A program made the translations under genes and the position numbers. Below, piece after piece: positions 1 through 41,023 of a stretch of DNA of 41,023 bases. The notes beneath the pieces were generated by a model. That model was given only the letters and a program-made list of their open reading frames with translations. It had not been told where the DNA came from and ran no database searches. This stretch comes from an uncultured Bacteroidota bacterium (GTDB lineage: Bacteria; Bacteroidota; Bacteroidia; Chitinophagales; LD1). The DNA is taken from assembly GCA_903919075.1 (NCBI GenBank), contig CAIXGR010000054.1:1-41023 (forward strand). The letters are read 5' to 3'. Position 1 is the stretch's first letter, and each line of letters starts with the position of its first letter.

Positions 1-1
1 C

Positions 2-712
2 AAAAATGCAGAGCTAGATAAAACTATTGCTGAAAAGCAAGAAATGCTGACCAAGGAAAAGAAAGAAATAGCAGGGCTTTTATCGAAGAATAAATTAACA
101 AGCGGCGAGTTGGCCCATGCTAAAGGTTTAATTGCCGAATACGAAGCCTCCATATCTGATTTGCAGGGTAAGGTGGATGAGTTAACCAAACAAAACCAGG
201 CACTTGCGCAGCAAAACCAAAGCCTATCAACTGATTTAAGTATCGAAAAGCAAGCTACGGCCCAATTGAGCGAGCAAAATAAAGGACTGAGCAAAAAAGT
301 TGAAGTAGGTTCGCTTTTGCAGGTTTCTAAAGTAGATGTTGAGGCCATTAAAACAAGGGGTAATGGTAAAGAAGTTGAGGTTAAAAGAGCTAAAGTTGCC
401 GAAAGCCTAAGGGTAAGTTTTGAAACCGGAGACAATAAGGTGCTTGACCCGGGTGCAGTAAGCATTTACATGAGGGTAATTAACCCTAAAGGCGAAACAA
501 TAGCTGTAGCCGATCAAGGTTCGGGAACATTGCAAATGACCGATAATGCTGAGCCGGTTCAATATTCTAAAAAGGCCGATATTGACTGGAACCAGAGCAA
601 TAAGAAGGTAATTATATATTGGAGCCAGAATATTAAAGACCCGGGCATTTATAAGGTTCAGCTTTATCAAAGCGGACATGTAATTGGGCAAGGCGAAGTA
701 AAATTGAGCTAA
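2..712 (+). CDS. Coiled-coil protein, C-terminal 236 residues (5' end outside window)
   Basis: The reading frame is open from base 2, upstream of the first ATG at 44, and the residues before that ATG (KNAELDKTIAEKQE) align with residues 72 onward of the complete paralogue at 896-1816. The gene therefore starts before the window and lacks about 71 codons here, which should encode a membrane anchor as in the paralogue. The visible part is a long charged, heptad-like coiled coil (about 100 residues) followed by a beta-rich C-terminal domain of about 130 residues. That domain carries stretches nearly identical to the paralogue, such as INPKGETI, VADQGSGTL and YWSQNIKDPG. Function is unknown. The fold suggests a membrane-tethered periplasmic or envelope protein; that is inference. 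A strong terminator follows directly. Confidence 0.85.
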   Translation, partial: KNAELDKTIAEKQEMLTKEKKEIAGLLSKNKLTSGELAHAKGLIAEYEASISDLQGKVDELTKQNQALAQQNQSLSTDLSIEKQATAQLSEQNKGLSKKVEVGSLLQVSKVDVEAIKTRGNGKEVEVKRAKVAESLRVSFETGDNKVLDPGAVSIYMRVINPKGETIAVADQGSGTLQMTDNAEPVQYSKKADIDWNQSNKKVIIYWSQNIKDPGIYKVQLYQSGHVIGQGEVKLS

Positions 713-744
713 ACTTTTTTGAGTTGGTCTTTATATATAAATGT

Positions 745-782
745 AATCCTTCTCGGGGCATACCGGGAAGGATTATTTTTTT
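745..782 (+). terminator. Rho-independent terminator of the first coiled-coil gene
   Basis: A 12-bp stem pairs 745-756 (AATCCTTCTCGG) with 763-774 (CCGGGAAGGATT), with one G-T pair and a 6-nt loop, followed by ATTTTTTT. It lies 33 bases after the stop codon at 712, so the two paralogues are probably separate transcripts. Confidence 0.85.
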
Positions 783-857
783 AGCTAGTGTTGATTATTT
801 AGAGCCATTTAAGCACAGGTGTAGATAACTGATGCCTGTGCGCCTTTAACATTAATA

Positions 858-865
858 TACTTTTG
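858..865 (+). promoter_or_regulatory. Bacteroidota-type -7 box upstream of second coiled-coil gene
   Basis: TACTTTTG at 858-865 matches the Bacteroidota -7 consensus TAnnTTTG exactly and lies 30 bases before the ATG at 896. The -33 TTG element is not clear: only CTGTG is seen about 19 bases upstream. The strong terminator between the two paralogues makes an independent promoter here likely. Confidence 0.45.
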
Positions 866-895
866 CAATACATTTGACCAACTAAATTTTAAAAA

Positions 896-1816
896 ATGGA
901 AAACAATTCAAACGAAGGCAGTAAAAAAATATACGTCGCGGTTATAGTGCTTCTTCTTCTTCTTAACGCAGTGACTGTTTATCTGCTTTTGTCAGAAAAC
1001 AAAGCAAAAAATGACTTAGGCGCTCAAAAGGCAAAATTAGACCTAAGCGTAAAAAGCCTTAACGATACGCTTGACGCTAAACGTATGGAGCTGGAACAGT
1101 TTAGAGGTAAAAACGCCGAGTTAGATAGTATTATCAACACAAAAGAAGCAGAGATTGATAAGCAGATTAAAGAAATTGGCGCCATAAAAGCCAAAGGCAA
1201 AATGACCAGCGTTGAATTAGCTAAGGCTAAAGAAATGATAAATCAGGATGAAGCCTCAATTGCCGACCTGCAAAAGAAGGTAGATGAGTTAGGCAAAAAG
1301 AATAAAGAGCTTACTAATCAAAACCAACAACTATCAACGGACTTAAGTAGTGAAAAACAAACTTCGGCCCAACTTAACGAGCAGAATAAGGGGCTATCAA
1401 AAAAGGTTGAAATTGGCTCGCTGCTTCAATTAAAAGGTTTAGCGGTTGATGGTATCGAGAAAAAGAAAAACGGTAAAGAAGTAGTAGAAAAACGAGTTAA
1501 GAAAGTGGAGAGCATCAGAGTGTCATTCGAAACGGGTGAAAACAAAGTGCTTGAAGCCGGAAACCTGAGTCTTTATATTAGAATTATTAACCCTAAAGGC
1601 GAAACAATTTCAGTTGCCGACCAAGGTTCAGGCACATTGAAAAACTCTGCCGGTGAAACAGTTCAGTATACTAAAAAGGCAGATTTTGATTGGGCCCAGG
1701 CAAATAAAAAGGTATCGGTTTATTGGAGCCAAAACATTAAAGACCCCGGAGTTTACAAAGTTGAAATATACCAAAGTGGCTATGCCATAGACAAAGGCCA
1801 GGTTGAACTTAAATAA
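896..1816 (+). CDS. Membrane-anchored coiled-coil protein, tandem paralogue
   Basis: This 306-residue protein has a short charged N-terminus, one transmembrane helix at about residues 11-33 (IYVAVIVLLLLLNAVTVYLL), a continuous coiled coil at about 35-172 rich in Lys, Glu and Gln, and a beta-rich C-terminal domain at about 173-306. The topology predicts an inner-membrane signal anchor with the coiled coil and C-domain in the periplasm. It is a close paralogue of the gene just upstream, with matching order of motifs across the coiled coil and C-domain. The C-domain shows no catalytic signature I can recognise, and the function is unknown. Its own -7 box and a 16-bp hairpin terminator flank it, so it looks monocistronic. 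Confidence 0.9.
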   Translation: MENNSNEGSKKIYVAVIVLLLLLNAVTVYLLLSENKAKNDLGAQKAKLDLSVKSLNDTLDAKRMELEQFRGKNAELDSIINTKEAEIDKQIKEIGAIKAKGKMTSVELAKAKEMINQDEASIADLQKKVDELGKKNKELTNQNQQLSTDLSSEKQTSAQLNEQNKGLSKKVEIGSLLQLKGLAVDGIEKKKNGKEVVEKRVKKVESIRVSFETGENKVLEAGNLSLYIRIINPKGETISVADQGSGTLKNSAGETVQYTKKADFDWAQANKKVSVYWSQNIKDPGVYKVEIYQSGYAIDKGQVELK

Positions 1817-1836
1817 CATACGCTTTTAATATTGTC

Positions 1837-1872
1837 AAAAAAAGCTTTCAGATTATTCTGAAAGCTTTTTTT
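1837..1872 (+). terminator. Rho-independent terminator of second coiled-coil gene
   Basis: A perfect 16-bp stem pairs 1837-1852 with 1857-1872 (core AAGCTTTCAGA / TCTGAAAGCTT) with loop TTAT. It carries A7 on the left arm and T7 on the right, so it can work in both directions. It lies 20 bases past the stop at 1816. The remaining 180 bases up to the next gene show no clear element. Confidence 0.85.
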
Positions 1873-2055
1873 GTGCCCGCACTGCACTTAAATTTATCCT
1901 TTATTCCCTTTAATGATACCGGTATGTGCTTAATTAAATTTATATTTAAAGCGTAGGACGGCGTATTATATTCCATTACCAGGCGTTTTAGATATAAGAA
2001 CAACAGCTATTAAAAAGTAATTTTTAAAACAGTTCAATGTTTGTAATTTAAAGGT

Positions 2056-2355
2056 ATGCAACATTTCGCAAAACATTTATTGGCCATTGGCATTACCGCT
2101 GGCCTGGCCGACAGGGAGAGCTTTATAAAGAAGGTTTCCGGCGTTATTGAAGAATACCAACAAGACCCGGAAAAGGCTGAAAAATGGGCCAAATTGGTGG
2201 TTGCTTATCTCGAGCAGATAAAGGATGATATTAGGATGCAGCAGGTAATGGAAAGTTCAATCAATAATTCGAATGCACCGGCAAAGAAAGATATTGAGCA
2301 GCTAACCGATGCGATTAGAGAATTGACAATAAAAATGCAGGAACAGAAAAAATAA
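2056..2355 (+). CDS. Small helical protein encoded directly before the UbiB-like kinase
   Basis: This 99-residue protein is predicted almost entirely alpha-helical and charged, without a signal peptide or membrane segment. The N-terminal half resembles an amphipathic helical bundle and the C-terminal third (KKDIEQLTDAIRELTIKMQEQ) is a short coiled coil. The size and composition recall phasin-like or PhaI-like proteins, but I see no diagnostic motif and that parallel is weak. Only 8 bases separate its stop from the ATG of the UbiB-like gene, so the two are very probably cotranscribed, and it may act with that kinase at the membrane (inference). Confidence 0.8.
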   Translation: MQHFAKHLLAIGITAGLADRESFIKKVSGVIEEYQQDPEKAEKWAKLVVAYLEQIKDDIRMQQVMESSINNSNAPAKKDIEQLTDAIRELTIKMQEQKK

Positions 2356-2363
2356 TTGGGCCG

Positions 2364-4016
2364 ATGTTTAAAATATTCCGCTTACCAATGTATTACCCCC
2401 GTGCTGTACGCGGCATTAGCATTCTATTTACGCTACTCAAATTTGTTATAGCCAACTGGCTGGGGGCCTACAAAATTATGCGCCGGTTTGTGCCAAAGCT
2501 GTACCGAAAAAATGGGTCGGTGCAAAGCCAGGCTGAACGGATAAGGACACTGGTAGAAACCCTGGGCCCCACCTTTATTAAATTTGGGCAAATACTTGCC
2601 GATAGGCCCGATATAATTTCAGAAAAACTAAGGGTAGAGCTGAAAAAATTACAATCGAAGGCTGAACCTTTTAATGACCTTGAAGCCATTGAATTAATTG
2701 AAGTGGAATTGGGTGGCCCACTGGACAATTTTTTCGAAAAATTTGAGCGGCACACTATTGGTTCGGCTTCAATAGGCCAAGTATATAAAGGCCGATTGAA
2801 AACAGGAGAGGATGTAATTGTAAAAATACAGCGGCCTAATATTGAAACCAAAATTAAGCTCGACTTACAAATACTGAAATACTTTGCAGCCCAGCTAGTA
2901 AAAGAATTCCCCGGCTTGCAGGCGGTTGATATAATTGGTGTGGTAGATGAATTTGGCAACGCACTAAAACACGAACTTGATTATTTAAATGAAGCAGGCA
3001 ATGCCATGCGCTTTGCGGTAATGTTTAAGGATGTTGAATATTGTAAAATACCGAAAGTGTATTTAACCATGTGCACCAATAAATTGCTGGTTATGGAAGA
3101 TGTAACCGGTATTTTACCCGATAGTGTTCACGACCTTATCGCTGCCGGGTACGACCCGAAAGTGGTAGCCGAAAACGGTACGCGTATTTTAATGGAGATG
3201 ATTTTTAAACACGGCTTTTTTCATGCCGACCCACACGCCGGTAACTTATTTATTTTACCCGGTAACACTATTGCCCTGATTGATTTTGGAATGGTAGGCA
3301 CACTGAAGCCATCACACATGCAGTTTTTGGCAGGCTTTACATTGGGTATGGCCAATATGAATGCCGCCACCATAACCGATGCGCTGCTAATACTATGCGA
3401 GAAAAAGTTTTTTGCCGAAAGAAATGACCTCGAATTTTCGGTACATGATATGCTTTCGCGCTACCGGGCGCTTAACTACGAAAAAATTGATTTTGCCAAT
3501 GTGTTGAATGAAAGCGTAAAAATTATTCTCAATTATAAACTAAAGCTGCCTGGCAGTATTTATTTGCTGCTAAAGGCCTTGGCGACTATCGAAAAGTTCG
3601 GCTACAACCTTGACCCTAATATATCGTTACCGGCTATTGTTAAACCGTATGCAGAAGCTTTAGTAAAAGAAAAATTTTCGCCTCGGCAAATTGCTACCGA
3701 TATATATGAAATGACTAAAGATTACATAACCCTGATACGCGATTTCCCCAGCGAGGTGAATGAAATATTATTCAGGCTTAAACAGGGCAAGCTTACTTTT
3801 GATATACAGATTAGCGATAAGCCTTTATTTACTAAAATCTTCAGGCAATTTGGTGGCATTATTTCTATTACCATTATTATAAGCTTTATGATGGCCGGTT
3901 CAATTATTATGAACGTTTGGGGGAAAGAATCACGAACAGGAGATATTATGTTCGGGGTTTCGCTATTCTTCGCCATTTGGCTTTTAGTAAGGCTGTTTTT
4001 CAGGGTGCGGTTTTAA
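2364..4016 (+). CDS. ABC1/UbiB (AarF) family atypical kinase-like protein
   Basis: This 550-residue protein has the diagnostic UbiB/ADCK signatures. They are the KxGQ motif KFGQ at 73-76, the Ala/Gly-rich loop ASIGQVYKG at 135-143, the nucleotide-binding Lys in VKIQRP (K154), the ELD segment near 204, the catalytic-like loop HADPHAGN at 287-294, and the DFG at 307-309. Two C-terminal hydrophobic helices (about 495-517 and 525-547) anchor it to the membrane. Family members act as ATPases or kinases that support isoprenoid-quinone synthesis or membrane lipid handling. Here the quinone would be menaquinone, whose methyltransferase lies elsewhere at 29.5 kb. The exact substrate cannot be read from sequence. 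It is probably in an operon with the small helical gene upstream. Confidence 0.93.
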   Translation: MFKIFRLPMYYPRAVRGISILFTLLKFVIANWLGAYKIMRRFVPKLYRKNGSVQSQAERIRTLVETLGPTFIKFGQILADRPDIISEKLRVELKKLQSKAEPFNDLEAIELIEVELGGPLDNFFEKFERHTIGSASIGQVYKGRLKTGEDVIVKIQRPNIETKIKLDLQILKYFAAQLVKEFPGLQAVDIIGVVDEFGNALKHELDYLNEAGNAMRFAVMFKDVEYCKIPKVYLTMCTNKLLVMEDVTGILPDSVHDLIAAGYDPKVVAENGTRILMEMIFKHGFFHADPHAGNLFILPGNTIALIDFGMVGTLKPSHMQFLAGFTLGMANMNAATITDALLILCEKKFFAERNDLEFSVHDMLSRYRALNYEKIDFANVLNESVKIILNYKLKLPGSIYLLLKALATIEKFGYNLDPNISLPAIVKPYAEALVKEKFSPRQIATDIYEMTKDYITLIRDFPSEVNEILFRLKQGKLTFDIQISDKPLFTKIFRQFGGIISITIIISFMMAGSIIMNVWGKESRTGDIMFGVSLFFAIWLLVRLFFRVRF

Positions 4017-4159
4017 GTGTTTTCCTTTCTTCAAGGCGTTGTACCAAACATATAAAAGCACCAGTTATAAACTCAGGCCGCCCGGTGTTAAGTTTTAAAA
4101 TTAAATGGTTATGGTTATAAGGTTGATTTAATATAAATTGCCACAAAATTTAAAGGGCA

Positions 4160-4573
4160 ATGTATATTTATAATCATCAAATACGGGTGCGTTACGGCGA
4201 TACTGACCAAATGGGGTATGTGTATTATGGCAACTACGGTTATTATTACGAGCAGGCACGGGTTGAAGCTATGCGTGCTGTGGGTATTAGCTATAAGGAA
4301 ATGGAAGCATCGGGAACTATGATGCCTATAACCCGCATGACCACCAAATATATAGGCCCAGCTTACTATGATGAATTGTTGACCATAAAAACAATTTTGC
4401 CCAACATGCCTAACCGCATTATTACTTTTCATTACGAAGTTAGAAATGAAAAAGAACAGCTATTGAATGAGGGCGAAACGCAGCTTATTTTTATGGATGT
4501 AAATACACGGAAAATAAAAATGGCGCCTCCAATTCTTGTGGAGATGATGAAGCCGTATTTTGCTAAAGTTTAA
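4160..4573 (+). CDS. Acyl-CoA thioesterase, YbgC/4-hydroxybenzoyl-CoA thioesterase family
   Basis: This 137-residue single hot-dog-fold protein has the usual length of YbgC proteins. The N-terminal signature RVRYGDTDQMGYVYYGNY matches the family pattern DxDxxGxVYxxxY, and D16 is the expected catalytic aspartate by analogy with Pseudomonas 4HBT. The following ExAR segment (YEQARVEAMR) on the central helix is also typical. It should hydrolyse acyl-CoA thioesters in the cytoplasm; chain-length preference cannot be inferred. In Proteobacteria ybgC sits with tol-pal, which is not the case here. Confidence 0.88.
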   Translation: MYIYNHQIRVRYGDTDQMGYVYYGNYGYYYEQARVEAMRAVGISYKEMEASGTMMPITRMTTKYIGPAYYDELLTIKTILPNMPNRIITFHYEVRNEKEQLLNEGETQLIFMDVNTRKIKMAPPILVEMMKPYFAKV

Positions 4574-4676
4574 ATGGATAATGCTTCGCCGGGGTTTGGT
4601 AAGCAATTAATTTTTTTGGGAAAATTAAAGCTGATAAATATCATTCGTTTGGATAAATGATACTTCTTACCTTTAA

Positions 4677-4693
4677 GGTATAAATTTTATACC
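4677..4693. promoter_or_regulatory. Perfect palindrome abutting the start codon of the TerB-like gene
   Basis: GGTATAAATTTTATACC is two 8-base arms around a single T and ends exactly at the base before the ATG at 4694. A second dyad, TATCATT (4639-4645) with AATGATA (4656-4662), lies just upstream. The near-consensus -7 box TACCTTTA at 4668-4675 falls between them. The layout would suit an operator or a translation-blocking hairpin; it is not proven. Confidence 0.35.
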
Positions 4694-5101
4694 ATGTTCT
4701 ACCGCCAATATTATTCTGAGTTAGGAAAGATGCTTTATGCAATTGCTAATGTTGATGGAGTGATTTCGGAAAAAGAAAAAGATACCCTAAAACAATTAGT
4801 GCGCAAAGAATTAGCGCCCAGCGAAAAACATACTGATAAGTTTGGCACCGATGCTGCCTACTATACCGAAATTGAATTTGACATTTTGGAAGATACACTG
4901 CAGGATTCAGATGCCGCTTTCGATTCGTTCATCGATTTTTTAGAAAGCCATCATACTGCAATTGATCAGCACATGCGCGATGCTACTTTAAAAATTACCA
5001 AACAATTGGCTACCATACATCACAAACCCAATAAGAAAGTAGTTGAGTTGATTAAGAAACTTGAAAAAGTTTTAAAATTGCTAGAAGCTAGTACTGGTTG
5101 A
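4694..5101 (+). CDS. TerB-like helical protein
   Basis: This 135-residue cytoplasmic protein is all-helical. The N-terminal block ELGKMLYAIANVDGVISEKE resembles the TerB/DjlA-type helical domain: an early helix with an acidic A-x-x-D-G turn, then E-rich helices. The C-terminus ends in a Lys-rich helix (KKVVELIKKLEKVLKLLE). TerB-type domains are linked to tellurite-resistance and metal-sensing scaffolds, but stand-alone members in Bacteroidota have no established role. No other ter genes are nearby. The call is by pattern only. Confidence 0.75.
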   Translation: MFYRQYYSELGKMLYAIANVDGVISEKEKDTLKQLVRKELAPSEKHTDKFGTDAAYYTEIEFDILEDTLQDSDAAFDSFIDFLESHHTAIDQHMRDATLKITKQLATIHHKPNKKVVELIKKLEKVLKLLEASTG

Positions 5102-5115
5102 AAACAATCCGGGCT

Positions 5116-5277
5116 ATGAAAACAAATAAAGAATGGCACCATGCAAACCGCATGCCGGTAAATGCAGATATAGAACAGCGCATAGCCTGGCACATTGAAC
5201 ATGCTAAAAATTGTGGGTGCAGGGAGATACCCGAAAAATTGAAGTTAGAAATGAAGAAGAGGAACATTAAGATTTGA
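5116..5277 (+). CDS. Conserved-looking 53-residue small protein
   Basis: An open frame starts at ATG 5116, 14 bases after the TerB-like stop, and ends at TGA 5275-5277. It encodes MKTNKEWHHANRMP, then DIEQRIAWHIEHAKNCGCREIPEK-like sequence, ending in a basic tail. The protein is hydrophilic and has a CxC pair (NCGCRE). Its residue composition (Trp, His, Cys, Arg, Pro motifs) is not that of a random frame. I recall very similar short proteins from other Bacteroidota and so regard it as a real gene, probably cotranscribed with the TerB-like gene. Function is unknown. Confidence 0.7.
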   Translation: MKTNKEWHHANRMPVNADIEQRIAWHIEHAKNCGCREIPEKLKLEMKKRNIKI

Positions 5278-5298
5278 CACTGAGAAGCGAACTGTAGT

Positions 5299-6159
5299 TT
5301 ACTGCGCTTTTAATTGCCTCATACGTTCCAGTCTTTCTTTTTCAAACTGCTGTAAAAATTTATCCTGCGATAATAATTCATAAGCCTTTTCGAAATGAAA
5401 CGATGATTTCAGTTTATCGTTTTTTAGTAAAAATAATTCACCCAGTTCTTCGTGTACATACCCGTCAGGCACGCCAACGGTTATGGCCTCTTCAAATAAA
5501 GCCAATTGAATTTTAATAGCATCATCAAACCGTGCAAGCGCGCGCAGTGTACGCCCCACACACCATTTGGCTAAAAATATTTCACCGGCCGATTTACGGT
5601 CTTCGCGCCATTTAAGTGCGCGTAAAAAAATGCTCAGCGCTTTTTCATATTCGCCTTTGTCAAAATAACTCCATCCAAGGTTGTTGTATAATGAACCCAG
5701 CCATCGCTTTGCATTTTCATCCTTTGTTTCTTCGGATAGTATTATGGCTTCTTCATTTAGCTTTATGGCCTTATCAGCTGTTGATACAATAGCAAGCATG
5801 TGAATGGCATCAATAGTGTAAAAATCATCCTTTAAAGCCGATGACAATTGTTTTGCCTTTTCGAAGTATTCTTTTGATTCAACTTTTTTGCCAGATGAGT
5901 TAAAGGTTCTGCCGCGTTCTAAATTGTATCGCACATGTTCCGGTGCCGGTTGCTCGGGTAGCTGCTTTTCAATATCGTTTAAAAGATTGTGAGCCTCAGT
6001 AAACATGGCACGGAGGCTATACGTACGGGCTATTTGTGTAAGCAGCTGTAAATGGTACGAAAGGTCTTGATCGGCCATTGAATTTAGCAGTGCTTCACGA
6101 AATTTTATTTCTGTTGCTGCGGGGTCGTTGTAGTTCCAAAGTTTGTCAAAGTCTTGCAT
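5299..6159 (-). CDS. TPR-repeat cytoplasmic protein
   Basis: This 286-residue protein has no signal peptide and consists of tandem helix pairs. The clearest tetratricopeptide unit is at about residues 155-188 (LYNNLGWSYFDKGEYEKALSIFLRALKW), with weaker ones near 38-68, 76-110, 195-225 and 235-265. TPR arrays mediate protein-protein binding, and no enzymatic domain is fused. It is convergent with the small gene ending at 5277 and divergent from the GNAT gene at 6210. The partner is unknown. Confidence 0.88.
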   Translation of the reverse strand: MQDFDKLWNYNDPAATEIKFREALLNSMADQDLSYHLQLLTQIARTYSLRAMFTEAHNLLNDIEKQLPEQPAPEHVRYNLERGRTFNSSGKKVESKEYFEKAKQLSSALKDDFYTIDAIHMLAIVSTADKAIKLNEEAIILSEETKDENAKRWLGSLYNNLGWSYFDKGEYEKALSIFLRALKWREDRKSAGEIFLAKWCVGRTLRALARFDDAIKIQLALFEEAITVGVPDGYVHEELGELFLLKNDKLKSSFHFEKAYELLSQDKFLQQFEKERLERMRQLKAQ

Positions 6160-6209
6160 GGTGGCTGCAAAATAATAATATATCTTAGCTATATAATAGT
6201 GCCTGTTTT

Positions 6210-6704
6210 ATGAATTTGATTTTTAGAAACGCAGAAGTTGCCGATAGCAAAGAAATTTCGGAGCTTTTGAAAATTACCTGGCTCGATACTTATTCGGGTT
6301 TTATTCCGCTACATGTTATTGAAGCCATTTCGAAAGAATGGCATAACCCGGAATCGATTAAAAAGCAAATATTGAATATCAATGTGTTGGTTAGTGTGGT
6401 TGTTTATGAAAGTAACCTTATTGGTATTTTTAATGCGCAAATATTTGCCAATAAAAACTACTACTTAAACCAGCTATATATCCACCCCGATTTTCAGGGC
6501 ATGGGTATAGGTAACTTATTGCTTGAACTTTTTAAAAATAGGTACAACCCTAATTCTATTAAACTATCGGTTGAAGAAGGAAATGTAAGAGCGATAAAAT
6601 TTTATTCCAACAAATTTTTTTCAGTGCAATCAAAAGCAACCGAAAAATTCGAAAAGTTTGATTTGAATACGATAGAGATGCTGTGGCGAAAACCAAATAA
6701 ATAA
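6210..6704 (+). CDS. GNAT-family N-acetyltransferase
   Basis: This 164-residue protein has the GNAT core. Beta-strand 4 with LNQLYIHPDFQGMGIG (about 86-101) carries the acetyl-CoA pyrophosphate-binding Q/RxxGxG motif as Q96-G97-M98-G99-I100-G101. It is followed by helix 3 and a typical strand 5 with helix 4 containing NVRAIKFYSNKFF. The opening IFRNAEVADSKEISELL is the usual alpha-1 start. The substrate is not predictable. The stop is 6 bases from the next ATG, so it is probably cotranscribed with the VOC gene. Confidence 0.9.
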   Translation: MNLIFRNAEVADSKEISELLKITWLDTYSGFIPLHVIEAISKEWHNPESIKKQILNINVLVSVVVYESNLIGIFNAQIFANKNYYLNQLYIHPDFQGMGIGNLLLELFKNRYNPNSIKLSVEEGNVRAIKFYSNKFFSVQSKATEKFEKFDLNTIEMLWRKPNK

Positions 6705-6710
6705 TTCCTT

Positions 6711-7037
6711 ATGAAATTCAGATTTACACCCCATATAGCTGTGCAAGTTGATAATCTGGGTAAGGCTAAGAAATTTTACACCACTGTTCTTGGCATGGAT
6801 TTTTTATCCGAAAACAATGCCGAGGCTAAACTTTCAGCCACCGGTGCAACTTTTTATGTTGAAGAGAATAAGACGCATAAAGTGTTTTTCGCTTTTGAGG
6901 TAGATTCATTGCAAGAAGCAAAAAAGTTATTACTGGATAATAATTGTGTAATAACTTCGGAAACCAGTGGGGGCTTTATGGTAGATGATCCGCATGGTTT
7001 ATCGTATTATGTTTCGGAAATGCCAAAACCTGTTTAG
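6711..7037 (+). CDS. VOC-family protein (glyoxalase/bleomycin-resistance fold)
   Basis: This 108-residue protein is one vicinal-oxygen-chelate module pair. It begins with HIAVQVDNLGKAKKFYTTVLGMDF, the typical first strand, helix and GxxF segment, and ends with VDDPHGLSYYVSE, the usual final strand with a potential metal-binding Glu. It could be a small lyase, dioxygenase or binding protein; the substrate cannot be deduced. It lies 6 bases behind the GNAT gene. Confidence 0.88.
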   Translation: MKFRFTPHIAVQVDNLGKAKKFYTTVLGMDFLSENNAEAKLSATGATFYVEENKTHKVFFAFEVDSLQEAKKLLLDNNCVITSETSGGFMVDDPHGLSYYVSEMPKPV

Positions 7038-7075
7038 GTTTATTGGAGATGCAGATATCAAATAAATAATATAAA

Positions 7076-7537
7076 ATGTATCAAATACTCTTATCACTTC
7101 ATTCATTATGCCGCTGGCTGGTGTTGGTAAGCCTTGTTTTTGCAATATACCGGTCCTATATGGGTTGGTTTACCGGTAAACCATTTTCGAAATTAGATAA
7201 TAATGTGCGGCATATTACTGCAACCATTGCGCATGTTCAACTTATTTTTGGGCTTTGCTTATATTTCATTAGCCCTGTTATTGATTATTTTTTGCATCAT
7301 TATAAAGAGGCTGTTCATGACAGAGAAATTAGGTTTTTTGGTATGGAACATAGTATAATGATGCTTTTAGCAATTACAATTATTACCATTGGCTCGGTAA
7401 TAACTAAACGCAAAAGCACCGACAAAGAGAAGTTTAAAGCCATGGCAATTTGGTATACTATAGCCCTGGTTATTATTGTTATTTCTGTACCCTGGCCATT
7501 TTTGCAATTGGTAAGCAGGCCGTACTTTAGATTTTAA
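7076..7537 (+). CDS. Four-helix integral membrane protein, possibly cytochrome b-like
   Basis: This 153-residue protein has four hydrophobic segments at about residues 8-28, 46-68, 90-108 and 122-145. His9, His46, His53 and His92 fall in or beside the membrane segments, an arrangement that could ligate haem; relatives are sometimes labelled cytochrome b. There is no canonical b-type signature, so haem binding is only a hypothesis. The gene is 38 bases downstream of the VOC gene. Confidence 0.82.
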   Translation: MYQILLSLHSLCRWLVLVSLVFAIYRSYMGWFTGKPFSKLDNNVRHITATIAHVQLIFGLCLYFISPVIDYFLHHYKEAVHDREIRFFGMEHSIMMLLAITIITIGSVITKRKSTDKEKFKAMAIWYTIALVIIVISVPWPFLQLVSRPYFRF

Positions 7538-7566
7538 TTTTATATTTGAATGATTAAAATTAATCT

Positions 7567-8265
7567 ATGAAAAAAAGCATTTTATTTATTGCAACTGCGC
7601 TGATAGTAATATTTTTTTTAGGTGGGTTTGCCCCATTATACGCGCAGGAAAAAGCCGAAGTGACCGGTACAATTACCAATGCGCAATTGACCCCGGAGAA
7701 AATGAATTGTAAAACCGGTATGTATAAAACCTACCAGGATTTTGTAAACAATAATCCCAAGCCTTGGAAGTGGGTTAATTTTGATATTGGCTCTTCTATG
7801 AGCGGGTTTACAAGATTTTTGGTGATTTTTAAGGACGAAAACGGGAAAAAAATTAAAATGGACCCTAACGAATTTTGGGGCTTTAGGGATGATAACAGAG
7901 AATTGTACCGAAATGGATCATTTGTAAATGGCAGCGTAACTGCAATACCTTTTTTTGTTAAGTATGTTGCTACAGATTACATTATGTATCATCCGGAATT
8001 TTTAAGTAATGCCACTGTTAGTCCACATGAGTGGTGTTCAACGGACCTGAATAGCCCTATTATGAAACAAGACGATTTTTTAAAAAAACACGGCAAGGTT
8101 GTTTATGATAGAATTGAAAAAGAAACAGCCGATTGTAAGAAGCACATTAATAAAGCATTTACCACCAAATATGGAGCTCACGAAACTGAATGCCTACAGA
8201 GAGCTTCGGATGTTATATGCATTTGGACAACATCGGGCGCTGTTAAGGGCAGCTATGTAAAATAG
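7567..8265 (+). CDS. Secreted protein of unknown function
   Basis: This 232-residue protein begins with a clear signal peptide (MKKSILFIATALIVIFFLGG, with cleavage probably after LYAQ near residue 27). The mature part is soluble and has five Cys residues (in NCKT, WCST, DCKK, ECLQ and VICI contexts), compatible with disulfides in the periplasm or outside. I recognise no family. It lies 29 bases behind the four-helix membrane protein and may share its transcript. Confidence 0.82.
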   Translation: MKKSILFIATALIVIFFLGGFAPLYAQEKAEVTGTITNAQLTPEKMNCKTGMYKTYQDFVNNNPKPWKWVNFDIGSSMSGFTRFLVIFKDENGKKIKMDPNEFWGFRDDNRELYRNGSFVNGSVTAIPFFVKYVATDYIMYHPEFLSNATVSPHEWCSTDLNSPIMKQDDFLKKHGKVVYDRIEKETADCKKHINKAFTTKYGAHETECLQRASDVICIWTTSGAVKGSYVK

Positions 8266-8404
8266 GGGTTACAGTTTTTTTCGCTAATCTTCCGCCTGAT
8301 TATTATTTATTTTTTCGCAGTACATTGATAATCAATGATTATTAATGGTGAAGGCTATGGTAGGTGGGCACATTTTCTTATGTAATTTATTGATTATCAG
8401 ATAT
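8264..8404 (+). repeat. Intergenic element, copy A
   Basis: The 302-base gene-free stretch 8266-8567 holds GGGGTTACA (8265-8273), the palindrome CATTGATAATCAATG (8323-8337) and a 23-base segment at 8378-8400 ending in TATTGATTATCAG. That segment recurs with one mismatch at 37478-37500, where GGGGTTACA also precedes it. No open frame or known RNA is seen. The rest of the gap up to mvaS is AT-rich and featureless apart from a weak -7-like TATTTTAG at 8491-8498. Confidence 0.45.
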
Positions 8405-8567
8405 TAATTAGTATACTATAAACACTTTATGCATTAATTTATGTGCATATGATGAATGGGGAAAGGAGTTTAATATATCAGTACAATTTTTATTTTAGCC
8501 GCCCCAAATTTAAGCCTACAATAGAGTAAAGGGGTAGGGAGATTTTTTTAGATAACAAAATATTAAT

Positions 8568-9863
8568 ATGGCAGAGAACGGAAAAAGTGAAGGAAAACCT
8601 TTAAGAATAGGCATTGAAGCAATTGCATTTGATATACCAGAGCATTATTTAGAAATGGCCGACCTTGCAACAGCAAGGGGAGTAGAGCCCGCAAAATATA
8701 CCGCCGGTCTTGGCCAAAAACAAATGGCCGTTGCTACCCCATGTGAAGATACCGTAGTTTTAGCCGCCGGTGCCGGACAAAGATTAATCAAGAATTTTAA
8801 TATCGACCCAAAGTCTATCTCAATGTTAATAGTGGGTACCGAAACTGGTGTTGATCACAGTAAGCCAGTGTCAAGCTACGTGCACCAAATTTTAGGTTTA
8901 TCTAGCGAATGCCGGGTGTTCGAAATTAAGCACGCTTGCTATGGTGCCATGGCGGGTTTAACCACTGCGGTTAATTATATTCTTTCCGGTAGGGCAAAAG
9001 GGCGCAAAGCACTGGTTATAGCCAGCGATATTGCACGCTATGGAAAAAATACCGTAGGCGAACCAACACAAGGCGCAGGTGCGGTGGCCATGCTTATTTC
9101 CGACAACCCTCAATTACTTGAAATTGATTATAACAATGAAGGCTTCTACGCCACACAGGTAATGGATTTTTGGAGACCGCTATATAGTAAAGAGGCTTTC
9201 GCCGATGGTCACTTCTCTATTCAATGCTATTTAGATGCTTTATCAGGTGCATACAACTTATACAAAAAGGGTGACGAGGCTAACGGTGCGCAATCAAAAG
9301 CTGCTAACGGTAAATTCGAGGCTTGCTTGTACCATGTTCCGTTTGTAAAAATGGCTCAAAAAGCACATCAAAGATTGTTGGAAACTGACGGCGGCCAAAA
9401 ATTTGAAAAAGACAGCCCTGAATTAAAAGCCGCTTTGCAGGATTTTGAAAAAAGAGTAGCGCCTGCTTTAGAACTTAACGCACGCGTAGGAAATATTTAC
9501 ACCGGTGCCTTATTTTTAAGCCTTGCTTATTTATTAGAAAGCTCGGCCGGTAAACTGGCTGGTAAACCAATAAGCCTTTTTAGCTACGGTAGCGGATGCG
9601 GTGCCGAGTTTATGGGCGCAAAAATTATGGAAGGTGCCGACCGGTTAATGAAAGTAGAATCGAACGAAGAAATTTTGAGCAAAAGAAGGCAAGTAAATAT
9701 GGCTAAGTACGAAGAAATACTTGATGCCTGCTCGAAAATGGATTTAAACGATGAAGAGAACCTATGCCAGCCCGAAAAATGGGACCTTAAACGCCCGGTG
9801 CTATACCTGGGTACGCAAAACCATAAAAGAATATACAGCGTTAATGGCGTGGTGTTGAATTAA
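8568..9863 (+). CDS. mvaS: Hydroxymethylglutaryl-CoA synthase
   Basis: This 431-residue cytoplasmic enzyme condenses acetyl-CoA with acetoacetyl-CoA to HMG-CoA, the first committed step of the mevalonate route to isoprenoids. The thiolase-fold catalytic residues are all present. C124 in KHACYGAMAG accepts the acetyl group, E92 in VGTETG is the general acid/base 32 residues earlier (the same spacing as in Staphylococcus aureus), and H256 is in LYHVPFVKMAQKAH. GSGCGAEF near 340-347 is the usual C-terminal loop. It is somewhat longer than typical bacterial MvaS (about 390). It appears to be a single-gene unit, with a hairpin after it; no other mevalonate gene is in the window. Confidence 0.95.
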   Translation: MAENGKSEGKPLRIGIEAIAFDIPEHYLEMADLATARGVEPAKYTAGLGQKQMAVATPCEDTVVLAAGAGQRLIKNFNIDPKSISMLIVGTETGVDHSKPVSSYVHQILGLSSECRVFEIKHACYGAMAGLTTAVNYILSGRAKGRKALVIASDIARYGKNTVGEPTQGAGAVAMLISDNPQLLEIDYNNEGFYATQVMDFWRPLYSKEAFADGHFSIQCYLDALSGAYNLYKKGDEANGAQSKAANGKFEACLYHVPFVKMAQKAHQRLLETDGGQKFEKDSPELKAALQDFEKRVAPALELNARVGNIYTGALFLSLAYLLESSAGKLAGKPISLFSYGSGCGAEFMGAKIMEGADRLMKVESNEEILSKRRQVNMAKYEEILDACSKMDLNDEENLCQPEKWDLKRPVLYLGTQNHKRIYSVNGVVLN

Positions 9864-9903
9864 TCCACTTTTAACACGTATATTATAAACTATCTCAATT
9901 TGA

Positions 9904-9938
9904 GCAAAAACAGAGCTAAATGCTTTGTTTTTGCATTT
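9904..9938 (+). terminator. Probable terminator hairpin after mvaS
   Basis: GCAAAAACAGAGC (9904-9916) pairs with GCTTTGTTTTTGC (9922-9934) as a 13-bp stem with one G-T pair and a 5-base loop, followed by ATTT. The T run is inside the stem, so it is weaker than the other terminators here. It lies 41 bases past the mvaS stop. Confidence 0.5.
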
Positions 9939-10081
9939 AAGGACCATTTCTCCAATAAATTCTTTTCTCTTTTTACAAAATATTCCGGGGCAAATAGCAT
10001 TCAATTTAGTAGAGGAATTGATATGTTTTTTTTAGCTTTATACAAGCTGTAAAGTTTATTGCTAACCTAAATTGCAAAGCT

Positions 10082-10534
10082 ATGAACTATTCTAAAGTAC
10101 TTTTAGCTGCTGTTATAGCCACCGGATGTATGACCATATTTATGTTGCTTGCCCCACACTCCGGCCTGCCCCAAATGAATGTAGGCGAATTTTTAGGCAC
10201 CGTATTTAAAGGCAATATGGTAGGGGGCTGGTTATTGCATTTTATGGCCGGAATTATTTTTGTCTTTCCATACGTGTTATTATTTAACCGGTTAATACCG
10301 GTTGAAAATAAAATTGCGCGTGGCGTTATATACGGCATTTTGCTTTTTGTGGCTTCGGAAATTGTTTTTGCCGGCATAAATATATTTTGGCATATTGATT
10401 GGGCCAGTAGACAAAATATGGCCATAATGGTTTTTGGCGATGCACTGGCTTGCATGATTTACGGAGGTGTGTTAGGCTCGTTTTTCGATAGAGTAGGATA
10501 TGATGCCCTCGAAGATACCAAGCGCCATGCTTAA
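10082..10534 (+). CDS. Small integral membrane protein of unknown function
   Basis: This 150-residue protein has four predicted transmembrane helices at about 5-25, 48-68, 80-102 and 118-138. Loops carry Gly and Pro (APHSGLPQMNVGEF), and the membrane segments contain polar residues (HFMAG, FWHIDW). I see no signature of a known transporter or enzyme. Its stop codon TAA (10532-10534) overlaps by two bases the reversed stop of the convergent kdtA gene. Confidence 0.82.
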   Translation: MNYSKVLLAAVIATGCMTIFMLLAPHSGLPQMNVGEFLGTVFKGNMVGGWLLHFMAGIIFVFPYVLLFNRLIPVENKIARGVIYGILLFVASEIVFAGINIFWHIDWASRQNMAIMVFGDALACMIYGGVLGSFFDRVGYDALEDTKRHA

Positions 10535-11808
10535 AGCCGGCGAGAAATATAGGTGTATACTCTTTCTGCTCCACCTAATCTGTCAATAATGTACTTCTGC
10601 GATAATTTAGCATCATTATTAGCCGGTTGGCGGCTGCGTTCCATAATAACCCTAAGCCGTGCCAGCAAATCTTTATAGCCCGAAATTGAAAAGGCTACTG
10701 CTATGGCAATTAGTTTTGCCGCCTCAACTGATTTTTGATATTTGGGCCCGAAAATAACAGGCATGCCGTATACAACCGGTTCAAGTATATTATGTACACC
10801 GGCATTGAATCCGCCACCAACGTATGCTATATTGCCATACGCATATAGCGACACCAGCAGCCCTACACTATCAACAACAATTACCTGCGCCGACTCGGCG
10901 TTAGTTTCGGTTAATTCAGATAATAATACACACGGCGACTGGATACTTTTTTTCAATTCTCTGATTCGCTTCATATCTATATCATGCGGGGCAATAATAT
11001 ATTTATGATTTTCTGATGTATTGTCATTTATCAGGTGCACTAAAAGTTTCTCGTCTTTTTTCCAGGTACTTCCGGCAATAAATATTTTTAAGTTGCCTTT
11101 AAATTTTGCAACTAAAGGCAATATTCTTCTTTTTTCGGCGGCATCGTAAACCCGGTCGAACCTGGTATCATAAGCCATCTCACAGTCAACGCCAATAAGA
11201 TCAAGTAGTTTTTTCGATTCAATATTTTGTACAAATACCTTAGTAAATAACTGTAGCATTTCAACAAAAAATATTCCGTACCACTCAAAAAATATTTGCT
11301 CTTTTCTAAAAACAGATGAAAATAAAATAGTAGGAATTCTCGCGGCTCTTAGCTCGTACAGGTAATGAAACCAAAATTCATATTTCACAAAGAGAACCAC
11401 ATCGGGCTGAATTTGTGCTATGATTTTTTGAGCATTGGCTTTTGTATCCATGGGCAGATAAAATACCACATCGGCATACTCGTAGTTTTTTCTGATTTCA
11501 TAACCCGAAGGCGAGAAGAAGCTGACAATGACTTTATGTTCGGGATGGAATGTTTTTATTTTTTCTATTACAGGGCGAGCCTGCTCAAATTCGCCGAGTG
11601 AGGCGCAATGAAACCAAATTCGTTTATTTTTTTTCGATTCAGATGCATCTTTAGGTGGCAAAAAAGAGGCAGGATTTTTTCGGCCTCTGACCCACAATCG
11701 GGCTTTTTTATTAAAGGGCGCCGCTATAAAAATGCTCAGCCAATACAGACGTATGACTATATCATAAACTATTGGGCTTAATAATTGAACTAAACGTAGG
11801 GTGAACAT
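10531..11808 (-). CDS. waaA: 3-deoxy-D-manno-octulosonic acid (Kdo) transferase
   Basis: This 425-residue inner-membrane-associated GT30 glycosyltransferase transfers Kdo from CMP-Kdo onto the lipid A precursor. It has an N-terminal hydrophobic helix (about 10-31), the WaaA acceptor-domain signature FHCASLGEFEQARP with catalytic Glu E73, and SFFSPSGYE. The C-terminal donor-binding segment is GGGFNAGVHNILEPVVYGMPVIFGP. The length matches the family and no extra domain is fused. Its presence means the organism makes Kdo-containing LPS. It ends in overlapping stops with the convergent membrane-protein gene and lies downstream of an outer-membrane-like gene on the same strand, 25 bases away. Confidence 0.94.
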   Translation of the reverse strand: MFTLRLVQLLSPIVYDIVIRLYWLSIFIAAPFNKKARLWVRGRKNPASFLPPKDASESKKNKRIWFHCASLGEFEQARPVIEKIKTFHPEHKVIVSFFSPSGYEIRKNYEYADVVFYLPMDTKANAQKIIAQIQPDVVLFVKYEFWFHYLYELRAARIPTILFSSVFRKEQIFFEWYGIFFVEMLQLFTKVFVQNIESKKLLDLIGVDCEMAYDTRFDRVYDAAEKRRILPLVAKFKGNLKIFIAGSTWKKDEKLLVHLINDNTSENHKYIIAPHDIDMKRIRELKKSIQSPCVLLSELTETNAESAQVIVVDSVGLLVSLYAYGNIAYVGGGFNAGVHNILEPVVYGMPVIFGPKYQKSVEAAKLIAIAVAFSISGYKDLLARLRVIMERSRQPANNDAKLSQKYIIDRLGGAERVYTYISRRL

Positions 11809-11833
11809 ATATTAAATACTGGGCGAATATATG

Positions 11834-12631
11834 CTAATAATAGAAAAACTCCTTTTCGCTTGTTTGTAGAAATATAGGAATAATGTATCCTATTTTCAAT
11901 CCAACGAACAAATCGAATCTTGTATCATGTAGTGGTGCCATCAAATAAAAATCGTATGGCCTTCTTCCTTGCGTAAAAGCTGCATCAAATTGTAGGCCTG
12001 CATAACAGCTTAAATATTTTTTTCTCGACATAAATGTTCCGCCTACAAATTGCGATATAACGGGGCCATTAGCCATTCTATCGTAACCTTTTTTGTAGGT
12101 AGGGCTTAGTTGAGGCAATTGCGACTCCTTAACATTGATGGCAATTTTATGCTGCAAAAAACCGGCTTCGGTCATTAAAAGCAAACCTGCATCAGGGTAT
12201 TTGGGTGAAAAAGGTATGACTTTTCCGAAAACGAATTTAATGTTGAAGCCTTGTTCGCCAAGCGTTACGGTGGTAACTGAGTTTTGTTGGGTTATAAATT
12301 GGTCGTAATAGGTTGCAATACCATTAATAACGTAACTTTCTTTTACGTTAGTGCTATATAAAAAACCACCCTCGCCGCCAAACATCCAGTTTTTTTTGTT
12401 TTTATACATTACTTGCGCGCTAAACAGCGAGTTGAACCCATAGCGCTGTTTCATATTGCCAAAAGGGAATTGAGCAGTGTAATTGGGCACAATCATCACA
12501 GTTTCATTGGGTTCGAATCTGATTGGTTTCTTTCTAATGGTTTGAACAGAATCTCTTTGCCCAAAACATGATACTGTGATACTTGCTAAGGTAAAAACTA
12601 TAATGCAGAATTTTAGTACGGAAAAATTCAT
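11834..12631 (-). CDS. Probable outer-membrane beta-barrel protein
   Basis: I start at the ATG ending at 12631 because it gives a clean signal peptide (MNFSVLKFCIIVFTLASITV, cleaved near CFGQ). An upstream in-frame start at 12661 would add ten hydrophilic residues. The mature protein (about 240 residues) is rich in alternating aromatic/aliphatic strands (for example MFGGEGGFLYSTNV and FDLFVGLKIGYIIPIFL) with no helical segments, as in small 8- to 10-stranded barrels. It ends in aromatic residues (EFFYY), consistent with insertion by the BAM machinery. The family is unrecognised. It is cotranscribed with, or immediately upstream of, the Kdo transferase. Confidence 0.8.
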   Translation of the reverse strand: MNFSVLKFCIIVFTLASITVSCFGQRDSVQTIRKKPIRFEPNETVMIVPNYTAQFPFGNMKQRYGFNSLFSAQVMYKNKKNWMFGGEGGFLYSTNVKESYVINGIATYYDQFITQQNSVTTVTLGEQGFNIKFVFGKVIPFSPKYPDAGLLLMTEAGFLQHKIAINVKESQLPQLSPTYKKGYDRMANGPVISQFVGGTFMSRKKYLSCYAGLQFDAAFTQGRRPYDFYLMAPLHDTRFDLFVGLKIGYIIPIFLQTSEKEFFYY

Positions 12632-12723
12632 AGTATGGCAATGAGGCTTCGTGTTTTTCATGGTCGTCTAAAAACGATGTAAGTACAAAAGTATTATTTT
12701 AGCGCGCTCAAAAAAGCATACAA

Positions 12724-13851
12724 ATGCAGGAAATACGGATGGTTGACCTTAAAACTCAATATCAGAGGCTGAAAAGCGAACTGGATGTAGCCATTGCACA
12801 GGTTTTAGAATCAACCCAGTTTATTAAAGGCCCCGAGGTAAAAAGGTTTGAAGAAAACCTTGCCCGCTACATGGGGGCAAAGCAAGTTATAGCTTGCGCT
12901 AACGGAACTGATGCTCTTCAAATTGCTATGATGGCGCTGGGTTATGAACCGGGAGATGAGGTAATAACAGCCGATTTTACCTATATAGCTACTGCCGAAG
13001 TTATAGCATTGTTGCGTTTAAAGCCTGTTTTGGTGGATGTAAACCCCGAAACGTTTACCATTGACCCAAGTGCTATTGAAAAAGCTATAACCCCCAAAAC
13101 ACGCGCTATTGTGCCCGTGCACCTGTTCGGCCAGTCGGCTGATATGGAGGGTGTTATGAAGGTTGCTAAAAAACATAATTTGGATGTGATTGAAGATAAT
13201 GCCCAAGCTATTGGGGCCGATTACACTTTCAGCGACGGCCGGAAACAGAAAGCCGGAACAATTGGTACAATCGGTACTACTTCTTTCTTCCCCTCAAAAA
13301 ATTTAGGCTGTTTTGGCGATGGTGGCGCACTATTTACCAATGATGATGCCTTAGCTGCTAAAATAAGGATGATTGCCAACCACGGCCAAAGCACCCAATA
13401 TATACATGATGAAATAGGCGTTAACTCGCGCCTGGATACTTTGCAGGCAGCCATACTGGATATAAAACTGAAATACTTAAATGATTTTGCCGCAAGAAGA
13501 GTTAAAGTGGCCGATTATTACGATAAGGCTTTCGGTGGTTTAAAAAATGCTCAAATACCGGTTCGGGCACCTTATTCAAATCATGTATTCCATCAATACA
13601 CTTTAAAAATTAAAAACATAAACCGCGACGAGGTGCGAAGAAAGCTGGCCGATAAAGGCATTCCTTCCATGATTTATTATCCTTTGCCTATGCACGTGCA
13701 AAAGGCATACAAAGATGAACGCTATAAAGAAGGTGCTTTTCCGGTTTCGGAAGAATTATGCAAATCGGTTTTATCATTGCCAATACATACCGAGTTTAAT
13801 GAGGAAGAATTGAAATATATTGCCGAAACTTTTATTAATATAGTTAAATGA
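12724..13851 (+). CDS. PLP-dependent sugar aminotransferase, DegT/DnrJ/EryC1 (WbpE-like)
   Basis: This 375-residue cytoplasmic aminotransferase of fold type I transfers an amino group from glutamate to a keto nucleotide sugar. Features are GTDAL (61-65) for PLP phosphate binding, EDNAQ with D158 pairing the pyridine nitrogen, and the Schiff-base lysine K192 in TTSFFPSKNLGCFGDGGAL. The close match to the WbpE/WlbC style (VDLKTQYQRLKSEL at the start, HVFHQYTL late) suggests UDP-2-acetamido-3-keto-glucuronate as substrate, supported by WbpD-like and WbpA-like genes downstream. Its stop overlaps the next start (ATGA, 13848-13851). It is first in the seven-gene nucleotide-sugar block. Confidence 0.92.
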   Translation: MQEIRMVDLKTQYQRLKSELDVAIAQVLESTQFIKGPEVKRFEENLARYMGAKQVIACANGTDALQIAMMALGYEPGDEVITADFTYIATAEVIALLRLKPVLVDVNPETFTIDPSAIEKAITPKTRAIVPVHLFGQSADMEGVMKVAKKHNLDVIEDNAQAIGADYTFSDGRKQKAGTIGTIGTTSFFPSKNLGCFGDGGALFTNDDALAAKIRMIANHGQSTQYIHDEIGVNSRLDTLQAAILDIKLKYLNDFAARRVKVADYYDKAFGGLKNAQIPVRAPYSNHVFHQYTLKIKNINRDEVRRKLADKGIPSMIYYPLPMHVQKAYKDERYKEGAFPVSEELCKSVLSLPIHTEFNEEELKYIAETFINIVK

Positions 13852-15161
13852 AGATAGCTGTTGTTGGTACAGGATATGTAGGCCTTGTTACAGGAACTTG
13901 TTTTTCGGAAACAGGAAACGAGGTAGTTTGTGTGGATGTAAATAAAGAAAAGGTTGAGCAGCTTAATAAAGGCGTTATACCAATATACGAGCCCGACTTG
14001 GAAACCATTTTCGAACGTAACACCAAACAGGGAAGATTAAAATTTACAACCTCACTGCAAGAAGGTATTGAAGGAGCTAAAATTATTTTCCTTGCCCTGC
14101 CTACACCACCCGGTGAAGATGGCAGCGCCGACCTAAAATACATTTTGCAGGTAGCCGAACAACTGGGCAACTTATTAAAGCAATATACTGTAGTAGTAAA
14201 TAAAAGCACGGTGCCGGTTGGTACTGCTGATAAAGTGCGCAACATTATTTCGAAAAATGCTAAGGTTGAATTTGATGTGGTTTCAAATCCCGAGTTTCTT
14301 CGCGAAGGAGTAGCTGTTGATGATTTTATGAGACCAGAGAGAGTAGTGGTAGGTACCCGTTCTGCAAAAGCAAGAAAAGTAATGGAGGAGCTGTACGAGC
14401 CTTTTGTTCGTCAAGGCAATCCGATAATATTTATGGATGAACGGAGTGCCGAGGTAACTAAATACGCGGCCAATGCTTTCTTAGCTACCAAAATTTCGTT
14501 TATGAATGAGATTGCTAATATGGCAGAACTGGTAGGCGCCGATGTTGACCAGGTGCGTAAAGGAATTGGAACCGATACCCGAATAGGAAAAAGATTTTTA
14601 TTTGCCGGCGTAGGTTATGGTGGCAGTTGTTTCCCGAAAGATGTGAAAGCGCTGTATCACACCGCTAAAGAAAATAAGTACGATTTTAAAATACTGCACT
14701 CAGTAATGGAGGTGAATGATTTGCAGCGCGAGCGGTTTGTAGAAAAAATTCTTGAAAAATATAAAGGCAATATTTCAGGCAAAACAATTGCTGTATGGGG
14801 CTTGGCATTTAAACCCAATACCGATGATATTCGTGAAGCACCTTCCATTTATATTCTCGAAAGGCTTTGCCAGGCCGGTGCCAAAGTAAGGGCATACGAC
14901 CCCGAGGCTATGGGCCATGTAAAGCAAATTTTTGGCGATAAAGTATACTTTGCCAGTGACGCGTACGATGCACTTACCGGGGCTGATATACTGGTTATTG
15001 CAACGGAGTGGAATATTTTCCGTTCGCCTGATTTCGACAAAATAACTTCGCTGCTAAAAGAGAAAGTAATATTTGATGGCAGGAATCTTTACAGTGTAGA
15101 AAACATGAAAGAGTTGGGGTATTATTATTACAGCATAGGAAGAGAAACTGTAGGAGAATGA
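13848..15161 (+). CDS. ugd: UDP-glucose 6-dehydrogenase
   Basis: This 437-residue enzyme oxidises UDP-glucose twice with NAD+ to UDP-glucuronate. It has an N-terminal Rossmann motif [10 protein letters not shown] (7-16), the family segment [20 protein letters not shown], catalytic C261 in [12 protein letters not shown], and the C-terminal UDP-binding domain with [17 protein letters not shown]. It starts inside the stop of the aminotransferase gene, and its own stop overlaps the next start by four bases, so translation is coupled. Its product is the substrate of the UDP-glucuronate decarboxylase encoded next. Confidence 0.95.
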
Positions 15162-16126
15162 AAAGAGTATTAATAACAGGAGCAGCAGGTTTTCTCGGCT
15201 CGCATTTATGCGACCGGTTTATCAAGGAAGATTTCCAGGTGATAGGCATGGATAATTTAATAACCGGCGACCTGAAAAATATTGAGCACCTTTTCAAATT
15301 AAAAAACTTCGAGTTTTATCATCACGATGTTTCGAAGTTTGTGCATGTGCCGGGCGAGTTGCCTTATATTCTACATTTCGCATCACCGGCTTCGCCTATT
15401 GATTATTTGAAGATTCCGATACAAACACTCAAAGTAAGTTCGTTGGGCACCCATAATTTATTGGGCCTTGCAAAAAATAAAAAATCGAGAATATTGGTTG
15501 CTTCTACCTCTGAAGTATACGGCGACCCGCAGGTTCACCCGCAAACTGAAGATTATTGGGGCAATGTTAACCCTGTAGGTCCGCGCGGTGTTTATGACGA
15601 GGCTAAACGGTTTCAGGAGGCTTTAACGATGGCCTATCATACTTATCATGGATTAGAAACACGCATTGTACGTATTTTTAATACGTATGGCCCAAGAATG
15701 CGACTGAATGACGGACGGGTATTACCTGCTTTTATTGGTCAGGCTTTGCGGGGAGAGGACCTAACTATATTTGGCGATGGAAGCCAAACACGTTCTTTCT
15801 GTTATGTTGATGATTTGGTGGAAGGTATTTACCGGTTGCTGATGAGCGATTATCATTTACCCGTTAATATTGGCAACCCCGATGAAATAACTATTAAAGA
15901 ATTTGCGGATGAAATTATAAAGCTGACAAGTACTAAACAAAAAGTAATTTGCAAGCCTCTACCGGTTGATGACCCTAAGCAAAGGCAACCGGATATAAGT
16001 CTTGCTAAAAAAGTATTAGGCTGGGAGCCCAAAGTACAAAGAGCAGAAGGTTTAGAAATTACCTATAATTATTTTAAAGGGCTAACACAGGAAGAATTGT
16101 ATAAATCAAAACATCGTTTTGAATAA
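15158..16126 (+). CDS. UDP-glucuronate decarboxylase (UDP-xylose synthase), SDR family
   Basis: This 322-residue extended SDR has the NAD-binding GAAGFLG at 8-14, the active-site Tyr-Lys pair Y146-xxx-K150 in [17 protein letters not shown] for the catalytic Ser/Thr region, and the UXS-typical [17 protein letters not shown] and [15 protein letters not shown]. It converts UDP-glucuronate to UDP-xylose through a 4-keto intermediate. It directly follows, with overlap, the UDP-glucose dehydrogenase that makes its substrate, so the pair forms a UDP-glucose to UDP-xylose route for envelope or exopolysaccharide. Confidence 0.93.
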
Positions 16127-16127
16127 T

Positions 16128-16715
16128 ATGGAAAATCAAAAATCAGATTATTTTGTTCACTCATCGGCCATAGTTGATGAGGGCTGCAAAATTGGTAAGG
16201 GAACTAAAATTTGGCATTTTAGCCATATTATGCCCGATTGTGTTATAGGAGAAAATTGTAATATTGGGCAAAATGTGGTGGTATCGCCCGATGTAGTGCT
16301 TGGCAATAATGTAAAGGTGCAAAACAACGTATCAATATACAGCGGTGTGGTTTGTGAGGATGATGTTTTTTTGGGGCCTTCGATGGTGTTCACCAACGTT
16401 ACGAATCCAAGAAGCGCTGTGAACAGGAGAGGGCAGTATGCAAAAACAGTGGTAAAGAAAGGTGCAAGCATTGGTGCCAATGCAACTATTGTTTGCGGAC
16501 ACGACATAGGAGAGTTTGCTTTTATTGGTGCCGGTGCGGTAGTAACAAAACATATTCTGCCATACGCACTAGTAGTAGGCAACCCGGCAAAGCAAACAGG
16601 TTGGATGAGCGAATACGGCCACAGGTTGAATTTTGATAAGAACGGCGTGGCAACGTGTGAAGAAAGCGGAGAAAAATATCAATTCAAAGACGGACATGTT
16701 TCAAAAATAAAATGA
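16128..16715 (+). CDS. Nucleotide-sugar N-acetyltransferase, left-handed beta helix (WbpD/WlbB-like)
   Basis: I choose ATG 16128, one base after the upstream stop (16124-16126); a TTG at 16119 would add three residues and overlap that gene. The 195-residue protein is a hexapeptide-repeat Lb[26 protein letters not shown] followed by isoleucine-patch coils, a loop at [17 protein letters not shown], and the coil [29 protein letters not shown]. This layout matches WbpD/WlbB, which uses acetyl-CoA to acetylate the 3-amino group of UDP-2-acetamido-3-amino-glucuronate. It fits the WbpE-like aminotransferase upstream. A C-terminal tail of about 30 residues ([11 protein letters not shown]) follows, as in relatives. 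Confidence 0.91.
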
Positions 16716-16719
16716 AGGT

Positions 16720-18009
16720 ATGGTACAGGAATTATTAAGTAAAAGAAAAAAACTGGCAGTATTAGGTTTGGGCTATGTAGGCCTGCCTATTGCACTTGAA
16801 TTTGCAAGAAAAATTTCAGTTATCGGGTTTGACATCAACAAGAAAAGAGTTGATTTGATGAAACAGCATATCGACCCGAGTAATGAATTAGAAGCAAAAG
16901 ATTTTGATGGAACCGATATTGAATTTACGGCCGACGTTGAAGATTTAAAAAAGGCAAGCTTTTACATTGTAGCAGTGCCCACACCAGTTGATAATCACAA
17001 TGTGCCCGATTTAAAGCCGGTGCTAAGTGCATCCGAAACAATTGGGAAGGTGATTAAGAAGGGTGATTACGTAGTGTTCGAATCTACGGTTTACCCGGGT
17101 TGTACTGAGGATGATTGCTTACCGGTTATTGAAAGGCTATCAGGATTAAAAGCCGGTACGGATTTTAAAATAGGCTATTCTCCAGAGAGAATTAACCCCG
17201 GTGATAAAGAACATACCATTACAAAAATAAAGAAAGTAGTATCGGGTTGCGATGCGGAATCGCTTGATGTGGTGGCTAAAACTTACGAGATAATAGTAAC
17301 TGCGGGTACACACAAAGCAAGTTCAATTAAAGTAGCTGAGGCTGCAAAGATTATAGAGAACACACAGCGCGATTTGAATATTGCGCTAATGAACGAGCTT
17401 TCGCAGATATTTGATTTGATGGGAATAAACACGTATGAAGTGCTGGAAGCTGCCGGTACGAAATGGAACTTCCTTAAATTTTACCCGGGTCTTGTTGGCG
17501 GGCATTGTATAGGCGTCGATCCTTATTATCTTACTTATAAAGCTTTGGCTTTGGGTTATAACCCCAATGTAATTTTGGCCGGCAGAAGAATAAATGATGA
17601 AATGGGCGCACATGTGGCGCGTAAGCTGGTTCAGCAACTTATTAAGTTGAATAAGCAGGTGGCTAATACCAAAGTATTGGTAATGGGCGCAACGTTTAAA
17701 GAAAATGTAAGCGATATCCGCAATTCGAAAGTGGTAGATGTAATTGATGAACTGAAACGTTATTCGGTTTTAACCGAAATAACCGATCCACTGGCCGATG
17801 CCGATGAATTTCATCACGAATATGGAATTAACCTGCGCAACGATTTCGGGAAAGATTATGATGCAGTAATTGTTGCCGTTAATCACGAACAGTTTTCAAA
17901 TTTAGATGATACATTTTTTAAAACCATTTTGAAAAAGGATGGAATAGTAGTTGATGTAAAAGGGGATTTACGGAATAAAATAAAATCTTTTAGTTATTGG
18001 TCGTTATAG
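16720..18009 (+). CDS. UDP-N-acetylhexosamine 6-dehydrogenase (WbpA/TviB/CapL-like)
   Basis: This 429-residue NAD-dependent nucleotide-sugar dehydrogenase has GLGYVGLP (16-23) in the Rossmann domain, ESTVYPGCTEDDC, GYSPERINPGD, and catalytic C263 in GLVGGHCIGVDPYYL. The HCIGVDPYYL form, rather than GGSCFPKD, separates it from UDP-glucose dehydrogenase and places it with UDP-GlcNAc/GalNAc dehydrogenases. It probably makes UDP-GlcNAcA, or UDP-GalNAcA if it follows the epimerase at 19143. It begins 4 bases after the acetyltransferase. Confidence 0.93.
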   Translation: MVQELLSKRKKLAVLGLGYVGLPIALEFARKISVIGFDINKKRVDLMKQHIDPSNELEAKDFDGTDIEFTADVEDLKKASFYIVAVPTPVDNHNVPDLKPVLSASETIGKVIKKGDYVVFESTVYPGCTEDDCLPVIERLSGLKAGTDFKIGYSPERINPGDKEHTITKIKKVVSGCDAESLDVVAKTYEIIVTAGTHKASSIKVAEAAKIIENTQRDLNIALMNELSQIFDLMGINTYEVLEAAGTKWNFLKFYPGLVGGHCIGVDPYYLTYKALALGYNPNVILAGRRINDEMGAHVARKLVQQLIKLNKQVANTKVLVMGATFKENVSDIRNSKVVDVIDELKRYSVLTEITDPLADADEFHHEYGINLRNDFGKDYDAVIVAVNHEQFSNLDDTFFKTILKKDGIVVDVKGDLRNKIKSFSYWSL

Positions 18010-18052
18010 TAAAATTGGATTACTAAAGCAATTGCTTTAAAATAGTAACAAA

Positions 18053-19120
18053 ATGAAAAAGGTTCTTATTACAGGAGGGGCAGGTTTTATCGGTTCGCAT
18101 GTAGTGCGGCTGTTTTTAAGTAATCATCCTGATTATGAAATATATAATCTAGATAAACTTACTTATGCTGGTAACCTTGAGAATTTAAAAGATGTTGAAG
18201 GCAACCCCAACTACAAATTTATAAAGGGCGATATAACTGATGCGGCTTTCATCAATACTTTATTTGATGAGAATAAATTTGGGGTGGTTATACATTTAGC
18301 TGCCGAAAGCCATGTTGATCGTTCTATTAGTAACCCTCTGGAATTTGTTACTACCAACGTAATAGGCACTGTAAATCTTTTGAACGCAGCGAAAAAAATC
18401 TGGGACTGCAACAAAGATAAGCCGGTGCGCCAGGATAGGATTTTTTACCATGTTTCAACCGATGAAGTTTATGGCTCGTTGGGTGAAACAGGTTTTTTTA
18501 CCGAGCAAACTTCCTACGATCCACAGTCGCCATATTCGGCGTCTAAAGCAAGTTCCGATCATTTTGTTCGGGCTTATTTCAATACTTATAATTTACCGGT
18601 AGTTATTTCAAACTGTTCGAATAATTATGGTGCCAATCAGTTTCCAGAAAAATTGATACCGCTGTTTATTCATAATATCAGAAACAATAAACCGCTACCG
18701 GTATATGGCGATGGTAAATACACCCGCGATTGGCTTTGGGTAGTTGATCATGCACGTGCTATTGATTTGATTATGCACAAAGGGGAACTGGGCGAAACAT
18801 ATAATATTGGCGGCTTTAACGAGTGGCAAAATATTGAATTGATAAAGCTAATGTGCAGCATTATGGATAAAAAGCTTGCACGCAAACCAGGCGAATCAGA
18901 AAAACTAATCACCTATATAAAGGACAGGCCGGGGCACGACAGGCGCTATGCTATTGATGCAGCAAAGTTGAATAAAAACCTGGGCTGGAAACCTTCGGTA
19001 ACTTTTGAAGAAGGATTGGAAAAAACAATTGACTGGTATTTAGCTAATGAAGAATGGTTGAAACACCTTACTTCGGGCGAGTATCAAAAATATTACGAAC
19101 AGCAATACGCTGCTCGGTAG
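18053..19120 (+). CDS. rfbB: dTDP-glucose 4,6-dehydratase
   Basis: This 355-residue extended SDR has GGAGFIG (8-14), HLAAESHVDRS (81-91, the RmlB signature), the catalytic triad region STDEVYG with T136, D137 and E138, Y161-xxx-K165 in YSASKASSDH, and NNYGANQFPEKLIP. It converts dTDP-glucose to dTDP-4-keto-6-deoxyglucose, a precursor of dTDP-rhamnose and aminodeoxy sugars. RmlA, RmlC and RmlD are not in the window, so either they lie elsewhere or the product feeds another deoxysugar. It starts 43 bases after the dehydrogenase. Confidence 0.94.
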   Translation: MKKVLITGGAGFIGSHVVRLFLSNHPDYEIYNLDKLTYAGNLENLKDVEGNPNYKFIKGDITDAAFINTLFDENKFGVVIHLAAESHVDRSISNPLEFVTTNVIGTVNLLNAAKKIWDCNKDKPVRQDRIFYHVSTDEVYGSLGETGFFTEQTSYDPQSPYSASKASSDHFVRAYFNTYNLPVVISNCSNNYGANQFPEKLIPLFIHNIRNNKPLPVYGDGKYTRDWLWVVDHARAIDLIMHKGELGETYNIGGFNEWQNIELIKLMCSIMDKKLARKPGESEKLITYIKDRPGHDRRYAIDAAKLNKNLGWKPSVTFEEGLEKTIDWYLANEEWLKHLTSGEYQKYYEQQYAAR

Positions 19121-19142
19121 AAAACAATAAGCAGTAAATAAC

Positions 19143-20138
19143 ATGTACGAGGTTCCATATCATAATAAAGATTTATCGAAATTCTCTTTTCTGATTACAG
19201 GCGGAGCGGGCTTTATTGGCTCGAACATTGCTGAGTATCTTTTAAAGTATGGCGCTAAAAAGGTACGCGTGCTCGATAATTTGGCTACCGGCAACAAGGC
19301 TAATGTCGAAGCATTTAAAAGCAACCCGGCATTCGAATTTATTGAAGGCGATATACGCAATTTGGAAACCTGCCGTAAAGCCTGCGAAAGAATAGATTTT
19401 GTTTCGCACCAAGCTGCTTTGGGGTCAGTTCCACGTTCGGTTAAAGAGCCTGAGAATACTAATGCAGTAAATGTGGATGGTTTTTTAAATGTACTGATTG
19501 CAGCTAAAGATAATAAGGTTAAGAATTTTGTTTATGCGTCTTCATCATCGGTTTACGGCGATGAAAAAACTTTACCTAAAGTAGAAGAGAAAACCGGTAA
19601 CCCGCTTTCGCCGTATGCAGTAAGCAAGTGGACGAATGAATTATATGCTAAGGTGTTTTATAACGTATATGGCTTAAATGTAGTGGGCCTTCGCTACTTC
19701 AATATATTCGGGCCTCGTCAGGACCCAAAGGGTGAATACGCCGCAGTAATGCCGCTGTTCATTGATAAGATTATGAAAAAAGAGGAAGTGTATATTGATG
19801 GCGATGGCAACCAAACACGCGATTTTACCTTTGTTGAGAATGCTGTGCAGGCCAATGTTAGGGCTATGCTAAATGAAAACGCCGAGGCTTTTAATCAGGT
19901 TTTTAATATTGCAGTGGGAGAGAACTTTTCGGTTAATCATTTATATACTGAAATTCAAAAATTGCTGAGTAGCGATCATAACGCCAAATACCGCGAAACG
20001 CGTAAAGGTGATATTAGAAATTCGTTGGCTGATATTTCAAAAGCAAAAAATCTGCTTGGTTATAATCCCGAATTTCAATTTGGTAAAGGACTTGCTATTA
20101 CGGTAGAATACTTCCACAAGTTTTATTTAGCCCGGTAA
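19143..20138 (+). CDS. UDP-N-acetylglucosamine 4-epimerase-like SDR (WbpP/VipB type)
   Basis: This 331-residue SDR has GGAGFIG at 20-26 after a 19-residue N-terminal extension, HQAALGSVPRSVKEP (89-103, the WbpP/VipB signature), YASSSSVYGD, and Y158-xxx-K162 in YAVSKWTNELYA. WbpP-type enzymes interconvert UDP-GlcNAc and UDP-GalNAc (and the uronic acids) at C4. With the dehydrogenase at 16720 it could give UDP-GalNAcA. It is the last gene in the nucleotide-sugar block and is followed by a strong terminator. Confidence 0.91.
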   Translation: MYEVPYHNKDLSKFSFLITGGAGFIGSNIAEYLLKYGAKKVRVLDNLATGNKANVEAFKSNPAFEFIEGDIRNLETCRKACERIDFVSHQAALGSVPRSVKEPENTNAVNVDGFLNVLIAAKDNKVKNFVYASSSSVYGDEKTLPKVEEKTGNPLSPYAVSKWTNELYAKVFYNVYGLNVVGLRYFNIFGPRQDPKGEYAAVMPLFIDKIMKKEEVYIDGDGNQTRDFTFVENAVQANVRAMLNENAEAFNQVFNIAVGENFSVNHLYTEIQKLLSSDHNAKYRETRKGDIRNSLADISKAKNLLGYNPEFQFGKGLAITVEYFHKFYLAR

Positions 20139-20148
20139 AAGATAAAGC

Positions 20149-20165
20149 CACAGAGGGGCACAGAG
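20149..20165. repeat. Short CACAGAG direct repeat
   Basis: CACAGAGGGGCACAGAG holds two CACAGAG copies with a 10-base period just behind the last nucleotide-sugar gene. Similar CACAGAG-rich strings are scattered in many bacterial intergenic regions. It is low in information and has no assigned role. Confidence 0.35.
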
Positions 20166-20207
20166 AAATAAAAAAAGAGAACCATTGAGTGTTCTCTTTT
20201 TTTATTT
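20166..20207. terminator. Bidirectional terminator between convergent genes
   Basis: A perfect 17-bp stem pairs 20166-20182 with 20191-20207 (core AAAAAGAGAAC / GTTCTCTTTTT), with an 8-base loop CATTGAGT. A-run and T-run arms allow it to serve both the plus-strand block ending at 20138 and the minus-strand gene ending at 20234. Confidence 0.85.
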
Positions 20208-20233
20208 CTTGAGTTATTGGAAAACTCTGTTGA

Positions 20234-23200
20234 TTAATGCGGTATACTATCCATTAACTGTTGCTGGTTTTGCACCGGTTGAATAGTATCTTGTTTAGGC
20301 GCTTCCTGAACCGGTACTTGTTGTGGAGGAGCATCCTGCTTAATTTCTCCACCCGGTTGGGCAGGGCTTTGTGCAGGTGGAACCGGCTCTTCCTTAACCG
20401 GTGGTGTTTTCTCCGGTTCCGGTTGTTTTATGTTCTGCTCAGGTGCATTTGGTTGAATTTCTTCTTTTGGTTGTCCGGCATCTGGTTTTACCGGTGCCTC
20501 AGGCTCGTTTATTTCCTGCTTCTGCGGAACGGTATCTTGTTTAGGTTCTTCTTTATGCTTAATTCTATCGGGTGGCGGACCGGAAAGGATACTGCCACCA
20601 TTCATTTTCATTTGGTTGATTTGGTCGATTTCGCGTTGGTCTATATCTTCTCTTTTAGGTTGTTCAGGTACCGCATTACCCGTGGTATCGCCCGGCAAAT
20701 CATTGATGGATGATGTGTCGTTTACGGGAATTTCTTCCTGTGGCGCTCTTGGCTCAGGCCGCGGACGGCTTATACCGGCTGCCTTGTCTTTCATATAATC
20801 AAGAAAATCGGCCTTGTTTAATGGCGAAGCAGGGGTATACATGTAGAAACGGTTGTTGCTGCCTTTTACTTTTCGTTTATCCGGAGAGGTGGCAGTAATA
20901 ATTTTCGCAATGTCATCGTAAGATGAAAGAACACCTAAGGCACCGGGGCGGTATTCGAAATAAAACCAGCCTTTAGTACCGGTTTGCAAATAAATTGTAA
21001 ATACATCGGCACCGCCTTTGTATTGAATTTCGATAGTGCCCTCTATTTTTTTATTAATTACTTTTTTGCCAATCATGGCCACGCCGATTTTGCCTACCGA
21101 GCGGAGAGAAACGTCGTCAGGATCGAAAACGAAATTGACATCGCTAAAAACAAGATTGTAGTCAAAGTTTTTAGGGCGCTTTGTAAAGGTTGGTGATTTG
21201 CTGAATTCCTCCAGTTGCTTTCTATCGTCCCTATCGCCGTATAATTCGCTTATTGCCTTTTTTTGATGGTCGGTTTCGTAAGTTAGTTCAGGTTGGTCGA
21301 AATTATCGCCGGCCATATAAAATTCAAAACGCTCTTGAATCTTATCGCCCATTTGCGCATCGAGCCCTAAAGTAAAGTTCAGTTTATATTTACCGGAATC
21401 TAGCTTAACATCGGCGTTACCCGCTGCCATGCTTTTAATAAGGCCAAATTTAGTGCCCAAATCAAATTTTCCTTCTGCTTTTACAGTGCCTTTTTTATCA
21501 TCGTAGCGCAACACATTTCCGTACTGTGTATTGCCTTTAATTTTTTCAGCATTGCCAAATAGGTATTCGCCGGTAGATAATTGGGTAACAATGCCAGTGG
21601 TTTTAAATATCGGAATGTCGCGGTTATTTAATTTTGGCGCCATTATGGTTGTATATATCGCCGCTGCATCGGGAACAGGATTGATGTGTATACCGGCGCT
21701 AAGTTTGTTGTTCGAAGAATTTTTTGTTGCGGTATCGTATTTTAAAGCCAGGCTTTTTGGGTCAACCCCCTGGTTGATGAAAAATTCTGATGTAGTGGTT
21801 TTAGGGTTTTTGAAATCAATTTTTGCATACCCTTTAAAATTGATGAATGAATCAACTGATGCAATATTTCCTTCACCGTTGAATTTTACATTTGGATAGA
21901 TTGCAAAATTTTGTTTTTCATCAATATTAGTTTTGGCAATTAATTTCCATACCTCAGTCTTTTTTTTGTGCTCGCCTTCAGTTTCTCTTTTGGTTGAGAT
22001 ATCACCAAACTCAAGCACTTCATGAATGTCCTTAGTAGTATAATGGTAAATGCCCACGGCTTTTAATTCTTCCTTGCTATAAATATCTACAGTAGCGCTG
22101 TCGAACCGGTGAAACTTATGTATGGTATCGGCAAAAATTATGGCGTTATGCAGTTGGTGCATTTTAGCTTCGCCTTCAATGGTAATTACTCCGCTATCTG
22201 GTACCACACTTGCATCTGCTACTTTTATTTCAGGAACTTGCTCAACACGTAAAACCGATGTAACCAGATTGTACGTTGCACGCTTGCCTAAAAACTTTAA
22301 GCCTTTTTGGTCGTGGCGGGTTGAGGTAAAATATTCACCCGGGCCTTGAGCCGGTGCTTTAAAGTCGAGAATTTTTTCATCCATATACCATTTAAACTCG
22401 TTAATAGCAGTGGTGTATTGATTGTAGGAAAACTCGGTAGGAATATTAAGCAGGTTAGATTTGAAATCGCCGATGCGCGATTTAAAATCAACCTTGGCGG
22501 AAACGTTTGGTGTTTTAAACGAAACCCTATCGCCGGTAGTTTTAATATTCAGCGCTGCGGTATCGGCACTTAAATTCATTGTTTTAAAACTAAAATCTTT
22601 TGAAGTTAGTGTTGCAAGGTCCCAGTCAAGTGTTCCGTTTCCTCTTAGTCCATTATCGGTAAGTAGAAGGCTTCCTTTAAAAGTAGTAAACGAATCATCA
22701 TACATAGCAAAAGGTTTGTCCTTAGCCTTCATGCTGATAAACATACTATCAGAAACCGGCAGCCAAAAAACCTGATCGGAGTCGCCGGTTACTTTAGGTG
22801 TTTTTACGCCTTCAAAGGTTTTAGAAATTAAAAATGTATCGGTAATAGCCCTCAATGAATCGGGATACAAGTGCACATCGTTGGTTGTAAAATCTGCAGT
22901 GCTGTGAGTAATTCTACCGGTACCCTGTAAGCCGGAATAGTTCAATTCAAATTTTCCGTAATATTTACCTTTGCCTTTATATAAATCGTAACCATTTTTC
23001 GGCGTTTCAGATTTAAAGCCTAATGATTCATCACGTTGCAGGTGAACACTATCGTGCAAATCAGGAAAAATGCCACCGGAAACTAATTTCCCCTGCCAGT
23101 TAATAATATCAGCGCTAAAATTGTTCAAGCTATCTAACCGGAAAGGCTCCAATTCAAAGAAGAAATTTTTTCGGGTGTATGCGCCTTTGGCAACTTTTGG

Positions 23201-25252
23201 GTCATCGTAATATATATACGATTTTTCCTTGCTATATAAACGTGGAAACTGGGGTAGCCTTGTGCGCCCTGATTTATTAATGGGTGCATCAATTTCAAGT
23301 AGCCCCTTTATGCCCTCTACTTTCGATTTCATGGGTTTTAGAATCGGGTTGCCGTCACGGTCTACTTTGTTGCTATCAGGCACGTTAATACGCATGGTAT
23401 CAACCTTTGTAAGCTCAACGGTAAAAGGCAAATATTCAAACCTGAATTTTTCACCGGTCATATCCATTCTGCCGGCATACATTAAGCCGTCGAATTCCAT
23501 GTTGCGGTCTTTCTGCAAGCTAATGCTGTTGTCCTTTGGGCGGAAATAAACGTAATCACTATCGCTGATGGGCACTTCAAACACACCCTTTAAATCTATA
23601 TTGCTGCTTTTAAGGTCGATGTAATCATTTCCTGATTGAGGTGCTGACTTAATGGTAATAATATCGTAATCAATTTTTTTAGCTTTTGCCAAAACGTAAT
23701 TAATTGCTTTTTCCTTTACGTTAATTACACCAATATCTTCGTTGTATAAAATAAAGCCGCTGCCTACCAAGTCGTATAACAAAGATTTTATTTCATTTTC
23801 TTTAAGGTTAGGATCCAATGCACGCGCAAATTCAGTAACGTTTACGGTGCGCGAGTTAGTTTTATCGCATATTTTTTTGAGAACATAAAGTGGTTCGTAC
23901 GATGCAACACCTTGTGTTTTACGAAGCAATTCTTTATTGAAATAATTTACCGATTCATACACCCCCGGTTTTTTTCCTACACCTGATAATATTTTAAGAT
24001 TGAGAACGGCTGAATCAAGATTCCAGAAAATGGCATCGGTTTGAAACTCATCATTATGATAAGAGTCAGTGAACTTAGCCTGACCCATACCGGTTTCAGC
24101 ACGCAACAAGCGCATTTCGTGTTTCTGGATTTTGTAGATAAGGTTTAGCTGCGGGTGATAAATAGAATCAGTGCCGAAGTAAATTGAAACCTCAGCTTTT
24201 TCGGCAGCTAATTCCTGACCTTTTTTAATAGTAAGATTTTGGGCGTGGCAAGTAAGCGTTCTTGTTTTTCCATCGCGCGCAAAAAAGGTAAGCTGTGCTT
24301 TTGCCTCGGGTGTACCATAGCCCAATACTTTTGAACCATGTAGACTAAAGCCACCGGTGTATGAAACATTTGGCGCAAGATCTTTAATAGTCATACCAAC
24401 ATCATAAGATTCAAAACGCGGATACGAGGCATTTACCGAATCAATGCCCGAAAGCATTTTGTCAGTTAGTTTTCCTTTAAGTGGTTGTTTGAAATATTCA
24501 AGGTCATAAAAAATGACAGAATCAACGCTATAGCCAACCGATGACAGGTTAACGCTGTAATCTTTAAACGTGCAATACACTTTGGCTGCATCATAACCTG
24601 CGCGGCTCCAATCTACCTTACCTGATTTGCCTACCCATTTTGTTTCAAGCGGGTAATAGGCGCCAGCTGTTTGATTTATTACAACGCTATCGCCCCTAAC
24701 ATTGCCGGTAAGTGTGGTGGTTGGGAAAATAACTGCCGGCTTATTATTATCGTATGCAAATTTATAATCGGGCGATGCCACACGCCATGATTTTGCCGGT
24801 GTTGAGTTTAAAGCGTTTTCGTCGAAAAAGCTGTTTGAAAATTCGATGAATTTCAGAAAGTCGTTGTTGTCGCCTTTTTTTTGATTGTCGATTATATGAC
24901 CGGCAAGCGTATTCCATTCTTCAAATTGCTCGTCGGTTTTTTTACTTTTTACTGCGCTTATAACAGCATTAAGATAATGGTAAAAATGCGGTGCCGGGGC
25001 CATGTTGCGCGCAATCATTAGGTCGGCAGTGGTAATTACCTGATCTAGCCAGGCTGAGCTGAGCTTACCATCTTTAACCATCTTTTGCAACTCATCCATG
25101 GTTTTAATGTTGGCTTCCATTTTGCTGTTGGTCATGTACTGGTTCAATTCTTTCATGAACCGGTCATGCTCGGCAGGAAAGGATGTGATTTGCTGTGCAT
25201 TTGAATATGCAAACATTAAAATGCAGGCTATTGAAATGAAAGTTTTTTTCAT
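20234..25252 (-). CDS. Giant exported beta-rich protein with Pro-rich tail, unknown function
   Basis: I start at the ATG ending at 25252 because it gives a textbook signal peptide (MKKTFISIACILMFAYSNAQ). A GTG at 25297 would add 15 residues and overlap prmA. The protein is about 1672 residues. In order it has a helical N-terminal region (about 25-145), a first beta-rich region (about 150-435), a short helical segment resembling a winged helix (about 450-530, YVLKKICDKTNSRTVNVTEF...LVGSGFILYNED), and a very long region of repeated beta strands (about 535-1490). The last 180 residues are Pro/Gln/Glu-rich and disordered. The beta strands recall AsmA- or OstA-like periplasmic proteins, but no diagnostic motif is visible. 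It is encoded 14 bases behind prmA. Confidence 0.9.
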   Translation of the reverse strand: MKKTFISIACILMFAYSNAQQITSFPAEHDRFMKELNQYMTNSKMEANIKTMDELQKMVKDGKLSSAWLDQVITTADLMIARNMAPAPHFYHYLNAVISAVKSKKTDEQFEEWNTLAGHIIDNQKKGDNNDFLKFIEFSNSFFDENALNSTPAKSWRVASPDYKFAYDNNKPAVIFPTTTLTGNVRGDSVVINQTAGAYYPLETKWVGKSGKVDWSRAGYDAAKVYCTFKDYSVNLSSVGYSVDSVIFYDLEYFKQPLKGKLTDKMLSGIDSVNASYPRFESYDVGMTIKDLAPNVSYTGGFSLHGSKVLGYGTPEAKAQLTFFARDGKTRTLTCHAQNLTIKKGQELAAEKAEVSIYFGTDSIYHPQLNLIYKIQKHEMRLLRAETGMGQAKFTDSYHNDEFQTDAIFWNLDSAVLNLKILSGVGKKPGVYESVNYFNKELLRKTQGVASYEPLYVLKKICDKTNSRTVNVTEFARALDPNLKENEIKSLLYDLVGSGFILYNEDIGVINVKEKAINYVLAKAKKIDYDIITIKSAPQSGNDYIDLKSSNIDLKGVFEVPISDSDYVYFRPKDNSISLQKDRNMEFDGLMYAGRMDMTGEKFRFEYLPFTVELTKVDTMRINVPDSNKVDRDGNPILKPMKSKVEGIKGLLEIDAPINKSGRTRLPQFPRLYSKEKSYIYYDDPKVAKGAYTRKNFFFELEPFRLDSLNNFSADIINWQGKLVSGGIFPDLHDSVHLQRDESLGFKSETPKNGYDLYKGKGKYYGKFELNYSGLQGTGRITHSTADFTTNDVHLYPDSLRAITDTFLISKTFEGVKTPKVTGDSDQVFWLPVSDSMFISMKAKDKPFAMYDDSFTTFKGSLLLTDNGLRGNGTLDWDLATLTSKDFSFKTMNLSADTAALNIKTTGDRVSFKTPNVSAKVDFKSRIGDFKSNLLNIPTEFSYNQYTTAINEFKWYMDEKILDFKAPAQGPGEYFTSTRHDQKGLKFLGKRATYNLVTSVLRVEQVPEIKVADASVVPDSGVITIEGEAKMHQLHNAIIFADTIHKFHRFDSATVDIYSKEELKAVGIYHYTTKDIHEVLEFGDISTKRETEGEHKKKTEVWKLIAKTNIDEKQNFAIYPNVKFNGEGNIASVDSFINFKGYAKIDFKNPKTTTSEFFINQGVDPKSLALKYDTATKNSSNNKLSAGIHINPVPDAAAIYTTIMAPKLNNRDIPIFKTTGIVTQLSTGEYLFGNAEKIKGNTQYGNVLRYDDKKGTVKAEGKFDLGTKFGLIKSMAAGNADVKLDSGKYKLNFTLGLDAQMGDKIQERFEFYMAGDNFDQPELTYETDHQKKAISELYGDRDDRKQLEEFSKSPTFTKRPKNFDYNLVFSDVNFVFDPDDVSLRSVGKIGVAMIGKKVINKKIEGTIEIQYKGGADVFTIYLQTGTKGWFYFEYRPGALGVLSSYDDIAKIITATSPDKRKVKGSNNRFYMYTPASPLNKADFLDYMKDKAAGISRPRPEPRAPQEEIPVNDTSSINDLPGDTTGNAVPEQPKREDIDQREIDQINQMKMNGGSILSGPPPDRIKHKEEPKQDTVPQKQEINEPEAPVKPDAGQPKEEIQPNAPEQNIKQPEPEKTPPVKEEPVPPAQSPAQPGGEIKQDAPPQQVPVQEAPKQDTIQPVQNQQQLMDSIPH

Positions 25253-25266
25253 TACGCTGTTTTTAT

Positions 25267-26091
25267 TTATGGGTGCTGAAAAGTTATGGCAAGCCACCCG
25301 TTATTTTTTAGTTTACTTTTTAATGAAAGGCCAATGTTTTGAGCCAGGTTTGTTATATCCACTTCATCGCTTAGTAATATTCCGCTTACTATCAGTATTC
25401 CATTTTTGTTCAGCAATTCTTTCCACTTCGAAATATTTTGGAGTATTACATTACGGTTGATGTTTGCTAAAATTATATCAAATTTAGAGTTGAACAAGTA
25501 CGAATCGTCGCCGCTTATTGCGGTTATTTTAATGCAATGATTTCGCTCAATATTTTCCAAACAATTTTTATATGCCCATTCCTCGTTATCAATGGCTACA
25601 ATACTGTCAGCTTTTAACTTTTCAGCAAGTATAGCCAATACGCCTGTGCCCGAGCCAAAATCAAGCACCGTTTTATTCACAAAGTTTTCACGCAGCATTA
25701 ATTCAATAACCGAAGCCGTAGTGGCGTGATGGCCTGTGCCAAAGCTCATTTTAGGTTCAATAATTATTTCAAACTCGGTATGAAACTGGCTGTGGAAAGG
25801 AGCACGAATGGCAACCCGGTTGTTTACTACTACAGGCTCAAAATTCTTTTCCCATTCTTCGTTCCAGTTCTTGTTTTCAAGTTTCGAAGCAGTATATTCA
25901 ATATGCTTAAAGTCGTTATCGGTCAATATTTTTTTCACCAATGGCTCATCGGCCTGCTTGCCCGATGCGTATGCCTTTAGCGATTCATTGGTTTCTTCGA
26001 AACCTTCAAAACCATAATCGCTAAGAAGCGAGATGAGCCAACCGCGCTCTATTTCATCAGTAGTAAAAAACTCGTAAACAGAATAAATCAT
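25267..26091 (-). CDS. prmA: Ribosomal protein L11 methyltransferase
   Basis: This 274-residue SAM-dependent methyltransferase trimethylates ribosomal protein L11 on lysines. The substrate-recognition N-domain is followed by the PrmA signature MSFGTGHHATT (115-125), SAM motif I VLDFGSGTGVLAI (142-154), an acidic strand end (VAIDNEEWA) and ANINRNVI, the family's version of the catalytic-loop motif. Its start overlaps the tpiA stop (ATGA, 26088-26091), so translation is coupled, and the giant exported protein follows 14 bases later. Confidence 0.94.
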   Translation of the reverse strand: MIYSVYEFFTTDEIERGWLISLLSDYGFEGFEETNESLKAYASGKQADEPLVKKILTDNDFKHIEYTASKLENKNWNEEWEKNFEPVVVNNRVAIRAPFHSQFHTEFEIIIEPKMSFGTGHHATTASVIELMLRENFVNKTVLDFGSGTGVLAILAEKLKADSIVAIDNEEWAYKNCLENIERNHCIKITAISGDDSYLFNSKFDIILANINRNVILQNISKWKELLNKNGILIVSGILLSDEVDITNLAQNIGLSLKSKLKNNGWLAITFQHP

Positions 26092-26840
26092 TGTGAGGCT
26101 TGTATAATAGCTAGAAAATCGCTGGCGTTTAGTGAAGCACCGCCTACTAAACTACCATCAACATCAGGACATGAAAAAAGTTCTTTGGCGTTAGATGGGT
26201 TACAACTACCGCCGTATAGAATAGGTAATTGTGCGGAAAAAGAATCGGAATATTTTTTAGCAAATTGTTTGCGGATAAAGGCGTGCATGTTGCTTGCTTG
26301 TTCAGCCGTGGCATTTAAACCGGTGCCTATGGCCCAAACAGGCTCGTAAGCAATAATGATGTTCGAAATTTCAGTAGCCGAAAATCCGAACAAACTTTCC
26401 TTCAGTTGATTTAATACAAAATCTTCCTGTCCGTTAGCTTCGCGTATTTGTTTAGGCTCGCCACAGCAAAAAACAGGCTTCAAATTATATTTAAGGGCAA
26501 TCTTTAGTTTTTCTTTCAGTATTTCATTCCTTTCGTTGTAGTGCTCTCTTCTTTCTGAATGTCCAATTAGCACATACTCTATTCCCAAACTTTTAAGTTG
26601 TTGGGCCGATACTTCACCGGTGAATGCTCCATTCTCTCGGTGGCTGCAATTTTGCGCACCAATATTAATTTTACTTTTATTAAGAATGTTCTTTACACTT
26701 TCTAAAAACACAAACGATGGGAATAATAGTACCTCGCATTTCAAACTACCCTCGTGTGCCACTATATCCTTAGCCAGGCCTGCAGCAGTTTGCAGGTCTA
26801 AATTCATTTTCCAATTACCGGCTATTATTTTTTTTCTCAT
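26088..26840 (-). CDS. tpiA: Triosephosphate isomerase
   Basis: This 250-residue TIM barrel interconverts dihydroxyacetone phosphate and glyceraldehyde 3-phosphate. All catalytic residues are present: N9 and K11 in AGNWKMN, H94 in IGHSERR, and E166 in AYEPVWAIGTG, the last being the start of the mobile loop 6. The phosphate-binding GGSCNP appears near residue 210. It is first in a tight minus-strand unit tpiA-prmA-giant exported protein. Confidence 0.97.
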   Translation of the reverse strand: MRKKIIAGNWKMNLDLQTAAGLAKDIVAHEGSLKCEVLLFPSFVFLESVKNILNKSKINIGAQNCSHRENGAFTGEVSAQQLKSLGIEYVLIGHSERREHYNERNEILKEKLKIALKYNLKPVFCCGEPKQIREANGQEDFVLNQLKESLFGFSATEISNIIIAYEPVWAIGTGLNATAEQASNMHAFIRKQFAKKYSDSFSAQLPILYGGSCNPSNAKELFSCPDVDGSLVGGASLNASDFLAIIQASQ

Positions 26841-26887
26841 ACTTTATTTGCACTATGAAATTAAGGTGTCTTTTACTGCATGGTGCC

Positions 26888-26940
26888 CTCCACCCCCTGC
26901 TCCCCTCAGGCTTACGCACTCCCCCCGCCAGCGGGGGACA
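26888..26940. repeat. GC-rich hairpin repeat (Bacteroidota intergenic type)
   Basis: In the 115-base gap between tpiA and the GlmU-like gene a C-rich stretch contains the stem CCCCCGC (26922-26928) paired with GCGGGGG (26931-26937) over a 2-base loop, preceded by CCCTCCACCCCCTGCTCCCC. It contrasts sharply with the AT-rich surroundings and looks like a member of the short hairpin repeats dispersed in Bacteroidota intergenic regions. Confidence 0.6.
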
Positions 26941-26955
26941 TTCCTTTCGTTCTAT

Positions 26956-28161
26956 CTACCCCTTCTTGTTTCTGTGTTTTTCTTCCCGTTCAAGAACTGT
27001 TTTTAAGATTTTTATATCAGATTGTTGCAATTTCAAATCTCTGCGTTCCATCATTCTTTGGGCTACTTCTATGGCTTTGTCAAATGCATAGGTTTCGAAG
27101 CCATCGGCACCACCCCAGCTAAATGACGGAATAAACTTTGCCGGGAATCCTCCGCCGAAAATATTGGCAGATACACCTACCACAGTGCCGGTATTAAACA
27201 TGGTATTGATACCGCTTTTTGAATGGTCGCCCATAACCATGCCGCAGAATACCATACCGGTATCTATGGTTTTGCCTTCACGGTAGTTGAATACATCAAC
27301 ATTACTGTAGTTGTTTTTCAAATTACTGTTGTTGGTATCGGCGCCCAGGTTGCACCACTCGCCAATTACCGAGTTGCCCAGAAAACCATCGTGGGCTTTG
27401 TTGCTGTAACCGAAAAATACAGAGTTACTTATTTCGCCACCGGTTTTGCAGTGAGGGCCCAATGTAGTTGCGCCATATATTTTTGCTGCCATTTTTAGTG
27501 TAGCATGTTCGCATAAAGCAAAAGGCCCGCGTATGGTACAGCCTTCCATTATTTCGGCGTCGGTGCCAATATATATGGGGCCTGCGTTGGTGTTTAAAAT
27601 GGCATATTCAACTTTGCCGCCTTCTTCAACAAAAATATTTTCAGCCGGGCCTATTATTTTATTCGTGTTGCTTAAAGGTTTTGATTTTCTTCCTTTGGTT
27701 AGCGAGGCGAAATCAGATTTTAATGCTTCGCCATTTAGTTTGAAAATATCCCAAGGGTGGTTGATGGAAAGAATTGTTCCTTTATATTCAATAGGAGTGA
27801 AGCTTTTAATAATGGCTTCGAAATTTTCGTAGTTAAGGTGGTGCTTTTCGGTTTTAAAGGCAATAACCTGCCCCTGAATATTGAGTGATTGTAAAGCACC
27901 TAAATGCCTGATGGCATCTAATAGTTGCTCATCGGGTAGTATTGAGCCATTTATATAAAGCGCAGCAGAAGAATCGTTAGATGCGGGGAATTTATCAGCA
28001 AGGTAGCTTTCAATAAGCGAAAAGGATGATTGCCCCAGCAGTTTCTCCCATTTTTGGCGTATAGTAAGTATACCAATACGAATATCGGCAACGGGACGGG
28101 TAAAGGTTAGGGGTAGTAAATTCTCCCGGGTTTTATGGCAGTCGAAAAGGATAAGATTCAC
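26956..28161 (-). CDS. GlmU-family protein (nucleotidyltransferase-like plus left-handed beta helix)
   Basis: This 401-residue protein has an N-terminal nucleotidyltransferase-like domain (about 1-165, opening MNLILFDCHKTRENLLPLTFTRPVADIRIG). Its C-terminal LbH (about 170-370) has coils such as IYIGTDAEIMEGCTIRGPFALCEHA and NSVIGEWCNLGADTNNSNLKN. Bacteroidota carry this as a 'GlmU family' protein distinct from true GlmU. The N-terminus lacks the GxGTRM pyrophosphorylase motif, so nucleotidyl transfer in the standard way is doubtful, although LTFTRPVADIR is typical of this subfamily. It may be a sugar-phosphate transferase or acyltransferase in envelope precursor synthesis. It sits upstream of tpiA on the same strand. 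Confidence 0.88.
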   Translation of the reverse strand: MNLILFDCHKTRENLLPLTFTRPVADIRIGILTIRQKWEKLLGQSSFSLIESYLADKFPASNDSSAALYINGSILPDEQLLDAIRHLGALQSLNIQGQVIAFKTEKHHLNYENFEAIIKSFTPIEYKGTILSINHPWDIFKLNGEALKSDFASLTKGRKSKPLSNTNKIIGPAENIFVEEGGKVEYAILNTNAGPIYIGTDAEIMEGCTIRGPFALCEHATLKMAAKIYGATTLGPHCKTGGEISNSVFFGYSNKAHDGFLGNSVIGEWCNLGADTNNSNLKNNYSNVDVFNYREGKTIDTGMVFCGMVMGDHSKSGINTMFNTGTVVGVSANIFGGGFPAKFIPSFSWGGADGFETYAFDKAIEVAQRMMERRDLKLQQSDIKILKTVLEREEKHRNKKG

Positions 28162-28190
28162 TGAAGGAAATTTTCGAGGCTAAATATAGA

Positions 28191-28210
28191 AACTTCTGTG
28201 AACAGAAGTT
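28191..28210. promoter_or_regulatory. Perfect palindrome upstream of the GlmU-like gene
   Basis: AACTTCTGTGAACAGAAGTT has two 9-base arms with a 2-base centre, ending 29 bases before the start codon at 28161 on the minus strand. No T run follows on either strand, so it is not a standard terminator. An operator for a dimeric regulator or a 5'-leader hairpin would fit. Confidence 0.4.
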
Positions 28211-28257
28211 AAGCATGTAATGATATGTGTATAGCTGAAATTTTATTGTGTCGCTCC

Positions 28258-28290
28258 CCGCACCCTCTAACTCCCTAAAGGGAGAACCGG
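28258..28290. repeat. CCCTAAAGGG hairpin repeat, copy 1
   Basis: CACCCTCTAA is followed by the stem CTCCCT (28271-28276), loop AA, AGGGAG (28279-28284). It has the same architecture as the copy at 40775-40800 and belongs to a hairpin repeat type common between genes in Bacteroidota. The rest of the 295-base gap holds only the palindrome at 28191 and the rpmE2 terminator. Confidence 0.6.
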
Positions 28291-28420
28291 CTCCACTACA
28301 AAAGAAAATTTCTTAACGGCATTTTCATGAAGGGCATTTTTAAATGGAAGGTGTTTTACGGCCATGTACAGCGAGGTATGATATGAAAGTTGTAGGTTAT
28401 AGGAAAATAAGAAGGGTATA

Positions 28421-28452
28421 AAAACAAAAACGCCCCGTAAAATGGGGCGTTT
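28421..28452 (-). terminator. Rho-independent terminator of rpmE2
   Basis: AAACGCCCC (28428-28436) pairs with GGGGCGTTT (28444-28452) around a 7-base loop. On the minus strand the stem is followed by a T-rich run (TTTGTTTTTA). It begins 5 bases after the L31 stop codon and closes the engB-rpmE2 unit. Confidence 0.85.
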
Positions 28453-28456
28453 CAAT

Positions 28457-28729
28457 TTATTCGGCTGCTTTGTCAGCGGCTGGTTTTTTGGTATATTTTT
28501 TCTTGAATTTATCGATACGGCCTGCGGTATCAACAAATTTCATTTTGCCGGTAAAAAATGGATGTGATTCGCTTGAAATTTCAAGCTTAATCAATGGATA
28601 ATCATTGCCGTCTTCCCATTTTGTGGTTTCACGAGAATTGGCTGTGCTTTTGCCCAACCATGATTTATCAAGCGAAATATCTTTAAACACAACTGTGCGG
28701 TAATTTGAAGGATGAATTTCTTTTTTCAT
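28457..28729 (-). CDS. rpmE2: 50S ribosomal protein L31 type B
   Basis: This 90-residue ribosomal protein starts [19 protein letters not shown], the usual type B form with no zinc-binding cysteines. The conserved core is [28 protein letters not shown], followed by a Lys/Ala-rich tail. It binds the large subunit at the intersubunit bridge. In bacteria with both forms the Cys-free one is induced under zinc shortage; here it may be the only copy. It lies 55 bases downstream of engB and is followed by a strong terminator. Confidence 0.96.
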
Positions 28730-28784
28730 ACGATATTAAATTTAAGGACGGCAAAAATAACATTTTTAGCTGAAAATAAAAAAA

Positions 28785-29420
28785 TCAGGCATCTAAAGCT
28801 TTTTCGCGCGAAGAAAGTGTTTTATAGTATTCAGTTACAGCAGCTTGTATAAAATCAAGTAATTTCTCTTTTCCGCTCTTTTTTTCGGCCGAAGTGGTGA
28901 ATGAGGGCGGCAATTCCTCCCAGCTTTCCAATAATTTGTTTTCAAATAATTGCACATTGGTGCTTACATCGCGGCTGCCAGGCTTATCGGCTTTGGTATA
29001 AATAATGGCAAAGGGTATATACTTTCGGGCCATCCAGTCAATAAAGTCTAGGTCTATTTTCTGGGGGGTAACGCGCGAATCTACCAGCAAAAACACGTAT
29101 TGCAACTGGCTGCGCTGCAATATATAGTTGCGTATCATATTCTCCCATTTATTACGCAGTTGTTTCGAAACCTTGGCGAAACTATAGCCCGGCAAATCGA
29201 CAAACTGAAACTTATTGTTAATGTTAAAGAAGTTAAGCGTTTGGGTTTTACCAGGCGTAACCGAAACTTTTGAAAGCTTTTTTCTGCCGGTAAGGTAATT
29301 GATAAGCGATGATTTGCCAACGTTGGAGCGCCCAATAAAGGCAAACTCGGGCACCTCATCTTTGGGGCACTTTTCAACATCAACATAACTGGCTATATAA
29401 TCTGCCGATTTAATAATCAT
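28785..29420 (-). CDS. engB: Ribosome biogenesis GTPase YihA/YsxC (EngB)
   Basis: I start at the ATG ending at 29420 (MIIKSADYIASY), which gives 211 residues, the normal EngB length. An upstream start at 29507 would add 29 residues that reach into the ubiE promoter. GTPase motifs are the P-loop G1 GRSNVGKSS (30-38), G2 Thr in VSVTPGKTQT, G3 DLPGYSFAK and G4 TKAD. It acts in late assembly of the 50S subunit and is encoded next to L31. Confidence 0.95.
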   Translation of the reverse strand: MIIKSADYIASYVDVEKCPKDEVPEFAFIGRSNVGKSSLINYLTGRKKLSKVSVTPGKTQTLNFFNINNKFQFVDLPGYSFAKVSKQLRNKWENMIRNYILQRSQLQYVFLLVDSRVTPQKIDLDFIDWMARKYIPFAIIYTKADKPGSRDVSTNVQLFENKLLESWEELPPSFTTSAEKKSGKEKLLDFIQAAVTEYYKTLSSREKALDA

Positions 29421-29476
29421 GGGCGCTAAGGTATTCAGATTAACCAATTTAGTGAAGGGCAGCAATTTTAAGATAT

Positions 29477-29484
29477 TATTTTTG
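29477..29484 (+). promoter_or_regulatory. -7 box of the ubiE-porT transcript
   Basis: TATTTTTG at 29477-29484 matches the Bacteroidota -7 consensus TAnnTTTG exactly, 43 bases before the ubiE ATG. No clear -33 TTG is found. It lies in the intergenic space divergent from engB, which supports the shorter engB start. Confidence 0.5.
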
Positions 29485-29527
29485 CCCCTGAAAGTGCCGA
29501 AGGGCAATTGTAGTTTATAGTATAATA

Positions 29528-30256
29528 ATGGCTAAAATAGTAACCCCATATAACGATGAAACCCGCGGCAAAAAAGAGCAGGTAGAGGAGATGTTTGATA
29601 ACATAGCCCGCAGGTATGATTTTTTGAATCATTTGCTTTCGTTAGGAATTGACATTAGCTGGCGGAAAAAGGCTGTAAAATATATTGGCGGTATTAACCC
29701 ACGCAAAGTATTAGATATAGCAACAGGGACCGGGGATTTTGCTTTAGAGGCATTGGTGTTAAAGCCCGATAAAGTTACGGGCCTTGATATTTCGGAGGGG
29801 ATGATGAAATACGGTAGGGAGAAGGCAAAAGCCATGCATGTAGAAAATGTAGTTGAGTTTGTAAAGGGCGATTCGGAAAAAATGGAATTTACCGATAATT
29901 CTTTCGATGCCATTACGGTGGGTTTTGGTGTTCGTAATTTTGAGAATCTGGAAGCTGGTTTGCGGGAAATGTTGCGTGTGTTAAAGCCCGGAGGCAGGGT
30001 GGCAATTTTAGAAGCTTCGCAACCCCCTAACACAATAATAAGGTTCGTTTTTGGTTTATACTTCAATTATATAGTGCCTGCTGTGGGAAGGCTGTTTTCG
30101 AAAGATGTAAGAGCCTATACTTATTTGCCGGAATCGGTAAGTGTATTTCCGAGTGGTTTTGAGTTCATAAAAATTTTGGAGAATATTGGGTTCAGAAATG
30201 TGGAGTGGAAACCATTGACCTTGGGTGCCTGTGCACTATATACAATGGAAAAGTAA
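29528..30256 (+). CDS. ubiE: Demethylmenaquinone methyltransferase
   Basis: This 242-residue SAM-dependent C-methyltransferase makes the last step of menaquinone synthesis. The UbiE/MenG signatures are present: FDNIARRYDFLNHLLSLGID at the start, motif I VLDIATGTGDFA (61-72), the motif near PFDAITVGFGVRNFEN, and the late LRVLKPGGRVAILEASQP. It sits 23 bases before porT, a pairing often seen in Bacteroidota. MenG is an equally good name. Confidence 0.95.
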   Translation: MAKIVTPYNDETRGKKEQVEEMFDNIARRYDFLNHLLSLGIDISWRKKAVKYIGGINPRKVLDIATGTGDFALEALVLKPDKVTGLDISEGMMKYGREKAKAMHVENVVEFVKGDSEKMEFTDNSFDAITVGFGVRNFENLEAGLREMLRVLKPGGRVAILEASQPPNTIIRFVFGLYFNYIVPAVGRLFSKDVRAYTYLPESVSVFPSGFEFIKILENIGFRNVEWKPLTLGACALYTMEK

Positions 30257-30279
30257 AAGTGAATGTTTAATATTAATGC

Positions 30280-30960
30280 ATGAAAAGAACTACCGTACTG
30301 ATTTTTATTTTGGTTTTGAGCATGGGCCTTAGTGCTCAGTTCAACTTTAATGAAATGAGTAATAAGACTATTTATTTTGGTATTGCCATGGGTGTAAACG
30401 TGGCCGATTTTAAAGTTATTCATGCGCGCAGTGTTCCTCAAAACGATTCTATAAGGTATGTAAGTAGTGCCAGGGGGCCCGGCCTTAACCTTGGTATTAT
30501 TGGTAACTACCAGTTTCATAAATATTTCGACCTTCGGTTTATTCCTACACTATCTTTTTCTGATAAAACCCTTGTTTACCGGGATTTGTATAACAACACG
30601 GTAAAAAAAGATATCACCTCTATTTATCTTGATTTTCCTTTGCAGGTTCGGTTTAAGTCGAAGCCTATTAAAGATTTTAGGATTTATGTAATTGCCGGAG
30701 GCCGGTACGATTATGATCTTGCATCGAACGTTAAGGCCAGAAGGGCCGATGATATAGTAAAAGTAGGAAGAAGCGACGTTGCAGCCGAACTTGGTGTTGG
30801 CGTAATGATATATTTCCCATATTTTATTATGTCGCCCGAATTGAAATGGAGCCAGGGTGTAATTAATATTCTTGCCCCAACGCCGGGACTTATCTATTCG
30901 CGAACTATTGAAAGAATTTACTCAAGAACTTTTACGTTTACATTGAATCTTGAAGGATAG
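30280..30960 (+). CDS. porT: PorT-like outer-membrane protein of the type IX secretion system
   Basis: This 226-residue protein has a signal peptide (MKRTTVLIFILVLSMGLSAQ) followed by a beta-barrel. FGIAMGVNVADFKV and GPGLNLGIIGNYQFHKYFDLRFIPTLSFSDKTLVYRD match the PorT family, and an aromatic/Leu-rich final strand (RTFTFTLNLEG) closes the barrel. In Porphyromonas gingivalis PorT is required for export of gingipains by type IX secretion, and its location after ubiE is a known context in the phylum. This predicts a type IX system in the organism, though no other component is in the window. Confidence 0.87.
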   Translation: MKRTTVLIFILVLSMGLSAQFNFNEMSNKTIYFGIAMGVNVADFKVIHARSVPQNDSIRYVSSARGPGLNLGIIGNYQFHKYFDLRFIPTLSFSDKTLVYRDLYNNTVKKDITSIYLDFPLQVRFKSKPIKDFRIYVIAGGRYDYDLASNVKARRADDIVKVGRSDVAAELGVGVMIYFPYFIMSPELKWSQGVINILAPTPGLIYSRTIERIYSRTFTFTLNLEG

Positions 30961-31011
30961 CGTGTTTGGACGGCACACAAGATTATTTCTAACGCACTAT
31001 TTTAAACTGCA

Positions 31012-31635
31012 ATGCCTTTTTATAGAAAATTTAAATCAGAAGATTCAATAATAGCATTGTGGCGTATTGAGGAAGATTTATCCTTCTTCGAATCGAAATT
31101 TGATTTACACCCACCTATACAGAATGAAAGTAAAAAGCTGCAATGGTTTGCTACACGGCACCTTTTGAATGAAATGATAGGTACATATGCCGAAGTATTA
31201 AAATATGATACAGGTAAGCCTTATCTTAAAGATACTGATCATCATATTTCTATTTCGCACACAACAGCATTTGCGGCTGTAATGGTGAACCCCAATAAAA
31301 GTGTAGGAGTGGACCTTGAAATGGTGAACCCGAAAGTGGAACGTATTGCCCACAAATTTTTGCGGGAGGATGAAATAAGTGCTATTCATCTGGATGAAAA
31401 GATTGAAAAACTGATTTTGTATTGGAGTGCCAAAGAAGCCTTGTACAAAATGTTTGGCAAAAACCAAGTGGAATTTAAAACACATCTGTTGATTGAACCC
31501 TTTGAACTAAAATTGAAAGGGACATTGCACGCCAAAATATTGACCAATGATGTGCATATTGAAAACTTGGAAGTGCCTTATGAGTTTTTTGATGGCCATG
31601 TGATAAGTTATGTGTGTAGTTCAATTACCCAATAG
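31012..31635 (+). CDS. 4'-phosphopantetheinyl transferase superfamily protein
   Basis: This 207-residue protein has the Sfp-type motifs: ISISHTTAFAAV (79-90), VGVDLEMV with Mg-binding D101 and E103, and WSAKEALYKMFGK (138-150) with E142. It would transfer phosphopantetheine from CoA to a carrier-protein serine. The size lies between AcpS (about 125) and Sfp (about 225), and the fold is the two-domain Sfp type. Target carriers are not in the window. It lies 51 bases behind porT on the same strand. Confidence 0.92.
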   Translation: MPFYRKFKSEDSIIALWRIEEDLSFFESKFDLHPPIQNESKKLQWFATRHLLNEMIGTYAEVLKYDTGKPYLKDTDHHISISHTTAFAAVMVNPNKSVGVDLEMVNPKVERIAHKFLREDEISAIHLDEKIEKLILYWSAKEALYKMFGKNQVEFKTHLLIEPFELKLKGTLHAKILTNDVHIENLEVPYEFFDGHVISYVCSSITQ

Positions 31636-31710
31636 CGTTTTAGCCATTACTTTTTTTGAAAGAAATTGAGTAAATTGCGGTAGGGCACGATTGCATTTAA
31701 ATTAGAAATT

Positions 31711-33438
31711 ATGAAAAAAATATACTTTTTGGCAATTATAGCCATTGGCTTTATGGTATACCCTAATGGCCAAGTAAATGCGCAGGGCATAGCTATTAAT
31801 ACTTCAGGATTACCACCTGATAGTTCAGCAGCGCTTGATGTTAGTTCTACTAAAAAAGGCATGTTAATTCCCCGAATGACAACTACGCAAAGAAATTTAA
31901 TAACTTCTCCCGCCTCGTCGCTTCTAATATTTAATACCACGGATAATTGTTACGAATCATATAATGGAAGCTTATGGCAATCGGTTATTTGTTTGTGTAC
32001 GGCACCGCCATCCACACCCGGTTCTATTACCGGTAATGTTTCGCCATGTATTAATGCCAATAGTGTTATTTATTCTATTGTGCCAGTTAGTGGCGCAAAT
32101 TCATATACCTGGACTGCCCCAGGTGATGCTACTATTACTGCAGGGCAGGGCACCACTTCGGTTACTGTTAATTTTGGCAGTAGTTCCGGTAATATGACAG
32201 TAACTGCTTCGAACAGTTGTGGCAGTAGTAGTGCAAGCATTTTGCCAATAAGTATAAGTAATGTTCCTGGTATACCGGGTACTATATCGGGTAATACTTC
32301 GCCGTGTACAGGTTCAACAGGTATCAATTATTCTATTTCGGCTGTAAGCGGTGCTACATCATATACATGGACTGTGCCTTCCGGTGCAGTAGTAACCGCC
32401 GGGCAGGGCACTACCTCGGTGCTGGTTAATTTTTCTAGCACTCCCGGCGATATTACAGTAGCCGCAAGCAACACCTGTGGTACAAGCGGTGCCAGCACAC
32501 TGCCCATTACAATAAGTGTTACCCCCAATACCCCAGGTTCTGTTTCGGGGCCTACAAGTTTTTATAATGGTGAAACAGGGGTTAATTATTCTGTTTCGGC
32601 AGTAAGTGGGGCCAGCACTTATAGCTGGACTGTTCCTTCTTCCGGCAACATAACAGCTGGCCAGGGAACAACTTCTATTACGGTTAGTTTTTCCGATACC
32701 GTAGCAGGTAATGTATGCGTTACTGCCGGTAATGCCTGTGGAACAAGCAGCGCCAGCTGTACCACACTTTCCTATGGTTGTTATGTTCCCGGTTCACAAG
32801 ATTTTAGTTATACCGGGGCTGCACAAACGTTTACAGTACCCTGCGGTGTAACCAGTGTAACATTGAGTGTTTGGGGTGCGCAGGGTGGTGGTGCGGGTAA
32901 CGGAGGGCTGGGAGGATATGCAACAGGAAATCTGGCAGTATCATTTGGCGAGCAACTATATGTTTATGTAGGTCAAGCCGGCGGTGGCTCCGGTACCCCC
33001 GAAACTTTTGGTGGTGGTGGAAATGGTGCTCAATACGATAGGGGTGGGGGTGGAGGAGCATCGGATGTAAGAGTAGGTGGTAACGGTATTGGTAACCGGG
33101 TTATTGTTGCCGGTGGTGGTGGTGGTGCCAACGCTGGCGCAACCGGTGGGTATGGAGGTGGACTGGTTGGCGGTAATGGTAGCGATAACAATTCGTTTGG
33201 CGGAACGCAAAGCAGCTGGGGAACCGGAAGTTGTTGCCCATGCCCGGTACCTTCGCAAGGTAATGGCGAAGATGGCTCATGCTCTGGTTGCAACGGCGCC
33301 GGTGGTGGTGGCGGATATTGGGGTGGTGGCGCTTGTACGCAGGGCGGAGGTGGTAGTGGTTATATTGGCGGTGTTACCGGTGGTTCAATGCAAAGCGGAA
33401 TTCAATCGGGCAATGGTAAGGCTACAATATCATGGTGA
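31711..33438 (+). CDS. Secreted protein with PKD-like repeats and ALK-type glycine-rich domain
   Basis: This 575-residue protein has a signal peptide (1-25, ending NGQVNAQ). Next comes the segment SSAALDVSSTKKGMLIPRM...LLIFNTTDNCYESYNGSLWQ (38-90), seen at the N-terminus of many Bacteroidota exported proteins. Three PKD-like Ig-fold repeats follow (about 100-185, 186-271, 272-356), each with the pattern PGS/TISG, NYSI, SYTWTVP, AGQGTTS, and a Cys-containing end. The C-terminal 363-575 is extremely Gly-rich. It begins with TFTVPCGVTSVTLSVWGAQGG and continues with LYVYVGQAGGG, GGGGGASDVRVGG and VIVAGGGGGANAG, as in the glycine-rich domain of receptor kinases such as ALK. Cys-rich segments near 508-542 may form disulfides. 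There is no recognisable type IX C-terminal signal. Adhesion or extracellular structure is a guess. Confidence 0.9.
   Translation: MKKIYFLAIIAIGFMVYPNGQVNAQGIAINTSGLPPDSSAALDVSSTKKGMLIPRMTTTQRNLITSPASSLLIFNTTDNCYESYNGSLWQSVICLCTAPPSTPGSITGNVSPCINANSVIYSIVPVSGANSYTWTAPGDATITAGQGTTSVTVNFGSSSGNMTVTASNSCGSSSASILPISISNVPGIPGTISGNTSPCTGSTGINYSISAVSGATSYTWTVPSGAVVTAGQGTTSVLVNFSSTPGDITVAASNTCGTSGASTLPITISVTPNTPGSVSGPTSFYNGETGVNYSVSAVSGASTYSWTVPSSGNITAGQGTTSITVSFSDTVAGNVCVTAGNACGTSSASCTTLSYGCYVPGSQDFSYTGAAQTFTVPCGVTSVTLSVWGAQGGGAGNGGLGGYATGNLAVSFGEQLYVYVGQAGGGSGTPETFGGGGNGAQYDRGGGGGASDVRVGGNGIGNRVIVAGGGGGANAGATGGYGGGLVGGNGSDNNSFGGTQSSWGTGSCCPCPVPSQGNGEDGSCSGCNGAGGGGGYWGGGACTQGGGGSGYIGGVTGGSMQSGIQSGNGKATISW
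32008..32778 (+). repeat. Three tandem ~258-bp repeats encoding PKD-like domains
   Basis: Units at 32008-32265, 32266-32523 and 32524-32778 encode domains of 85-86 residues sharing a TAGQGTTS-like turn and a TYxW strand. Units one and two are most alike, down to the NTSPC or NVSPC start. Copy number could vary between strains. Confidence 0.75.
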
Positions 33439-33464
33439 TAATGAATGCAACAGCTGTGCAGATT

Positions 33465-34307
33465 ATGAAGCTTAGTTTTAGTAATTTAAAAAGTAAAATT
33501 TTTGTAGTATTCCTTTCTTGCGTAATGCATATTCATGCACAGGAATTTGTGAAGCTGGCCATGCTTAGCTCGCCGGTTTTTTACAGCGGCACAATAAATG
33601 GTGCCGGTGTTTTTTTTGCCGATACCGGCCATATATATTTCATCACTGCACGCCACAATTTATTTTCGGAAAAGCCGCCTTATAAACTAATTCAACGGCA
33701 GGCAATGTTGTCTTTTTATCCTAACAACATACTTTCAGATACTGCCGAATATATAGTTGTTGACCTTAAAGATGCTTTTGAAAAAGGGTGCATTCAGTAC
33801 GATTCACTGAAAGATATAGCGGTTATTGCAATAGCGGCATTCAGAAGCAATAAAGCACCGAGCGGCAAGCCACAATATTATCCTTTTATTATAAAAAAGA
33901 CTGTTGACTACGTTCCTGCATGGCTTAGCGAGAGGAGTGATTTATATAAAGATGTTGAAGTGGGCGGAAGTGTGAATACATTTGGTTACCCAATGACATT
34001 GGGCTTAAAGCAAACAGGGCAATTTAGTTACGAGCATCCGCTTTTAAGAAAAGGGGATATTTCGGGTAAATCAGAAAAGCTTAAAACTATTGTTATATAT
34101 ACACCAATCTATACCGGTAATACCGGCGGGCCTGTATTCGAAGTAAAATATACAAGCCAGGGCGAGAAAATTCGTTTGATTGGAATAGTAGGTGGGCCTG
34201 TTCCACTTAGCAACAAATTGAATAATCAGAATGTGAATTCAGATTATTCGATTGTAATACCTATTGATGGTGCTATTGAGCTTATAAAATCTGTAAAACA
34301 ATTGTAA
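33465..34307 (+). CDS. Exported trypsin-fold protein with Thr at the catalytic Ser position
   Basis: I use the ATG at 33465, which starts a signal peptide (MKLSFSNLKSKIFVVFLSCV, cleaved near HAQ). An upstream ATG at 33432 overlaps the previous stop and adds 11 residues. The 280-residue protein has the double beta-barrel order of trypsin-like peptidases: YFITARHNL with the catalytic His (33644-33661 region), SLKDIAVIAI with the Asp, and TGNTGGPVFE where GNSGGP is expected. The DNA reads GGT AAT ACC GGC GGG (34116-34130), so the nucleophile is Thr. It may be a pseudopeptidase or an unusual Thr enzyme. It immediately follows the glycine-rich protein. Confidence 0.85.
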   Translation: MKLSFSNLKSKIFVVFLSCVMHIHAQEFVKLAMLSSPVFYSGTINGAGVFFADTGHIYFITARHNLFSEKPPYKLIQRQAMLSFYPNNILSDTAEYIVVDLKDAFEKGCIQYDSLKDIAVIAIAAFRSNKAPSGKPQYYPFIIKKTVDYVPAWLSERSDLYKDVEVGGSVNTFGYPMTLGLKQTGQFSYEHPLLRKGDISGKSEKLKTIVIYTPIYTGNTGGPVFEVKYTSQGEKIRLIGIVGGPVPLSNKLNNQNVNSDYSIVIPIDGAIELIKSVKQL

Positions 34308-34369
34308 TAGATAAATAATTGTTTATATATTACGCATATGATTTTTTTATAACAGGTATTAAATTTAAA

Positions 34370-35302
34370 ATGGAGAGAAGTAAGGAAATTATTAAAGATG
34401 AAGAAGGTTTCAAGCTTCCGCGAATAATTAACTCAGCGGTACTTTTTACTATTGCTTTTATGCTTAGCAATTTGTACATGCAAATTTTTATTGCCTTTTT
34501 CTCTAAAATTTTCGGCTATGGCGTGGTTTTTACATATAATAAAGTAACTTCTTTGCCAGTACCAACCCCCACAGATATTGTTCATTGGAACTTTTCCAGC
34601 ATTATAGTAATCTACTTTATTGCTCCTTCGTTTTGTTTTGCAACTGGTTTTATGTTATTGTTGCTTGCACTGCGCAAAGAAGAAATTAATAACAGGTTTC
34701 GGCTTTTTATTTTTTGGTTAATAGTTTGTTTGCCAAACATATTTTTGGCACAAATACTATTCGGCCCGTTTGGCTTGCAGGGAGATTCAAAAGATTTTTA
34801 TTTAACCTTTGCCATTGTTGGTACATGGCTGAATATGTCTTTTATGGTAATGATTATTTTCGCTTTACTAGCTATAATAACAACAATTATATGGGGTGTT
34901 GTAATGGGGCAGGAGTTAACTATGTTTTCATCTTCTTCACGCTTTTCAGCAACGATTAAAAGCAGGGTATTACTTGCTGTTCAACTATATTTAATTCCAT
35001 TAGTGTTGGGTTCTGTTCCTATAATTTTTCTTAGCAGGCTGTCCAGTATTCAGCCAACGGTGATTATTCTTTTAAACCTGGTTGCGCTTGGAGTGGGTAT
35101 TTTGTTGAGGAGTTCAACTCATAAAGCCTCGGTTAACCTGCGTAAGCAGGGAGTATATTTGGGCGCTATTGAAATGAATACCCGTGGTGGGAGCGGCAGT
35201 GGTAGCAGGCGAGGCAGAGACCGTTCTCTGAGCAACGTTCCGGTGCCATTGTTAATTATAGCGGGTATTATTTGGGGTATTATTTTTATTTTTCTAAGGT
35301 AA
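34370..35302 (+). CDS. Polytopic membrane protein of unknown function
   Basis: I start at ATG 34370 (MERSKEIIKDEEGFKLPR), giving 310 residues; a TTG at 34319 would add 17 residues. About seven membrane segments are visible, including a long hydrophobic stretch around 165-200 that may cross twice. A basic, Gly/Ser/Arg-rich linker (RGGSGSGSRRGRDRS, about 273-287) precedes the final helix PLLIIAGIIWGIIFIFL. No transporter or enzyme motif is recognised. It follows the trypsin-fold gene by 62 bases, so the three genes from 31711 may form one transcript. It converges with dnaG. Confidence 0.8.
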   Translation: MERSKEIIKDEEGFKLPRIINSAVLFTIAFMLSNLYMQIFIAFFSKIFGYGVVFTYNKVTSLPVPTPTDIVHWNFSSIIVIYFIAPSFCFATGFMLLLLALRKEEINNRFRLFIFWLIVCLPNIFLAQILFGPFGLQGDSKDFYLTFAIVGTWLNMSFMVMIIFALLAIITTIIWGVVMGQELTMFSSSSRFSATIKSRVLLAVQLYLIPLVLGSVPIIFLSRLSSIQPTVIILLNLVALGVGILLRSSTHKASVNLRKQGVYLGAIEMNTRGGSGSGSRRGRDRSLSNVPVPLLIIAGIIWGIIFIFLR

Positions 35303-35333
35303 CCACATTGGTAGTTGAAATAGAGTCAAGATT

Positions 35334-37277
35334 TTAGGTAGTTGGCCTGTAAAGCACATTACCAACAGTGAGCGCAAATTCTTTTTTCTGGTTCATTAAA
35401 AGTTTATGAAGTTTCATGAGTCGCACTAATTCCGCTTCGTTGGTGGTTTCTTTAAGTTTGTGTTCAACCTTTTTTAATTCAGCAATGATTTTGAAATGCT
35501 TAAAACGTATAACCGTAGATTGAATGTCTTTAACAAAGATGTCTTTCTTTTCAGGAACAACAATTTTGTATTTATTCCACCAATTATCGCTAAGCGAATA
35601 GGGCTGAGACAAAAGTTCGATAGCCACCGATGTTATTTGTTCGTCGCTGTGGGTGGTGAAAAATTTTTCGGGATGGATGTTACCATCGGCAAACTCGCGT
35701 TTAATGGTGTCGTAAACAAATTTGTATTTAGGTGTTTCAATTTCTAAGCCCTCTAACTCATCCAGAACATATTGAACAACAGTCATTGTATCATCTGGTG
35801 TTTTCCATGAGCCGAATTCAATTAGTATTCTTATAATGTCATGTTCAATAATGTGAAGGTGTGCAGGGGCCTCATTAAATTGTTCTTTATGAAAAGCCTT
35901 TGGTAACTCATCGGCTTTTATTTGTTCGCGCTCCTGTCGTTTATCTGCTTCGTTATTTTGTTCTGAGTTTTTTTTGCGCCTTATTTTGTTTACTTCGGTA
36001 ATAAGTACTTGTTCATCCAGGTCGAACAATTGGCTGCACTCTTTTATGTAAACTGAGCGCTGAATAGTATCAGGTATTTTGGCGATAGAATTTACAATGT
36101 CGCGTATAAGTTCGGCCTTTTTAATGGGGTCTTTCTTAGCTTCCTCGGCGAAAATTGAGGTTTTAAAAAGAATGAGGTCTTTACGATTTTCTTTAATATA
36201 TTTATTAAAAGCTTCTTCGCCCGATTTGCGAACAAATGAATCGGGGTCTTCGGTTGGTGGAAGAGTAACTACGCGCACATTCATGCCTTCTTCCAATATC
36301 AGGTCGGTTCCGCGAAGTGCGGCTTTCATACCGGCAGCATCGCCATCATACAGCATGGTAATGTTGGGGGTCATTCTTTTTATAAGTCTAATCTGATCTT
36401 GAGTAAGTGCAGTGCCGGATGACGCTACTGCATTTTCGATACCTGACTGGTGGAGCGAAATAACATCGGTATATCCTTCAACCAGTAAGCATTCGTCTTT
36501 TTTTCTAATCTCGTTTTTTGCAAAATAGGCACCGTATAAAATTTTACTTTTGAGATAAACTTCGCTTTCGGGGGTGTTTATGTATTTAGGTGCCTTTTCG
36601 TCCTTCACCATTATTCTTCCACCAAAGCCTGCCACCTTACCGGTGATGTTGTGAATGGGAAACATAACCCTGGTGCGGAAAAAATCGTAAGTGCTATTTT
36701 CTTTAGGCGAGGTAAGGCCTGCCTTTTTTAAAATATCTAATTGGAAGTTTTCTTTAAGTGCAGCTTTAGTTAGTGCATCGGGTGCATCGGGTGCAAAGCC
36801 GAGCTGAAATTTTTCGATGGTGTGATTTAAAAAGCCACGCTCTTTAAAATAAGCCAGCCCTATTTTTCCGGAGTCGCTATTAAACATGTGCTCGGTAAAA
36901 AACTTTTGGGCAAATGCATTAGCTATATAAATACTTTCGGTAAGATTCTGCTTTTCTATTTGCTCGCGTTGTTCGCTTGCCTCAACGGTTTCTTCAATTT
37001 CAATATTGTATTTTTTTGCTAGGAAACGCAGGGCATCAGGATACGACAGTTGCTGATAATCCATTAAAAACTGCAGCGGCCCACCGGCTTTACCGCAACC
37101 AAAGCATTTATAAATATTACGTGCAGGGTTTACGTTAAACGAAGGTGTTTTTTCGTTATGAAAAGGGCAAAGGCCTAAAAGGTTTGCTCCACGTTTTTTT
37201 AAAGTAACAAACTCGCCCACCACGTCTTCAACGCGGGCTTCATCGTTTATTTTTTGTATGGTAAGCTTGGATATCAT
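35334..37277 (-). CDS. dnaG: DNA primase
   Basis: This 647-residue primase synthesises RNA primers at the replication fork. It has an N-terminal CHC2 zinc ribbon with C37, H40, C58 and C61 (LCPFHNEKTPSF...KCFGCGKAGG), the RNA-polymerase core, and a Toprim domain with EGYTDV (267-272) and DGDAAG (311-316) for metal binding. The charged linker near 430-460 and the C-terminal helicase-binding domain follow. It is alone here, not in the classical rpsU-dnaG-rpoD arrangement. Confidence 0.96.
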   Translation of the reverse strand: MISKLTIQKINDEARVEDVVGEFVTLKKRGANLLGLCPFHNEKTPSFNVNPARNIYKCFGCGKAGGPLQFLMDYQQLSYPDALRFLAKKYNIEIEETVEASEQREQIEKQNLTESIYIANAFAQKFFTEHMFNSDSGKIGLAYFKERGFLNHTIEKFQLGFAPDAPDALTKAALKENFQLDILKKAGLTSPKENSTYDFFRTRVMFPIHNITGKVAGFGGRIMVKDEKAPKYINTPESEVYLKSKILYGAYFAKNEIRKKDECLLVEGYTDVISLHQSGIENAVASSGTALTQDQIRLIKRMTPNITMLYDGDAAGMKAALRGTDLILEEGMNVRVVTLPPTEDPDSFVRKSGEEAFNKYIKENRKDLILFKTSIFAEEAKKDPIKKAELIRDIVNSIAKIPDTIQRSVYIKECSQLFDLDEQVLITEVNKIRRKKNSEQNNEADKRQEREQIKADELPKAFHKEQFNEAPAHLHIIEHDIIRILIEFGSWKTPDDTMTVVQYVLDELEGLEIETPKYKFVYDTIKREFADGNIHPEKFFTTHSDEQITSVAIELLSQPYSLSDNWWNKYKIVVPEKKDIFVKDIQSTVIRFKHFKIIAELKKVEHKLKETTNEAELVRLMKLHKLLMNQKKEFALTVGNVLYRPTT

Positions 37278-37380
37278 AACGGGAGAAGTTGCAATTTACG
37301 TTTTTTTGGGGAGTAGTTCAAGGTTGTTAAGCAAAATAAAATTAACGAAAAGATAAATTTTATATCAAATAAATAAGTGT

Positions 37381-37388
37381 TATTTTTG
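37381..37388 (+). promoter_or_regulatory. Orphan -7 box in the dnaG-nnr gap
   Basis: TATTTTTG matches TAnnTTTG exactly on the plus strand, but no plus-strand gene follows: the next gene (37576-39081) is on the minus strand. Transcription would run through the repeat and inverted repeat at 37461-37533. It could be chance in AT-rich DNA or a small-RNA promoter. Confidence 0.3.
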
Positions 37389-37460
37389 TAGAATAAATTT
37401 AATTGGTAAGCTAAAGCGGAATTTAACCCAAATAAGAAAATCAGTATAAGTTAGGTTATC

Positions 37461-37533
37461 ATGGGGTTACACTTTTATTATGTAATGTATTGATTATCAG
37501 CTATATTGTTTTTGGGTGTAACCTGTAACCCAT
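37461..37533 (+). repeat. Intergenic element, copy B, with inverted repeat
   Basis: The 298-base gap 37278-37575 contains ATGGGGTTACA (37461-37471) and near-inverted copies TGTAACC (37517-37523) and TGTAACCCAT (37524-37533). Between them lies a 23-base segment (37478-37500, ending TATTGATTATCAG) shared with 8378-8400 with one mismatch. No open frame is present. The rest of the gap is AT-rich. Confidence 0.5.
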
Positions 37534-37575
37534 TGGAGAAGGGGTTTGCAAAATATAATGCGCGATTTTTATACA

Positions 37576-39081
37576 TTATTCAAACGCTTTAAAAGCACCA
37601 GGCAAATAATGAATAATATCTCGTGCGGTGATACCCGTTTGGCCCAATGATGCTGCTGCGTTATCGCCAGCCATGCCTTGAACATATACACCAATTAAAG
37701 CGGCTGCATCACCGGTGTATCCTTGTGCAAGCAAAGAGGTAATAACCCCTGTTAGCACATCTCCGCTGCCGCCCTTTGCCATGCCGGGGTTACCGGTAGT
37801 GTTAAAATAAACCTTACCATCGGCAGTGGAAATAGAAGTGTAGGCGCCTTTTAATACAACCACACATTTTTGCTGTTTTGAAAGCTCTATCTGTTTTTGC
37901 AGCCTTTGCATATCATCCTTCCACTCACCCATCAAACGCTTAAACTCACCGGGGTGCGGTGTAATAATCATTCGCTGTGTAAGTAAGCTTTTTAAAGGCC
38001 GGTACTTGGCAAGAATATTAAGTGCATCTGCATCCATTACAAGTGGAATAGGTAATTGTGTTCTGCGCAAAAGCCGTTCAATCAGTTCACCGGTTGCAGT
38101 ACCGGTGCCAATGCCAGGCCCAATACCAATGGCCGAAAACTGAGTATAATCGGGTGACTCAGCAATAAACATTTCGTTAGAATCAACTAAAACCATGGCC
38201 TCCGGGTTGGTAATTTGCATGAATTCATAACCGCATTTGGGTACCTGTGCTGTAATGAGGCCCGCCCCACTTCTTAAAGCTGCGCCTACTGATAATATTG
38301 CGGAGCCCATTTTGCCGTAGCCGCCTGCGCATATTAAAGCATGACCGTAGGTACCTTTATGTCCAAACTTCTTTCGCTTTTTAGACAGGCTTTTTATCAA
38401 TGTATCTTCCACATACTCGTAAGGACTTGCAATCTGGGCCTCAAATTGTTTCGATAAGCCAATATCAAGCACTTTAAATTCGGGCACAAATTTTTCGTTT
38501 TGTGGAAAAAGAAAAGTAAGCTTTGGTGAGTGAAAAGTAAATGTGATGGTAGATTGAACTACCGTATCTGAATCAGCATTTGCCTTGTCGCAATACATAC
38601 CTGAGGGCACATCAACTGAATAAATTGTTGCCCCCGATTTATTAATAGACCTGATAACCGCTGCTGCAACACCTTCAGTAGCCTTGGTTAAGCCATTACC
38701 AAAAATGGCATCAACGCATATTTCTTGGCTTTTTAATTCAGGAACCACTTTTACATTATCTATGTATTCAAGCTGCGTTAACTCGCGCAAACGCTTTTCG
38801 TTGGTTTCAAAATCGGTGCTTCCTTTTAGTGAGTGTTTTACGATGTATACTTTTACTTTATATCCATTTTGCAAAAGCATTCGCGCAATAGCAAGGCCAT
38901 CGCCGCCGTTGTTTCCCATGCCGCAAAACACAACAACTTGTTGTTCCTTTTTAATAAAGCCGGAAACCGCTTCGGTATATTTTGAAGCGGCGCGTTCCAT
39001 CAAATCAATAGAAGATATTGGTTCGTTGGCAATGGTATGTTTATCTAATGCCCGTAATTGTTCAGCAGTCAAAATTTTCAT
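37576..39081 (-). CDS. nnr: Bifunctional NAD(P)HX epimerase / ADP-dependent NAD(P)HX dehydratase
   Basis: This 501-residue metabolite-repair enzyme fuses an N-terminal YjeF epimerase domain with GMGNNGGDG (54-62) to a C-terminal ribokinase-like dehydratase. The second domain has HPGEFKRLMG and GGSGDVLTGV with catalytic D441. It restores hydrated NADH or NADPH using ADP in the cytoplasm. The length and domain order match the fused bacterial form (YjeF/Nnr). The neighbour bshC lies 72 bases upstream on the same strand. Confidence 0.95.
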   Translation of the reverse strand: MKILTAEQLRALDKHTIANEPISSIDLMERAASKYTEAVSGFIKKEQQVVVFCGMGNNGGDGLAIARMLLQNGYKVKVYIVKHSLKGSTDFETNEKRLRELTQLEYIDNVKVVPELKSQEICVDAIFGNGLTKATEGVAAAVIRSINKSGATIYSVDVPSGMYCDKANADSDTVVQSTITFTFHSPKLTFLFPQNEKFVPEFKVLDIGLSKQFEAQIASPYEYVEDTLIKSLSKKRKKFGHKGTYGHALICAGGYGKMGSAILSVGAALRSGAGLITAQVPKCGYEFMQITNPEAMVLVDSNEMFIAESPDYTQFSAIGIGPGIGTGTATGELIERLLRRTQLPIPLVMDADALNILAKYRPLKSLLTQRMIITPHPGEFKRLMGEWKDDMQRLQKQIELSKQQKCVVVLKGAYTSISTADGKVYFNTTGNPGMAKGGSGDVLTGVITSLLAQGYTGDAAALIGVYVQGMAGDNAAASLGQTGITARDIIHYLPGAFKAFE

Positions 39082-39153
39082 GGTGGGAAATTACAAAAAG
39101 TAGAATTATGCCAGTGCTGAAATTTATAAATCTTCAAACAGCAAAACGCGTGG

Positions 39154-40734
39154 TTATTCGCTTAAAAAAGTAATAAAACTCTTCTTAAACGGATTGGCAA
39201 ATCCAATTACTTCCTTAATAAACGAATCTGAGTAAAACGGAATAAAACTTTCCTTCCGTTCCTGTGGCGTATTTTCTGGGAATAATGCTGTATGAATACT
39301 TCTAATCTGGCTTACTTGTGTTTCCTGTTTTCTCTTTTCGGCCTTCAATATTTTGGCCTCAATGTTTTCTAAAGCTGCTATAACTTTTTTCTTTTCTGCA
39401 GCAATGTTTTGCTTTAAAGTTATATCAACCGCCATAGCTTTATCTGAAAGGGCATCAAAAATTTTCTCCACTTCCTTTTTCTCTCCATTTAAATAAACCT
39501 CCGGCGAAACATTATCTTTTACATACCGGTTAATCAATTGCTCCACATCACCTGTAAAATCACTAACAGCCAAATTCAGTTTCTCTAATTTTTTTTGAAT
39601 GTTAGGGTTAATAATTGCTGCCGAGGTTCTTAATACCTGCATGGGGTAATTCACTTTATAATGCTCAAATATTGGTTTTAGTTCCAGCCAATAACTCAGT
39701 TCGCCTGCACCGCCAATAAATGCAAGATTAGGTAGTATCGTCTCCTGATACAAAGGACGTAAAATTACATTGGGGCTAAAGTTTTCAGGATGTGCTTTAA
39801 TCTCAGCTACAATTTCATCTCGAGTAAATGAAAGTGATTTATTGATTACTTCGTATTTACCCGTTTCGCTATTCTTTACTATGCGCTCTCTAAAGCCATA
39901 GCCCAAATAAAACATATTAATGTCGCGTGGCTTTGCCTGTACTTTATAGTTGACTTCTAGAAATTCAATATTAGATTTTAAAAGGTTTGATGCTGTACTG
40001 TTCAATATTTCATCTTCTATTACACCAGCAAAGTTTCTCTTTAAAGCAGCGCTGTCCTGGTCTAATACTACTAATCCGTGCTCTTTAAAAATGTCGTTGG
40101 TAAAATACTGTGTAAGCTTTCCGAACGTAGAGTGTTTCTCAAGTCCTTCCTGCAGAATTGAGATAATCTTTTCGTTCCCGGTTAATGTTTTTAACTCTTC
40201 AATTACAGGCTGTAGTAATTTGGTGTTCAGTCTTCCTACGGCTCCGCTTCCGGCATTCGCCCACTCAATTTTTTTACCGTTGATATAAACGTGGTTCAAC
40301 TCCTCAATATCATGGTCTTCGCTGCCCATCCAAAACACGGGCACAAAATTATATTTCGGAAAAGCTTTTTTTAATTCACCGGCTACGTGAATGGCTGATG
40401 ATATTTTATAGATATTATATAAAGGCCCTAAAAGCAAACAAGGCTGGTGCGATGCTGTTATGGTAAAGGTATTTTCCAACAACAGCAATTCAATGTTTTG
40501 GGAAACAGAATCAGTAGTAGGTATCAAAGCATACTGCTTTTGTAATACATCAACCAATAATTTTCGGTCGGTGTTATCTTTTTGTTTATCGCTTATTACC
40601 TGGGCAAATGATGAAAACGAAAAAGGATATTTATGAAGATTAAAAAGGTTTCCCTTTCCACTGATATAATCATTTACCAATGCAGGAAGCAATTCCGTTT
40701 TAATTATATCAGTTTCATTGAACAAGCTAATCAT
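39154..40734 (-). CDS. bshC: Bacillithiol biosynthesis cysteine-adding enzyme
   Basis: This 526-residue protein matches the BshC family: TASHQPCLLLGPLYNIYKISSAI in the Rossmann core, PVFWMGSEDHDIEELNH, GGAGELSYWLELKPIF, and a C-terminal helical coiled coil (about 430-490, rich in Lys and Glu). BshC joins cysteine to glucosaminyl-malate, the last step of bacillithiol, a low-molecular-weight thiol found in Firmicutes and many Bacteroidota. BshA and BshB are not in the window. Confidence 0.93.
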   Translation of the reverse strand: MISLFNETDIIKTELLPALVNDYISGKGNLFNLHKYPFSFSSFAQVISDKQKDNTDRKLLVDVLQKQYALIPTTDSVSQNIELLLLENTFTITASHQPCLLLGPLYNIYKISSAIHVAGELKKAFPKYNFVPVFWMGSEDHDIEELNHVYINGKKIEWANAGSGAVGRLNTKLLQPVIEELKTLTGNEKIISILQEGLEKHSTFGKLTQYFTNDIFKEHGLVVLDQDSAALKRNFAGVIEDEILNSTASNLLKSNIEFLEVNYKVQAKPRDINMFYLGYGFRERIVKNSETGKYEVINKSLSFTRDEIVAEIKAHPENFSPNVILRPLYQETILPNLAFIGGAGELSYWLELKPIFEHYKVNYPMQVLRTSAAIINPNIQKKLEKLNLAVSDFTGDVEQLINRYVKDNVSPEVYLNGEKKEVEKIFDALSDKAMAVDITLKQNIAAEKKKVIAALENIEAKILKAEKRKQETQVSQIRSIHTALFPENTPQERKESFIPFYSDSFIKEVIGFANPFKKSFITFLSE

Positions 40735-40774
40735 TGCCCAAACCTACATGAATTTATAAACATGGAAAAATAAA

Positions 40775-40802
40775 CACCCCTAAATCCCCTAAAGGGGGCT
40801 TA
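40775..40802. repeat. CCCCTAAAGGGG hairpin repeat, copy 2
   Basis: CACCCCTAAAT is followed by the stem CCCCT (40786-40790), loop AA, AGGGG (40793-40797). It is the same type as the element at 28258 and sits between the bshC start and prfC. The string is familiar from intergenic regions of many Bacteroidota genomes. Confidence 0.65.
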
Positions 40803-40852
40803 ATACAATGCTTTTGGAGAACGATTCAATGCTTTATTGTAGGCTATTTTCT

Positions 40853-40860
40853 TATTTTCG
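40853..40860 (+). promoter_or_regulatory. Possible -7 box upstream of prfC
   Basis: TATTTTCG at 40853-40860 has one mismatch to TAnnTTTG and lies 75 bases before the prfC ATG. The 29-bp tandem duplication falls in the predicted 5' leader. Confidence 0.3.
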
Positions 40861-40870
40861 CAGGCTAAAA

Positions 40871-40928
40871 ATGTATGGCGCTAGTTTATGCGCTTACCAA
40901 TGTATGGCGCTAGTTTATGCGCTTACCA
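40871..40928 (+). repeat. Perfect 29-bp tandem duplication in the prfC leader
   Basis: Two exact adjacent copies, 40871-40899 and 40900-40928, begin ATGTATGGCGCTAG and end GCGCTTACCA. Each copy has a GCGC pair able to form a small hairpin, and the second ends 7 bases before the prfC start codon. It is probably a recent slippage duplication. Confidence 0.9.
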
Positions 40929-40935
40929 AGCAAAT

Positions 40936-41023
40936 ATGGCTCTTACAGACGAAATTAATAAACGCAGAACTTTTGGCATTATCAGCCACCCCGATGCCGG
41001 CAAAACAACGCTTACCGAAAAGC
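40936..41023 (+). CDS. prfC: Peptide chain release factor 3, N-terminal fragment (cut by window end)
   Basis: From the ATG at 40936, 29 codons are visible: [29 protein letters not shown]. The RRTF(A/G)[15 protein letters not shown] start with its P-loop (HPDAGKTT) is the hallmark of RF3, the translational GTPase that recycles RF1 and RF2. The rest of the gene lies beyond the window. Confidence 0.9.

Follow-up and report, generated by a model that had tools for sequence, protein, structure and literature searches.

What kind of protein is encoded by the very long gene that follows prmA in this Chitinophagales genome, and what could it do in the cell envelope? The stretch analysed, here called the window, is 41,023 nt long, and the gene lies at 20234..25252 on its minus strand. 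A direct check of the frame confirmed the gene as originally described, with an ATG at 25252, 1672 codons and a stop codon at 20234-20236, and homologs of the 1672 aa product support it. The gene immediately upstream, prmA (ribosomal protein L11 methyltransferase; 25267..26091, minus strand), ends 14 bases before it and overlaps tpiA (triosephosphate isomerase; 26088..26840, minus strand) by 4 bases, which agrees with the spacing given in the original prediction. Both neighbours were identified by Pfam and NCBIfam, as was a gene for a GlmU-like enzyme farther upstream in the window. On the 3′ side, a terminator-like hairpin followed by a T run (20171..20200, minus strand) was read by eye, without a program score. 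Several other genes of the window lie on the plus strand. At 12724-20138 there are sugar-nucleotide genes for a DegT-type aminotransferase and a UDP-sugar dehydrogenase, together with two epimerase/dehydratase-like proteins named by sequence alone. HMG-CoA synthase, an enzyme of the mevalonate pathway, was assigned by Pfam at 8568-9863. A 575-residue protein at 31711-33438 has an ALK/LTK glycine-rich domain in addition to three PKD_6 stretches and is probably surface-exposed.

The giant protein begins with a signal-peptide-like segment (residues 1-19; 25196..25252, minus strand). Its single hydrophobic stretch resembles a cleavable signal and ends in SNAQQ, a pattern that had been proposed as a signal peptide and that recurs in relatives; cleavage would be expected after SNA. 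The stretch is only mildly hydrophobic in the window protein (1.22 on a 19-residue scale). Among 20 aligned members of the family, 15 have their peak of hydrophobicity over 19 residues at the N-terminus; the other 5 have a more hydrophobic stretch elsewhere, with the highest value outside the N-terminus, 1.71, in L020 and L042, and lack of a membrane anchor is thus not proven. The sole Cys of the segment, residue 10, lies within the hydrophobic part and is not conserved. At the other end, residues 1493-1672 (20237..20776, minus strand) form the predicted Pro/Gln/Glu tail of 180 residues, 43% of which are Pro, Gln or Glu. This tail is not conserved, and its length across the 20 members ranges from 0 to 444 residues. 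The idea that it spans the peptidoglycan as a part of the machine found no support, as the tail measures 0, 2 and 4 residues in three of the 20 members (L032, L031 and L033, respectively). In that sense it is a dispensable extension.

That no motif identifies the protein was borne out by every collection searched. The best Pfam match of the window protein had an E-value of 0.059, below the cut-off, and NCBIfam gave nothing at E up to 1; 20 diverse members yielded no Pfam match better than E 0.021. A phmmer search against the sequences of solved structures returned no match for the window protein, and a profile of the 20 members found just two antibody chains (E 1.2 and 1.4). No description of such a family was found in a partial literature search, for which the protein offered no name to query.

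The protein is present as a single copy in its own genome (search at E up to 1), and within its own family 29 of 30 genomes contain its core of ∼1490 residues, the exception being a genome that is 77% complete. In the order-level sample it was matched in 142 of 198 genomes, and in the phylum-level sample in 14 of 395, both with a single-protein query and with a profile; all three counts include the genome of the window. One family of the same order (f2) gave no match in any of the 13 genomes listed, and another (f3) was mixed. As the genome search often scored just two of its first candidates, such absences are likely, not proven. An initial single-protein scan of named genomes gave no match. 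The 34 loci of public genomes with the giant protein are all titled as Bacteroidota, several of them as Chitinophagales. One genome that is 78% complete (G494) had two full-length matches on different contigs (C118 and C64), representing either a paralogue or contamination. The 20 aligned members are 1489-1941 residues long and share 51 invariant columns; because the core is preserved in all of them (22-70% identical to the window protein), the feature exceeds what chance would produce. We conclude that the giant protein represents a real, old and uncharacterised family.

The structure was predicted with AlphaFold2 from 30-row alignments of the window protein and its relatives, as two overlapping models covering residues 20-960 (mean pLDDT 88.1, pTM 0.65) and 560-1500 (mean pLDDT 87.6, pTM 0.61). 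The pTM values leave the overall shape and length of the protein uncertain. In the models, an N-terminal domain of six helices (residues 29-145; 24818..25168, this and the following features on the minus strand) precedes a first part of a beta groove (residues 147-436; 23945..24814). A winged helix of five helices and three short strands is set within a jellyroll unit at residues ∼437-525 (23678..23944); it corresponds to the winged-helix-like insert that had been placed at 450-530. The main groove, mostly strands, spans residues 526-1300 (21353..23677) and is followed by a C-terminal alpha/beta domain of helices, seven strands and helices (residues 1301-1492; 20777..21352). The strand-rich architecture expected from the sequence is evident, with 98 strands of at least 3 residues in both models combined, and the modelled part (residues 20-1500) contains no beta barrel. 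In the 62 strands of at least 5 residues the hydrophobic fraction was 0.69 on one face and 0.32 on the other, a difference of 0.367 compared with at most 0.339 in 500 shuffles. Such two-faced strands fit a groove, but also any sandwich. Neighbouring strands in a sheet are spaced 0.48 nm apart, and from 77-88 strands in two sheets (residues 150-1300, those of the winged helix included) we estimate that the predicted groove would be ∼18-21 nm long.

Comparison of the models with solved structures, the check proposed with the original prediction, matched units of the groove to proteins of the Lpt pathway. With Foldseek, neither model gave a match at E 0.001 or below. The LptA chains 2r19_B, 2r1a_A and 2r1a_E were nevertheless listed at probabilities of 0.97-1.00 and target TM of 0.56-0.60 (2r19_B: probability 1.00, TM 0.58, rmsd 3.1; 2r1a_A: 0.97, 0.60 and 3.3), and the LptC entries 4b54_B, 3my2 and 6mit_C at 0.99 with the first model; the E-values of these high-probability LptA and LptC matches were 0.006-0.25. 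Each credible match spans one unit. Chains of LptD, along with ApoB100, stood near the top of the lists by E-value with probabilities of at most 0.35, and the top-listed LptD chains had an rmsd above 30, so that they do not represent a whole-chain alignment.

In VIA-align, Lpt-pathway chains (LptD jellyroll, LptA, LptC and LptH), aligned over 120-221 residues, headed the matches listed for both models. They fill the first 19 rows for the second model, at Z 11.3-8.1, whereas the first model has 14 such rows at its top, at Z 10.3-7.5. One of these entries, 4q35, is titled merely "membrane protein" and is presumably LptDE; another, 9a39, is itself an integrative model. The next rows were a TCP10 domain (Z 7.5) for the second model, and MarR 2hr3 (Z 7.4) and then TCP10 (Z 7.2) for the first. 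Models that lack a clear match usually reach a best Z of 7-8 in VIA-align. The uniform Lpt rows and the Z of up to 11.3 exceed this background, clearly for the second model and modestly for the first; the margin is modest, above all for the first model, because the unrelated TCP10 domain scores Z 7.5 and 7.2. Several of the Lpt matches of the first model span residues 232 to 528-530 with 137-158 residues aligned, thus skirting the winged helix. The winged helix itself shares the fold of MarR/CodY-type domains, with Foldseek probabilities of 0.77-0.95 (0.95 for MarR 2hr3_C) and, in VIA-align, Z 7.4 over 83 aligned residues of MarR 2hr3_D. Since its host protein is probably exported, DNA binding by this domain is unlikely, and it is probably a module for docking to proteins. 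Judging from the models, the giant protein is likely a long series of beta-jellyroll units of Lpt type, preceded by a helical head and ending in an alpha/beta domain, with a winged helix inserted in one unit. The likeness to Lpt is one of predicted fold only.

The groove contains one clear internal duplication. In a profile-profile comparison by hhalign of residues 280-640, minus the winged helix, with residues 820-1100, windows picked after earlier weaker matches, residues 333-586 (23495..24256, minus strand), which the winged helix interrupts, aligned with residues 880-1032 (22157..22615, minus strand) at a probability of 96.3 and E 1.7e-9. Reversed controls gave E 0.22 and 0.15. Residues 753-811 matched residues 846-905 at E 3.2e-8, a value without a reversed control, and a weak match (probability 43%) linked residues 177-220 to 824-882. 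Most other pairs of internal units compared by hhalign were negative. These alignments suggest that duplication produced part of the groove, one of the copies having received the winged helix as an insertion.

The original prediction had likened the protein to an envelope bridge of the AsmA or Lpt type. At the level of fold this holds for Lpt, given the 19 and 14 top VIA-align rows and the several high-probability Foldseek matches; kinship in sequence was not found. Profile comparison with OstA, LptD and TamB gave no sign of such kinship: hhalign of the family against proteins of related genomes, covering OstA_2 from 20 of 30 loci, TamB from 14 of 14 (frames truncated where the loci end) and LptD_2 from 11 of 14, reached a best probability of 6.4%, which was also the best value against the 20 OstA_2 proteins. 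Pfam OstA was matched in 0 of 20 members, and no member had an AsmA or TamB match (PF04357/PF05170) at E 0.1.

The Lpt bridge of LptA, LptC and the N-terminal domain of LptD, OstA-like in Bacteroidota, has the same predicted beta-jellyroll units in series, and a signal-like N-terminus is likewise shared. It is built of separate small proteins, whereas the giant protein is one chain with ∼1000-1150 groove residues, an inserted winged helix and extra domains, and is not encoded beside lpt genes; OstA_2 and LptD_2 of its own genome are on another contig (C70). In the case of LptD the N-terminal jellyroll is matched (Z up to 11.3), but the outer-membrane barrel is missing from the model of the giant protein, which ends in a small alpha/beta domain. 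TamB and AsmA-like proteins such as YhdP and YdbH are of similar size and have a very long beta-groove in one chain, as is predicted for the giant protein. They differ in carrying PF04357/PF05170, and the giant protein shows no clear N-terminal membrane anchor, its one N-terminal hydrophobic stretch looking like a cleavable signal. Because at least one of the tested defining features of each group was absent, we place the giant protein outside both Lpt and AsmA/TamB and group it separately, with the periplasmic lipid-groove proteins.

Replacement of a standard system by the giant protein was considered and rejected. Each of the 30 genomes compared, 14 with the giant protein and 16 without, contained OstA_2, TamB, LptD_2 and Omp85, and TamB thus coexists with it in all 14 carrier genomes tested. 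As OstA_2, LptD_2 and TamB are there regardless of the giant protein, it adds to them. An AsmA match was found in 25 of the 30 genomes, 14 of 14 with the giant protein and 11 of 16 without it (in G349 the match lies only below the family cut-off). These raw counts over related genomes, with several families tried, run opposite to compensation. Flavobacterium johnsoniae is reported to have seven AsmA-like proteins (PMC12045153).

We also compared the neighbourhood of the gene in 47 loci, 42 of which were evaluable; not all are independent, as some share one genome. In 34 of the 42, prmA was located no more than 345 bases upstream and on the same strand, and tpiA was found within the available flanking sequence in 24. 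The prmA genes beside the giant gene are 36-74% identical to that of the window, which indicates that the pairing is old. Viewed from prmA, 30 prmA regions (from 32 genomes) included 7 from carriers, in 3 of which the giant gene adjoins prmA, and 23 others, in none of which it does; the prmA frame is unmarked in 2 of the 30. The proposed coupling to tpiA-prmA therefore stands for prmA as a neighbour and is weaker for tpiA; functional coupling is without support. tpiA is relevant to glycerol phosphate supply, and a link to lipids read from this role would be speculation. Beyond prmA, tpiA and the GlmU-like gene nothing is widely kept, and the conserved neighbours include no gene devoted to lipid transport. 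In two loci a PlsY-type glycerol-3-phosphate acyltransferase is the next gene downstream (L161, 12756-13397; L166, 6548-7243; the L161 copy was scanned), and in two others a Skp/OmpH-like chaperone follows on the same strand (L080, 12827-13417; L094, 13098-13688; the L080 copy was scanned).

Three other readings of these data deserve attention. The protein could belong to the AsmA/TamB (beta-taco) superfamily as a diverged representative that has lost or hidden the N-terminal anchor and the Pfam signature typical of it and works with an Omp85 partner as TamB does. Its size resembles that of TamB in the same genomes (full frames of 1416-1875 aa in nearly all), and an Omp85 protein is available in each of the 30. 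PMC12800296 describes the TamB groove as very similar to the domains of LptC, LptA and LptD and as filled with phospholipid tails in simulation; likeness to the Lpt fold hence does not tell which lipid is carried. The same paper describes a C-terminal end of two helices and six strands in TamB, which the helices-then-strands order of the C-terminal domain recalls. The strands of this domain do not alternate significantly (310 of 2000 shuffles reached the observed value), on which ground its interpretation as a TamB-like half barrel was rejected. The missing AsmA/TamB matches in the 20 members, the negative hhalign result with the 14 partial TamB frames and the apparently cleavable signal also speak against membership, as does the lack of TamB structures among the Foldseek and VIA-align matches listed, which does not exclude them. 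We regard this origin as unlikely.

A mechanical role for the same fold, in which the protein acts as a tether or scaffold that spaces parts of the envelope or carries partners via the winged helix and the helical head and transports nothing, would suit its several non-groove domains, the lack of a conserved lipid-transport neighbour and the apparent absence of the protein from a family within its order in which the other systems are retained. Against it stand the nearest solved folds, which are lipid carriers, and the amphipathic alternation along the strands, and we consider this role rather improbable. Finally, the protein could be a secreted or surface beta-rich protein, such as an adhesin or a shell of the Rhs/YD type, its likeness to Lpt reflecting a common arrangement of long sheets. 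Rhs/Tc shells and OspA do occur in the Foldseek lists at similar E-values, and OspA variants reach Z 6.7 in VIA-align. There they rank below the Lpt rows, as do the Rhs/Tc shells; the protein is single-copy in the genome of the window and its core is kept over the class, and we hold a surface role to be very improbable. The Rhs/YD shell in particular was rejected, as neither of two YD-like motif patterns tested occurs in the giant protein.

Taken together, we favor the interpretation that the giant protein is an uncharacterised periplasmic lipid-groove bridge formed by one polypeptide with a long Lpt-type beta-jellyroll, to which, on the basis of the predicted models, we assign a probability of about 0.55. 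The protein would be exported and, once its signal peptide is cleaved, would be free of any membrane anchor. With ∼77-88 strands arranged in two sheets, the groove would measure ∼18-21 nm, close to the width of a periplasm, and could hold the acyl chains of lipids and pass them between the inner and the outer membrane. Docking to partner proteins would fall to the helical head, the inserted winged helix and the C-terminal domain. Such a bridge would run beside the ordinary Lpt and TamB/AsmA systems. More tentatively, and with the odds rather against it, the family may represent a new class: a single soluble protein, anchored in neither membrane, as a trans-envelope lipid conduit, in which a groove of Lpt type as long as the periplasm lies between docking sites recognised by the C-terminal domain, the head and a winged helix working outside the cytoplasm, and which is old in its Bacteroidota class, was lost in some families and works beside Lpt and TamB.

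The supply of phospholipids and other lipids to the outer membrane is only partly solved even in Escherichia coli and less known for Bacteroidota. A conserved and unnamed core of ∼1500 residues with a predicted lipid-groove fold and no Pfam family, present in the majority of genomes sampled from an order, provides a defined target for this question, and families with Lpt and TamB but without the giant protein can serve as a natural comparison.
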